The notes under the pieces were generated by a model that was given only the letters and a program-made list of their open reading frames with translations, did no database searches and was not told the DNA's origin. This document shows, piece by piece, positions 1-64,000 of a DNA stretch of 64,000 nucleotides. The stretch comes from Gongronella butleri. Its lineage: Eukaryota > Mucoromycota > Mucoromycetes > Mucorales > Cunninghamellaceae. The DNA lies in assembly GCA_025201375.1 (NCBI GenBank), contig JAIWZP010000061.1, positions 91,749 to 155,748 of the forward strand, written 5' to 3'. Made by a program: the position numbers and the translations under genes. Positions within the stretch are counted from its first letter, which is position 1; each line of letters begins with the position of its first letter.

Positions 1-429
1 GAAGAGGATGCCGCAGCAACAGCAGCAGCAACAGCAGCAGCAGCAGCCTCAACCAATGAGCCGGCGCCACCCCCCAGCACTACGTGGTCGCCTTACAGCC
101 TGTTTTCGACACTCATGGCCGCCACATCCACTGTGCAACAGCTAGCGCAGGCGCGCAGCAACAATGGGACCAATGGAAGCAACAACAATGCCACGACAGC
201 GCCTGCCGAGCCAAGCTCATCGGCTTCATCCACATCCTCGACGGCTGGATCTCGTCTCGACCGCGTCGACAGCTACGATTCCCTCAATTCACTCGTGAAC
301 AACAACAGCAGCAACAATGGCGCCGAGTCTTCATCGTCGTCCGCGCCAGCGGCCACAAATGAATCCTGGTCAGGCTACTTTGCAAGCTTTGTGTGGAAAC
401 AACAGGCAGAAAAAGCCAAGCAAGAATGA
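1..429 (+). CDS. 3' end of an unidentified Ala/Ser/Asn-rich protein (partial)
   Basis: The frame is open from base 1 and ends at TGA 427-429, so the 5' part lies outside the window. The visible 142 residues are low complexity: an Ala/Thr run from GCA/ACA codons, then Ser- and Asn-rich stretches. A less biased patch (SRLDRVDSYDSLNSL) and a hydrophobic/aromatic C-terminus (SWSGYFASFVWKQQAEKAKQE, last 21 residues) follow. I do not recognise a family. The codon bias matches the genes that follow, and the end looks like a genuine C-terminus rather than a chance ORF. Confidence 0.6.
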   Translation, partial: EEDAAATAAATAAAAASTNEPAPPPSTTWSPYSLFSTLMAATSTVQQLAQARSNNGTNGSNNNATTAPAEPSSSASSTSSTAGSRLDRVDSYDSLNSLVNNNSSNNGAESSSSSAPAATNESWSGYFASFVWKQQAEKAKQE

Positions 430-732
430 TCACCATGCAACAAAGCAATGAAAGGGAAAATAAACACATGTCACTGAGTGACGAAGGTCATGGGAGACAA
501 AGGGGTGGGACAAAAACTTCTTTTGTTACCTCTTCCCCTCCCCCCATTTCCTTCCTGCAACAACAACCAAAAAAAGGCGTTTCAGGATGCTGCGCCGCCT
601 CACGGCTGATGATTGGCTCTCCGATATCGTGAATTGAGCGCCCATGTATTTTTTCCCATCCCATTGTCCTTGTTCTTTTTCTTCTTTTTTTTTCCACCTT
701 TTACCTTTTTGTTTTTTTTTCGTGCACACAAC

Positions 733-1362
733 ATGGCCCCCAAGCGAGCTTCGACGACGGGAAAAAAGCAAACGACATTGCAACCCCGCATTGGTAAACA
801 GCGCGTGAAGCGTGTGACCAAGGTCGACGACGAGCACCTCCGCGCCTCGTTTCTGCAACAACCTGATGCCAAAAAGAAGAAGCTCGACGCTGCAGAACAG
901 CGCAGACTCGCGCGAATTCACTCGACCATCGATCCGGAAAAGAAGCGGCTCGATGACATGCTCGCCGAGCCCGTCGCAAAGCGCGAAATCGAAGGTAAAA
1001 AGCAATTGACACCAAAAAGCCCGTTTTTTTCTCATCCCTCTGCCCTCCATTTTGTAGTACACCAAGAGACCATGGACGAAACGGACAAGAAGCTGCGCGC
1101 TTTTGACCTGAGCTATGCCTATGGCCCCTGTGTGGGTCTCTCGCGCATGGAGCGCTGGGGTAAAGAACGAGCAACGAGCCCAAAATTGCCAGTTGGGCAT
1201 TGACAACAATTGTCTTGAGGTTGACCTCGCCTTTTTTTTATCATAGAGCGCGCGCAAACGTTGGGCTTGAATCCACCTGAAGAAATCAAAACGCTGCTGA
1301 TGGCCACCACGGCCAGAAAAAGCCAAGCTGAGTGCCTTTTTTATGGCACCGATGTCATTTGA
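733..1362 (+). CDS. POLD4: DNA polymerase delta subunit 4 (POLD4/Cdm1 family)
   Basis: Small accessory subunit of replicative DNA polymerase delta in the nucleus. Three exons are inferred: 733-994, 1058-1159 and 1247-1362, giving 159 codons plus stop, close to fission yeast Cdm1. The N-terminus is basic (MAPKRASTTGKKQTT) and includes a possible PIP-box-like QTTLQPRI stretch. The conserved C-terminal core reads LRAFDLSYAYGPCVGLSRMERW, with the last helix ERAQTLGLNPPEEIKTLL restored only by removing the second intron, which is strong support for that junction. A pyrimidine-rich tract (about 660-720) lies directly before the ATG. The last few residues after EEIKTLL are poorly conserved and the exact stop is less certain. 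Confidence 0.85.
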
Positions 1363-1911
1363 TCCTACACCATCTGCAAAGCAATCCTTTAACGCTTCAT
1401 TTTAGCGCAATTCTCTCTCTCTCTCTCTGCATATCTCTGTATCTCGCTGTGCCACTTTTTTTCAGAAATCCTCATAAACAAGATATCCCACCATTTTCAC
1501 CTTTTTTTCTTCCCTTTTTTTCGGCGGCGACATGCGGATTCTGTCAATGCATGGTCACACAAAAAAAGATCGTCGGGCATTGCTGGCTTGTGTATCCTCG
1601 GCGCGTGAATTTCCGCGTTTTGACGCGAAATGGATAAAAGTGACACGCAACTAGTGCTGAAAAAGAGATGGCAATTGAGCCAAATGGGGCGACAGAAAGC
1701 ATACGGTGTCCATGCAGCGATGGGAACGCGACTTTTTTTGTCGGTGCCTGACGCGTGTACCAATAAAATCTTTTGAAAATTCAGCAATTTGACAATGGTG
1801 GAACATTTTATTCTTAGGCTTTATGGTACAGGGCAAGCAAATCTAGTATTTACATTAAAAAAAACAGTGGTGACAACAGGGTCCATGAGAAAGAAAAAGA
1901 GGCAATACGAA
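1363..1911. other. Convergent intergenic region with 3' UTRs
   Basis: The stretch lies between the POLD4 stop and the APC4 stop on the opposite strand. It has a (CT)n run at about 1411-1428 and several oligo-T runs. An AATAAAA signal on the + strand near 1762 could serve POLD4, and TTTTATT near 1805 (AATAAAA on the - strand) could serve APC4. No further gene is visible. Confidence 0.5.
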
Positions 1912-2402
1912 TCAATTGCCCATGTCACCAATCTCAAGAACTTGATACATGCCATTGGCGCCGCCAACGGACATGATTAGTCGTCCTTGGCGACCATTGG
2001 CTCCCATGACCACTTGCGTCATGTTCTCAAGTGCCGTGTATCTCAAAATGACGTCCATCTAGCCAAAAAAAAAAAAAAGAGAGAGAGAGAGAGAGATGAA
2101 AATGTGTTGATTGACGCGCGCCCTCTCGATGCATTACCATGCTCGGGTAAGGCATGACATCTTGCCAGTCTTCAAGGGGCAGGTAGTCCAGGTCGTAATA
2201 GGGGATCGTCATGAGAAAAGAGCCGTCAATGGCATCCCTCTCGTCGGTCATGGCGGTCTTTTGAACAATCATGGCCAATTCGGCATTGTCCAGGAACTCC
2301 ATGTCCGTCACGGTCCATGCGTCGTCCATTTGGATCATCGCGTAGCCAACGGATGCGGCATTGTCCTTGGCTCGCGGCCATTCGCACCGCACAAGGATGC
2401 CT

Positions 2403-2438
<36 letters not shown>

Positions 2439-4813
2439 GCGACGCGTCAATAAGCGTGCCTTGCCCCGCTCCCGCGCTGGCCATTCACGCCAATGCATCC
2501 AACTTACACAACGATTCATCTTTTTTTACAAAGCAATAGTATTGCTGAATGGTATCCTAAGAAAAACAGGTCAAGAACGCGCGACTTTTTTTTTTTTTTT
2601 GTGCGTGCTTGTTTTACATTAGTTTCTTCGCAATAGGTGGTGACGGGGCGTGCCTGCGCGTGGAATTCGTACGGCAGGTGGAAACGGCACAGCGGGCGGA
2701 TCTGCGTGGCCGCCTTGGCAAGTGGTGTATGAAGCAGACTGTGGCACGTCTGGCGCGCCGCTTCAAACGCCACGTAAACAGACTGCGCCAAGTCAATTTC
2801 TACCACAAAAGATTAAGAAACTTTCGCGCCAGGTTCAAAAGTAATGCCAAAGCTTACCTCCACCTTCCTCGCTGGGCGTGTCGGCCTCGCTTGGCGCAAA
2901 ATAGGGCGCAAGGCTGTCAAAGCTAAAATCGTTCATCAAATAATCCGATAGCAGACGTGGATCACGAAAGAGAGGGCTTGGGCTGTCAGGTTGGTCACTC
3001 TGATTTTTGTCTGAAAGGCGCTGGATCACTAAAAAAAACAGAGAGAAATTAAAAAAAAAAGATGCGTTTTGCGATCTTTTTTTCAAATTTTTTTTTTTTT
3101 TTACCATTTTCTACCCATTGGATGAATTCGTCAAAGCGCTTGGATACCTTGCCTACGCTGGTGAGAAGCGATTGTAGCTGGGCGAGCATGTGGCGCGCAT
3201 GATCGGTGGCGGCATTGACGGCGTCCATGTTGAGCATGTCGCCATAGCGATCCTTCCAAAGCGCGTAGCCTTTGATCTTGCTGATCTGCAGGAGCAGCAA
3301 ATCGACGGTCGGCTGGATATATTGGATGATGATGCGCTGCATTGCCGCGTAGCTGTGCTGCGATCGTGCTTCCCATCGCTTGGCCTGCTGCATCGTCAGG
3401 CAATTCGTAAAATACTCGTGCGTCTCACTCGTGATATTCCCAGCCGCAAGTAAACCAAGCAGCTCCACATGTGGCAGCGACAGCGTGTCGTCTGTAAAAA
3501 AAAAAAAAAAAAAGAAAAGAAAAGGGCGTCAATCCCTTTATTTTTCTTAATTTCTCTCACGATTTTTTTTAAAAATCATCATCAACTTACTGTTCTCCTC
3601 TTGTTGGATCATGGTGATCTTTTGTGCGCTGGCTCGTGCAAGTTTGAAGACGGTGAGGTGGTGTGTGCTGAGAATCTTCAAGGACTGCTGCAAATATTCA
3701 AGCAAATAGTGAACCTGGTGATAAATGTCGGCGATTTGGCAGATTTGGCGGTTCTTTTGCTTGACGACACGGCTGTCCAGGACCATGATCTCGTACGCGT
3801 TCGATGCCTCGGACATTTCGTGCTGAAGCACCACCTGGATCGACGCCAAATCCTGCGCCACGTCCATCTGAATCACTGACGCGTCATTGGCCGCGTCGCA
3901 CGTCACTGAGCCGATGAAATACGTCCCGTTCACACTAAATACATATAAAAAGCGCGTCAATCTATGATGTGCATTGCCCAAAAAGTCAAAAAATCGCGAA
4001 CCTGAAATGGATGTTTGCGCGCTGATCACCAATTAGCAGCAAGGATGACCTGTCCTTGGAAAGACGCGGTTCATTGGGAAGCGTCGCATTGACCTGCCGT
4101 CGACCAGGCTCAGGACTAGCAAGAAAGTAGAGAAATACGTGTCAACATCGTGTTTTTTTTTATCTTTCTTCATGCTTTTTAGACTCCTTACAGAGGCATT
4201 GGCGGTGGCTGCTTGGAAAGCGATGGATAAAACTGACCAATATCGAAAAAATGGGGATCAAATGAGGGCTAAAAAAATAAAAAAAGGCGAGGTATGAGTT
4301 CGCGTCGCTTTCTAGCCACTGGCGATTAAAAAAGTATGTTTACCACGACATTGGGCTTGACGGGCGGCGCATAGTCAATCCATTGCAGGCTTGTGACGGC
4401 GGGCAAGGAGTTTGCGGCATTGCTCGTGGTGTCGGTGTCCGGCAGCGGCCAACATTGGCGTGGTTCAAGCGTGGGCTCGCGCGAGTCGACAAGAAACACG
4501 GTGCCCTGGTCCGTGCCAACTGCAAATTGCTGGCCTAGGAACAACACGAGTGTGAGCAAAACGCGAGAAAGGGGAGAAAGCAAAAAATACCATTTGGGTG
4601 CCAAGCGACCGTGCTGATCGTCGCCTTCCACGGCGGCAGCGACCATTCGCGCGAGATGCCCATGCGACACAGCGACAAAGAATTGTCGTCAAACAGCAAA
4701 ACACAAAGATCATTAGCAGGGCTCCAGTGGATGGAGCGCAGCACCTGTGGAAACACAACACGGTCGTAGAGAGGAAACGCGTCCGGCTGCGGATCAAGCG
4801 GAAACATACACAA
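1912..4813 (-). CDS. APC4: Anaphase-promoting complex subunit 4 (APC4)
   Basis: Scaffold subunit of the anaphase-promoting complex, the ubiquitin ligase that drives mitotic exit. The gene is split by many short introns. The N-terminal exons encode WD40 blades (VLRSIHWSPANDLCVLLFDD, then ATISTVAWHPNG and FAVGTDQGTVFLVD). Exons at about 3100-3460 encode the helical APC4 domain (LLGLLAAGNITSETHEYF and RYGDMLNMDAVNAA stretches), matching the order in the family. The last exons end GGANGMYQVLEIGDMGN before TGA. The start ATG is taken at 4813 (an in-frame Met at 4807 is possible). POP5 lies 72 bp upstream in the same orientation. Intron borders were read by eye. One intron begins GTA plus an A-run of about 17. 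Confidence 0.85.
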
Positions 4814-4885
4814 ATTAGAAAAAAAAGAGAAAGAGAAAGAAACAGGAACAAAAGAAAGAAAAAGAAAAAAAGGGGGGCGCGCTTT

Positions 4886-5636
4886 TTATTCCAGCCTTTT
4901 TATTTTTGCTTCGTTTGCATGAATTTTTTCAACCACGCTGTGGATTCGCCCTAAAAATGCAAAAATTGAGCCCTTTTTTTTCTGCCCTGCCACATTGATC
5001 CATCCATACTCTTACCTTGCTTCTCCATGCGTGCTTGCTCTTCCAGGTACAGCATCCGATCGCGCTCAATCGCGTATTTTTGAATAAAGATTAGCGTGCC
5101 TTGAAACAAAGGGCAAAAAAAAAAAAAAAAAATCAATTTTTGTGCCATTCCCAGTGCTCAATGGGTCTCTTACCGGACACTTGTAAGGTGCGGAAGCTGC
5201 ATGGTATAGGGCCAACCTTTTTGATGAAAAAGATGCTGGACAAAAGCATATCCACATGCTCGCGTGGTGCGCGCATGATTCCGAGACGCGTGTCTGGATT
5301 GAACCATTTGACTATTTTGAAAAAAAAAAAAAAAAGCACGCAGTGTCAGTCGCGTCTAGGCAAGTTTTCATGCTGCGGACAGCCGTCATTGAGACGCGCG
5401 CACACGCAGCTGTTTTATCGCCCGTAATGGCTGCCTTGTCGCGTTTTTTGGGCAATACCTTGCAATGGTTTGAGGTAGCCTGCGCCAATGTCGCCGTACG
5501 TCGTCGCCACCATTTGCCGGATGCAGTGGAAGATCGTCGACTCGTCGACGTCAAGGGGTATCTGCGACGTTTGGCCCTGAAACGCGTCGTCTTGCACTAT
5601 CTCGAACAAGATCCACCGGTTCTTGATACGGACCAT
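4886..5636 (-). CDS. POP5: Ribonuclease P/MRP subunit POP5
   Basis: Protein subunit of RNase P and RNase MRP, acting in tRNA 5' processing and rRNA processing in the nucleus. Four exons are inferred: 5636-5459, 5311-5174, 5099-5016 and 4950-4886, which total 155 codons with stop and keep the frame. The start has the family's MVRIKNRWILFEI signature. Splicing restores YLKPLQVKWFNPDTRLGIMR and SFRTLQVSGTLIFIQKYAIE, the two core motifs of the fold. The C-terminus is a charged helix ending IKRLE. All three introns are recognisable by GT..AG and a pyrimidine-rich 3' end. Confidence 0.9.
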
Positions 5637-5703
5637 AGGTGAAAAGCAAGGTGAATCAGGAAAGAAAAAATGGCAATAGAGAAGACAAAAAAAAAAAAAA
5701 AAA

Positions 5704-7240
5704 TGCATCTTTTTCAAGTTCAATTGGCCCCTTGGTTATGCGATATCTCCGCCGCAGCTGCCAATTTTTCATTTTTCGCGCCAATCTGGAGCAAGTGCAT
5801 TTTTAAGAGAGCAAAGCCCAGAAAGTGGAACGACGGGTGCATCAATTGAGAGATGTGTTGCAGGGACAAACGAAAGAAATAGAAGTTTTTAATCATAATC
5901 AGCATTTTATCCTATTTTGCAATAAAAATTGTTCTGCAGGCAGCGCGCAGGATAGTGCCGGCACTCAGAGTGAAAACCTTGCTGTAATTTCGGACGGGGA
6001 ACGCGATTTGCAAGCTGCTCCAAGCCATTGGGCAACAAATCACGCAAATCAAAATTGGCCATGGCGAGCCCTCCAAACAAAAATCGAAAAAAAAGAGGGC
6101 GATCCATCCGTTACGAAACGAACAATGGCCGATTTTCGATTAACCTTCAAGCGCATATTACAGGGGAAAAACTCGTCCATAGAGCCGCGATGACGCATCC
6201 GCTAGCAAGAGAACATTCCAGATGCATGTGTTGATGAGGAACAGGCGCCAATCAGGGATATCTGCTTTAAATTGGCAGAGATCATATCACTGTACCGCCA
6301 ACAACTTTGAACTTGTAAATTTTTGCTCTTTAATATCGCATTGCTCAATCGGATTTGAGCTGCCGCGCGTCAAACACACTGCAATGTATGAAGCACTTGT
6401 TTGTAACATGCTGTGCACGAAACATGGCAATAATATACATGACTATGATAGGGAAACTCGTTTTTGGAGCCGTTTTGTTGTCTTTGGGCTGTTTGTCGGC
6501 AAAATCACTACCAACAACAATGCATGCGATTTGAATCCATGTTTCTAAGCTTACTCGTTCAAATGAGCCCACTCTTGAGGCTCTGTATCCACTGGATGGC
6601 ATGCAATGGCCATTTTCAAAAATCACGGATTTTCCAAGGGATACAGTCGATCGGCGGATCCTCAGGTCACCACGCCATTCAACCACATGGTAAACAATCC
6701 TTGATAACCGATAGAAATGCAATAAAGACAAGGGTCCATCGACTGGTTTTTGTGTAAAATGCAAGCTGCTCGCATTTTTGGTCCAATGCTAACTTAACAA
6801 GAAATGACCACTGAGCATGTAAAACGATATCAGCAGAAAGAGCACGGTCTGGCGCGTACGTGGATATCCATGATCAATGAAAAAAAGCGAGTTTCAGCAG
6901 AGTTAGCATAGAAGGATCTTTTTGCCGAAAACTTTGAACGTGCGGTGGTTTACGCTACGATTATGGTACGCGCTCGCTGAATACTATCAATTTATGCTTC
7001 GGATACGTACCTTGCTGATGGAGGCATTAGCGTGGCATCATCATGCTCTACTTGCAGAGAAATTCACGAGTGGATTTCAAGACAAAATCGCGAGTTGCAC
7101 GTCAACGCGCAAGTTGACCACGCTCTTTTTTTGGCATTTCTCGTGGTTTCTCCATGCCCTTTCTCTTATGGGGAAGTTTGGTGCAATTCTGCAGATTTGA
7201 TTTTCGATTTTGGTTTGGACACTCGGTCACGGCTGATTTG
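5704..7240. repeat. Dispersed repeat family R1, forward fragment plus inverted copy
   Basis: Bases 5704-6240 are clearly related, in the same direction, to 10050-10700. Shared words include CGCGCCAATCTG, AGAGAGCAAAGCCCAGAAAGTG and CAAATCAAAATTGGCCATGGCGAGCC. Bases about 6430-7240 match the reverse complement of 10760-11130 and 53455-54150; for example CCACGCCATTCAACCACATGG here pairs with CCATGTGATTGAATGGCGTGG at 10970. So a direct and an inverted piece sit side by side. Short ORFs in it are not conserved between copies and are not called. Confidence 0.75.
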
Positions 7241-8047
7241 GATTTTCCGGTGTCCCGCTTTTGATAGCTGCAATTTGCCTCCCACTTAGTTTTCCAGCTC
7301 GCCATTTCATATTAGGACGGTATTCGAGTCGCGTTTAGCAGGTTTGGCAATTAAAAACGTTGATTCGTATTGAATATTATCAAGAAAATCTCTTTTTTTT
7401 TGTAGCATGAATCCAACGTTTCATTGTGTACAGACCTCAATGGTAGCCTGTCCACTTGCGTGTCATCCTTGTCGTCGTCGTGGTCAAAATTTAAGTTGAC
7501 AATGGACACCCTTTAGAGATGCACCATTTTTTGAAGGCTTCATTTGTGCTAGCCGCAATCAGACAAGGGAACTTCTTGCTGGGCACAACAAGCCCTGGGT
7601 TTCTTGTGCCATATGCTTGAAGTTCTTTGACTGACGGCCCCAGACTGCGGTAACCACAGCGCCCTGGAAGTTGTATGAAAGCGATATGTCAAACTAGTGC
7701 ATCCTGCTGATCAGGGGTGATTGGCTTTGTAATTTAATATTTGCATATTGGCCGTACCATTGGTTATGCTTGTCAGTTATTTAAAGCCTTATATCTTGCC
7801 CAAAAGCAACCAGGGATGGTAACACCTCGGGCATTTTTTTTTGTACTTCAGAACCCTGCGTAGCAAGATCTTGGCTTATTTTTACGTCTGTGCGACAACA
7901 TAATGCGACAATCGCGAAAGAAGGCGCGGGACCTCGGCATTATCAGTATACCTGGTAGTTATAAAGCGCAATTTTTATTGTTTCTCTCCTGCTAGCCTTA
8001 GTTCTCTCTGTCTCTCTCTCTCTCTTTCTCTCTCTTTTGTCAAATCA
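7241..8047. other. Intergenic region; upstream of secreted-protein copy 1
   Basis: There is no convincing gene here. From about 7640 to 8047 the sequence is related to 9220-9642 upstream of copy 2 (shared CTGCTGATCAGGGGTGAT and GTCAGTTATTTAAA), so the promoter was duplicated with the gene. A TTATAAAG box lies near 7958, about 85 bp before the ATG, and a CT-rich tract (about 8005-8038) precedes the start. Confidence 0.6.
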
Positions 8048-8435
8048 ATGAAATTTGCTACCCTTTTGTGCTTGGTCTTGTTTCTTGATCATTGCCAGTG
8101 TCCGCGCTGACTCCTCTTGCAGTAAGAATGCTTGGATCAAGGTGTGCGTCAAGTCGGTGCAAGGCGCTGCTGTGACTGGAAATATGTACGTCACTAGCGG
8201 CAAAGACGCGCTCACCATCCCCGACTACTCACTGATCCCTGCGTTCGAAAAAATGATGGGTGGCACCTGCTCGTACGATCGCAGTACCAATCACTTCTTC
8301 TGCCAGACCAACACTAATTGGAGGTCGGCGTACTGGTCTGGTATTATGAACATTGAATTTGACTGCAGCCTTAGGCCTTACATGGCTTATAATCAAGACT
8401 GGGCGTCGTATGACTACTATTGCCGTGGTCTTTGA
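8048..8435 (+). pseudogene. Secreted cysteine-rich protein, copy 1, frameshifted in the signal peptide
   Basis: This is a tandem paralogue of the gene at 9643. The ATG at 8048 aligns with the copy-2 start, but near 8080-8084 this copy has one extra base (TCTTGTTTCTTGATC against TCTTGGCCTTGATC). The ATG frame therefore ends early at a TGA where copy 2 has the signal-peptide end. The downstream frame is intact, with all six cysteines and the stop at 8433-8435, and encodes NAWIKVCVKSVQGAAVTG and YWSGIMNIEFDC like copy 2. It could be a recent pseudogene, a sequencing error, or a gene using a non-ATG start. No ATG lies in the long frame before the mature part. Confidence 0.65.
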
Positions 8436-8439
8436 TAAA

Positions 8440-9170
8440 ATAAAATGCAATCGCTCCAATCTCAAAAGCAGAAATTTACAAGTGAGGATCTTGCTGAAAT
8501 ATCGGACGCGGGATGCGATTTGCAAGCTGCTCTAGGACATTGCGCCGCAAATCATGCAAATCAAAATTGGCTGTGGCGAGCCCTCAAAACAAAAATCGAA
8601 AAACCGGGTCTCCAGATGGGCGCCAAACTTGGGTACAGGAACAATCGCACAGGGAAACCTACAATAATGCCAAAAAAGAGGTCAATACATCTGTTGCAAA
8701 ACGAGCAATGGCCGATTTTCGATAAAACTTTAACCGCGAATTGCATGGGAAAAACGCGCTCATATAGCCGCGCTCACGCATCCACTAGCAAGAGACACTC
8801 TCAGGCGAATATATCGATTAGAAGCAGGGCGTGTAACTCGACGTCTGACGCGGTATTTCACGCGTCGAAAATTCGTGGTTTTCGAAAAATGATGACAGCG
8901 CGCCATCCAGGGGTCGCAGATCTCCCGGGGTGGGGCCCAATCGAACAAGAACCATGTGCCATTGTCAGTCTCAATGCATATTTCATATTCTTCCAAGGAA
9001 CAGTTGAAAAAATTGACAAAAATCACGCCAAAAATTGGTTTTATTGATTTTCTCGATGATCGCCATTATTGACGCGTCTGAAATTTGAACCTGTGATCAC
9101 ATCATGGCAGTTGAAACATATCACATACAGGTTTGACAATCTCATTGTCTGTTCCAAAGGAGTCATTTGA
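8440..9170 (+). repeat. Dispersed repeat R1, copy downstream of secreted-protein copy 1
   Basis: It starts within a few bases of the copy-1 stop. It matches 6000-6240 and 10370-10730 (GCGATTTGCAAGCTGCTC, CAAATCAAAATTGGC, GGCCGATTTTCGAT) and then jumps to the end part shared with 11030-11340 (TCCAGGGGTCGCAGATCTCCCGGGG). Relative to 10050-11340 it lacks both the start and a middle portion, so it is internally deleted. Confidence 0.7.
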
Positions 9171-9642
9171 CAAAAAAAAAAGCCTCCACGAGTTGCAGCA
9201 CCTTGTAAATGCTATACTGGATGCCGGTCTCCTGCGGGTAAATCACGGCACCCTAAAAACTGTATGAAAGCGGTATGACAAAGAGGTGCATGCTGCTGAT
9301 CAGGGGTGATCGGCTTTGTAATTTAATCCCTGCATTCTGGCCGTGAAATCCATTGGCTATGCTCGTCAGTTATTTAAAAACTGGACGTTTTGCCCAAAAG
9401 TAACCAGGGATCGGGGGCTCCTGTGGCTTTTTTTTTTGTACTTGAGTGCACTGCGTATCAAGATGTGGGCTTATTTTTACGTCTGTGCGACTGCATAATG
9501 TAACATTCGCGAAAGAGTGTGCGGGCCCTCGGGTAAATCAGTAAACTCCGCTGTCATTTCTAGGATAAAAAGCGCGATTTTATTGTGTCGTTCCTGCATA
9601 TCTCAGATCTCTCTGTCTCTGTCTCTCTCTTTTGTCAAATCA
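9171..9642. promoter_or_regulatory. Duplicated upstream region of secreted-protein copy 2
   Basis: It is homologous to 7640-8047 upstream of copy 1. A GGATAAAAAG box near 9563 lies about 75 bp before the ATG. A CT-rich tract at about 9606-9632 and TTTTGTCAAATCA directly before the ATG are shared by both copies, which suggests a conserved core promoter and leader. Confidence 0.5.
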
Positions 9643-10029
9643 ATGAAGTTTGCTACCCTTTTGTGCTTGGTCTTGGCCTTGATCATTGCCAGTGTCCGCG
9701 CTGACTACACTTGCAGTCAAAATGCTTGGATCAAGGTGTGTGTCAAGTCGGTGCAAGGCACCAGTGTGACTGGAAAAATGTTCATCACTAGCGGCAAAGG
9801 CGCGTTCGCCATTCCCAACTATTCACTGATGCCTCCTTTCCAAAGAATGATGGGTGGCACCTGCACGTATGATCGCAATTCCAATGACTTTTACTGCAAG
9901 ACCACAACTCAATGGAAGTCGGCGTACTGGTCTGGCATTATGAACATTGAATTCGACTGCAACAGCGTGCCTTACATGGGCTACAGTCAAGATTGGAAGT
10001 CGTATGATTATTACTGCCGTGGTATTTGA
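9643..10029 (+). CDS. Small secreted six-cysteine protein, copy 2 (intact)
   Basis: This 128-residue single-exon protein starts with a typical signal peptide (MKFATLLCLVLALIIASVRA, cleavage likely before DYTC). The mature part of about 108 residues has six cysteines, enough for three disulfides, and a high share of Tyr, Trp and Ser. It has no transmembrane segment after the signal. I do not recognise a family, and no function should be assigned from sequence alone. The gene sits inside a repeat island (R1 copies on both sides) and is duplicated with its promoter, the usual setting of fast-evolving secreted proteins. The start is fixed by the signal peptide and by alignment to copy 1. Confidence 0.85.
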   Translation: MKFATLLCLVLALIIASVRADYTCSQNAWIKVCVKSVQGTSVTGKMFITSGKGAFAIPNYSLMPPFQRMMGGTCTYDRNSNDFYCKTTTQWKSAYWSGIMNIEFDCNSVPYMGYSQDWKSYDYYCRGI

Positions 10030-10049
10030 TAAAAATAAAATGAAATAAA

Positions 10050-11350
10050 ATGCTTCTTTTTCAAGCTCAATGGGCCTCTTGGCTCAGCGATTTTTTGCTG
10101 CAGCTGCCAAATTCCATTTTTCGCGCCAATCTGAAGTGCATTTTTAAGAGAGCAAAGCCCAGAAAGTGAAACGACGGATGCATCAATTGAGTGATGTGTT
10201 ACAGGGGAAATCGAAAGAAATGAGCCTTTTTGGGAATAACCAAGCATTTCATTCAACTTGGCAATAAAAGTTGTCCTGCCGGCCAGCGCGCAGGATAGGT
10301 GCCAGCGCGCAGGATAGGTGCCGGCGCGCAGCAAGTGAAGATCCAGCTGTAACATCGAACGAGGGACGCGATTTGTAAGCTGTTCCAAGTCATTGGGCTG
10401 CAAATCGTGCAAATCAAAATTGGCCATGGCGAGCCTTCAAAACAAAAATCAAAAAAGCAGATCCTCAGAATTGCGTCAAACTTACACACAAGAACAATCG
10501 CATACGCAAATCGACAAAAATGCGAAAAAAGAGGGCAAGTCATCTGTTGCGAAACGAGCAATGGCAGATTTTCGATTAAACTTCAATCGCGAATTGCATG
10601 GAAAAAACACGTCCATAGAGCCACACTGACGCGTCCACTAGCAACAGACACTCCCAGATGCATAGATTGATTACGAACAGGCGCGTGTAACTCGACGTCT
10701 GACGCGGTATTTCACGCGTCGAAAATTATTAATGATTTTCGAACCGCGTTAAAAATGCCAAAAAACCACTTTATTTGTTGATCATGAATGTCCACATACG
10801 CAGCGAGCCATGCTCTTTCTGATGGTGTTTGTTTCTCGGAAATCCAGGCACTTTTCATCGAGATGCCCTTGAGTCGAAAAAAAAATTTAAGATGCAATTT
10901 GCGCGGAAACCTGTCAATGGACCTCTGGCTTTTATCTCGTTTCCGTCGGTGAATGAGGGCGACGTACCATGTGATTGAATGGCGTGGCGATCTGAGGACC
11001 TAAATTTCTCCATTTTCAGCCCTTCGAGCATACTCCTGTGAAAATTTGTGGTTTTCGAAAAATGTGGACAGCGCGTCATCCAGGGGTCGCAGATCTCCCG
11101 GGGGGCCCAGTCGAACGAGAAACGCGTGAAACTGTTAGGCTCATGCATACGTTTCTTATTCTCCATGTAGCAGTTGGAAAAAAATCGATAAACCCACTCT
11201 AAAAATTGGTTTATCGTGATTTTCTCGACGACCACCATTATCGACGCGCCCGAAAATTGAACCAGTAACTTCATCATGGCCGTTGAAACATATCACAGGC
11301 AGGCATGACGATCTCAATGTCTGTTCCAAGGGGGCATCTGACAAAAAAAG
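10050..11350 (+). repeat. Dispersed repeat R1, longest copy
   Basis: It starts about 20 bp after the copy-2 stop. It contains both the 5' part shared with 5704-6240 and the 3' part shared with 53690-54260 (TCCACATACGCAGC, GCTCTTTCTGATG, GATGAGGACCTAAATTT-like words). It also contains a local triplication of GCGCGCAGGATAGGTGCC (10285-10330). Short ORFs on the minus strand here recur in altered form in other copies but carry no recognisable domain. Confidence 0.7.
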
Positions 11351-11504
11351 CGTATTTCAAGAGTGTACGGCTCCAATTGCACCTAAATCCCATTAAACTC
11401 ACGCCACTCTTGCCGAGAATGTAAAATGAAACTATATTTATTTAGAGGGCATCAGAGGAGGGGAACAAAAAAGAGAACGAGGCAAGGGGGGCAAGCAAAG
11501 CGAA

Positions 11505-11830
11505 TTACAATCCATGTTCCTTCACAGTGGCGCCATCCTCCACGAGCTCCAGCACCTTGTAAAAGCTATCCTGGATGCCGTGCTCCTTGAACAAGGCCTG
11601 GACAGCCTTGGCAATGGCGTCGAAATTATGAGTAGCGAGGGCAAGGATCGTGGGACCGGCGCCAGACAGACAAATGCCCAAGAGACCGTCAAACTTGTCA
11701 ATGGTGATCGACGACAGGATCTCGGGGAGACCAGGAATCTAATTTCGGGGTAAAAACAAAAAAAAAAGTGAGTCAGATGAACAAACGCGTCGCGCGGACG
11801 GGTTGTTGCCGCAGCACGTGCCATTTTCTT

Positions 11831-11867
<37 letters not shown>

Positions 11868-12745
11868 AGAGTCTTGCGGTAGGGCTGGTGCACCTTGTCC
11901 TGCATCGCATTGTAGATCAAGTCGGGGTTGGGGGGTGACTGGCTGACGGCCGTGGTGAGCACCGACAGGCGTTGGAAATTGAAAATCTATGCAAAAATCG
12001 ACAGAACTTCCCATTGAGCAACGCATTTCCATGGATCATTCCAATTTTTTACCATATCCTGACGATCAAAGGTGGTAGGGACGACGGCACGAGCCTCGAC
12101 GGTGGCGACCTTGAATTGGGGGACGATGGCAATGCACTTGATTTGCCTGTTCCAGTTGAGGCGGACATAATGAGCGATGCCCTGGGGCGGCTGGGGCGAC
12201 ACCTTGTTGGGGATGACGTCCAAGAACGATTCGCTCTCGGGGATGCCGGCAACATCCTCGGGAGACAGCTCGCGCAGGTAAGATGCGACAAAGCCGCCAA
12301 TGAGGGCAGCAGCCACATTGTCCGGGTGGCGCTCGATCATGAGCGAGTAGTCGAGCAGGCGCTCCTTTGGCAAATTGAGCTGGCCGAGGGCGTCGCCCAA
12401 CAAGATACCGGCAACGACAGCGGCGCCGGACGAACCGAGGCCACGACCAAGAGGAATTGGATTGTCGACATGGATTTGCAGGCGGTCGGGCAGACGTGAG
12501 ATCCCATTGGCAGAAAGAACGTAGAGAGCGGCCTTGGTAATCAAGTTGTGCTCTGGAGTAAGTGGAACATCCTTGGCTCCTTCGCCAGAATAGGTCATTT
12601 CAAACGCCTTGTCCGTCACGCCCACGTGCACATCCAATGAAAGGTACATCGACAGAGACATGCCTAGCGTATCATATCCAGGACCAATGTTCGCCGACGA
12701 GCAAGGCACACGGATCGTAAAGTGACGGGAATTGGAAGACGGCAT
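11505..12745 (-). CDS. THR1: Homoserine kinase (GHMP kinase family)
   Basis: Phosphorylates L-homoserine with ATP, the committed step from homoserine to threonine, in the cytosol. Three exons are inferred: 12745-12053, 11986-11867 and 11738-11505, total 349 codons with stop, like yeast Thr1. The substrate-side motif near the start is VPCSSANIGPGYDTLG. The GHMP ATP-binding loop is PIPLGRGLGSSGAAVVAG at about residues 100-117, and the C-terminal GHMP motif is GICLSGAGPTILA. The second intron starts GT plus an A-run of more than 35 on the sense strand. A TATA-like element lies about 70 bp upstream, and the 3' end has AATAAA-type signals near 11440. Confidence 0.93.
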
Positions 12746-12810
12746 GGAGAAAAAAAATCAAAAAAAGAAGGAAAACGGGCCTTTTTGTGGCGTGCACGGA
12801 TTTAGTCTAT

Positions 12811-12820
12811 CTATATAAAT
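12811..12820 (-). promoter_or_regulatory. TATA-like box of THR1
   Basis: The + strand reads CTATATAAATAG, so the sense strand of THR1 carries CTATTTATATAG about 70 bp before the ATG at 12745. The position and sequence fit a TATA box. This is an inference from sequence only. Confidence 0.4.
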
Positions 12821-13555
12821 AGGGAAAGGGAGAGGTCAAACTCGTAATTGGTGCAGCAAAGTACCAACAGCGAGCAAGAGGTGAGAGGGGGAGAGGGGGA
12901 GGGGTAAAAGAAAAAGGAAAGAAAAGAAAAGGAACAGAGAATGAAACAAGGTTCTTTTTTGACAAGTGAGTCATTCCTGCTTGCTTTTGCGGATTTTTCA
13001 CACCGACCAATCAAATTCATGCAGTTTTGCTTTGATCACACAAGATCACAAGTGCTCATTGGCGTCGTGTGATCTGGCAAAATGGCATGCCAGCGCATGA
13101 AAGGCACGCATTCCATGGCCCACAGACGGATCTCATTGCTAATTCATTGACCATGCATCTGCAAACGATCGGTCTATATAAAAAAAAAAAATAATAACAA
13201 AAATAAAAAAAGGGTTGGTGGCATAGCCAAGCGTGACGTGAAATGTGAAACAAAAAGTCTTATTATATTATTTTGGCGGCAAGGCACGGCCCAGACGCGG
13301 GAAAAACGAGCTCCCCCCCCTTTTTTTTAAAAAGGGAGCATGAAAGAAAACATGAATAAAAGGAGTACGCGAAACGCGCGACGCGTTCGTTACGCTGCAG
13401 AAGCCTGGAAATCAGGGGGACAATTGGTTTTTTTTTGGGATGCAAGCATCCACTTTTTTTAAGCTTTTTATTTTTTTTTTAAATTACTGCTTTAAACATA
13501 TAATGATGGCAAATTGGACGTGGAGGGAGAGGGAGCGTGAGTAAAAAAAGCAGTT
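12821..13555. other. Intergenic region between THR1 and the His-rich gene
   Basis: A G/A-rich tract (about 12880-12950) is pyrimidine-rich on the THR1 sense strand, as in other promoters here. A CTATATAAAAA element lies at about 13163. The right end holds the 3' UTR of the His-rich gene. No gene was found. Confidence 0.5.
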
Positions 13556-15031
13556 TTAGGCTTTTTTCTCATCCTGGAGCTTCATGTGGCCAAATGATTC
13601 CTCGAGGTAGTCGGGAGGAGGCGGGAACGCATGCGCTTGGTGGTGGTGCTTGCCACGTCCGAATCCCCAGGCGTGGAAAGGATGCATCATGGGCGGATGG
13701 CCGCCGTGATGGGGATGATGGGGATGATGGTGGTGACCGTGTTTTCCACCGTGATGAGGAGAATGGGGAGGATGGGGCGGCGCGTGGAAGCCGTGGTGAT
13801 ACGCCTTTGCCGCGCCCTTCCAAAAGACGCGCTCGTACTTGGGGTGATTGAGCATTTTGTTGTATTTTTGCTGCATTTCATTGTCGCTGTCGCTGGACGA
13901 CGAAGAAGACGACGACGACGTGGTGTCGGAGCTGGTGGAGTTGGAGCGGCAGTGCTTGTGCTTGCCGCCATGGCGATGATGGTGGTGCGCGTGGCGCGAT
14001 TCGCGAGCCTCGCGTCGGCGTTCGCATTTTTCGACGCGTTCTTGATATTTGGCCATCTTGCGCTGGCATTTGTTGGCCCAATGGCCGTACATGTGGTGCA
14101 TGGGGAAGCCACCAAAGGAAGGAGGAGCAGGAGGAGGAGGCACCGTCGAAGAGGTTGAGGGTGCGTCGTGAGGCGTCGTCTTTTCATCGTCGTTGGCGGC
14201 AGGACCAAAACCGGGATGATGATGGCGTCCAAAGCCGGCAAACGGGCCAAAGGGGAAAGGAGGGCGCATCATGCCCGGTTGTGGAGGACCGTGGTGATGA
14301 GGACCGTGGTGAGGACCGTGGTGATGGCCGTGACGATGGCGTCCAAAGCCGCCGCGGCCACCAAATGGCGCGGATTGCATCATGTATTCCATCAGATTGC
14401 CGGGGACACTAGAGAAGAACGCCATTCGGTCGAGCTTGGGGTGGTAGGACATGGGTGGAGCTGCATAGTTGGTGAGCCACTCATCGGCTGTGGCCAGGAT
14501 TTCCAGGTCGGGGCTCGTGATGTACACGCTGCTGAAACGCGACATGAACAGCGATAAATGAGGTTGGCTGTTGATCAGCGTCGCGTGCTTGTCCATCAAT
14601 TCGCCCAATTGAGCGTAAAGCGACGCGTAACTGCCGGAAGACGTGTCATTGGGTGCCTCGGACGCCGCATCGGCTGGAGCAGAAGGCGTGGGCGACGCCG
14701 CACGAGTCGATTCGACGTGTTCGGGCGCAAATACCCATTCCATCATGGACGCGTCGATGCCATCCACATAGTAGAGACGCACAAGCGCAGGCTGGGCCGC
14801 AAGAACCGTGTCAAAAGCGGCCGCATCATCAATCTTGTGCTTGTCTTGCGCTTGATCCAAGTAAAAAAGAGACATTTCAGATTGCAGCTTCTCGGGCACG
14901 TTCAGTGACGCGTGCAGAAGCGTCGTAAACTCGGTCCACGTGCATTGAGCACGATCCAGCGCAAGGCGATGATCAGAACCTTGGTAGGTGACGACAAAAG
15001 TCACCATGGAGGGGTTGGTAGAGCTTGACAT
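13556..15031 (-). CDS. Histidine-rich protein with a PB1/ubiquitin-like N-terminus
   Basis: This is an intron-free 491-codon frame. Residues of about 9-85 (VTFVVTYQGSDHRLALD...LVRLYYV) resemble a PB1 or ubiquitin-like domain by pattern of strands and acidic ends. The middle has a Ser/Ala/Pro-rich linker and a more ordered part (SLYAQLGELMDKHATLINS). The second half is dominated by His/Gly/Pro blocks (HHGPHHGPHHHGP and similar), a basic Arg/Glu segment and a Ser run. The His clusters suggest metal binding, but that is only an inference. An in-frame open stretch upstream to 15232 has no support as coding, and MSSSTNPSMVTF is the likely start. Confidence 0.75.
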   Translation of the reverse strand: MSSSTNPSMVTFVVTYQGSDHRLALDRAQCTWTEFTTLLHASLNVPEKLQSEMSLFYLDQAQDKHKIDDAAAFDTVLAAQPALVRLYYVDGIDASMMEWVFAPEHVESTRAASPTPSAPADAASEAPNDTSSGSYASLYAQLGELMDKHATLINSQPHLSLFMSRFSSVYITSPDLEILATADEWLTNYAAPPMSYHPKLDRMAFFSSVPGNLMEYMMQSAPFGGRGGFGRHRHGHHHGPHHGPHHHGPPQPGMMRPPFPFGPFAGFGRHHHPGFGPAANDDEKTTPHDAPSTSSTVPPPPAPPSFGGFPMHHMYGHWANKCQRKMAKYQERVEKCERRREARESRHAHHHHRHGGKHKHCRSNSTSSDTTSSSSSSSSSDSDNEMQQKYNKMLNHPKYERVFWKGAAKAYHHGFHAPPHPPHSPHHGGKHGHHHHPHHPHHGGHPPMMHPFHAWGFGRGKHHHQAHAFPPPPDYLEESFGHMKLQDEKKA

Positions 15032-15364
15032 TTGGGTTTTGTCAGAAGTAGAGAGAAAATAAAAAGATGAAGAATGAATAAAAAAAAAAAAAAAAGTGAT
15101 TGATCTCCCTCCCCTCTTTTTATACCCTGTTTTGGGCCCAGCCTGCATTGTGCTTCGTCTTGGCAGAGTGGGGCCAAGGAATGCGTTGAAAAATCCATGC
15201 TGCGGCGAACACAAAGCGAATCTCCCCGCCAATCATGACCTCCGCTCCGCCGCGCACTTTTAACCCCCTCTCGGCCCGAGATCGCCCACCATGGAAGCCG
15301 ACAACCCGCCCCTTTTTTTTCATTATGTACAAACGGCCGCTTTTATTATAGTACTGTACTATAG
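15032..15364. other. Intergenic region, His-rich gene promoter and TFB2 3' end
   Basis: On the minus strand the region before the His-rich ATG is pyrimidine-rich (from 15032 to about 15110). A TAGTACTGTACTATAG palindrome lies at 15349-15364 next to the TFB2 stop. No gene was found. Confidence 0.4.
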
Positions 15365-17830
15365 CTACTGCTGCTGTTGCTGCCTCTCAATGCGTCGCTT
15401 GACAAAGCCTTTGACGCTCTCATGGCCCCTAAAAAAGTTCGGCGTGTGAGCCGCCGTCGGCGTGACCTCCGATCAACTCCAATTCGCACCCAATTCGCAC
15501 CCAATTCGCCTCTCTCAAATGTCAGATCAAACCCAAAAAAAAAACACTTACACTTGTGTGATCACCATAGTGCGCTTCTTGGGATTCGCCCACAAAAGAA
15601 CACCAACCTGGCGCGCGTGCTTCTCTGACGCATCATAATCGGCTTGTACGTTGTAATTCATGTACATGAAGGCTGCAAGAAAGAAAGAAAGAAAAAAAAT
15701 GGAAGAAAAAAAGCGTGTGAGTCGCACGCATGAATTGGCCATTCGTGCCCTTGATGGGCCATTCATGCCCTTGGTGAGACATTCGTGCGCTTGGTTCCTT
15801 ACCTGGTGTTGTCTTGAGGCGGTTTCTCTCCATTTCCCAAAGCCGCATCTGATCAACGACCGTCAATGGGAGGATGGGTGTCTACCAAGGCAAGAAAAAA
15901 GAAAAGAGGGGGTGAGGGGCACGTGCCAAGGGAGGCCAAGAGATTTGTTTGTCGTTTCATGCCAATTGCCACAGGGGACAAGACAATGCAAAGTGAAGTT
16001 TCCAGAATTTACCTTTTTTCGCATCTGAGGGTGCGCGTGCGATTGCAAATAGGCAATCATCTAAGGACGTGGTGCCGAATTGGGGGTCGGTGAGCACGCC
16101 GACCCACCGTTTTTTTTTTTTTTTTTGTTTTTGGCTTCTTTGGCTTTTTTGCCATTTTATTTCTTCTTTTTTTTTTTTACCTGTTCGGCCGTGATGCCCT
16201 TGATCAGGGCATTGCGCACGCTGTCACGCGTGATCAGACCCGTCACCATGTTTGGGAAGCGCGCATTGAGTTGTACAAAGAGATTGAGCACGGAGATCTG
16301 CAACAGGGAGTCTAAAAGAGCAGCCGCGATGAGCTTTTTGTTTCTTTTTCTTATACAACCTCTCCCCCCTCCCTTTTTTTGTCTTACCGGTGTAGGCATA
16401 GAGACGATAATTGGTCTCGACAATGACGAAGCCCTGCTCTTCGTCATCCTTGCTTGTCATGGCGGCGGATATGGACGAGGACGCGAGCCCCGCGTCAGCC
16501 GTGGGCGATGGCTTGCTGATCAGACGTGCCGAATTGCCTGACGTCAGCGTCGTGGCGAGCCTCGTCGGGTAATAGCGACGTGAACCCCTCTACAATGAAA
16601 AAAAAGACGCATCAGCGCCCCAAACAGCCAATAATGACATTTTTCTCTTTTTCTTTTACCTTGCGCTGGTACACAATGCCATAATCTCTCAGGTCTTCCA
16701 GCATGTGCTGCTGTGTCTGTGTCAGGGTCTCGACCGAGTAATTCTAACAACAAAATGCGCTATAAGCCCGCCAATCCCCCTCCAAAAAAAAAAAAGGCAT
16801 GGATCCAGTAGAAAAACGTACCTCGCCAAGCTCAGACGCGCCCAATTGGAATAAAAAGTTGAGCACTTCGACAAGATCCATCTGCAGCATCTCGGCTACA
16901 TTGAGATATTGAAGCAAGAACGCCCAAACTTGTGTATTCACGTCCTGTAAGAGGAATTGGAAACCTTTGTTGGTAATTTCGAGCTGGTTCTGTTCCCTAT
17001 GCAGCGCGTAATAAAAGAACAAAAAGGGGGATGCGTGTGAGCGACGTCATCGCGTCACATCGTGCTCAGATTTTCGTCGTCTTTTTTTTTTACCCTTTTT
17101 TCATGAGTTGGCTCCTTTCGAGCAAATTGAGCACGCCAGCACTTGGTTTCCGGCTCGTCAGCGTGCCGACCATGTAATGGAGAATCGCTTCCCATTGCTG
17201 TGTTGAATATTGGTCGAGAAACGCAATATCGACCTGGTGTTTGTCGACCGTGGCGCATGGGAGGCCAAATGACTGCTGTGTGCCGCTGATAAAAGGCGTC
17301 AATTCACTGGACTGCGGCACACGTACACGCGTATTCTCCTTTTCTTACCCGCCCGTCAATGCGTTTTTGAATTCCAATCGAAAGGTATCATTCATCATCA
17401 GCATGTTGTTCTTTTCCACCATGATGCGTAGCCTTGTCAGCTTGACAATCGCGTCCTGCAACTTCCTAAAGGGTTGAAAGAAGCATTGAGCGCCCTCCCC
17501 TCCTCACATTGACTTCTCACGGACGCGCGCTAACAATACCTTTGGCCGTCCAAAGTGACCCAATGGCCCAAATCTTGCATAGACATGGGCTTTTCCACGT
17601 AAAGCAAGGACATGACGATCTGACGACCAATACCGGGCAGCAGTCTAAGAAGACAAAAGGAAACGAATGAGAAAGGGAGCGTGTCCAATGGGTGGACCGG
17701 GTCCGATGAGCGCTGCTTGCCTGAAAATAGCCAGACAAGTCGCTGGTTTTTGAAAAAGCCGCTGAAACGTAAAGTCTGGCAATGTCTCCAGGTACTCATA
17801 GATGCTTGTCTTGAAGTTATCGACGGACAT
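15365..17830 (-). CDS. TFB2: TFIIH core subunit p52 (TFB2/GTF2H4)
   Basis: Subunit of the general transcription and nucleotide-excision repair factor TFIIH; in the family it anchors and stimulates the XPB/Ssl2 ATPase. The gene has about ten small exons. The first codes [18 protein letters not shown]. Later exons give [18 protein letters not shown], then [20 protein letters not shown], the most diagnostic block of the family. The C-terminal exons have [19 protein letters not shown], then [15 protein letters not shown] and [18 protein letters not shown], and end RRIERQQQQ before TAG at 15365. The gene shares a 248-bp promoter with DUS1. Confidence 0.92.
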
Positions 17831-18078
17831 GGCGTGTTCCTGAGAGACGAGCACGGGAAAAAGGGCCAATGGACAAAATGGCGACGACAAGAGACAAGAA
17901 AAAAAAGAGGGAGACGACGCCACCGGCGAGGTTTGACGCTTTTGTCCCAATTCTTAAGCGACATTTGAAACACCGCCTGCCTCGCTGCGTCAATCAAAAA
18001 AGGTCGCCCTTAATTTTTTTTTTCTTTTTTTTCTTTCTTTCTCCTTTTTTCTCTCTCTCTTTTTTTATATCTCGATCT
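17831..18078. promoter_or_regulatory. Bidirectional promoter between TFB2 and DUS1
   Basis: This 248-bp gap lies between two divergent start codons. The DUS1 side is a dense pyrimidine tract (about 18010-18068) ending in TTTTTTTATATCTCGATCT just before the ATG. No separate gene is visible. Confidence 0.5.
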
Positions 18079-19500
18079 ATGGCGTCGTCTCCTATCAAGC
18101 TCAAGGGCTACGAATTTTTCCAAAAGACGCTAAAGTCGCCGCGCTTTGTGGTTGCCCCCATGGTCGAGCAGTCCGAGCTCGCCTGGCGCCTGCTGAGCCG
18201 CCGCCACAACGCCAGCCTCTGCTATACGCCCATGTTCCACGCCCGTCTCTTCAGCGAGGCCCAGAACACTCGCTACCGCAAGGAGCAATGGACCACTAAT
18301 GATGAGGATCGTCCTGTGGTTGTCCAGGTAAGAGGCAAAATGGCAATTGGAAAACAAAAGGAAAAAAAACTGATAAAAGAGCGAAAAAAAATGGAATAAA
18401 AAAACGGTGGCGCAAAAAAAATGACGGGATCAATCGCGGCCACTGACAATCCCCTTCCCACTTGTTTGCTTTTTTTTGACGCTAGTTTTGCGCCAATGAC
18501 CCGGACATCTTGCTCGCTGCGGCCAAATTGGTGGAAGACGACTGCGATGCTGTGGATTTGAACCTTGGGTGCCCGCAAGGGATTGCGCGCAAGGGTCACT
18601 ATGGCTCGTTTTTGCAGGACGAATGGGAATTGATCGAAAAGATGGTCAAGACATTGGACACACACCTCAAGGTGCCCGTGACGGTCAAAATCCGTGTGTT
18701 CCCCACTGTGGAAAAGACGGTGGAGTACGCCAAGATGATCGAGGCTGCGGGTGCGCAGATGCTGACGGTGCACGGTCGCCTGCGCGAGCAAAAGGGCCAC
18801 ATCACGGGCTTGGCCGATTGGGACAAGATCAAGGCCGTCAAGGACGCCGTCAAGATCCCCGTGCTGGCCAATGGCAACATTTTGTACTATGACGACATCC
18901 AGCGATGCATCGAACACACGGGCGTCGACGGCGTCATGAGCGCAGAGGGCAATCTGTACAACCCAGCGCTCTTCAATCCCAAATACAAGGACCTGCCACC
19001 ACTCTCTTGGGAAATCGCAAAGGAGTATCTTGAGATTTGCAAAGACGTCGACGCCCGCGGCCAGTGCATCAAGGCCCATCTGTTCAAAATCTTCCACGCA
19101 AGCTTGCCCATCCACACCGACCTGCGCCAGGAACTCGCGAAGTGCCACGAATGGCAAAATTACTGGGACTTTTGCATGAACATGAAAGAAAGACTCATCA
19201 AGGACCAAGAGCAAGGCACAGAGCTCGACGGCAAGGAAAATGAAAAGGGTATTCGCCAGTACAGCCATTGGCGCTGCCAGGTAACGTGTTCTTGTTTTTT
19301 TTTTTTTGATTTTCAGACGCAATTGGGCTCACATTTCCCCCGTTTTGATTTTTTTTTTTTAGCCCTACATCCGCCCCAACAAGCCGCAAACCCCCAAGCA
19401 GGAGAAGAAGCGCAAGGGCGACGATGCTGTCAAGGACGCCCAGCCCAAGAAACAAAAGGAAGACGACCAAGAAGCGCCCTGTGTGGAGGTCGTTGCATAA
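18079..19500 (+). CDS. DUS1: tRNA-dihydrouridine synthase (Dus1 family)
   Basis: FMN enzyme that reduces uridines in the tRNA D-loop (positions 16/17 in yeast Dus1). Three exons are inferred: 18079-18327, 18486-19280 and 19363-19500; total 393 residues. The N-terminal barrel has [18 protein letters not shown]. The active-site loop is [18 protein letters not shown], with the catalytic Cys in NLGCPQ. The FMN/phosphate-side motifs are [22 protein letters not shown] and [15 protein letters not shown]. The C-terminus is Lys-rich ([18 protein letters not shown]), which could act as a nuclear signal or bind RNA. The start follows a pyrimidine-rich leader. Confidence 0.93.
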
Positions 19501-19695
19501 TTTTCAAAACCCCCCAACACATAGATACCGAGAAATCAAAAAATAAAACTACAAATTGCATTATAGACAAAACTGAGAAAAAAGTCCGCCGCGGCTGCGG
19601 ACAAAAGTGGCTTGCATTCTAAAATGGGAATCCTCTTTTTTTTTTCTCTCTCTCTCTCGCACTCTTTTACTCTCTTTTTGTTCACTTTTTCCGCC

Positions 19696-21317
19696 ATGTC
19701 CAAGCACGTACGAGAGCTGTATGCCGTCAAGGAGGCGATGCGTGTCGCGGCAGAGACCATGCCCGAGGGCCAAAAGATCGTTGCCCAGTTTAAGACGGAA
19801 GAGGGCGAGTCCACGGGCCCTCCCCTTCACTTGCCCGCCGACGTGAATCCTGAACAACTACAATTGCTGCTGAATCAGCTCTTGGAACAGGTAAACTTGT
19901 CTTTTCCGAAAACAGAGACGTCAATTGGGCTGACCAATTGTCTTTTCTTGAATTGCAGAGTGACGACCCGATGCCGTATTCGTTTTACGTCGATGACGCC
20001 GAGATTCGCAAGAATTTGTGGGCGGATCGCAAGGATAAGTCCACTGAAGATACCATCACCATTGTCTACCAGCCGCAAGCCATCTTCCGCGTGCGTGCCG
20101 TCACGCGATGCACGTCGACTCTCACAGGTAAAAAAAAAAAAAAAAAAAGGACAAAAGAACGAAAAAAAAAGGGGGGGCTAACGAATCAAGTTTTCTGATC
20201 TGCTTTTTTCACAGGGCACTCGGAGGCGGTGCTGGCGGCCCAATTCAGCCCTGACGGACGGATGCTGGCGACGGGGTCGGGCGACATGACGGTGCGCGTG
20301 TGGGATTTGAACACGGAGACGCCGAAATTCACGCTAAAGGGCCACACGGGGTGGGTGCTGTCGATTGCGTGGTCGCCGGACGGCAAGACGTTGGCCAGCG
20401 GCAGCATGGACAACACGGTGCGGCTATGGGACCCCAAGACGGGCAAGCAGCTGGGCACGGGCTTGCGTGGCCACACAAAGTGGATCACCAGTCTTTCCTG
20501 GGAACCATTCCACATCAACAGCAAGGCAAACCGCCTCGCGAGCTCGTCAAAGGACGGCACCGTCCGTGTTTGGAACACGGCATTGCGCAAGATCGATTTC
20601 ACCATCTCCCAGCACACCGCGTCTGTCACGTGCGTGAAATGGGGTGGCGAGGGCCTGCTGTACACGGCATCACAGGATAAAACCATCAAGGTCTGGAACG
20701 GCAATGGCATGCTCGTCAAAACACTGCAGGGCCACGGCCATTGGGTTAACACGCTCGCCCTCAGCACCGACTTTGTCCTGCGCACCGGCCCCTTTGATCA
20801 CACCGGCAAAATTCACACAAACGAGGAAGAAGCCAAGCAAGCCGCCTTCAAACGATACCAGCAATTCAAGGGCAAGGGCCACGAGCGCCTCGTGTCGGGG
20901 TCCGACGACTTTACCATGTTCTTCTGGGAGCCAGAGACGAGCAAGAAGCCCCTGACACGCATGACTGGCCACCAAAAGCTTGTCAACCACGTCAGTTTCT
21001 CGCCAGATGGCCGCTACGTCGCAAGCGCATCCTTTGACAACTCCGTCAAGCTGTGGGACGGCCAAACAGGCAAATTCTTGGGCAATCTGCGCGGCCATGT
21101 CGGCGCCGTCTACCAGGTCGTCTGGTCCAGCGACTCGCGCATGCTCGTCAGCTGCAGCAAGGACACAACACTTAAAATCTGGGACATCAAAAAGTTCAAA
21201 ATCAAGCACGACTTGCCCGGCCATCTCGACGAGGTCTACTGCGTCGATTGGACTCCCGCAGGCGACAAGATGGCGAGCGGATCAAAGGACAAGACATTGC
21301 GCATGTATAGACATTAA
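19696..21317 (+). CDS. NLE1: Notchless/Rsa4 WD40 ribosome-assembly factor
   Basis: Nuclear 60S assembly factor; in the family its N-terminal UBL domain binds the MIDAS of the AAA ATPase Rea1/midasin. Three exons are inferred: 19696-19890, 19959-20127 and 20215-21317, total 488 residues, the usual family size. The UBL/NLE domain includes VAQFKTEEGESTGPPLHLPADVNPEQL (split by me into the part before PPL and after) and DPMPYSFYVDDAEIR. It is followed by about eight WD40 repeats, ending LPGHLDEVYCVDWTPAGDKM and a short KDKTLRMYRH tail. The second intron begins GTAAAA with an 18-A run. Confidence 0.93.
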
Positions 21318-23492
21318 ACACATCCACCCACTTTTTCGATTTTTCAATTTGGCATCTGCATAGAAAATAAAAACATTCGCATCCATCTACCTTTTTTATT
21401 ACTGAGAATCTGTAATTAAAAATTTACACTAAAATCAACGCTGCTCGCTATCAAGTGCCTGCCCGCGTGCCCAGTAATGGGAGGCGTATTGGCATCTGTG
21501 CTTTTTGGCTACTTGCTTCTCGAAAACACAATAAAAACCAGGGGTTCATCTTCGGCCGTTGACAAGAAAATCGATATTTCTCCAGAAATTCGCAATTTTG
21601 ATTCTGGCGCGCTAAAACCTGATTCGATCTTGCTGAAAACTTGCAAGTGGGATGAGACGCGCACGGTGAACATTTTGTTCGATTCGAGCCCGACAAAGCT
21701 GATGCGCAACCTTTGTACACCTGCAACACCAGATTTAATATTTCAACTTCAATTTTCTCGGGAAGGAACAAGGCAACCAACGCTCCAACGGCAAGCTTGC
21801 AGTGACAAAATATGCAGAATTGAATTCTCTGTCGAGTGAGACCAGTTTCACTAGCGTGCAACCAAAACTGGTCGAGATATTCAAGTTTCTAAAAGTTGAC
21901 TTTGATCGCTTTTTTCTCGCGATCTGTCAAGTCAACCCCCGATTTTTATTGCAGATTTGCTTAGGAAGAGGAGGTCGATGCACCCAAGGGCATGACTCTC
22001 GAAGCGCTGGAGTGTAGGTTGCCAAACGGATTTGGGATTTCTGGTTGAGCTTGAACCTCTCAAAGCGGGGGACCCTCCAGATGCATTTTGACCTGACCAA
22101 CTTTATTTTTTCTAAAACTCAAAAAAAAACATTTCACCACCAAAAATTCATTGCAGCGCCACGAAACTTTCTCACCTATGGGATTTGGCTCCTCTCTTCT
22201 CAGAAAAAAATTAAACCCTGATATCAATCGGCCGGCTTGGAGAGAAAATTGACATTGCTGAAAATTTGGCTGTGGCGCGTTTTTTAAGGAATCATTTCGA
22301 GGTGAAATCGTGCTTCAATCACCGCGAAATTTTACTAGGGTTGCTTATTGAGATTCTCGATCATTGTCCCGAAATCTCGATCGGCTTATTGAGCGATATG
22401 AGACAGCCCAAATCTCGATCGTCTCGAAAGTTTTTTTTTATGGATCTCGAATCTCGATCAAAATCTCGACAGGCGCTTAAGCTGGGTGATTGTTGAATCT
22501 CGCTCGATCGCTCGATCGTATCATAATCTCGATCGCTCGAAATCTCGAAGACAAAGCAACAGCACCAGTTTTATGGTGCTGAATGAATAGACAGCCTTAT
22601 TTGTTTTATTTAAAAAATTGATACTGTAGGACATACATACCGGTACAGTGTACTGTACATCGGCCGAAGTGCTCGTCGATCCATGACTTTCACCGTCATC
22701 ATCAACTGCTGCCTCGATGGCGACAAAACTGGACGGCGTATCATTGGTCTCGTCGTCGTCCAACAAGAAATCATCGGCGTCTTGACGCTGACGATGTGTC
22801 ATGATGATTACGGTAGATAAATGATCGTCTTTGTAAAAAAAAAAAAAAAAAAAGTAGAGAAAAAATTTAACACGGTCAAGAGTGGTGCAATCCATAGCAC
22901 TCAAGGAGTCATTATGTATCACAACAACGCCATGATGCGGGCACCTGCACTGCCTGGGGGCTCCGTTCCATTCTTATCTTTCACATTGTTTATGATATTA
23001 TTTATATGTTTCATAAAAATTTCTCTTGGCAAAAAAGTCATCAAAAACACATATTTGATCGAGATATCGATCGCTCGATCGCTCGCTCGATCAGTTGTCA
23101 AAACTGTTGCGGTGTCCCATTTGTCACACCCGTCAGACTTGCCTTACTTAGAAGGTGCAAGAAAATCGCATCTTTACAGCCATTTGCCAGCGAAAACGCA
23201 CTTTTTGAGATGGATGACTACACAGTGCCTGGAAGCGTCCCAAACTTTATATACGGTATCATGATGGCCTGAGTTTATTTTTATATCAGTATGAATTTTT
23301 TTTTTCAAGAGCCAGCGACGATCGTTAGAATTGCCCGAAAATCATTCAAAACGGTATTCGTGCATCAATCAAGTACACGTGTTGCGAGCCGATTGCCAAC
23401 AAAACTTGAAATACCTGTACAGTACAGTACTGTACATTCATTTTGAGTCAAAACCAATTAATCAATGTACTGTATCATTAAATTTTGTCACA
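21318..23492. other. Long AT-rich intergenic region left of the transposon
   Basis: Notchless polyadenylation signals (AATAAAA, about 21366) lie at the left. Open frames at 21477-21839 (+) and 22521-22922 (-) have no recognisable domain and are not called. The region holds a TCTCGATC-rich patch (22340-22560), a second CGATCGCTCGATCG patch (about 23055-23092) and several TACTGTACAG-type palindromes. Confidence 0.5.
22340..22560. repeat. Degenerate TCTCGATC(G) repeat patch
   Basis: At least nine TCTCGATC or CTCGATCG words occur in about 220 bp with irregular spacing. A smaller related cluster (GATCGAGATATCGATCGCTCGATCGCTCGCTCGATC, shown as two overlapping halves at 23057-23092) lies 500 bp to the right. 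The unit contains the palindrome CGATCG. Confidence 0.65.
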
Positions 23493-23494
23493 TA

Positions 23495-24190
23495 CAGAGT
23501 TTCCACTGTTCATATGCGCGCCGTTGAAAAGTTTTTGCACGCAAAGAGGATTTTTTCACCCGCGAATAAAAATGCAAATGCACGCAAACACCTTTCATTG
23601 GCGCGCACCGCATCATCAGTCCACGCAAACTTTACTCTCGATGGGCGCCAATTGAATTTTTAGGGCACGCGAATATTTATTTCGTACAAAAAAAAAAAGG
23701 AAACTATGAGTACAGTAACCAGACTTCGATCTGTCAGCCCAACGCGTTCGACATGTGTGACCCGCCAGCGTTCGATTTGTGTGACCACCGCATTTGACTT
23801 GTGCGACCGCTGAGTTCGACTCGCTTATCCGGCGTTCGACTCGTTTACCCGGCGTTCGACTCGTTTACCCGGCGTTCGACTCGTTTGCCTGGCGTTCGAC
23901 TCGTTTGCCCGGCGTTCGACTCGTTTGCCCGGCGTTCGACTCGTTTACCCGGCGTTCGACTCGTTTGCCTGGCGTTCGACTCACTTGCCCGGCGTTCGAC
24001 TCGTTTGCCTGGCGTTCGACTCGTTTGCCCGGCGTTCGACTCGTTTGCCTGGCGTTCGACTTACCGGATTTCCAGTGTTCATTGGCGCGCCTCACAATTA
24101 TTTTTAGCGCGCAAATAAAAAAATTAGGCGCGCAAAGCAATTTTTGTTTGCACGCAAAAAAAAAAAAAAAAAAAAAAATAAAGACGCCTC
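23495..24190. repeat. Left terminal inverted repeat of the transposon
   Basis: The outer block 23495-23672 pairs with the reverse complement of 28515-28697 (GCGCGCCGTTGAAAAGTTTTTG, TTCACCCGCGAATAAAAA, GGCGCGCACCGCATCATCAG). The inner block 24064-24190 pairs with the reverse complement of about 28240-28365 (CCGGATTTCCAGTGTTCATT, GGCGCGCAAAGCAATTTTTG). Many short GCGCGC-type words occur in both blocks. The inner block ends in a 25-A run. Confidence 0.85.
23813..24062 (+). repeat. 20-bp minisatellite in the left inverted repeat
   Basis: About 12.5 copies of GGCGTTCGACTCGTTTGCCC, period exactly 20 bp, with C/T and A/G changes at fixed positions. It lies between the outer and inner blocks of the left terminal repeat. 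Degenerate leading copies (GCGTTCGATTTGTGTGACCA) extend to about 23745. The right arm has a shorter version. Confidence 0.9.
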
Positions 24191-24271
24191 GAATCGTTTG
24201 TGCTGTGCGCAAAGCAATTTCTTGACACAAACTAGTTTTTTTATTAAAAGTATTGCAAGAAAAAAAGCGAC

Positions 24272-25724
24272 CTAGAGATTGGCTTCCTTTTTGATGCATC
24301 GGTCAAAGAAGGAGACGGAGTGCCGAATCCACCCCTCGCAATCGCTGGGCGTGACGGTGCGCGCCGCTTCCAGAATGCGAGGAGCAAGCGAGTCTTTGTC
24401 GTCCAAAGACGAGCGTCGCACACGAGCCTTGACCTTTGCCCAAAACTCTTCAATTGGGTTCAGGAAAGGGCTGTAGGGCGGCAAGAACAACGGCTTGAAA
24501 CCATGCTTGCGTATAACTGCCGACACGTCTTGACTCTTGTGGATCGAGGCATTGTCCATCACGACGTGTCGGCCTTTGATTCCTTCCTCGGACAAGCATT
24601 TCAGTGCATTGTCGATAAATGCAATGAAATCGGTCGTTCTTGTGCCAATCTTGACCTTCACATTAGAGCCTCCTTTGACTGTCTTCATTGATGCAGTCGG
24701 CTTGCGCAGTGTTAAATTGACCACACCAAGTTCACAGATTGCGCCAAGAATCGTGATATTGACACCCTTGCTGTTTGGAACGGTGACCTTCGGTGTTTCG
24801 CCTTTCCGGGCCCAACCAACGCCACGTCGCAAATGAAGATTAAACCCAGCTTCGTCCACAAACACGCAATTGTTGAAAAAGCTGAAATCTGGCAGGCGAC
24901 TCCATTCCAAAACGATGTCGTGGCGACGCTGGATCGTCAATTCCGAGTTTCTGGCAGCCAGGATTGGTCGCACCCTCTTCAATGTCATAACACAATGGGA
25001 TTTGATGTGATTGTGCAAGGCAGACTTGGAAATTACGAGTGGTGCGAATTTCGCCATAATTGTGTCCCGCGCCTCGGCCAACGTTCGCGTATTGTCTTCA
25101 TCAAAAAACGCAACAAGGAATTCAGTGTGCTCCGGGAAGAGTTTGCGTCGCCCACCGTTGCGATGTCTCAGGGGAACTGGAACTCTCTGTTGGACATCAT
25201 CGTTGTAACGCTTGACGTAGTTTTGCGCAGTGCGCTCCTTGATTCCAACTAGTCTCCCAGCTTCCGCTGCTGTTTTGCCTAAAGTTCACAAAATATAATT
25301 AAAAAAAAGAAAATTGGGATTTTTCTTTTTGCTTGCCTTTGGTGGTGACTAATTCGATCAGCTCTTCGATTTGATGCGGCTTGTATACACGGTATGGACC
25401 ACGCTTTGCAGTAAGTGGATGAATATCTTTGACAGGATGCGGCTTGTCTTCATCCATTGGCGTGGTTGGGCGAATGAATGTACTTTTGTAGTCGCTGAAT
25501 GTCAACAACTGGCCGCCATGAGCACGCAAGAAATCCTCATTGATGATATTGAAGTTGTCGAGGTTGGGTGTGTCGTCAGACTTGGATTCCGCGAGGTCCT
25601 TGTTGTTAAACGCTTCAAATGTGCCTTCAAGAGCGTTGAACTCATATTCCGATTCATCCGACGAATCAGAATCAGGTATCTCCTTTGTCGTTGGACGAAG
25701 TAACCAAGTGTCATCAGATGACAT
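24272..25724 (-). CDS. Tc1/mariner-like (IS630 superfamily) DD34E transposase
   Basis: Cut-and-paste transposase of the surrounding element. Two exons are inferred, 25724-25337 and 25278-24272, giving 464 residues. The 58-nt intron has a GC donor (AAAG|GCAAGC) and AG acceptor. The N-terminal 100 residues are acidic with a Ser/Asp run. A helix-turn-helix follows (IEELIELVTTKGKTAAEAGR, then LVGIKERTAQNYVKRY). The catalytic core has VFVDEAGFN (first D), VVMDNASIH (second D) and LPPYSPFLNPIEEFWAKVK. The spacing from the second D to the first E of PIEE is 34 residues. All three catalytic residues are present, so the enzyme is probably functional. It is oriented from the element interior to the left end. 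Confidence 0.9.
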
Positions 25725-25742
25725 TGTGCGGTAAAAATGATA

Positions 25743-25743
<1 letters not shown>

Positions 25744-25805
<62 letters not shown>
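25744..25805 (+). repeat. 62-bp homopolymer A run upstream of the transposase
   Basis: An uninterrupted A tract (T tract on the transposase strand) begins 20 bp before the transposase ATG and separates it from the 21-bp array. It could be part of the transposase promoter or a replication-slippage product. Its exact length may be affected by sequencing. Confidence 0.8.
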
Positions 25806-25807
<2 letters not shown>

Positions 25808-25836
25808 CGCGTGGTAAAAATGATCAATATCATCCC

Positions 25837-26466
25837 AACTCATTCCAATGCCATTTCAGGGCGTTCCACTGCCATCCCAACTCGTTCCACTGCCATCCAA
25901 CTCGTTCCACTGCCATTTCAGGGCGTTCCACTGCCATCCAACTCGTTCCACTGCCATTTCAGGGCGTTCCACTGCCATTTCAGGGCGTTCCACTGCCATT
26001 TCAGAGCGTTCCACTGCCATCCCAACTCGTTCCACTGCCATCCCAACTCGTTCCACTGCCATCCCAACTCGTTCCACTGCCATTCCAACTCGTTCCACTG
26101 CCATTCCAACTTGTTCCACTGCCATCCCAACTCGTTCCACTGCCATCCCAACTCGTTCCACTGCCATCCCAACTCGTTCCACTGCCATTCCAACTCGTTC
26201 CACTGCCATTCCAACTTGTTCCACTGCCATCCCAACTCGTTCCACTGCCATTCCAACTTGTTCCACTGCCATCCCAACTCGTTCCACTGCCATCCCAACT
26301 CGTTCCACTGCCATTCCAACTTGTTCCACTGCCATCCCAACTCGTTCCACTGCCATCCCAACTCGTTCCACTGCCATTCCAACTCGTTCCACTGCCATCC
26401 CAGCTCGTTCCACTGCCATCCCAATTCGTCCCACTACCATCTCAGCTCGTTCCAATGCCATTTCAG
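25837..26466 (+). repeat. 21-bp tandem array inside the transposon
   Basis: About 30 copies of TTCCACTGCCATCCCAACTCG, with variants CATTTCAGGGCG (first units) and CATTCCAACTTG. Because 21 is divisible by three, long stop-free frames appear on both strands (7-residue repeats); these are by-products and not genes. A few early units are one base short. Confidence 0.9.
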
Positions 26467-26559
26467 GGAGTCACAGCGTTCATCAAGCGCAATCCATGAT
26501 TCTGGTGGCTAACTTCACCCCTCAAATTTCCGCTCAATTCACTCCCCAGGTGCATCTCA

Positions 26560-27020
26560 CGCTTCGTGCGGCTCATTCTGCCCCTCAATCGCAACTTGTG
26601 CTCCGAGCGGCTCGTTTCTGCCCCTCAATCGCAACTTGTGCTTCAAGCGACTCATTTTGCCCCTCAATCGCAACTTGTGCTCCGAGCGGCTCATTCTGCC
26701 CCTCAATCGCAACTTGTGCTTCAAGCGACTCATTCTGCCCCTCAATCGCAACTTGTGCTCCGAGCGGCTCATTCTGCCCCTCAATCGCAACTTGTGCTTC
26801 AAGCGACTCATTCTGCCCCTCAATCGCAACTTGTGCTCCGAGCGGCTCATTTTGCCCCTCAATCGCAACTTGTGCTTCAAGCGACTCATTCTGCTCCTCA
26901 ATCGCAACTTGTGCTTCAAGCGACTCATTTTACCCCTCAATCGCAACTTGTGCTTCAAGCGACTCATTTTACCCCTCAATCGCAACTTGTGCTTCAAGCG
27001 ACTCATTTTGCCCCTCAATT
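26560..27020 (+). repeat. 39-bp tandem array with an alternating higher-order pattern
   Basis: About 12 copies of a 39-bp unit, GCCCCTCAATCGCAACTTGT then GC(T/C)(T/C)C(A/G)AGCG(A/G)CTCATTCT. Two variants (CTCCGAGCGGC and CTTCAAGCGAC) alternate strictly through the middle, giving a 78-bp higher-order unit, and the last four units are all of the second type. Stop-free frames in the array follow from 39 being divisible by three. Confidence 0.9.
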
Positions 27021-27241
27021 GCAGGTCACTCGGCGAACATGCCGCTCCAATTTTGAAGCACCTTCAACTTTTTCCGTGGTTGTCATCTGATGGCACGGTG
27101 ACACCTGACACTTTTTTTTTTTTTTTTTTTTTGCGCTTTTAGCCGCTTTGCAGCGAGTGATGACTCCTAATTTGTTGCAAAGCAAGAAATAAATTACTCT
27201 GCTCTAATCATTGATTTGATCTTCCTGATTACTGCCAAAAA

Positions 27242-27748
27242 ATGACCAAATACACTCAGGAATTCATAAAAGAATTTGTCGCAGCGGCAACAGCACCTTC
27301 CGCCAAGTCAATTACGGCTGTTGCCAAGGAATTCGGCATTCCTAAGTCTTCTGCTACACGCATCGTCAGGACGGCGACACAGGGCGAGTCGCGTGAAGGT
27401 AAATTTATATCATTTTGCATTTGTATGATCACCCTAACAATGGTTTCAGGCGAAAAAACGACAAAAACAAGAACGACAAAAGCAGCTACACAAAGGAATT
27501 GCGGCGCAGTTGCTGTTGCAAGCGACATTCAGCTGCTGGAGGCAGCTCAGAAACCTTGCACAGCCAATGTTGACGTGAATTCACTCGCGCATCGATTGTC
27601 CTCGCTTCAAATTGCGCGTAAAAAGAATGAGCTTGTAATCCGAGCTCAGAAAGACCGCGAGTTCCGACGCGCACACGTAACTCCCTATGCATTCGCGAAA
27701 TCATTGTCAAAGCGCTATCAGGTACTGCAAATCTCGGTAGTTTTTTAA
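27242..27748 (+). CDS. Transposon accessory helix-turn-helix protein, part 1
   Basis: The ATG at 27242 follows an A-rich leader. One intron is inferred (27399-27449; GGTAAAT...TTTCAG), which removes an in-frame run through and joins GESRE to GEKTTKTRTTK. The N-terminus is a helix-turn-helix (SITAVAKEFGIPKSSATRIV) preceded by a helix. The rest is basic, with HRLSSLQIARKKNELVIRAQ. Read through, the frame stops at 27748. A donor CAG|GTACTG at 27722 could instead join it in frame to 27873, giving one 256-residue protein with two related HTH units. I cannot decide between the two models. Confidence 0.55.
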   Translation: MTKYTQEFIKEFVAAATAPSAKSITAVAKEFGIPKSSATRIVRTATQGESREGKFISFCICMITLTMVSGEKTTKTRTTKAATQRNCGAVAVASDIQLLEAAQKPCTANVDVNSLAHRLSSLQIARKKNELVIRAQKDREFRRAHVTPYAFAKSLSKRYQVLQISVVF

Positions 27749-27795
27749 GCATTTGTTTATTTTTTCGTTGATAAAGAACGCCTTTGGCGTATTTG

Positions 27796-27803
27796 TATAA
27801 ATA
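27796..27803 (+). promoter_or_regulatory. TATA box candidate for the second HTH gene
   Basis: TATAAATA lies 58 bp before the ATG at 27861. Its spacing supports a separate transcription unit for the second HTH frame, against the joined-exon model. Confidence 0.4.
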
Positions 27804-27860
27804 TGTTGAGGGCGTGAAACAGCCCGACGTTTAACTTCTTTGAACAAAACTGAATGAACA

Positions 27861-28211
27861 ATGTCATCCCAGCAACCTTTGCGAAACATTGAGGAACTGC
27901 TCAGGAACGAAGATCTTCCGGCTCCTGAAGAGCAACTGCTGGATGCCGTCATTCCCACAGTTGTCAGTACGGCCTACGAAGATCGGCCACAAACCAGGAG
28001 GCGAGGGCTGAGTTTGTCCAAGCAATTCGCCATCTGGGAGGCTGTGTACGTCAACGGGACCACGTACGAGCAATTGGCCCAGAAGATTGACGTTCCAAAA
28101 ACGACATGCTATCGATATGCCCGCAAGTTTGATTGCAACCCACCGATTGAGGCAATTTCGATGTACAGGCCGGAATTGCTGTCAACTCTGATCCTAAGAA
28201 ACACCCAATAA
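27861..28211 (+). CDS. Transposon accessory helix-turn-helix protein, part 2
   Basis: This 116-residue frame ends just before the right inverted repeat. After an acidic start (NIEELLRNEDLPAPEEQ) it has a helix-turn-helix, YEQLAQKIDVPKTTCYRYAR. This is clearly similar to the HTH of the preceding frame (VAKEFGIPKSSATRIVR), so the two look like a duplication. It is either a separate small DNA-binding protein (with its own TATA-like box) or the last exon of the preceding gene, since CCCAG|CAACCT at 27872 is a good acceptor in the same phase. It may bind the repeat arrays or terminal repeats, which is an inference. Confidence 0.55.
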   Translation: MSSQQPLRNIEELLRNEDLPAPEEQLLDAVIPTVVSTAYEDRPQTRRRGLSLSKQFAIWEAVYVNGTTYEQLAQKIDVPKTTCYRYARKFDCNPPIEAISMYRPELLSTLILRNTQ

Positions 28212-28239
28212 ACTAGGGCGCGCCCCTGCAACCTTTTTT

Positions 28240-28697
28240 AGAGGCGTCCTTTTTTTTTTTTTTTTTTTGCGTGCAAACAAAAATTGCTTTGCGCGCCTAA
28301 TTTTTTTATTTGCGCGCCAAAAATAATTGTGAGGCGCGCCAATGAACACTGGAAATCCGGTAGACTCACTTTGTACCGCGTTCGACTCTTTTGCCCGGCA
28401 TTTGACTCGTTTGCCTGGCGTTCGACTCACTTTGTACCGCGTTCGACTCGCTTGCCCGGCGTTCGACTCACTTTGTATCGCGTTTGACTCGTGTGACCAC
28501 CACAATAAAAAAAAAAGAATTCGCGTGCCCTGGAAATTAAATTAGCGCTCATCGAGAGTAGAATTTGCGTGGACTGATGATGCGGTGCGCGCCAATGAAA
28601 GGTATTGGCGTGCGTTTCTTTTTTATTCGCGGGTGAAGAAATCACCTTTGCGTGCAAAAACTTTTCAACGGCGCGCAAATGAACAGTGGAAACTCTG
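28240..28697. repeat. Right terminal inverted repeat of the transposon
   Basis: The inner block (28240-28365) and outer block (28515-28697) are reverse complements of the left-end blocks. Between them lie about five degenerate 20-bp units (GCGTTCGACTCGCTTGCCCG and TTTGTACCGC variants). On the + strand these units read in the same direction as the left minisatellite, so they are direct while their flanks are inverted. Confidence 0.85.
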
Positions 28698-28975
28698 TAC
28701 TGTACTGTACAGTACGTATCATAACATGGTACTGTTCGTATTTGTGATTTTTTCGGATTTTACAAGCAAATGTCTTGTGTAAACCATCCATTTTTTAAGT
28801 TTAACTGCTGATATGATAGCTCCTATCGGTAAAACCTACAGTAACACACACGGACGTCCGGGACACGTGGGACGTGGCTCCAACTGTACTACTGTAGAAT
28901 CACTGATGAATGCTTGCAGCAACACGATACACTACTGTATACAAAAAAAACGTACACAGTACCTTTTAAACACCA

Positions 28976-29815
28976 AAAGGCGTGTTTTTCAGAATTTGCT
29001 TGCCGGCCTCTTGTGCCTCCAGAATTTTTTTTACAGCCTGCTCGTCCGCCAATGAAACGACCTGCATCGCGGCATACCGTAAATTATAGCCCAATGCTCA
29101 AGATACAGTAGACGAACACGCCCGATTTTTTTGGACTCGAAAATGCCAAAAACCTCCTATTATTGTACTATTTTGCATTCATCTGTCCAACTGCATGTTC
29201 GATCCTGCTCAAAGATACAGTAGCCGCATCGAATTCAGCGCAATTAATTTTCCGACAAAAAAGCTTAAACCCCCAAAGCGCTACGACCACTTTTGAAAAA
29301 TTCAGGGGTCACTCAGGGGTCACACATTTCAATCTCAGAATATGCCAAATTTGGGAAATTTTGAACTCCGAGTGATCAATGCATCTCAAAGAGGCAACTC
29401 CGACGATTTGCTATTGGCAGATAAAATGACAGGTCGCCCCACCAACGTAAGAAAAAAGCCCAAAGAGTGATGCATGAACGGCGATCGACAAGAGAAAAGT
29501 GCCTACTTTGGGCAAGATTCTTTTGCAAAAATTTAAGGTTTGGTACCTCCAAATTAAGGTGCGTGGATTGCATGGAATTTTTATTTTTTTATTTTTTTTG
29601 CTTTTTTATTTTGCACATTTTGTAAGCTGATGAGTGGGCTGCAGGCTAATGAAATGACCGATGCAAAATGTTCAAACCCAAGCTAGCGCGCTGCAAGTCA
29701 TCCATCATTAGATGCTTTGCCCCCCTGTTTGTTATTAAAACTGCTCCAATAAAAATCGGGGGACGACTAGTAGTAGATTGTTGTCGAGCAAATCACCATC
29801 AAAGATTTTGATGGC
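28976..29815 (+). repeat. Dispersed repeat R2, copy 1
   Basis: It aligns in the same direction with 59538-60330 over some 800 bp. Shared words include AAAAAAGCTTAAACCCCCAAAGCGC, GAACTCCGAGTGATCAATGCATC, ATTTGCTATTGGCAG and GAAAAAAGCCCAAAGAGTGA. Homology continues into GTTGTCGAGCAAATC and AAAGATTTTG at the right end and fades near TTTTCTCTGCGA. Confidence 0.75.
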
Positions 29816-30352
29816 AAAGTGGTGGATTTTCTCTGCGAGCTCATTGCCAGCAGCGCCAAGCTGGCTTTCTCGCCACCCACATCTGAAGCCAAGGAATTCA
29901 CATTCCTCCACGTACCCACCCGCCATCGTCTCACGTTCAAGGCTGCACGAGCGCAGCTCGGATGAATGATTCCCGCGAGAAATGTAGTAATGGCGCTGCT
30001 TTTGGTCCATCAGGATCATCAGCAGCCTGCCTCATCTGGAAGAAGCCCTACGTCGCCACGATCAACCCTGCATTGCCGCTGAATACCATCCCCACGACCC
30101 CAGATTCCTGGCAGACCCTGCCCTCACGGCTCTGAGCCATGAGGAACAGGTATCCCATGCCAAGGAAATCTTCCGCAAGCGCCTCCTCCGCACTTTTTTG
30201 ACCCACGCACGCGCCCGCCACATCGGCCCGCTGGCACGCTCGTTCGTCTCGCAAGGTTGGCTGACACAAGCAGAAGCCGATGCATGTCGCGTCGCGTCCC
30301 CGCCCCCCGCGCCGAAGGCCTCTCGGGATTCTGAGATGGCCGAAGGCTGATT
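29772..30352 (+). pseudogene. Unidentified gene remnant
   Basis: After TAGTAGTAG (possible intron end) a frame reads IVVEQITIKDFDGKVVDFLC and continues to a stop near 29966. A second frame starts after a stop near 29988 and reads LEEALRRHDQPCIAAEYHPH, then VSHAKEIFRKRLLRTFL and ARSFVSQGWLTQAEADAC, to TGA at 30350. The composition looks coding, but the two parts are in different frames and I see no usable splice sites between them. The first part is also found, more decayed, at the end of R2 copy 2 (60268-60365). I do not recognise the family. Confidence 0.4.
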
Positions 30353-30797
30353 TTACGTATTTTTTCCTTGTTTCTCGCCCGCCCGTACTCGTTTTGCTTC
30401 ATTTCCCCCCCCGCTTCTCGCCCATATTTACCAAATGATTAGTTGAAGTCCAATAAAACTATGTATGATACTGTAATGTATCATTCATACAAAAAAAAAT
30501 CTCTGCGAGCTTTGGCCAATGATGCAGTATGATATCACCTGACTTTTTCTACGTAGAAATTCATCATCTGATGCACGTGTTTTCTGCTGTCGATGATGAT
30601 GGCGGTGTTGTTGTGCATGCAAAGGGCACGAGAGCCGTTTTAAATTTTTTTTATTTTTCAATCAGTGGAACAGGGGATGCGGTATGAGCGAAGGGGGAGA
30701 GGTGTGACAAGAATGAAAAAAAACAAAGGAAGCATGCTTTTGTCACGATGAAAAATCAAAAAGGGAGAGGAGAAGGGAAAAGAAACAAGTACGGCTC
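30353..30797. other. Intergenic region
   Basis: It holds AATAAAACT (about 30453), possibly a + strand poly(A) signal, and the 3' UTR of the BRD8-like gene on the minus strand. No gene was found. Confidence 0.4.
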
Positions 30798-32914
30798 TCA
30801 CTCTGCGACGCTCTTTCTGCGTGTTTCCTTTGGTGTTGGTGCGCTGCTGCCCTCTGCGGTTTTGAATGCCTTGATTTGCTCGTTGACATCCTGGAGCATT
30901 TCAAGAGCGAGCTGGTGTGTTTCTGTATCCTCCTGGTTGTACATGAGCGAATTGACGAGCATGAGGACGACGTCGCGCTCGAATTCGACGGTGGTGCGGA
31001 TGTGGTTGTCGCGGATGCGATTTTTGATTGTTTTGAGGTCGAGTGGGTGCTTGATGACCTGGTAATAGTGTGGGGCCTGAGACACCTTGATGGGATTCAT
31101 GAACATGGCGCCATTCTTGTGGTTGGCGATCTCGCGCCACAGCAAATTGATGTTTTTGAGCCACGATTTCTGCCGCTGGTCGTCCTTTGTGGCTGCGTGT
31201 TTGCTTGTGCTGCTTGTGCTGCTGCTGCGCTTGTCCGTGGGTATGGATGAGGGGGTGGACGACGTGCCTGCAGCGGCGGTAGTGGAGGCGGGCGTCGCAG
31301 CGGCGGTCGTTGTTGGTGTCGCACTCTCGCTGCCCGATTCGGCGCCCTCGTTGTCCAGCAAAAGCCCCAATTTGTCCGTGCCATGGTCGGGCGACGACGC
31401 AGACGTCGCGGGGCTGGGCTCGGCCGGTGTTGCATGCCTCGATGCCGGTGGCGAGCCGCCTGGGGCCACGTGCGCAGCAGGCGTTGATGTCGCCGTATGG
31501 TCATCCATGCCTTCTGCCTGCTCGGATTCTGGCCGTTCTATTGTAAAAAAAAAAAAAAAAAGTGAGTTTTTGGCTCTGCAAATTTATGACGCGTCGCGTT
31601 TTCCGCTCTTTTTTTTGCATTTTTTTTCTCTCTTCCCCCCCCTTTTTCCCTTTTTCCCTTATTTTTCCATCTTTTCATCGTTCTATCTCTTTTTTTTTTT
31701 TTTTACCTTGCTCGTCCCCCTCGGGAACCAATGGGGCGGTGGGTGTAGCCATGGTATCTTTGTCGTCGTGGTCGATGCGCGGGCGCTTTGCATTTTCCTG
31801 GTGTTCGTCGTCGGTCATGTGGTCGTCGGTCATTGTGCGCTTGTGAGTGGGTGTTGGCATGTCTTCGTCGGTGGCAGACACCTTGGCTGCGGCAGCGACG
31901 GGTGTTGCGGGTGTTGCGGAAAGCGAGGCGGAGGTGTCCTTTTCGTCGATTTCACGTTCATTGTCGGCTTCAATGTCTTGTGGCACTGATTTGGCATCAA
32001 TGTCCATGGGCGTCGCGCTCGAATCAAAGTCGCTGGGGCTCTTTTCGCGTTTGATGGTGGGCGACGCGGTTGCGCTTGTTTCTGTGGGTTCTGCAGACGC
32101 GGATGAAGGTAAAATGGGAGCAGACGCGTCTTCGGGGGACGTGGAAGAGGGCGCGTCGGGTGTGGCACTGGCTGCGGCAAGCACCGAGACGGCAGGGGTC
32201 GCTGACGCGATGGGTGTGTCCTGTTGCTCGATTTTTGGGACGATGGGGGACGCGGTGGCGGAACGCGTGCGATCATCGTCGGTCATGGGGGTGTCGACGG
32301 GCGTGTTGGCGGATGCCGATGCAGCAGCAGCCGCAACCGTGGCGGCGGAATTGGCGGCGGCTGCTTCGTCGGCAAGCTTGGAATCCCACAATCCGGCCTT
32401 GATGTCATCGATCTCGCTGATCAGCTGCATGATCTTGGCCTCGTCCTCTTCCATGCTCTTGCGCACCTCGGCCACGCGCTGCGTATACAAATGCCGGGCA
32501 AGCTTGTGCGCATTCGGCATCTCTTGCGCAACAAGCGACTCGGCCGTCTTGGGCGTGCGTCGCCTAAATATTAAAAAAAAACAAGAAAAAGGCGCGTGAG
32601 CATGTCAACTGGTCTCCATGGCTCTCTTTTTTTTCCCTCTCCCTCTTGCACTTACGACTCCTTGTCCAGTTCGTCCACCATGAGAAAATATTGCAGCGAG
32701 CAGTTCTATGAATAAAAAGTGAGAAATGAGGGCGTTTTTCGTCAAAAGTGGGTCCATTCTGTACCTTTTGATTGAACAGGTCGGTTTTGCTTTGTGTGAG
32801 CGGGTGCTGGCGCAAGGTGCGTGCCACCTGGAACCAATTGTCCTCTCCGTACTTGTTGACAGCCTGTGCGAGCAGCAAGCGCTCAAGAACAGACCATTCC
32901 ATCGTCATTGCCAT
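30798..32914 (-). CDS. BRD8/Bdc1-like SANT-bromodomain protein (NuA4/TIP60 subunit)
   Basis: Probable bromodomain subunit of the NuA4/TIP60 histone acetyltransferase. The N-terminus has a Myb/SANT-like unit (WSVLERLLLAQAVNKYGEDN, then WFQVARTLRQHPL) and, after introns, the conserved helical segment with ARHLYTQRVAEVRKSMEEDE. A long Ser/Thr/Ala/Pro-rich linker follows. The C-terminal bromodomain has LLWREIANHKNGAMFMNPI, YYQVIKHPLDLKTIKNRI and NSLMYN, where the Asn is the acetyl-lysine contact. The order SANT then bromodomain fits BRD8/Bdc1 and not BET proteins, which carry two bromodomains. Intron ends are marked by long T/A runs. The start is 32914, or the second Met at 32908. Confidence 0.8.
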
Positions 32915-33093
32915 TGGAAAAGTAGAAAAAAAAAAAAAAGAAAGAAAGCAGGAAAGAAAAAAAGACCAGCTCCTCTATTTCACCTTCCTCTTTTTTTCTC
33001 TCTCTCTCCCTTTTTTTTATTTTTCTTGTCTTGCTCCTCTTTCCCCGCACAAAGCGTCTTTTTTTTTTTTTTTCTCCTTTCTTTTCTTTTTCT
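32915..33093. promoter_or_regulatory. Bidirectional promoter, BRD8-like gene and Tim17-family gene
   Basis: A 179-bp gap between divergent ATGs. It is nearly all purine/pyrimidine tracts: A/G runs on the left and T/C runs (about 32980-33092) on the right directly before the Tim17-family ATG. Confidence 0.5.
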
Positions 33094-33879
33094 ATGCCTG
33101 ACCCTAGCCAGCCGAGCGCTCCGCCTGTGCCTAGCGTTGCTGCTCCTCCTATGCCTAACGGCACATTGCCTCTGCCAGCACCCACGAAGCAGCAAGTGCC
33201 GCTACATTTCACCAATGTGCCGCCTCCAGCCATGTTGGCGACGGATGCCGCCTGGGCGTCGACGGCGCCGCCCCATTCGACGCGCAGCGATTACAACATG
33301 CGCGCAGGTCTGCCTGTAAAGCCGCGCCTGGTGGCAATGGCGGGGATGGGCGCGTTTTGGGGCTTTGGCATTGGCGCGTTCATGGGCGGCAGGCATTCTG
33401 CGCTGCAATACCTGGCCGAGAACGCACACAGGCTGCCCACGACCGTCCAGGGGTGGTATTTCTACCACAAGACGAAGAATTACCGCGTCATGCTCGGTGG
33501 CATTCAGCGCGGCACACGCTATGCCGCAAAAACAGGCGGATTGTGTTTGTTATATGGCGCCATTGAGGCCGCGCTCGATGATGTACGCGGCGAGGCAGAC
33601 GTTGTCAATTCCATCACAGCAGGCATGACCACCGCCGCTCTCTTTTCAACCGCCAGTAAGCCCGAAAACAGAGAATCAATGGCCTCTTTTGACGTTTTAT
33701 TTTTTCTTCTTTTTTTTTTTTTAGCCCGGCTGTCCCGCAGCAGTGCGCGCTACTCGCTCATGTTTGGCGCGCTCTTTGGTCTCGCGACGGGCGGCCTTGC
33801 CGATTTGCACAATTACATTTCCAAGCAGCCACCACGCTACTTGCAATGGCTGTCGTCCTCCTCCACCTCCTCTGACTAG
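33094..33879 (+). CDS. Tim17/Tim22/Tim23 family membrane protein
   Basis: Predicted mitochondrial inner-membrane protein. Two exons are inferred, 33094-33655 and 33725-33879, giving 238 residues. The N-terminal 60 residues are Pro/Ala-rich. The core has a glycine-rich helix (MAGMGAFWGFGIGAFMGG), then GIQRGTRYAAKTGGLCLLYG and INSITAGMTTAALF-like helices (ADVVNSITAGMTTAALF), and after the intron ARYSLMFGALFGLATGGLAD. The pattern of four short Gly/Ala-rich helices is that of the family. I cannot say which member it is; the size and tail are unlike Tim17 or Tim22 proper and a TIMMDC1- or plant-type member is possible. Confidence 0.7.
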   Translation: MPDPSQPSAPPVPSVAAPPMPNGTLPLPAPTKQQVPLHFTNVPPPAMLATDAAWASTAPPHSTRSDYNMRAGLPVKPRLVAMAGMGAFWGFGIGAFMGGRHSALQYLAENAHRLPTTVQGWYFYHKTKNYRVMLGGIQRGTRYAAKTGGLCLLYGAIEAALDDVRGEADVVNSITAGMTTAALFSTASKPENRESMASFDVLFFLLFFFLARLSRSSARYSLMFGALFGLATGGLADLHNYISKQPPRYLQWLSSSSTSSD

Positions 33880-34057
33880 ACTTTTTTTGTAATTTGAAAT
33901 AAAAAAAATCCAATTGATACCGCTTTATTCAGAGGGGAATCGAGATGAAAGGCTTGTTGGGTTCGATATGTACATGCAGAAAAGATCTAAATCAAAAAGG
34001 GACGGGAAAAAAGAGGGAATGCGAGGAAAATGGGTGGAAAACATAAAAACGACGCGC

Positions 34058-34511
34058 TCAATTGCCAAAGAAACGCGCAAAGGGTCCTTTTTTGCTGTCC
34101 TTGTTGGCATTGAGACTGGACAAAAGCGAGGAGTAATAGTTGGGGTTTCCTGCTGGTGACAGGATCTTATCCGAAAGCGGGTACTTTGGAAAACAAAAAT
34201 CGGAAAATGCGCGTGTCAGCGGGCGTCATGCTCGTGGCTAATGGATATAAAAAAAACCATGATGCTCTTACCTTTTGCTTGAATTCATTGTCGAGGAGGC
34301 GCTCCAGAGCGTCAAGCTGGCGCTCGGCCTTTTGGATATCGATGGGCTCGCCGTCTTGCAAGGGCTTGCGGAATGTTTCTTCCACACGTGCAGCAAGCAC
34401 CTGCTTCATGTCGCGGTTGGGGCGCACCTTATCGGCGGGCCAATCGCGCACCAGGCGGATATACGCGCGATATAACGAGTGCACCTGCTGCTTCGTCGCT
34501 TGCTGGGACAT
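34058..34511 (-). CDS. UQCC2/Cbp6-like mitochondrial complex III assembly factor
   Basis: Small mitochondrial protein that in the family assists cytochrome b synthesis. Two exons are inferred, 34511-34272 and 34183-34058, total 121 residues, close to UQCC2. It starts MSQQATKQQVHSLYRAYIRL, then VRDWPADKVRPNRDMKQVL, RVEETFRKP and, across the intron, LLDNEFKQKYPLSDKILSP. The Y-R-L-WP-D-R-RD-RV-FR pattern matches the family. A further Met-containing open segment upstream (34600-34680, MSDNGIVAMVPDFIAQK) followed by GTATGC could be a 5' exon, but the family needs none. Confidence 0.7.
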
Positions 34512-34741
34512 GGTTTAAAAAAAAAAAAAAAAAAAGTGGGAAACAAGGCGAAAGAAACGACGCCCTGGCAAACTCGCTTTTTGCATACCTTGTTGAGTTC
34601 AATTCCCATCTCCGCCAGCGCAAGCCACTCTTTTGCGCGATAAAATCAGGCACCATGGCCACAATCCCGTTATCGCTCATTTTCATCCATTTTCCCACTC
34701 TTTTTTTGTTCCCCACTTTTTTTTAATTTAAAATCATCGTG

Positions 34742-35695
34742 ATGCAATGGCATATTCTCGGGACGGGGGCAATTGGGTGCCTTTTAGCGACGCATTTGCG
34801 GCAGGCGGGGCATGAGGCGCATTTGTTGCTTCGTTCTTCGCAGCACCTGCGTCGATTCGATAGCAGCATTCTTTACGACACGCACGGTACGTCGACGCGT
34901 GTGCAAGGAGTGACGGCGTCGGCATTGGATGTGCGCGACGACACGCCCATTGCGAATTTGATTGTCGCAACCAAGGCACATCACACGGCGGCAGCACTGC
35001 AGCAATTGGCACCGCGACTCTCGTGTGGATCGGCTATTTTCTTGCTTCAGAATGGGATGGGGGTATACGAAGAAGTGGCCGGGCTGTGGAGCGACGCGTC
35101 CAAGCAGCCAATGATGTGGACAGGTGTTGTGCGGCATGCCGTCGAGCGTGTTGCGCCATTCCACATTGTACACCACTCGGGCTGGGAGGACCCCATGGGC
35201 GGCATGATGCTTGGCCACCGCAACGATGAAAAGAGCGAGGCTGCAGACGCGTTGGCAGCGCTGCCGCGCATGAATGCGCATATTTTACCGTGGCATGAGC
35301 TGCATCGGCGCATGTTGAACAAATTGGTGGTCAATGCGTGCATCAATCCCGTGGCAACCATCTTGCAGTGCAAAAATGGGCGCCTCGCGTCCGCCCCAGG
35401 CATCACGCTGATGAATCAAATCTGTAACGAGGCTCACGCTGTCCTAGCCGACCAATTCTCAGATCAAACCCCAGAAACCCTTGCCAAGATGGTCATCGAC
35501 ACCGTCCACATCACCGCAACAAACACCTGCTCCATGAGACAGGACATGCTGGCCAACGTGCCCACAGAAATCGACTACATCAATGGCTATCTGTGCAATG
35601 AAGCCCAGAAAAAGGGCATTGATACACCCGTCAATCGCACCCTCGTCAATCTCATCCACGCTCAGGAAGCTATTTTCATGCAAAAGAAGCAGTGA
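34742..35695 (+). CDS. 2-dehydropantoate 2-reductase (ketopantoate reductase)
   Basis: Reduces ketopantoate to pantoate with NADPH in pantothenate and CoA biosynthesis. Single exon, 317 residues. The Rossmann motif at the start is MQWHILGTGAIGCLLATHLR. The second half has the C-terminal domain signature LNKLVVNACINPVATILQCK, with the Lys and Asn that act in catalysis in this family, and later SMRQDMLANVPTEIDYINGY, another family hallmark. The start ATG at 34742 begins the nucleotide-binding strand directly, so no targeting peptide is present. It is divergent from the UQCC2-like gene. Confidence 0.9.
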   Translation: MQWHILGTGAIGCLLATHLRQAGHEAHLLLRSSQHLRRFDSSILYDTHGTSTRVQGVTASALDVRDDTPIANLIVATKAHHTAAALQQLAPRLSCGSAIFLLQNGMGVYEEVAGLWSDASKQPMMWTGVVRHAVERVAPFHIVHHSGWEDPMGGMMLGHRNDEKSEAADALAALPRMNAHILPWHELHRRMLNKLVVNACINPVATILQCKNGRLASAPGITLMNQICNEAHAVLADQFSDQTPETLAKMVIDTVHITATNTCSMRQDMLANVPTEIDYINGYLCNEAQKKGIDTPVNRTLVNLIHAQEAIFMQKKQ

Positions 35696-35820
35696 AAATA
35701 AAAAAAATCAACTGGATACCCTATTTTTTTGCGTAAGGTGGCGGCGGACCCTGGATTTGCTCTTTTGTGCGTCTTTTTCCGCTTTTTTCTTTTTTTTTTT
35801 TTTCTTCTTCCTGTCCCTGT

Positions 35821-38302
35821 ATGCCCGACGCCTCTGACACGCTCGATCCGGCCAAGCCAGGCACCTCTAACGACGATCTGAGCGCCACGCTCTCGGCACT
35901 CAATTCGGCCGACGCCGTCCAGGCCGTCAAAGGCCGCATAATTGCCACGGCCAAGCTGTTCAAGGTCTTGCGAGCCGCCGAAACAGGTACAACCACACGG
36001 ATCGATCAGCTCTGGCTGGAGTCCCTTGAGAGAGAAAGCCAGCTTACCTGTTTTGTTTCAATAGAAAAAAACGAGCTCACCACCCAATTGGATGATGCAA
36101 AGTCACGCGCCACTTCACTAGATAGCGAAAAGGCCGCCATCGTCGCCCAAGTCGACGCCCTGCGTGCAGATAATGTTAGACTAGCCAGCCAGGTGTCCAG
36201 TCGTGATGTAACGCTTTCTGCCAATGGGCGCTGAAAAGAGCAATGGGCAAAAACTCATCTTTTTTTTTTTGTTTCTAGGCGCTTGTGCAGCAATTGAATG
36301 CGGAAATCGACGAGCTCAAGGCGGCACTGGCAAAGAAAAAGACGACACCTGCGCGCCGTACGAGCGACGCGGCAACCAAGCAGCAATTGCAGAAAAAGGA
36401 CGACGAGCTGCGGCAGCTGCGCGACGAATTGCTGGAGATCAAATCAAAGTACGAGGCCCTGGACTTGTGCGCCATGGATTCCCTCGTGCAGTCAGAAATG
36501 CTACAATCCGACCTCGATGAAGCCAAGGATCTCAACAATAGTCTGCGCGATCTCGTTACAGATTTGCGCGAGCAGCTGGCCAATGCTAAAGCCAATGCCA
36601 ATGCCGTCGATGCGGCTGCTGCCACCAGCACACAGGTCGTGCGGTAAGGCGCGTCAAGACACTCGCTGAACACGTTGATCTCATCTCTTTCCTTGATTTT
36701 CTAGCCGAACCAGCAGCACTAGCAGCGTCAGCACCAATGTCAGCCCACGCCACTCGTCGTCCTCGCCAGATTATGACCATCTGGTCATGACGCTTAAAAA
36801 ATATGTGGCCGACATGGAGCAATTGAAAAAGGAAAAGGTAAAAAACGCGTAAAAAAAGAAAATTGAGGCGAGGACGCGTCGTTCATCCTCCCCCTTTTTT
36901 TTTATTTCTTTAGCGCGTCTTGCAAGACAGGCTGACGGAGCAATTGGTGATGAATGATGATTTGAGGGAGCAGCAGAACCTGGCCATCTTGGTAACATGA
37001 CATTTTCTTTTATGCACTGGACCAAGCGACTCAATTCTTTTTTTTTTTTTGCAGGAACGACACGGGTTGGGCAGCAATCAGCCTCGGATACAGGCCATTA
37101 CGCACGAGCCACGCGATATTTTCGTTGAAGAAGCTGAAGACGATCCACCCACCCCGTCTGTTGGTCCATTACAAGTCCAGCGTCGTCGTTCATGCAAAAG
37201 TATCGACCGCACCACCACCATCCTCTCTGCACCCACATCACCGGCGTCCATTGCATCACCACCGACGACGTCGGCACCTATTTACGGCGTCAATGGCCTC
37301 ATTGTCCCTTCTTCCAAGTTGGCCACACGCTCATCGTCCGCGTCAGCAGGTCCTGCCGCGCCAAACACGCCCAATGCTACCGGCCCAACCACCAGCAGCC
37401 TGTCGACCTCTGTCAATGCTACATCCACAACGACCCAGGCACCTGCGCCTGTATCCGCGCCCGCGCCCGCGCCCGCGCCTACACGCAAGACATTGCCCAA
37501 AATGAGCAAGCTCGAGAAATTGATGGGTGTTCGGCGTCCCGCGAGCCTCGGTGTTGCCCCGGGCACTGCCTCCGCCACGCGTCGCGTCAAAAATACCGAC
37601 CAGACAACCTCAATGGCTCCAGAGCAGGCACCTGCCAAGCGCCGCATGCAAGATCCCGCCTCCCCGGCCCCCCAAACGCCCACAAAACGCTCGCGCCGTA
37701 GCACCTTGCTCCGCGCGCTCGATGACACACCCTCACCATCACCATCGCCGTCGCCATCGCCATCACCCGCACAGCCATCCACATCTATCGCATCCACCGA
37801 GGAAACGCTCGTCGGGCGCGTCGAATGTAAGTTTGTTTTCACCTCAATTACATGCCATTGGATGTATGGCGGCTCATTTTTCTTTTTTTTTTCTTTTTTT
37901 TAATAGTCATCAAGACACGCATTGACGAGGTCCCCAGGCTGTCACTGGACGAGTTAATGGACAAGATGGATGACATGGCGCTCTACATGGATGCGCAAAT
38001 GGACATGTTGCTCGCTTCACTGTCCTCCTTTTACCAAGGCCTCAAGAGCTCGGTCAATCCGCTTCAAGTCCGCGGCCAGGCCGCATCCGCCAAGCCGCTC
38101 GGCAATATTGACTATGGCCCACACGAGGAAATCAGGGTAACGTGCCCCAAGGAATTGGATGCACGCGAGGCAAAGATGGCCTGGTACCTTTGGGCGAACC
38201 TTTGCTACCACACGCACGTGACGGACGCCTACGACAAGCTCATGGTCTGGCTCGCCATCCAAATTGTCCATCATTTGGGCCAGAGCAGGCAACCTCTCGC
38301 AT

Positions 38303-38339
<37 letters not shown>

Positions 38340-39451
38340 AAAGACGAGCTTATTCTCATCCATTTTTTTTCTTCTTGGCTAGCCGCTATACGCGCCTGTT
38401 TGCCGTGCTTGCCCTTAATGCCCAGGATTCAGAGCGTGCCCGTGTCTTGGTGATCGACTTGTGTCGCCGATTCCGCACCGTGTCTCTTTTATACCCTATA
38501 TTGAATATGATGCTCGTCGATTCAACACCTTTTTGGCTTGGAGTCAAACTTGAGTTTCCTCTGCTCGATGGTGCCGTGTTGACAGAAACTGTTGCCTGCA
38601 TTTGTACTGAAATTGCTGGTCAGCGCTTTATATACGAACCTGTAAGCAACGAAACAAAAAAAAAAAAAAAAAAAACTCAGCCGGGGAGCCGCAGCGCGAA
38701 AAGAGGTTCATTTATTTTTATTTTTTTATTTTTTTTTCCTACAATACTCAGCTCAAGTTCATGTTTGAAGCGCTGCGCGACACGGTGCACTGGAGGCATT
38801 GGGAATTTTTACGGGAGAAGCCTGATTTGCATATCAAAAGATGTGACCTCACAGACATTATTCATGCCTTGGAAAGCGACATTACGAATGCCGACACGCA
38901 ACAATGCGACGTTTTTCAGATTCATCAGGCACTGGAGCTCGCCTATTTCCACAAGCGCAATTGGCACGCCATGTTCCACGACTTTATATTCAAAATTCTC
39001 TGGACGTGCATGGACAATGATCGCTTGACAAATCAATCTCTTGCTTTGATGGGTAAATTGACACAATGACGACAAAAAAAAAAAGCGATTCCTTATCATC
39101 TTTCCCATTGTAGGTCGCCTTGGCCGCCTTTGTTTGGATGACGTCGAGTGGGCCAATTCCAAGGAAATCAAGGCACTGCGCAAGCAATTCAGCGACGTGC
39201 TCGCTGTCGGCAATGCCTGTGTGCCAGGTAAAAGCCAATTTTCAAAATACCACGAACAAAAGCTGATGATTTTTTTTCTCTTGGTAGATGAATTCCCTCT
39301 GCAAATCACCGCTGCCAAGTGCATTGTCCAAGTGGCGCTCAATGACGAGCATGTCAAGCCTGCGGTGCTCTGGTACAAGCAGCTGATCGACCCCTTGAAG
39401 AAACAGGTGCCATCCTTCTTTGCCACCCTCTTAAACAAGTGTTTGCAATAA
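35821..39451 (+). CDS. Large coiled-coil protein of unknown function
   Basis: Many-exon gene following a pyrimidine tract. The N-terminal third is a coiled coil: AKLFKVLRAAETEKNELTTQ-type heptads, then QLNAEIDELKAALAKKK, and KKDDELRQLRDELLEIKSKY. A long low-complexity middle follows (Ser/Thr/Pro/Ala, including AP and SP dipeptide runs). A conserved-looking all-helical C-terminal part starts IKTRIDEVPRLSLDELMDKM and includes AKMAWYLWANLCYHTHV and LFAVLALNAQDSERARVLV. It ends VPSFFATLLNKCLQ before TAA. I do not recognise the family; the C-terminal part should be the best probe. One intron has an A-run of 31 right after GT. Confidence 0.75.
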
Positions 39452-39957
39452 AAGTGTTCGTATTTATAGCATCTGCATACTGTATTTCAAAAAAAAAAAG
39501 TGAGAAAATTTAAAATTAAGAGGGGGAAAAAAAAGAGAAAGCAAGAGAAAGAATAAAGAGTGAGTGAGAGAGGAAAAGCAAGGAAAGCAATAACGCACAC
39601 CAATTGTACGAGAGATTCAATGGATTTATTTTGTTTAAATCACGTAAAACAGGGACAGGAATGAATCGCTCAAAGTCAAGTAGACATCTCTTGGTAGCAA
39701 TCCGCTTGACCACCTCGAATTTGTCTGCGTGGACGGGCTGGGACATCAATTGGCGGCTTTTTTTTTTTTGGCCTGTTGCAATGTTGGCGTGTAGACATGC
39801 AATTTCAGCGTAAAAACAAATCATCAGTGTATTGAAACGAAAAAGTTTCATGGCCCATTATACCTCCAGCATCTTCACTCAATAACTTGCCGTCGGCCAC
39901 GTCTTTGGCGAGGCCTTCGCCAATACTGCTTTAAATGTCGATGTATCTAATGCTTAT
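39452..39957. other. 3' region with a possible short minus-strand frame
   Basis: The coiled-coil gene's TAA overlaps an AATAAAAG signal (39447-39454). On the minus strand a frame of 39516-39851 reads MSQPVHADKFEVVKRIATKR and LLDFERFIPVPVLRDLNKI before a stop, which looks plausible as protein, but I see no start or splice context to call a gene. Confidence 0.3.
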
Positions 39958-40314
39958 GGTCCCTGGTCTCGCGCACTCGTTGATTCGCCTGCTTCCACTC
40001 ATCGTACGTGCGGTAAAACGAATCGGGAAGCTGAAAATATAAAAGTTTAGCCTTGCAAACACACAATTCGATAAAAATAATATACCTCGTTCAAGAGTGT
40101 GTAATTTTCCAGCTTTGTTTTGTACGAGTCGTTCCTGAATTGAATCGACAGAAATGCCTACCCTTTTTGACGCAAAAAGATGAAGACAAAGTGCTGTGGC
40201 CGACTCGCTCTGGAGCACCAACTCCATGCGTTCCATTGTAAACGCAGAACGGTTTTTTGTTCCCCTCGACGGAGGGCTTCTCTTTTCCTGTAAAAAAAGA
40301 CGAAGCGGGCGCAA
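39958..40314 (-). CDS. Possible small spliced gene, unidentified
   Basis: Low-confidence model. The last exon, after TTTATATTTTCAG (about 40031), reads LPDSFYRTYDEWKQANQRVR then ETRDHKH and stops near 39958. The exon before it can read NDSYKTKLENYTLLNE between CAG and GAG|GTATAT. Further 5' the frame is unclear: MERMELVLQSESATALCLHL is open, but the phases do not fit well. The exon composition and introns look real, but I recognise no family. Confidence 0.3.
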
Positions 40315-40466
40315 TGCCGACCGCCTCCACGTGGTCGTGCCCGGGCAACGTCGAAAGATGGCTAAAGGGTTGGCTTTTTTTTAATTTTCAATGAAAACAT
40401 GCTTTTTTTAAATAAAAACTCGTTTTGATAGTCTTTAAAGTGACTTTTTTGGGCAATGCAGTGGTA

Positions 40467-41133
40467 CTGGATTTTTCCAACAAGTTGGCACGAAGCACAA
40501 TTTTTTCTGCCCGCAAATTAATTTTTTCTGCCCGCAAAGCAGATTGGGTACGCGCAGAGTGGAATTGAGGTGCACGCGGATTATTTATGTGGGACGCGCA
40601 GATTATTTGTGGGGGGCACGCAGATTGAGGTGTGGTGCGCGCAGACTACTTTGGATAATCACATCTGGAAATGTACTCAAGCGTGCTACATTTAAGCGCC
40701 TTGCGTCGTGCGATTTACGCAGTGCGACAAAACATTGCCATTCGCAGTGTCTGTGACGAAATTGTCCGTCTTTTCTTGTTGCTCAAGTAATGTTGCAAGG
40801 ATAAGGTTTCTAAAAACGAACAAAAACGAACAAAAATGAACATACACAATCTGGAATGAGCTCAATGCCACAAGCATTTGAATAAGGTTTCTAAAAACGA
40901 ACAAAAACGAACAAAAATGAACATGCACAGACTGGAAATAGACCAGCCAATTGAGATGTGATTATCCAAAAGTAATCCGCACGCACCACACCTCAAGCTG
41001 CGTGCCCCCCACAAATAATCTGCGCGTTCCACATAAATAATCCGCGTGCACCTCAATTCCACTCTGCGCGTACGCAATCTGCTTTGCGGGCAGAAAAAAT
41101 TGTGCTTCGTGCCAACTTGTTGGAAAAATCCAG
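40467..41133. mobile_element. 667-bp TA-flanked foldback element (non-autonomous)
   Basis: The ends begin CTGGATTTTTCCAACAAGTTGG and pair as inverted repeats of about 200 bp (left 40467-40675, right 40945-41133). TA flanks both ends (40465-40466, 41134-41135). The arms contain spaced ACGCGCAGATTATTTG and GCCCGCAAA-type words. The centre has a direct duplication of about 80 bp (AAGGTTTCTAAAAACGAACA, CACAATCTGGAATGAGC against CACAGACTGGAAATAGA). No coding frame was found. The arm design resembles that of the 5.2-kb transposon, but the end sequence differs. Confidence 0.8.
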
Positions 41134-41135
41134 TA

Positions 41136-41777
41136 AGGTGCATCGGGGAAGATGTGGATAGGTCCATAGGTCTGCTTTTGTATGATATTTGTATCATAAA
41201 ATGTAAAATTTGTAAATCACACAGCGCTCGCTCGTTACTAAGCAGAAGAATCCTATCTACTTTTAGCATTTTCTGTGGTTATTTTACGCAACGGCCAACA
41301 CGCAAGACGCCAGGCTTGGTGTCATTTTGAAGACTTGATTTTTCAATTTTGATTTTGGCGCTCGGCAATGTCCATTTTCTTAATTTGCGTGTGGCGTGCC
41401 CCCAATCACTATTGGGAGCCACAAATCCGCATTGTTGCAGGTGATACTGTATAATTGTGTCATTGCAGCATAGAGAATCGTGGCAACCCTCGTGCAGAGC
41501 AAAAAAAAGCGCGTCCATGTAAAAAAAAAAAAAAAAAAAAAAAAGACGCGTGGTGGCGACAATCGAGCCCGACAAATTCAACAAAACTCAAAACTTTTCG
41601 CCGCCATCGCATCCGTTGAAGCCAAATGTGGACCATCTTAGGTTCCCTTTTCTCTTCTCGTATAAATATAGGCTATTTGAAATAGATACAAAGGTGGTGC
41701 TATAAAATAATTTCTTATTTTTGTAGTTTTTGCTCCAGATTGGCATGTTTATTGGCGCTGCGTATCCATCTTGTGAA
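41136..41777. other. Intergenic region right of the foldback element
   Basis: There is no convincing gene. It contains a 24-A run (41521-41544). Near the right end, TTTTATT-type signals on the minus strand could terminate the first aldo-keto reductase gene. Confidence 0.4.
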
Positions 41778-42015
41778 CTATCCATCTAGTGGCTCGTCAA
41801 AAATGTTATTGGAAGGGCCGAATTTCTTGAGTGGCGAGCAAAGGCGGCGTGGATTCTCTGCACCAATGGCCGTGATGGCGTCAATATCTTCTTTTGTGAG
41901 TGTGGCGGTCTTGATATTCTCTTGGATGCGCGAGGGCGTCACTGACTTGGGAATGACTAAAAAAAAAAACAAGGTAAGCACCAATGCCTCCTTCGACGCG
42001 CTTTTAAACCCAAGT

Positions 42016-42065
<50 letters not shown>

Positions 42066-43155
42066 CGCGCTTTACCTGCATAACCTCGCGACACGCCCCA
42101 GCTTAAAATGAGCTGAGCAGGCGTCAGACTGTACTTTTCGGCAATGGCCGCAGTCTAACATGAAAAAAGAACTCGCATAAACGCAACATTTTTAAAATTA
42201 GGCGCGCCATGCTGCTCTTACACGAGGGTCCTCCAAAACCGAAAATTTGCCGTATACCGCGGGATTGCCAAGAGGGCAATAGGCCACCACGACGATGCCC
42301 TTCTTCTGGCAATACCTTGATTGGGTAAAAAAAAAAAATAAAAAAGTCATGTAAATCCATCGTTTTTTGCGCATTTTGGGTGTTGTTTTACTCGACGAGT
42401 TCGATGTTTGGGTGTGAGGGATGGACCTCGATCTCGTTGATGGCGGGAGGGATAGAGCAATTGGCGAGCAGGCGCTCGAGCATGGGGATGGTGAAATTAG
42501 ACACGCCAATGGTCTTTACGCGGCCATCTTTTTTGACGAGCTCCTCCATGGCGCGCCACGTGTCGACAAAATCGACATCTACCCATGGAATGTCGCCATC
42601 TTCGTTGTGCACCACGAGCTGGTCAAATGCGAAGCCGCGAAATTGCCACGCAAATGGCCAGTGCATGAGAAAGATGTTGAGATGGTCGAATCCCAGGTTT
42701 CGCAGCGTGTGCTCAAATGCCAATGGCACGTGATCAGGGTGATGATGGCTTTGCGTGAGCTTGGACACCACAATGGCTCTGTCCTGTGCCGATGACGCGT
42801 GCTTGCGCACTGCTTTGCCCACCGCGACCTCGGTTTCATCTGTAATCTCGCAAAAAAAAAAAAAAAAAAAAAAAGTCGAAAATCAATGAGCATGCCTCGT
42901 GTCCAACGCCTTTTTTTCAGTCTCAAAAGATGACTCACACACGTAGGCGGTATCGATGTGACGATACCCAGCATTCAGAGCCTCTGTCACGGCCTTGGCC
43001 ACTTCTTCTTCGCTAGAATTGCCTTTCCATGTCCCAAGGCCAATGGCAGGGAACGATTGGCCATTATTCAACTGTGAAAAGTAGAAAAGCCCATCAGCGC
43101 GCATTCACCACCGCTCTGTCACTCGTGCCTTTAAGGTCGGGACTTGGGCTGCCAT
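41778..43155 (-). CDS. Aldo-keto reductase, paralogue 1
   Basis: NAD(P)H-dependent reductase of the AKR superfamily, cytosolic, substrate unknown. The first exon codes only MAAQVPTLK (43155-43129) and its donor is GC (AAAG|GCACGA); the acceptor TTTCACAG leads to [17 protein letters not shown]. The family tetrad is present: Asp in YRHIDTAYV, Tyr after the next junction (AYVYETE), Lys in VVSKL and His in FLMHWPF. The NADP-side motifs are [30 protein letters not shown] and [15 protein letters not shown]. It ends [20 protein letters not shown]. It is closely related to the genes at 43343 and 46319. Confidence 0.9.
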
Positions 43156-43342
43156 GAAAAAATAAGCAAAAATCGAATGAAATGAGAAAAAAAGGGGGAA
43201 TCAGCGAGGCTGCAGCATTAAATCTCCTGTATTTGATTGTCCGAATAGGCTGAGCGGCCCCTGAGTCACATAGACATTTCACGAGTGTGAGGGTCGAAGC
43301 ATGTTTTTATTGTAGAACCTTGATTTCTTTGTACAGAGCGCC

Positions 43343-44756
43343 TCATGCTAGTTCTCCAAATATATCGTTCGACGGTCCAAACATCGCAACAGGCGAGCTA
43401 GAAGCAAGAAAAGAAAAGAAAAAAAAGGGTCAAGATGCGATTCACGCTTCATTTTAAGAATTTACCAGACGCGACGCGGGTTTTCGGCGCCAATGGCGGT
43501 GATCTTGTCCACGTCCTCCTTTTCAAGCTTGACGGTCTTGATGTTCTGCACAATGCGCGACGGCGTGACGGATTTGGGGATTACTACAAGGCAAAAAAAA
43601 AAAAAAAAAAAAAGGAAAATATGAGTTTCAGGGGGAATAAAGCGCGTCTATTGCCAATTGCAGGTCTTACCAGCGTAGCCACGCGCCACGCCCCAATTGA
43701 GGAGGAGCTGGCCAGGCGTCAGGTCGTACTTTTTGGCGATCTCGGCCGTCTAATTCCAAAAAATTCACACGATGAGCTCGCAAAAACGAGAGAATCTTTT
43801 CAAAAGGGACGCGTCATTTCCTTACACGGGGATCATCCAAGACGGACATCTTGCCGTAGACGTCAGGATTTGCCAGGGGGCAGTAGGCACATACGGCAAT
43901 GCCCTTTTTCTGGCAGAATCTGGGAAAAAAACAAGGTCAACTCGCGGTATTTCTTACTTTTTGCTTTTTTTGCGTGCTTACTCGACGAGCTCCGTGTTGG
44001 GAAGGCTTGGATGGACCTCGATCTCGTTGATGGCGGGAGGGATGGTGCAATTTTCGAGGAGGCGTTCGAGCATGGGGATGGTGAAATTGGACACACCGAT
44101 GGTCTTGACGCGTCCGCCCTCGAGGAGCTTTTCCATGGCGCGCCACGTGTCCAGGTAATCAATGTCGATGCAGGGCACGTCGTCGTCCTCGTGCACGGTG
44201 AGCTGGTCAAACTCAAAGCCGCGGAACTTCCAAGCCTGTGGCCAATGAATCAAAAAGCCATCGACATAATCGAGTCCTAGGTTCTTGAGCGAGTGTTCCA
44301 GCGCCTGCGGCACGTGTTCCGGCGCATGGTGCGATTGCCACAGTTTGGTGACCACCGTCACGTCCTCGCGCTTCACTGTAGGATGCTCACGCACAGCCTT
44401 GCCCACAGCAACCTCGGTGCGATCTGAAACAATTATAAAAAAAAGGGGGTGGATGAGCTTCAATGCCTCATGACACAATCCAGTGCGCCTCCACATACAC
44501 ACATAGGCCGTGTCAATGTGACGATAGCCGGCATCCAGAGCCAAAGTTACTGATTTGGCAAGTTCCTCGTCGGATGAATTGCCTTTCCACGTCCCTAAGC
44601 CAATTGCCGGGAAATCCAATGAATTGTTGAGCTACGATAGGCGCGCGGGCAAGGCCGAGACAGCGGACGTGTTTGTTAAAATCCAAAAACGCGTTTTTTT
44701 TCGCAATTCTATCCATTTTTTTTGCATACCTTAATGATAGGAACCTCGGACGCCAT
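43343..44756 (-). CDS. Aldo-keto reductase, paralogue 2
   Basis: Same family and exon layout as its neighbour: MASEVPIIK, a first intron with a normal GTATGC donor, then [18 protein letters not shown]. Tetrad: Asp and Tyr in HIDTAYVYRTE, Lys in VVTKL, His in FLIHWPQ. Later motifs are [18 protein letters not shown] and [17 protein letters not shown]. The last intron (donor TG|GTAAATT, acceptor TTCTAG) restores RRVCSPVAMFGPSNDIFGEL, aligned to the end of paralogue 1; without it the frame would stop at RRVW. Adjacent and same strand, so a tandem duplicate. Confidence 0.9.
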
Positions 44757-45342
44757 GATGAACGTGAGCTACAGTCGATAGTATGATAGTAAATAAAGAA
44801 GAGTGGAAAGAGGAGCGATTCATGGCGAGCGATCAAAGTGAATCCCCCCGCAGGCTGTGATCAATCTCCGCTGGTCAATCTCCCATGCAAATGCGCCACA
44901 CCATGATTACAAATCCAGGCATTTCACAAAACCTGATGCATGGAAAACATCGCACACGATTCTCATGCCTTCAAACTCGCTAACGGCGATGCCCAAAGTA
45001 AACAAAAGTGCAAAAAATTGTTTCCAGATACCCATCGGAGCGCCCAGCTGCCCTTTTTCGCGGCCTGGAGCGAAAAAATAAATGAGAGAAAGGGGTCGCC
45101 GACTTTTTTTAATGCAATTGGTCCTCCACTTGCCCAATGACACTCCGCGGGAAAACGTCGAAAATGAATGCGCGAGTTATCTAGTTGCCTCCTTGGACCG
45201 GATCGACGGAGTTACCCCGAGACGGCTTGTGAGTCACTTTGACATTTGCGACAGTGCAATAAATACGCTTGAGATGTCAAACGAATTTGCATTGTTTCCT
45301 TTTTTTTTGTCAATTGATCTCGAATCCTTCATTTTTCCAATC
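44757..45342. promoter_or_regulatory. Divergent intergenic region, AKR2 and GNAT gene
   Basis: About 590 bp between the divergent starts at 44756 (-) and 45343 (+). It has a GAGAGAAAGGGG patch and an oligo-T run before the GNAT start. The open frame through 45082-45525 includes the first GNAT exon but has no support upstream of 45343. Confidence 0.4.
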
Positions 45343-46196
45343 ATGATCTCCACCATCAACGTTTACGTAAAACTTGGACGAGAAATCTTGTCATGGAACG
45401 ACGCCGTGCAACAGGTAGACGCATCGTCCCTTATCTCCCACGCTCCGCCACATAATTTGTTGCGACCTGTTCCACGGAAAAAGAGTCCTGACTGTCCCAA
45501 TTGCTTTCCTTTCCATTTCTTTTAGCATCCATGGCTTGCCTCGGAACGCGAGTCGTACAAAAATGGTGCGCAGCCGCTTGCGTGTGTGGCCACGTACTAC
45601 GTTGCTGACGAGGGGACCAAGGTACCACAAAAAAAATGGCCAATTTGAGGTCCTTTTGTGGTTTTTTTTTTTTTTTTTTTCTGTGAATTGACGTGCGCAT
45701 CCCCTCGTTTCTCTTATAGACGTTGCGCGACCATGTGCACATTGCGACTTTCCACGACAATTACAAGCGGTCGTTCCGCCAGCTGAATGAGGCATGGGTG
45801 TCACGGTTCTTCAAGATGGAAAAGAACGACTTTCAGCAGCTGGATTATCCAGAGACGACGATTCTGGCGCACGGTGGTGAGATTTTTTTCCTTTTGACGC
45901 CGGACGGCACGCCTATTGGCACGGTAGCGATGGTGATTCACGGCGGCGAGATGGAATTGGCCAAAATGTCCATGGATGACGCTTTCCAGGGCAAGGGATA
46001 CGCGCACTTTTTGATGCGCGAGGGCCTCCAATGGGCGCGCGACCGCAAGGACGAGTTCAACCACGTCACCATTGTCACCAATGCCATCCTCGGGCCCGCC
46101 ATCAAGCTGTACGAGCGTCACGGCTTCAAAATCACCCACGAAGGCCCGCATCCAGAATATGAGCGCGCCAATGTCATCATGCATCTTCCTCTCTAG
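45343..46196 (+). CDS. GNAT-family N-acetyltransferase
   Basis: Acetyl-CoA-dependent acetyltransferase with unknown substrate. Three exons are inferred; the first reads MISTINVYVKLGREILSW and joins HPWLASERESYKNGAQPLAC after a GTAGAC...TTTTAG intron. The third, long exon has the GNAT fold: FFLLTPDGTPIGTVAMVI (strand pair), ELAKMSMDDAFQGKGYAHFL with the acetyl-CoA loop QGKGYA, then VTIVTNAILGPAIKLYERHG and FKITHEGPHPEYERANVIM. The Asn-x-x-A-x-x-L-Y-x-R-x-GF ending is typical. It sits between AKR paralogues, but no pathway link can be shown. Confidence 0.8.
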
Positions 46197-46318
46197 ATAA
46201 CACCCCATCCATACACTATCCGTTACATAATAAATCCACATTCTTTTATTTTTTGGTGTTTTTTGCATAATTTGCCGTTTTCGATGGCGCAGTATGGTGT
46301 GCCATAGCTGTTTCGTCT

Positions 46319-47703
46319 TTAAAAGACTTTGAAAGCCGGGCCAAAGATCTTTGCTGGATCCCTGTATTAGAAAAAGAAAGATAAGTCTCTCTTTTTACCC
46401 CATATTTTCGCGCGCACGCTCTTTTTTAACTTACACAATGCGGATGGGATTGCCATTGGAGATGTTGGTGATGGCATCAATGTCCTCCTTTTCCATTTTA
46501 AACGTGACGAGGTTGTCTCGGATGCGGTTGGGCGTCGTGGACTTTGGAATGACTATGTTCAAAAGAGAAAAAAAACATGGCGTCAGCACCGCTTTTTTCT
46601 CATTTTACGGCATGACATACCTGCATAGCCACGATTCAACCCCCAATTGAGGACGACCTGGCCGGGTTGCACGTTGTACTTTTTGGCCAATTCCTTGATC
46701 TAAGTTAAATTTGCAAAAATGATCAGCAATTGGCGCCATTGCGCTCTGTTTTTGATCTTTTTTCTACCTTTGGCTCCTCCAAAATGTTGATATCCTGGCC
46801 AAAGAACATGCTTGCCATGGAGGGGTTACCCAGTGGCGAGTATCTAGCCGCAAAAAAGAAAACCAGATGAGACACGAATCGCACTTTTTTTTTAAAAAAA
46901 AAAAACGTTACGCAGTGAGAGCGATGCCTTTTTCCTTGCAATAGTCGACAAGGTCTTGCTGTGGAAGGAAAGGATGCAATTCGACCTGGTTGACGGCGGG
47001 CGGGATGGAGCACTTGGCGAGGAGATCCTCGAGGAGAGGAATGGTGAAATTGGACACGCCAATGGATTTGACCTTGCCGTCGCGCACGAGCTGCTCCATG
47101 GCGCGCCACGTGTCGATGACGGGCACGTCCTTGAGGACGTTGCCCTGTGTCTTGAATTCGGCCTTGTAACCTCTGAATTCCGTGGCAAATGGCCAATGGA
47201 TCAAAAACAGATCCACATAGTCCGTTTGGAGATTTTTCAAAGATTCTTCTAGGACGGGCGCCACGTGCTGAGGCTCGTGGAATGGTTCACTCAGCTTGGT
47301 GGTCACAAAGATGTCCTCGCGAGCCACGTCGCTCTCGCGAATCGCGTTTCCAATCGCTTCCTCAGTTCCATCTAAAGAGTAAAACATAAAATGTGAGTAC
47401 CCCTGAAGTGCAAATTGCATCATGGCACGTTTCTCCTTTTGTCTTACAACTATAGGCGGTGTCAAAGTGACGATAACCTGCCTTGAGCGCCACCTTTGTT
47501 GCTTCATACACTTGTGCGGGCGCGTCGCGGCCACCCCATGCGCCTAGGCCAATGCTGGGTATGACCTTGCCGTTGTTGAGCTTTAAAAAAATAATAAAAA
47601 AAAAAGAAAAAAAAAGACGCGCTCCCATGAGTGCCATGCCTTTTTCTTTTTTTTATCGCGTGCATGAACTCACTTTGATGCTAGGAACAGATGATTGGCT
47701 CAT
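46319..47703 (-). CDS. Aldo-keto reductase, paralogue 3
   Basis: More diverged member of the trio. It starts MSQSSVPSIK, then LNNGKVIPSIGLGAWGGRDA. Tetrad: Asp in YRHFDTAYS, Tyr restored across the intron (AYSYGTEEA), Lys in VTTKL, His in FLIHWPF. Further motifs are [32 protein letters not shown] and VIPKSTTPNRIRDNLVT, with the end IVDPAKIFGPAFKVF. It lies 120 bp from the convergent GNAT gene and shares a 344-bp upstream region with the AFG2-type gene. Confidence 0.9.
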
Positions 47704-48047
47704 TTGTGAGATTTTTGAGATTTGTGTGATTGTAAAGATGAAAAAAGAGGGAGAAAATGGGAGAAACCTTGATGTACACGCTTTTATAGTAAGACGATTG
47801 CGTATTGATGACAAAAAACCTCGACGTCAGACGCTTACAAATGGATCGAGAACAATCGATGACCCGTTTTCAGGGGCATGCGGGTCCGGAGCGGCATAAT
47901 CCCGCTTTCCGCGCTGACAAACAAAACCCATCCCCAAACAGCCAAGCAGGAGCCAAGCAGACCGAGCGCGCCCCGAGCGGTGTTCACATTTGCCTCTCCC
48001 TTTTTTTTTTTTTTTTTTCTTCCTCCACCTTCCTTTTTGTGCCACTA
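47704..48047. promoter_or_regulatory. Bidirectional promoter, AKR3 and AFG2-type gene
   Basis: A 344-bp gap between divergent starts. The side next to 48048 ends in an 18-T run and a CT-rich leader (48001-48040). No other gene was seen. Confidence 0.4.
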
Positions 48048-50765
48048 ATGCCACTTGAGGCCGTCAAGGTGACACTCCAAATCGATCCTCCCGAATGTGC
48101 GTTGCGCTCGTTGCCTGGGCCGGACTATCACGCGCTGGTGCGCAGACGACTTGCCTTTCATACTGTAAAAAAGTCGTCTCTCACGCCCCTGATCGCCGTG
48201 TTCACCCTTTTTTTCTTTGTTTCCAGGTGAACCAAGGCGACACGATCGCGTGGGACGTGGGTGGGCGCGTCGTGCGCGTCACTGTTATGTCCACGGAGCC
48301 CGTCGGCGCGTGTCGACTCGATCCAGAGGCCACAAACTTTGATTTGCAGCCTGTACCAGCCGCAGCCACAGCAACCACGACACATGACACGTCTACGTCG
48401 CACGACCCGTGCCTGGCGTCGCTTATCAACATGATCCGTAAGGAATTTGGCAGTGGAAAAAGAAAGAAAAAATGGGGATGAAAATGTTAAAAAGTTCATT
48501 TTCTTAGGCGAAGGCTTTGATCACATGGAGGCATTTCGGCGTCTGGGTCTTCCGACGGCGAAATCGATCGTTTTGCACGGCCCTGCAGGCGTGGGCAAGC
48601 GCACGATGGTACAACACGCCAGCCAGCAGCTTAATTGCCGCGTTTTCCGCCTGTCGCTCTATGAACTCCTCGAAATGAAAGAAGAGTGGCACGAGGCGGC
48701 CTTTGACACGTACAATCCGCTGCACCTTGCTCTGTCAAAAGCAATGGAGCTCGCACCGGCGATTCTGCTGCTTTCGGATCTTGATGCTATTGGAAAAGGT
48801 ACGTTTTGGGTGCTCAAGTGGTCCATGGTTCTGATTTATTTATTTTTTTTTTGTAGAGGATAAGCTTGTCGAGATGCTGCGGAAGGAATTGGCGCGCGTG
48901 CCGGACACGTGCAAGGTGTGCATCATTGGCGTTGCATGCCATTTGCAAAGATTGCCCGGTGCACTGCAAAAAACCGACATTTTTCAGCAACACCTTGCGG
49001 TGCCCATTCCATCCAGGGAGCACCGTGTCCAATTGCTACGTGCCATGCTCGTCAATCAGCCTGTCATCGACATGGATGACCTCGTCACACAAATTGGCTT
49101 GGTACACGCGAAAAAAAAAAAAGAAAAGTAAAATCACACACAAATGGGCGTGCTTATCGCGTTTCTTTTTTTTTTTTTTATGGTCTCGTTGGGCTGGCTT
49201 TAGAGGACATCTGGCTATGTGGCGCGTGATCTTGCCCTTGTTTGTCGCAATGCCATGCTCAAAGCGTTCCGTCGGCATCACATGTCGCCAGAAGATGAGC
49301 TCGTGCGCGGGCTTGCGCAGCTGAAATTGGAACAGGACGCGTCACGACCGAGGTATGTGACAATGACGTGGAATTTGACGCAACGAAAAACACTCACGAC
49401 GCGCTTTGTTTTGTTATAGCGTGACACTGGACGATTTTTTGTATGCGCTCGAGATCCACCGGCCTTCACAACAAATGGATGTGGAAACGGTGTTGCCCAA
49501 GCGGCGATGGGACGACATTGGCGGGTAAAACAAAGCGTTCCACACTTTTGGTACGGGCAATTCACTCTTTTTTTACAGGTATGACAAGATCAAGCAGAGG
49601 ATACGCCAATGCACATTGGTACCGCTGTTACAGCCTGATGTGTTTCGCAAACTTGGCATCCATGCGCCATCGGGACTCCTGTTGTACGGTCCTTCTGGTA
49701 AGTTTCCGGCCGGAAAAAGGATAAAACGGCTTGACGGTCCTCTTTTTTCAAATATAGGTTGTGGCAAGACGGCTCTTGTACAGGCCTTGGCAACGGAGGC
49801 CATGATGAATGTGATCGCCATCAATGGGTAAAAAAAAATACCAAATATATCTCAGCCCGATCACAATGTTGCCCTCTCCCCCCCCCTTTTTTTTCTCCCC
49901 TGGTATATCTCACGTCCTCACCCCTTTTTTTTCTGTGTTTGATAGGCCGCAGATCTTTTCAAAGTATCTTGGTGACACGGAGCGTGAGATCAGGCGGCTG
50001 TTTGCTACAGCCAAGCGCATTGCGCCATGCCTGGTCGTCATTGATGAAATGGATGCCATTGCATGTAAAAGAGGTATGCAAAACGGAGCCGCATCGAGAG
50101 GATCGTCGTTTTATTCACTTTTTTTCTGCTTTTTACCCAGGATGGAGCGACAGTGGCGAGGGAGGTGTCAATGAGCGCGTGCTCAGCACCCTCTTGAACG
50201 AGATGGACGGTGTTGAGGGTCGACAGGGCGTCATTGTCATTGGATGCACGAATCGCCCGCACCAAATTGACGATGCCATTCTGCGACCAGGTAATACATG
50301 CGCACGAAAAAGGCCAAAAAAAAAAAAAAAAAAGACACGGATTTCTTACCTAATCATTCACAGGGCGTCTCGATCAGCTCATTTTCGTGGGGATGCCCAC
50401 GGAGCAAGATCGAAGGGCCATTCTCGACGCGCTCAAGCAGCAGATCCAGGTGGACAATGACGTCGACACGGGTGCCCTGGCCCAGCAGACGCCCAATTGC
50501 ACCGGTGCCGACCTACATCTCCTTTTGCGGTATGTATTATCAAAGGAAAAATAGACAAAATAGACAAATAGACTCACCTTTCTTATTTTTTGTTTGTCAT
50601 CATCACAGAGAGGCGGCCACTGAGGCATTGCGTGAAAATATTCAGATACCAGCCATTGCGCAGCGGCACATTGACAAGCTGCTGCCCGAAATTTGCGCAC
50701 GCGCTTCCGAGCAGCACCAAGCCTTGGCCATCTTTGAGCAATTCCAAGCCAAGCATCGCGTGTAA
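48048..50765 (+). CDS. Type II AAA+ ATPase of the AFG2/SPATA5-SPATA5L1 group
   Basis: Two-ring AAA ATPase; AFG2-type enzymes release the factor Rlp24 from pre-60S particles, and the animal pair acts in the 55LCC complex. Over ten exons are inferred. D1 has Walker [10 protein letters not shown], but its Walker B reads [11 protein letters not shown], lacking the DE pair, so D1 probably binds but does not hydrolyse ATP. D2 is complete: [14 protein letters not shown], Walker A GPSGCGKTA, Walker [12 protein letters not shown], sensor [12 protein letters not shown] and the arginine-finger helix region [10 protein letters not shown]. The N-terminal domain is short. The exact member is not certain, and Pex1/Pex6-like ATPases also have a degenerate D1. 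Confidence 0.8.
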
Positions 50766-50966
50766 AATAGTTTTTGTTCCATCTTATTGTGGAGAATAAA
50801 AGCATAACAAGAGCAAAAGAGGGGTAAAGCAGAAAAGCAGAAAAAAACAGGTGCACTATGTACAGAAAAAAAAAAGAGGATGGGAAGGTAGTAGAAGAAT
50901 AAAGAGGAGGGGGGATATCAAGAAAACTGGGGAGGAGCAAGACGCGTCTTTTTTTTCAATATTTTT

Positions 50967-52189
50967 TTAGATGGCAAGGACGGGTTCGGGAATATTGGGG
51001 TGTTGACGCGAGCGTGCTGTATTTTGGCGTTGTTGCTGATGGTGGTGTGTGTGAGTCTGTTGAGATGGCGAGGCATTGGCGGCTCGTTCAGCTCGATCGC
51101 GGTCGTCAAAGATCTTTTTTAGCCTTTGATGGTTGCGTTCCATTTGCTGGCGCAGATAATCGCCTGCGGTGAGATGATCGGTGTACTTTGTGCGTCCCTG
51201 GATGATGGCGGATTTGTTGGGTTGGGTGAAATAGGCGATGGAGTAGCGCGACGACAAATCGTCGGTCGGCAGATTGACGCGATGGAAATTGCTCTTTAGC
51301 TCATCGTCACTCCAGCGCATCATCATGTCGCCAATGTTACACACAAGGTCGCCCTGCTGCGCGCGCACAGGCACCCAATGCGTGCCCTGCTCAAACGTCG
51401 TCACGTCGTGGCGTCCTTGGCAAGCCTCGAGCCCGTCACGGCCACCTCGGGTGTCTTGGTTGAAATGCAGCGTCAGCGTGTCCGGGTCCGTGTGTGGGCC
51501 CGCGCGATAGTAGTCCGAATCGTACGATGTGCCGCTCAGATCGTAATAATGCTGCAATCGCAGCGTGTTGAGCGCGTCCGGCTGCGAAATGTCGTGGCAC
51601 CGTGTGAAGAAATCCTGGGGGAACCCGAGTCCAAGCGCAAGACACTCCAAAAGTCGCTGCGACACCTCGTTGCACTGCTGCATGAACCGCTGCACACGTT
51701 CTTGGAACCCAGGCGCATCTTGCTCGCTCGGCCACAAATCGCCAATATGATGGAACGCCAATTGCATCGATTCCTTGAGATCCGCCAACCCTGTTTGCGG
51801 ACGAATCTAAAAAAAAGGATGAAAAAGTGAGCAAGAGGACGTCTTTCTTGCTTTGCTTTTTTTTTTACCTGTGTGAATCGCTCCCAGCCGGCATTGCGAG
51901 GCACATCGAGCGGATACTTGTTCTTGATCTCATCTGGCAGCGCAAAGAACCGGCGGCTGAGGTCAAACATCTCTTGGATATCCTCCAAAGCAATGCCATG
52001 ATTCTTGACTAGGTGGTGGGAAAAAAAAATGACGCATCATGAGCCTCACGGCGCCCGCTTTTTTTTTTACAATGTACCATAGAAAAAGCCGTGCGTCCTC
52101 GCCGCCTTCATGATGTCGGCCACAATTTCATCGCGGCGTGCGTCGAAATTTGAAAAGTCGATGGTGTGCAATTCGTCTGGTGATGACAT
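50967..52189 (-). CDS. 2-oxoglutarate/Fe(II)-dependent dioxygenase, IPNS-like
   Basis: Non-haem iron oxygenase of the isopenicillin-N-synthase-like fold; substrate unknown. It starts MSSPDELHTIDFSNFDARRD. The first intron (donor TATG|GTACAT) restores HGFFYVKNHGIALEDIQEMF, the hallmark of the N-terminal domain. The iron ligands are His and Asp in AGPHTDPDTLTLHF and His in NFHRVNLP; the 2OG-binding Arg is in RYSIAYF. The C-terminal 70 residues are Gln/His-rich and unconserved. An in-frame open stretch upstream to 52705 is not coding as judged by its composition. Confidence 0.85.
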
Positions 52190-53449
52190 GGGAAAAAAGA
52201 TTTTGACAAGGCAGGGAAAAAGAAGAAAAGGGTCAAAAGGCCGGCCTTGCTTTAAAAAAAAAAGGTTGGGGGGACAATCAAATTGAGCGAAATTCATTGT
52301 ACTTTTATAGTAGTTGCCCACTTTCGGACTTTTGACGGTATATTTGCAATCAAGGTTGAAAATAGCGGCGTTTTCATCCAAGACCATGGATCTGCAGGGG
52401 CAGACCTTCCACGGGCCCTTGAGGTATTTTTCATGCAAGCTCAACCTTGCAAGCTGCCAACTCTTATTTTTCTGGATCAATTGACGTTTTGAAACCTCGT
52501 CACACAAAGTATAGGTGTCGTGCATGATCATGATGAAACCCAAAATAAAAAAGACAGAGAGGGGGGGGGTTCGGCGGCTGCACCTTCTGGACCCAACATC
52601 CGCAAGGCTCTGTTGCCAAAGTAGCTGCGACCATGGCTCTACTGACACGTGATGTGCTGTTCTTGCTGGCCATGACACCACTTTTTTCGTTGTTTTCACG
52701 GGCAATTTGCCAAGCAGCTTACCAAGAGAGACGTCATTAACAAATCAATGGCAGTTCCCACGCCTTTGCCATCGTTCCTTTTCACCGAGGCCACGGTCGC
52801 CACGCCGACGACACGCCATTTCTACCACTTTTTAAGAAACTAGGCTGTTTGTATGCGACGTGGTCATTTCATCAACTTTGCTGCCGCTATTTGTTCGATC
52901 GTACGCGCTTGGAACTTCCGACTGACACATCTGGCTGCGCTAAATAATTTTTTTATGGGCGTCGTTTGGCCCATTTGGACGAATTTGTACAGATTTTCGC
53001 GCCGCCAAGGTCCGGAAATACGTTTTACAACGATCCCGATGCGATCACGCGATGCAACGCAGACTGGCGCCTTGGATGCATTCTTTTCTGGTGATTGTAC
53101 AACACTGGGAACACGCGCAAAACGACAATTGTGCGTAAAATACCCTAATTGCCTGACAAGGCACGTAATTATATTTTTTGGGACACCATAAGCTACACCC
53201 CACGCGATGCGCGATGCTCTTCTCATCTAAATGAGCCGTCGGTTGCGAGTTGTTTGAGCTCCTTAAAGAAGCTTATGCGTAGATTTCTTGTTTTAGCGAT
53301 CATCCAATAGACAGCTCGCCGACCAGACGCCTTTGCAGCCTCAAAATGCATACCAGTGTGAAGATATACGCTTATACCATATAGGGGTACTCGACTTTTG
53401 ATCTCTCACCCATCTGTAAGACGCACCACCAGCAAATTAAAATTTAGAC
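52190..53449. other. Intergenic region
   Basis: No gene is recognised. Minor open frames on both strands at 52853-53226 have no domain. The region leads into an R1 repeat copy. Confidence 0.4.
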
Positions 53450-54300
53450 GGCGGCGAGCTCCAAAACCAAAATCGAGAATACAGGTCTTCATAATTCGGC
53501 CAAACTCTCCCACAAGAACGCGAGCATGGAGAAACCACGAAAAATGTTAAAAAAGAGCAAGATCCGTCTGTTGGTTAACGAGCAATGAGCAGTTTTGGAT
53601 TTAATTTCAAGGGCGAATTGCACGGGAAGAACGCGCCCATAGAGCCGCGCCGACGCGCCCATTAGCAAGAAACACTCCACATGCGTGGAATTGATTAGGA
53701 ACGGGAGCGCGTAACTCGACGACTGACGCGGTTTATCACGTGTCGAAAATGCGCAGCCAAACTTTGCTGCATATAAAAATCTGTTGAAACGCATCTTTTT
53801 TAGTGATCCCACATATCCACGTATGCAGCAAGCCGTGCTCTTTCTGATGAAATAATTTTCAGAGCACTGAGCCCAGCTCTCGTCGACTTTACCTTGTGAT
53901 GACAAAATCGAAGGTTTTCGCGTTTTACGCGCAAGGCAGCCAATGGACCTGTGGTTTTTCTTTCGTTTTCGTTGGTGAAAGAGGTGTGGTTATTACGTGC
54001 TTGAATGGCGTGGCGAGATGAGGACCTAAATTTTACCAATTTCAAATCCATGACTGTACCCCTTGGAAAATCTGTGCTTTTCGAACATCGTACTTGCGCG
54101 CCATCCTGTGATCGTAGAGTCGCCAAAGTGGTCTCATTTGAACGAGAAGGCTTGATAGATTCAGCTCCATGAACAAATAGGCCTGTAGGTTGATAAGTCT
54201 CTGAGAAATGACCAAAAAAATCATAACAAGCTCTAATCGCGATAATCTCGGCAACCACCTGAGCAAATGTTCAGTTTTACCACCTCGTAACGCGTCTGCC
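53450..54300 (+). repeat. Dispersed repeat R1, distant copy
   Basis: Same direction as 10430-11130, 43 kb away. Shared words include GAGCTCCAAAACCAAAATC, CCATAGAGCCGCGC, GTAACTCGACG, TCCACGTATGCAGCAAGCC, GCTCTTTCTGATG and GAATGGCGTGGCGAGATGAGGACCTAAATTT (shown here as one aligned patch near 54005). The copy has no secreted-protein gene next to it. Confidence 0.7.
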
Positions 54301-54796
54301 ATATCGGTAACCCAAAGCGTATGCGTGCATTTCGATGCACATCAGCTCAAGCAGTATTAGATCAGGCATCAAAGTGCCAAAATACGCCAATTCAAAGCCA
54401 TTGGTGTTACAGCTATCCCATCTTTGTCAAACTTGGACCAGGCATTATTCTTGGGCATTGAAAGCAATACAACGAGTTGCAAGCGCTTGTCTTCTGAAAC
54501 TGGGCGAGCAAAAAGGTCAATTTTGCCGCCAATTGCTATTTTAACGCGCACTGTCGGAAAGAGTGTAGCATCCGGCTGACAAAAAAAAACATGAAACGAT
54601 TGACTATCATCAACGGCAGCCATCACTTGTTTCAAGCTATAGACAATATGAGCATGTTGATCAAAAGTTATGCAAAAAATATAAAAAAGACGCGAGGGCG
54701 GGGTTTGAATACGAATCTTTTTTTTTTTTTTTTATGGCCATTGGGCGGCGCCCATTCATCGCTTCTTTCATTCTTCTCCCACTTTTTTTGTTCTCC

Positions 54797-55932
54797 ATGT
54801 CGCTCTGCTTGGATCAGCTCCTTGAACAAAAGAAGACGGCGCCCTTTACGCTTGTAAATGACTCGATTCAGTGCGCGGGCGTGCCTCTGCTCGCGGCGTT
54901 TGTGCAAAAGGCGCTGGCGCTCGATCAGCAAGTCATCTGTGTTTTGACGGAGACGTCGCCGCGACGGTGGCTGCAGCACCTGAAGCAGTCGCCTGGGTCG
55001 CCGCACCGCCATTTGTTCATCATGGACGCCTTTTCGGATCCGGAAGGATGGGACAAGGAGCATGTGCTCCAGCCGCAGCAGCAGCGCATCACGCTGGACC
55101 GCAACATGGAACGCCAGATCTTGCCCACCATCATCAATCGCATCGAACAGGCGCCAAACACACTCATCGTCATCGACTCTCTGTCGCCACTGTCCTTGAT
55201 CTCCTCGCATCGCACATTCCAGCTTGTCAAGGCCCTAGTTTCGTTCACATCAGGTACAATGGGTGCTTCCGTTTTTATTTTAAATACTGACAATGCCCTT
55301 ATTCGGTTTTAGACACGATTCGCGTGCTTGCGGCTTACCATCATGACCAGCGCGCGCCTGCCGCGGCATTGCCAGGTCTCGGCGCGTCGCTGAATCGACT
55401 TGCATCAGTTATCATCACGCTGGACGCGGTGCCTTTGGCGCAGGCGGACGCGCAGGCGCGATTGACTGGATTTGTGGCGCAGGACACGTTTGGGTACATG
55501 AGCGTTGGCGCAAACCAGGCGACGCGCGGCGCACTGGCCAATATCGAGTGGCGACGCAAGAGCGGCAAGGTCATTTATGAGACAAACCACTTTTACATGC
55601 ATACCCAGCGGCAACAATGGGTGGTTGCCGCCTTTAAGCACGCCGATGACGACGCTTTTGACGATGCCGCGGCCACGGCGCCCGAGCCCATCGCCGACCC
55701 CACCGCCAACCTCTCGTTTAATCTCAATCTCACCGACGAACAACGAAAGGCAAAGGATAGTCTCGTTTTGCCATACCTCAAGGCACAGCAGATCGAAATT
55801 GACCAGCCAGGCATCCACCCACCCGCGGCCACCGCGACACAAACACAGCCTGTCGGCGGTGCCATCTTTTACGAGCCCGATGCCGCAGATGACTTTGACG
55901 ACGAAGACCCAGACGACGATTTGGACATTTAG
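54797..55932 (+). CDS. ELP5: Elongator complex subunit ELP5 (IKI1)
   Basis: Part of the Elp4-5-6 RecA-like ring of Elongator, needed for wobble-uridine modification of tRNA. Two exons are inferred, 54797-55253 and 55313-55932, giving 358 residues. The RecA-like part has LIVIDSLSPLSLISSHRTFQ, the Walker-B-like strand. The family's C-terminal signature is clear: NLSFNLNLTDEQRKAKDSLV and GAIFYEPDAADDFDDEDPDD, with an acidic end. The start MSLCLDQLLEQKK is preferred; an upstream in-frame ATG at 54734 would add a leader-like MAIGRRPFIASFILLP, which looks like translated pyrimidine-rich leader. Confidence 0.9.
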
Positions 55933-56157
55933 ATGCCCCCTCCACCCCCTCTCGCTTATTTTTTTTCCACCTCATCTGTACATACAAAATTTCATCATGA
56001 TTAAAATGGGCAATTCTCGCTTTGAATTTTCATGTGTGGAGAAGGGTATGATTGCGGGGCATCAAAATGGCCGCGGACGCGGCAAAAGAGGGCAACCAAG
56101 CTTCTTTTTTTTCCCTTTAACTTTTTTTTTTTTTTTGAAACCCGGGTGCAGACCCCC

Positions 56158-57287
<1,130 letters not shown>

Positions 57288-57341
57288 AAAAAGACCACCC
57301 TCTTTGCATAGAACGCATAATTATTCTTTTTTTTCAAAGAA

Positions 57342-57440
57342 ATGCGTCGACCAGAGCACTACAATATGAAATGCGCGCGCTGCCATAGTGCCAAGTATGA
57401 CTTTTGTTACCGGGTGTGAGCAAACGTCGCGCCCTGGCAC

Positions 57441-57473
<33 letters not shown>

Positions 57474-57809
57474 CCGGTTTCCCGCTCAAAGTCCACAAAC
57501 ACGCTCTTGTCTTGCATCATTTACTCGTTATTCAGAGGAGTGACACGCCGCTCTTACACTTTGGAAGCAAGATGGCAGGCTCAACAAAGCGAAAACATAA
57601 CGGGCGTATAAAAAAAGGAGGAAAGTAAAAGGATATTTGGCAATAGTGAGCCGTAAATCCCCATGATCACCTCATTAACACTTGAAACGAATCAAGGTCA
57701 GCCTAGCGACATTGTCCTAGCCTTGCAGCCGACCTTTTACCTGGAACAACCCACGAAAAAGAAGCGGAAGAAGAAGAGGAGGCAACTGGAGCGTGCGGAC
57801 TTTTGCTGA
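57342..57809 (+). CDS. Small basic protein, unidentified, likely spliced
   Basis: It starts 54 bp after the previous stop, behind TTATTCTTTTTTTTC. Model: MRRPEHYNMKCARCHSAKYD with a CxxC pair, then FCYR, a GTGTGAG...TTCAG intron, GVTRRSYTLEARWQAQQSEN, a second intron (GTATAAA...TTGCAG) and PTFYLEQPTKKKRKKKRRQL, ending ERADFC, TGA at 57807-57809. An AATAAAA signal follows near 57827. The CxxC could be half of a zinc site, as in small RNA-binding or RNase P proteins, but the family is not recognised. Intron choice is a guess guided by open frame and composition. Confidence 0.45.
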
Positions 57810-57988
57810 CATGCTCTTTTCGGCTATAATAAAATTCCATGGAAACACATTCAAATCACCCGATTTGCAGCTCAAATGAAAGCCAGAGACTCAGAGCACA
57901 TGCTAATGGCTAAAAATTGGCTGAAAACCCGAAAAAAATATTTTTTCCAATTGCGCCTTGGAGGCCTCGTTTCCCAACTTTTCAAGCC

Positions 57989-58059
57989 GGGCTTGTGGTA
58001 GAATGGCAATACACGTCTTTCGGGTGGACGAGATCCAGGTTCGATTCCTGGCTGGCCTG
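57989..58059 (+). tRNA. tRNA-Pro (anticodon CGG)
   Basis: The A box TGGTAGAATGG and B box GGTTCGATTCC are excellent Pol III internal promoters. The anticodon arm is CGTCT-TTCGGGT-GGACG, loop TTCGGGT with anticodon CGG as in eukaryotic tRNA-Pro. The T arm is CCAGG-TTCGATT-CCTGG. The acceptor stem GGGCTTG/CTGGCCT has one U-U mismatch and two G-U pairs, which is weak, so a decayed copy is possible. No intron is present. A T8 run follows at 58065. Confidence 0.75.
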
Positions 58060-58064
58060 CTCGG

Positions 58065-58072
58065 TTTTTTTT
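58065..58072 (+). terminator. Pol III terminator of tRNA-Pro
   Basis: A run of eight T residues begins five bases after the mature tRNA end, sufficient to stop RNA polymerase III. Confidence 0.7.
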
Positions 58073-59537
58073 AGGTTTTTCTACCTTTTTTGTGTAACCT
58101 CCCTTTTTTTTTACGCCAACGCCACACGATCTTGCACATTCAAGCGTTTGCGTTTTTTTTTTTCGCACTGCTTCTCAATTTGCCTGGCTTTGTCGATGGC
58201 CTAAAGAAATGGCACGTCGAGAAAATGCTTTTTGAAGGGCCAGATGGGGCTGACATCCTTTCAAGGCACGCCATCGCTTGCCGTTCGCTTGCGCCTCGGC
58301 ATCAGTCATTTCACAACCCTCTTGTGACTCTCTCTTATTTTTCAATGGTCACTCTTTCACTGTCCCTGATTTTTGACAAAAAAAAAAAAAAAGAGGGAGA
58401 GGGCCGCATTGGCTGCACTATCACCGATTTTTTTGCAAGAAAAAAAAAAAAAAAAGACGCTGATGTGCAGTCGATGGCATCGTAATTTTCTCTGTGCACG
58501 TCGAGACACTATGTCGGTAAGTGCAAGACATCACACTCTTCCCTACCTCACCAGTCCCAAGCTCGTTTTATACTTGACATCTACAAGGTGCTGTGAAATG
58601 CTTCATGGTTTCATAATTGTAGCCCCTGAATTCAAATGCGCCGTAAAAAGCGGGCGATGAAATTCAATTTTAAAGCGTGCCATGCATACAGTATGTCTAC
58701 AGATGAACTTGCATGTCGCGTGGCAATTAAGCGTACAAGTCTTATCACAGTTCTTTTTTTTTTTTCTTTACTCTCACAGAAAAAAAAAAAACTGTTTTCA
58801 CCTTAATTCTGGAACTCGCGATATACTAACCATCTACAACAGGCGCGCGCGGAATTTTGAGAGACCCATTTTTGCAATTTTCCGGCATTTTTTTGCTAGG
58901 CTGTCTCGGTCTCGAGTTACACATCGCATCCACCATCCAGGAGAAGGTGGCCTGGCCACCAAACACGGCATTCCAATTACCTTGGTCGGCTGCAAGGTAT
59001 GGCAACAGCGCAACACCGTGAAAAAAAAAGTTCACAACAATAGGCAAATTTACGCGTTTTTTTTATCAATCGCAGTGACCAGGTGCATGCCATCTGCCAT
59101 GTCACTGAGTGGATTTTTTATACCGGTCAATTTGACGCGCAAAGAAGAAAAGAGTGAAAAAGGGTCGCCACGACAACCGGCAAAAGTTGAAAATGGCCAG
59201 TGACCAACAAAAAATCCAGGAAAAGCATATTTTTTGCTTCACGACGCAGATTCTGTGCTCTTACGGTACGTCTACCAATTAAATTTGGCTGAGATGTTAC
59301 TTCTAGCGTGCAGCGTGTACGATCTTTCGTTTAAAAAATCAATCAACAAGCGACCGAGAAATGCACAAAAATACGAATTTCATAATTGTTTTTGAGATTT
59401 TAAACCAAAAATAACGTGTTTTACTCGTGCATTTAATGACAATGGATAGAACCTGACGCATTGTGCAAATTCAATGCTTGCAGGTTGCAGCAGCAAGCTA
59501 CGCTGAACAAGAAATGGCACGCTTTTCCTTTAGAAAA
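58073..59537. other. Intergenic region
   Basis: Many oligo-A/T runs, no recognisable gene. A frame at 58682-59203 (+) codes no known domain. Intron-like words (donor GTAAGTGC at 58514) exist but do not join convincing exons. Confidence 0.4.
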
Positions 59538-60330
59538 TGACAAAGCGTGTTTTTGGAACTTTGATGATCTATTGTGCCTCCAGAAATTTTTTTACAGCCT
59601 ACGGTACCTGCCCGCCGATGAAAAATGCAGCATGGCATGAACTTTGTCCAGTGCGCAAGATGGGTGCGCCCGATTTTTTCTGAACCCACAAATTCCAAAA
59701 ACACCAAATTCGGCCCATTTTGCGTTAACCTTGCCATCTACTTGGTCAATCTTGCTCAAAAATGGTAGCATCGCACTCAACGTGAAATTTTCAACAAAAA
59801 AGCTTAAACCCCCAAAGCGCCACGACCACATTTTAAAAATCCAGTGGTCACACATTTAAATCCCAAAAACGGTCAATTTCGAACTCCGAGTGATCAATGC
59901 ATCCCAAACAGGTAACCTCAACAATTTGCTATTGGCAGGCAGACAAAATGGCAGGTCGCCCCATCCAAAGTAAGAAAAAAGCCCAAAGAGTGACGCATGA
60001 ACGGCGACCGACTGTGAAAATTGCGTAATTGGGCAAGTTTTTTTTTTGCAAAAATATAAGGTTTGGCACTTCCAAATTAAGGTAGTGCGTGGATTGTATG
60101 GAATTTTTATATTTTATTTTGCACGTTTTTGTGTGCTGAGTGGTGGGCTGCAGGAGACTGGTAAAATGACCGATGCAAAAAGTTAAAACCCAAGATAGCG
60201 CGTCGCAAGTTAACCCATTAGATGCTTTTTACCCCTATTTATTAGTAAAACGCAATAAAAATTGGGGGTTGACTATACCGTTGTCGAGCAAATCGCGATC
60301 AAAGATTTTGGTAGAAAAATGAATTTTCTC
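59538..60330 (+). repeat. Dispersed repeat R2, copy 2
   Basis: Same direction as 28976-29815, 30 kb away and about as diverged in all parts. The right end includes GTTGTCGAGCAAATCGCGATCAAAG (seen in two halves), the start of the gene remnant that is longer at copy 1. Here the open frame decays within 30 codons. Confidence 0.75.
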
Positions 60331-60651
60331 TGCGATTTTTTGTCATCCATCTGTGAAACTAGTCTCATTCGATAGAGATTCAACAGGTGCCTTTGACCGT
60401 TAAAAGCGGTACAGTATGTGTTGTCCAATAAGTTGCCGAGAACATTGAGGTTGAAATTTTTGAAATGTTTGAACGGCTTTTACTGTACAAGCACGCATGC
60501 AAAGGTTATTACTGTACGGAGGACGGACAGAATTCCATGTTTGTGGCATTTTCAGGTAGACTTTTAATAAACTCTTGGTATCATAAGGTCAACTGGGTGG
60601 GTGGGGCTACAGAAATCATAGTTCTCCACCCAGGGGGTGGCGAAACTATTA

Positions 60652-60800
60652 GGGGGATTGCCCAACTTCGTCACCCCCCATTTTTATCAGAAAATCATAG
60701 ACACTTGGACAAGCAATGGACAAAAAAATTTGGGATTTACAAATATTTTTGCCCGATCGCCTCTTGGATCACCGGGGTAACGAAGGTGTTGCAATCCCCC
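60652..60800. mobile_element. 149-bp TA-flanked MITE
   Basis: The left end GGGGGATTGCCCAACTTCGT-CACCCC pairs with the right end (reverse complement GGGGGATTGCAACACCTTCG-TTACCCC); the hyphens only break the text. TA flanks both sides (60650-60651 and 60801-60802). The centre is AT-rich and non-coding. Confidence 0.65.
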
Positions 60801-60868
60801 TAGTACCCCCGATACCCCTATAACAAAAATGCTTTTAAAAATGAGGAACAGAGGAAGCCTTTGATTTA

Positions 60869-62299
60869 TTATGCCAATAGTTGGCAATTAACTTTCCGAA
60901 CACCTCTTCTTGTTGTAATGCTTATGACTTGAAATTGGAAGCAATTGCCTTCCGCGAGCTTGGGTTCCAAGGTATCTCGCATAGCTTCACTGCATCGCAC
61001 CATTAGATCATTGTTAAGTGTCAGAAAAAGATATTGCTTGCCTCTAAACAATCCAAATCCATATTGGAAGACCATGTACGACTCGCCCTCTCTTAAGACT
61101 TTGTAATCAGGGTTGTATTGTGAGACTCGTACAATCTCATTATTGATTAGATCAAGTTGTTGAGAAGGCAGTAATGCGTCTTGAATATCGGACATATCAA
61201 AGGCATTTTGGACCAGATTGACGCATGCCACAGCCTCACGTCGGTATCTACGAAGACGTTCTTCAGGCCATTCAATGTAAATGCCTTTGTGCGTGTCAAT
61301 TCCTATTTCTTCGAATTTGACATTTATGTGAAGGTCTTTTCTAGAAGGAAACAGAGAATTGGACATACCTGGCACCAGTGTCATGGCATCGCAGCCATCT
61401 GGTCTCTTGTACACTTCATGCCGGTCAATGGCCTTCTCAGGTGTAAGATAAAAGCAATGAATCAATCTGTCATTGAAGCTGTAACTACCCAATAAACTGG
61501 GCACAAGCTCTTTTGGCACGTTGCTTTTGATCAGTCCTTGCTTTCTCTTGGTCAAAGAGTTCCACCAATGGCAATACGCAAAAGATTGTGTGCTTTCATC
61601 ATACAAAGCCACCACTTGGCTCAATTGATCTGCAATCAAATGCCATTGATCTCTAAGAGGAACTTGAAAGGTGGGACACGCATTTAGACTTGAAGCAATA
61701 AAGGACTGCAATTCACATCGATACAAGGAAAATGGGAGCAAGTTTTTGCCATACACTGTCATCTCAATGCGTGTATATCCAAGATCACGGAAGCGTTTTA
61801 CTTTGTCTACAAAAGATGGGCATGGATCAGCTACAAGATTGCTAAGACGTGAGCCAATATACTCGAGCAATTCTGCACTTTCCATGATTTGTATGAACTT
61901 GTTGTAAATTTTGACACGAGTGGACAGTGGCCGTCCTTGATAATCGCATACATCGGTGGATTGACGCTTAAATGAGATACAATTATCACCAACAGATTGA
62001 CGATCCGGAATGATATCAGACTTGGCTACAATATTGCGGGAAACGACGTAATTCTCAATAATTGAACGATTTGAAATGCGACCGCAATCCACAGACATGT
62101 CAATGCTACGAAGGGCAACATTTTCCTTGCGCAATTTATCAAGCACGTCTTGCAATAACTCGTTGCAGAGGATCTCAAAGTCTTGTGTTCCGCGGAAAGT
62201 GACGTTAAGTTCTATACATCCAGATCGGTCGCGAACAAATTTGACATTGAAATTGATCTTGTAAACTTTGCGAATAAGTGAGACAAAAGATAGGGTTTT
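60869..62299 (-). CDS. Unidentified ORF of over 428 codons, 5' end uncertain
   Basis: The frame is open from about 62299 to the stop at 60869. It has no ATG in its first 70 codons (VYKINFNVKFVRDRSGCIEL and further). The first in-frame ATG is MSVDCGRISNRSIIENYVVS. The body reads like a real globular protein: RPLSTRVKIYNKFIQIMES, YTRIEMTVYGKNLLPFSLYR, SFAYCHWWNSLTKRKQGLI, HCFYLTPEKAIDRHEVYK. The pairing of a basic-Tyr motif (RVKIYNK) with an RIEMTVYG strand recalls replication-initiator proteins of rolling-circle plasmids and filamentous phages, but this is a weak impression. It could be a 5'-truncated mobile-element gene. Confidence 0.6.
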   Translation of the reverse strand, partial: KTLSFVSLIRKVYKINFNVKFVRDRSGCIELNVTFRGTQDFEILCNELLQDVLDKLRKENVALRSIDMSVDCGRISNRSIIENYVVSRNIVAKSDIIPDRQSVGDNCISFKRQSTDVCDYQGRPLSTRVKIYNKFIQIMESAELLEYIGSRLSNLVADPCPSFVDKVKRFRDLGYTRIEMTVYGKNLLPFSLYRCELQSFIASSLNACPTFQVPLRDQWHLIADQLSQVVALYDESTQSFAYCHWWNSLTKRKQGLIKSNVPKELVPSLLGSYSFNDRLIHCFYLTPEKAIDRHEVYKRPDGCDAMTLVPGMSNSLFPSRKDLHINVKFEEIGIDTHKGIYIEWPEERLRRYRREAVACVNLVQNAFDMSDIQDALLPSQQLDLINNEIVRVSQYNPDYKVLREGESYMVFQYGFGLFRGKQYLFLTLNNDLMVRCSEAMRDTLEPKLAEGNCFQFQVISITTRRGVRKVNCQLLA

Positions 62300-63092
62300 T
62301 TAATCTGAAAACAGCGTCACAGGAAAAGGAAAAGGGGAAATCTAAACAAGGTGGGATTTTATAGGCGAAAAAATGGGTGTGTGGCAGATTCACCGGCCGA
62401 CACCGGACTCTCAGCTCGGTCTGAGCTCAAGCGCTAGGCACGTTGGTGCGGCGCCCTGTCCACAATGCACACAATGTGCATTGACGCGCCTAGCACCCCA
62501 CAATTGGCGTGCCTGGCTGGTTGAGCTCATTGTTCTCGTTGTTCACATTGCCCCCTACCAGGCTGAATCTGCACTGAGCAGCCAGCAAGATAAGATGAGA
62601 TGTATAAAATAAAGATGCATGTGCACTTGCATGAATTTAGACGCTCACTGCGCGTAAATATTTAAAAAGAAGCGAAATACGAAGTTTTTTTGGCTTCAAT
62701 GCAAAATGGGCAGCGATGGATCGATGTGCAACATGTCAAGGAGGAGTTGATCAGACTCTATGTGTGACAAGAAGGCACTTTGATACCAACGTGTGAAACA
62801 ACAACAATAAAAAATAAGGTGAACCGAGGAGATTTTTTCTTTTTGGTTCCTCTTTTTGCACTTGTACAGATAGTCTCAATGATTAATTGCTATACATGTG
62901 GAAATCCCTGGCACCCTAGATGCGAGTGTGTCAGCATCAGTGTAATTGTAGCCGTAAGGGTCACCAATTGAGAGAAAATGCATAAAATGTATGCTAACAA
63001 CCACTTTTTTTTTTTTTTATTTACAATAAATAAAAATTTGGCTGGCCTTGACAGTTAGTCGTGCCCTTGCCACCTTTGTGGTATGTGCGCAT
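62300..63092. other. Region between the unidentified ORF and the integrase; possible LTR
   Basis: Directly after the integrase stop (in minus sense) come an AT-rich part and the purine-rich stretch GCAAAAAGAGGAACCAAAAAG (minus strand, about 62840-62860), a candidate polypurine tract. TTGGTATCAAAGTGCC on the minus strand (about 62777-62792) resembles an initiator-tRNA primer site. At 62400-62600 there is a GC-richer patch with AATGCACACAATGTGCATT. LTR borders cannot be placed without the second LTR. Confidence 0.3.
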
Positions 63093-64000
63093 CTAAGCAC
63101 GGCTGTTTTGCTTGTGCTTTTTGGATAAATCACGATGGTATGCTGTAATCATGGATTTGTTCTTATCAAAGTTGCCTGCAGGGAGCCAAAGATTCTCTTC
63201 AGGGCCGTACCCTTCAAATGATACAAAATATTCATAGCCATCTTTGTGATTTCCGCGATGCTTATGGATTTTCTCCACAACATAGGATTTTTCGTGCCTA
63301 ACGTCGCTTGACAAGGCGGGATGATCATCAGAAACATGTTTTAGCTGTTCTGGAGGGAAGTGACGCGGTAAACGTTGATTCAAATGGAAGTCCTCTAAGA
63401 CATAGGATCCACCTTTGGTCCGTTCCACAACGCGAAATGGACCTTGATATTTTGGTTCCAATTTATGCGTTTTCAATGGATTCAACGTAGCCACTAGTGT
63501 GCCAATTTCGAATTGTACCATGCGCTTTTTCGAATTGAAGCGATCCTGAGTTGCCTGGCGCAGCTCACGCTGGCGTGCAGCAATTGCAGGGCGTACAACT
63601 TCCGTGATCACACGATGTCGCTCCTTTAGTTTTTTTCTGTCATATGCATAGACTGGCACATTGGATTCAATGGTGTCCTTGTGCTTGGCGTTGTAGTCAA
63701 TCAAGCCATTTGCACGTCTTGCAAAGAAAAGGTCAAAAGGTGCGCTGTTTGTCAAGCTGTGGGGCTGTAAATTATAAAAATATGCGACATTGTCTACATA
63801 TTCGTCCCAATCCTGGAGTCGAGAGTCAACAAGTTTGGCTAACATCCGCGTTGTAGTCTGTACGGAACGCTCAGCGACGCCGTTGGCTCGTGGATGATAC
63901 GCGCTGATGAGTCTCTTCTCCACAGAGGCGCTAGAGCACATCAGTTCAACTAGGTCATTGACAAATTCACGACCGTTGTCTGACATCAAGGCTTTTGGAA
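63093..64000 (-). mobile_element. Ty3/gypsy chromovirus integrase with chromodomain (partial)
   Basis: C-terminal part of a retrotransposon polyprotein, reading into the window from the right edge; the 5' part is outside. It contains the end of the integrase core (MSDNGREFVNDLVELM with its catalytic Asp, SAYHPRANGVAERSVQTTTR with the following Glu), then a GPFRVVERTKGGSYVLED strand-rich domain. The chromodomain comes last (EKSYVVEKIHKHRGNHKDGY, EYFVSFEGYGPEENLWLP), which targets such elements to modified histones. The frame has no stop in the visible 302 codons, so the copy may be recent. Confidence 0.9.

Follow-up and report, generated by a model that had tools for sequence, protein, structure and literature searches.

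The 64,000-bp stretch of Gongronella butleri DNA analysed here (the window) contains, between 23495 and 28697, a block in which TA-flanked ends enclose a Tc1/mariner transposase, minisatellites and small HTH genes. Tc1/mariner elements are typically 1.3–2.4 kb long with one gene, a usual size and content but not a required one. An initial annotation read the whole block as one compound transposon moving as a unit, with a chance nest of separate repeats as the alternative. The question raised by this locus is how many mobile elements it holds, and how they came together. The block is a nest of two transposons, I inside O, and a single compound transposon is excluded as its origin: the 4,297-bp I has been inserted at a TA within the 20-bp minisatellite of the 904-bp gene-less O.

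Architecture of the nest

The features of the block, in window coordinates, are as follows.

23495..28697: outer element O, gene-less, 904 bp once I and one copy of its TA are subtracted
23493–23494 and 28698–28699: TA target duplications of O
23495..23682, plus strand: left terminal inverted repeat (TIR) of O; at least 40 genome matches to 23497–23682 (40 of 53 candidates scored)
28511..28697, minus strand: right TIR of O, 86–93% to the left TIR
23739..24061, plus strand: left part of sat20, the O minisatellite, unit GTTCGACTCGTTTGCCCGGC, 12 copies
28378..28491, plus strand: right part of sat20, separated from the left part by the I insertion
24064..28360: inner element I, 4297 bp
24062–24063 and 28361–28362: TA target duplications of I
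24064..24174, plus strand: left TIR of I, starting CCGGATTTCCAGTGTTCAT
28250..28360, minus strand: right TIR of I, 99% to the left TIR
24272..25278, minus strand: transposase exon 2 (DDE_3, DD34E; Pfam E 4.1e-31)
25279–25336, minus strand: transposase intron, GC-AG, modelled
25337..25724, minus strand: transposase exon 1 (part of the N-terminal HTH)
25831..26461, plus strand: sat21 of I, 21 bp, 30 copies
26561..27023, plus strand: sat39 of I, 39 bp, 12 copies, with CGACTCA 7 times
27242..27800, plus strand: HTH1, 150 aa; modelled exons 27242–27398, 27450–27721 and 27777–27800
27861..28211, plus strand: HTH2, 116 aa

Much of the initial description has been borne out, including the exact TA-flanked outer ends, the DD34E transposase, the minisatellites and the HTH genes facing the other way. 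The terminal regions are likewise built from blocks, as shown by three inverted arms of 85 bp (93%), 114 bp (86%) and 113 bp (99%), the last being the arms of I with the target TA counted in. The near-identity attributed to the outer repeats has to be reassigned, since the outer TIRs differ and the figure of 99% applies to the inner repeat, which belongs to the second transposon. The left/right difference of the O TIRs has been found again in other O copies.

The independence of both elements has been established by searching the 33-Mb genome for copies. All 18 complete O copies are TA-flanked and 13 of them lack I; all ten I copies that are exact at both ends are also TA-flanked, and two of these lie outside O. 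Chance is excluded for these features by the 44 exact genome matches of the outer ends and the 22 of the inner ends, against none for the reversed-pattern control in either case. I occurs outside outer elements at C18:475396 and C33:36602, as well as in an older copy at C33:30921-38332, and no O arms were found in L043–L046, the loci of I outside O. Among the eight nested I copies, no pair has both junction flanks in common over 90 bp. When the flanks of the ten I copies are joined, array sequence known uninterrupted elsewhere is recreated in five cases and not in the other five. For the O copy L009, joined flanks gave no clean empty site in the genome, because one of the flanks is itself the end of a different repeat family.

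Both outer ends of the block are intact and TA-flanked, so that the entire block might in principle be mobilised by an O transposase. As an account of its origin, movement as one compound unit is already refuted, and we give it almost no credence: most complete O copies are free of I, I stands on its own elsewhere, and no set of full copies agreeing in internal parts and junctions was found. Part of the compound reading stands, in that the DD34E transposase, sat21, sat39, HTH1 and HTH2 are one transposon (I), to which O is a separate element. Nor is the block a chance nest of unrelated repeats: the layout of I recurs in a second family, and its nesting in O is strongly non-random.

Gene content of the two families

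Element I carries the hallmarks of Tc1/mariner, namely a DDE_3 domain with DD34E, a TA duplication and terminal inverted repeats, and departs from the typical element in its length and its three genes. The transposase lies on one strand and the two small HTH genes, with open reading frames, on the opposite one, with the minisatellites between them, an arrangement that resembles a control region shared by divergent genes. The transposase has 464 aa with the intron modelled; D271, D371 and E406 are invariant in 13 sequences, with 34 residues between D371 and E406. A second coding I copy, in L029, is 4338 bp long and differs from the window copy by 3 mismatches and 3 gaps. Shorter forms of 1654, 1538 and 1474 bp also exist, and fragments resembling the I end have been found at C66, C16, C43 and C23.

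O in the window is non-autonomous (MITE-like), with TIRs, a TA duplication and no coding gene of its own. Its ends are the same as those of L012 and L013, two coding O-family copies in which a transposase, an array and homologues of HTH1 and HTH2 follow in the same order and orientation as in I; the gene-end test covered all six 2.1–2.8-kb O copies. The I transposase matches its homologues in L012 and L013 at 61–75% by segment, and the main transposase match of L013 is spread over two frames. O is thus a gene-less member of a sister family to I. A third transposase family was found at six genome places (57–58% match), of which L047–L049 were examined as a control; these stretches gave no match to HTH1 or HTH2 at E <0.01, and two of the three stop at a contig end. 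Among the 120 of 601 protein matches listed, the closest named relatives of the transposase are DDE_3 proteins of Mucor, Rhizopus, Circinella and Parasitella (roughly 36–46%), and the best match overall is 55%.

As a measure of selection, the dN/dS ratio of the I transposase is 0.11 (0.05–0.21) in exon 2, and that of the O transposase 0.67 (0.40–1.22) in exon 1. For the accessory genes, O-family values of 0.42 (0.28–0.62) for HTH1 and 0.47 (0.29–0.68) for HTH2 were obtained, and I-family values of 0.63–0.91 with wide intervals. HTH2 of the older C33 copy carries a frame-shift, and the dN/dS of 4.3 for its C-part is based on one synonymous change. Both proteins are similar to the transposase HTH (hhalign E 6.6e-6 for HTH1 and 1.1e-4 for HTH2), with every Pfam HTH match below the cut-off. 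A protein search requiring shared 5-residue words returned three matches for HTH1 and five for HTH2, own genome counted, and none named Mucor, Rhizopus, Circinella or Parasitella; relatives beyond this genome are P0126 for HTH1, and P0123 and P0125 for HTH2. Residues 52–90 of HTH2 are modelled with pLDDT about 93, and a Foldseek search of the PDB for HTH2 found nothing at E <= 0.001. In the model of P0126, the first 50 residues reach pLDDT 82–90, and the model is poor beyond the N-terminus (mean 51.8).

A minisatellite has been retained in all 24 complete gene-less copies examined (16/16 of O and 8/8 of I). The older C33 copy also contains sat21 (8.7 copies), and TRF detected no sat39 array in it apart from its nested insertion. 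Similarity to sat20 is not significant for sat21 (26 of 200 shuffles), and was equalled in 1 of 200 shuffles for sat39, among nine comparisons. Both inner arrays are poor in TA (one in sat21, two in sat39); self-protection was considered as an explanation and dropped, two short TA-free units not being rare enough.

Insertion preference of I

Recent I insertions cluster strongly in arrays of the GACTCG/CGACTC type. Eight of the ten copies lie in O minisatellites, at differing junctions (binomial P about 8e-29), and collapsing copies of like form and site type into single events leaves 6/8 (P about 1e-21). These values take the counted arrays as holding about 198 TA sites out of about 1.03 million, the genome total being extrapolated from the window; the 198 include 10 from the C32 array (L017), the location of two of the eight nested copies. 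The insertions are therefore enriched in one sequence class, as expected of array targeting. In addition, GACTCG occurs within 100 bp of the insertion site in 10/10 copies, compared with 4.7% of 1,500 background TA sites. At the non-O site on C18, 11 GACTCG lie within 198 bp; this site is among the 15 non-O GACTCG clusters (at least three GACTCG each) of the genome. Other sites are poorer in the motif: C33:36602 has a single GACTCG, the C32 array falls below the cluster criterion and has 4 and 2 GACTCG near its two insertions, and the one-ended copy at C66 has none in its flank.

Origin of the clustering

We consider it probable that I, a three-gene Tc1/mariner element nested in its sister family, is steered to arrays by a DNA-binding protein of its own, and infer contact between such a protein and the array. 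I, with its transposase, HTH1, HTH2, sat21 and sat39, has entered sat20 of O through TA target duplication. According to this model, the arrays would be binding platforms for HTH1, HTH2 or the HTH of the transposase itself; the protein would collect on the element's own array, recognise RACTCR-type arrays and carry the I transposition complex to others with a similar core, directing insertion into them. Sister elements would thereby serve as landing pads.

Clustering might instead reflect exchange among O arrays, an I copy being taken along during recombination or gene conversion rather than inserted by targeting. Of the four nested copies found at the TTTG-TA-CCGCG site type, three are near-identical and 1654 bp long, and certain single flanks match over 90 bp (96–97%), which favours this explanation. 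It is nevertheless unlikely: all four I forms, the 4.3-kb coding one included, are each present in O arrays, both flanks over 90 bp are never common to a nested pair, the bias persists when copies of like form and site type are collapsed, and the C18 cluster outside O has also been struck. Survivorship, by which insertions into harmless arrays of gene-less elements would persist and those elsewhere be lost, appears more improbable still. The O arrays are non-coding, and the I-end fragments at C66, C16, C43 and C23 suggest that insertions elsewhere did occur; the counted arrays, however, are a minute share of the TA sites, and since other non-coding DNA is far larger, harmlessness alone should not yield such enrichment.

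A more serious competitor, although we doubt it, is targeting by the N-terminal HTH of the transposase, with HTH1 and HTH2 acting otherwise, for instance in repression or in controlling expression from the array. The position of the arrays between divergent genes and the resemblance of both proteins to the transposase HTH are consistent with this. Against a role in expression control, gene-less copies, which need no expression, retain their arrays, a finding suggestive of a cis role during movement.

Steering by an element-encoded protein thus remains the preferred explanation, and a broader scenario can be offered tentatively. A Mucorales Tc1/mariner lineage may have gained two freestanding HTH proteins through capture or duplication of its DNA-binding domain, with arrays as both loading platforms and addresses. 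A complex on one array would seek another with a RACTCR-like core, and sister families would parasitise one another's arrays, building up nested blocks.

Comparison with known systems

Tc1/mariner elements are usually regarded as single-gene transposons with little target choice beyond TA. Accessory DNA-binding genes in two families, retained minisatellites and strong array homing would, if true, offer a system in which the gain of target choice by a cut-and-paste transposon can be tested, and would show how minisatellites spread and persist as working transposon parts. The layout of I and O did not appear in searches of the open-access PMC literature, as judged from titles and abstract openings.

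Partial parallels have been described, and are taken here from passages of the cited papers. In Paramecium, the Tc1/mariner elements Sardine (about 6.7 kb) and Thon are large, with TIRs as long as 425 and about 700 bp and further ORFs besides a DDE transposase, and one Sardine copy is interrupted by Thon, a nest of sister families (PMC3464196). However, their accessory ORFs encode a tyrosine recombinase and hypothetical proteins, the reported nest is a single case within a gene, and those passages mention no minisatellite (PMC3464196). Another example is the Tc1/mariner element TBE of Oxytricha, which also has three ORFs, a transposase and two accessory proteins; these are a 22-kD protein of unknown function and a 57-kD zinc-finger/kinase rather than small HTH proteins (PMC4724952). 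Such ciliate-type ORFs were not found in the present element: the Pfam scan of HTH1, HTH2 and the relatives scanned gave no tyrosine recombinase and no 22-kD or 57-kD zinc-finger/kinase match.

Internal tandem repeats in a DNA transposon are known from the Drosophila foldback elements Tetris and Galileo, and those of Galileo are said to contain extra transposase binding sites (PMC4079207). Galileo belongs to the P superfamily, complete Tetris copies lack conserved ORFs, and in both the repeats lie within the TIRs, with no HTH accessory gene mentioned in the passages used (PMC4079207). Finally, the piggyBac element Pokey of Daphnia has tandem repeats related to the locus into which it preferentially inserts, and its gene-less derivatives use the same site (PMC3849761). 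Pokey differs in superfamily, in its TTAA target and in its rDNA niche, and its gene-less mPok derivatives lack the rDNA repeats, whereas the gene-less copies described here retain their arrays (PMC3849761).

Two Nested Elements and Their Copies

Gongronella butleri is a soil fungus of the Mucorales, and the assembly containing the window comprises 33.0 Mb in 110 contigs. The block studied is made of two elements, one nested in the other: an outer, gene-less element (O) with terminal inverted repeats and a 20-bp minisatellite (sat20), and an inner Tc1/mariner element (I) inserted in this minisatellite.

Features of the window
23495–28697, the block, O with I inserted
24064–28360, I (4297 bp), with transposase, HTH1, HTH2, sat21 and sat39
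25745–25805, run of A residues (61 bp) separating sat21 from the transposase gene, just upstream of the gene start
63093–63986, minus strand, open frame resembling (judged by eye) the integrase end of a chromodomain-bearing Ty3-type retroelement

The initial annotation had read the block as one compound 5.2-kb transposon, and much of its description is borne out. Both outer ends are CAGAGTTTCCACTGTTCAT with TA adjoining, the terminal regions contain inverted arms of 85, 114, and 113 bp, the transposase gives a DDE_3 domain match, the minisatellites have periods of 20, 21, and 39 bp, and two open HTH genes lie on the strand opposite to the transposase. The outer repeats, described as near-identical, are only 86–93% identical; the 99% pair is that of the inner arms. 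The claim that all parts move as one unit has been contradicted, and the single compound transposon rejected, because O and I occur separately in the genome: I has been found outside O at C18:475396, at C33:36602, and as an older copy on C33.

The exact outer end motif occurs 44 times in the assembly (reversed control, 0), and these ends group into 26 loci, namely 18 complete O copies and eight with one exact end. The complete copies measure 682–7561 bp and have TA at both sides in 18/18, and TA adjoins the end in seven of the eight others (TT in L022). Without I, the window copy is 904 bp, a size like that of other short O copies. In one copy, L009, the left arm is 99.5% identical to the window right arm and the right arm 96.3% to the window left arm; the difference between left and right outer arms thus recurs swapped and is old, rather than decay since the window insertion. 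A repeated end of about 80 bp in the L009 flank (C2:236324–236454), found in at least 39 further places and often paired about 1 kb apart, looks like the terminal inverted repeat of another short transposable element family.

For the inner end motif there are 22 exact occurrences (control, 0), giving ten I copies with both ends, all TA-flanked, and two lone ends, at C66:105562 and C33:38314, the latter being the right end of the older copy. Two of the ten are coding (window, 4297 bp; L029, 4338 bp), with three mismatches and three gaps between them; the other eight are gene-less, measure 1474–1654 bp, and retain the terminal inverted repeat, sat39, sat21, and sat39. Eight of the ten lie within six O copies (L017 among these has just one exact end), two of which have been hit twice. 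No O arm was found in the 9.9 kb fetched around C18:475396 and around C33:36602. The older copy outside O (C33:30921–38332) has a transposase protein about 96% identical, 8.7 copies of sat21, HTH1, and a frameshift-broken HTH2; outside its own nested insertion, no sat39 array was detected by TRF.

Target Choice of the Inner Element

Insertion of I has been shown to be biased toward arrays. TA dinucleotides number 188 across the arrays of all 18 complete O copies and 10 in that of L017 (198 in all, L017 being the only one-ended copy counted), against a genome total of about 1.03 million extrapolated from the window TA frequency; on these counts, 8/10 insertions in O arrays have P ~8e-29, and 6/8 events P ~1e-21. 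All the arrays hit are of sat20 type, which accounts for 120 of the 198 TA sites, and the 78 sites of other types have received no hits ((120/198)^8 = 0.018). The motif GACTCG lies at 100 bp or less from 10/10 I sites, compared with 4.7% of 1,500 sampled window TA sites; since it had been picked out at array sites, a fair test has to come from the two non-O sites, where C18 has 11 GACTCG in 198 bp of unrelated sequence and C33 has one. When the genome was scanned for stretches of 78 bp with three GACTCG on one strand, ten O elements and 15 other clusters (our grouping) were returned, and the C18 insertion lies in one of the 15. The twice-hit O array at C32 is not among the clusters so defined, and the flank of the one-ended I copy at C66 has no motif of this type. 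Further fragments of I are present at C16, C43, and C23. Target preferences seem to exist in both families: O host sites show CWGTA/TACWG in 9/18 complete copies versus 7.7% of window TA sites (144/1878; binomial P 2e-6), for a motif selected after the O insertion sites had been inspected.

In five of the ten I copies, the flanks joined with one TA match uninterrupted array sequence of fetched loci over 42 bp; the remaining five give no match in the fetched loci, even at 18 bp.

Fetched loci matched by joined flanks at 42 bp
L029 (6147), 9 loci
L028, 1 locus
L017 (3102), 1 locus
L021, 4 loci
L030, 7 loci

Among the eight nested copies, no two have both junction flanks in common over 90 bp, and they therefore look like separate events. 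If conversion between near-identical copies that share a site type is allowed for, six events still count.

Minisatellites as Probable Working Parts

The array is retained in all complete gene-less copies examined (O, 16/16; I, 8/8), which represent about three structural types and are not independent. In all six O copies of 2.1–2.8 kb, the array is flanked by short 3′ remnants of HTH2 and of the transposase gene, so that genes have been lost on both sides and the array retained. This retention suggests a cis role of the array in movement. In I, sat39 carries CGACTCA seven times and sat21 AACTCG 17 times, with the common core RACTCR. Unit similarity between sat39 and sat20 was equalled in 1/200 shuffles, which is suggestive given nine comparisons; that between sat21 and sat20 was not significant (26/200).

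Coding Copies and Accessory Proteins

Coding copies of O are L012 (6587 bp), L013 (7561 bp), and L011, truncated at a contig end. Depending on the segment, the transposase of L012 and L013 is 61–75% identical to the I transposase (L012 exon 2, 66%), and both copies carry a 19–20-bp array and homologues of HTH1 and HTH2 (the latter 31–39% over about 62 residues) in the order and orientation of I. The L012 transposase has an open 347-aa second-exon frame; the L013 match is broken across two frames.

dN/dS values, with ranges in brackets
L012 vs L013, HTH1, 0.42 (0.28–0.62)
L012 vs L013, HTH2, 0.47 (0.29–0.68)
L012 vs L013, transposase second exon, 0.36 (0.09–1.23)
L012 vs L013, transposase first exon, 0.67 (0.40–1.22)
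Window vs C33, I transposase exon 2, 0.11 (0.05–0.21)

HTH1 and HTH2 of the I family give values of 0.63–0.91 with wide intervals, and the HTH2 C-terminal part gives 4.3 on one synonymous change. In the O coding copies, the first part of HTH1 is tandemly repeated (302–315-bp period, about 2.5 copies; L012:4856–5666, L013:5685–6465). They also have a second transposase-like gene on the minus strand (L012:1458–2188, L013:1254–2513), 42–44% to the I transposase, with the second catalytic Asp replaced by Asn (VMNNTPIQK). The frame of this gene is open over 420 aa in L013 and contains stops in L012 (dN/dS 0.56, 0.35–0.86); the gene may be a regulator without catalytic activity or a copy in decay. 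A third related transposase family occurs at C5, C6, C15, C54, C86, and C104 (57–58% matches). Its three fetched copies (L047–L049) are 99.8–99.9% alike where overlapping, with neither HTH1 nor HTH2 detectable; the copies at C5 and C15 lie near contig ends.

Protein-database matches number 601 for the transposase, five for HTH2, and three for HTH1, the own genome being counted in both HTH figures. The relatives of HTH2 (P0123, P0125) and HTH1 (P0126) lie on contigs of about 1 kb, and their existence indicates that the genes are not private to the G. butleri genome. Residues 52–90 of HTH2 are modelled as a helical HTH (pLDDT ~93; residues 1–46 mostly <50), and the HTH1-family model, made for P0126, is confident in its first 50 residues only. 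Pfam HTH matches are weak and under cut-off, and no PDB fold match for HTH2 passes E 0.001. In profile comparisons with the transposase N-terminal HTH, HTH1 gives E 6.6e-6 (probability 85%) and HTH2 E 1.1e-4 (57%); the simplest origin for both would be duplication of that domain.

Most likely, a putative element protein binding RACTCR arrays would load on the element's own array and bring the transposition complex to similar arrays elsewhere, which would result in sister-family nests. The main rival explanation attributes the targeting step to the HTH of the transposase alone.

Comparison with Known Systems

No description of the layout of I came up in searches of the open-access literature. 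Multi-gene Tc1/mariner elements have been reported in ciliates, such as TBE (PMC4724952) and Sardine and Thon, a Thon having been found inserted in a Sardine (PMC3464196). Galileo has internal repeats with transposase sites, as told in PMC4079207, and Pokey bears repeats of the rDNA region that it targets (PMC3849761). As far as the available portions of these reports describe them, none combines HTH accessory genes, arrays in gene-less copies, and array homing as here. I belongs to the Tc1/mariner superfamily, as a new variant in layout and target habit.
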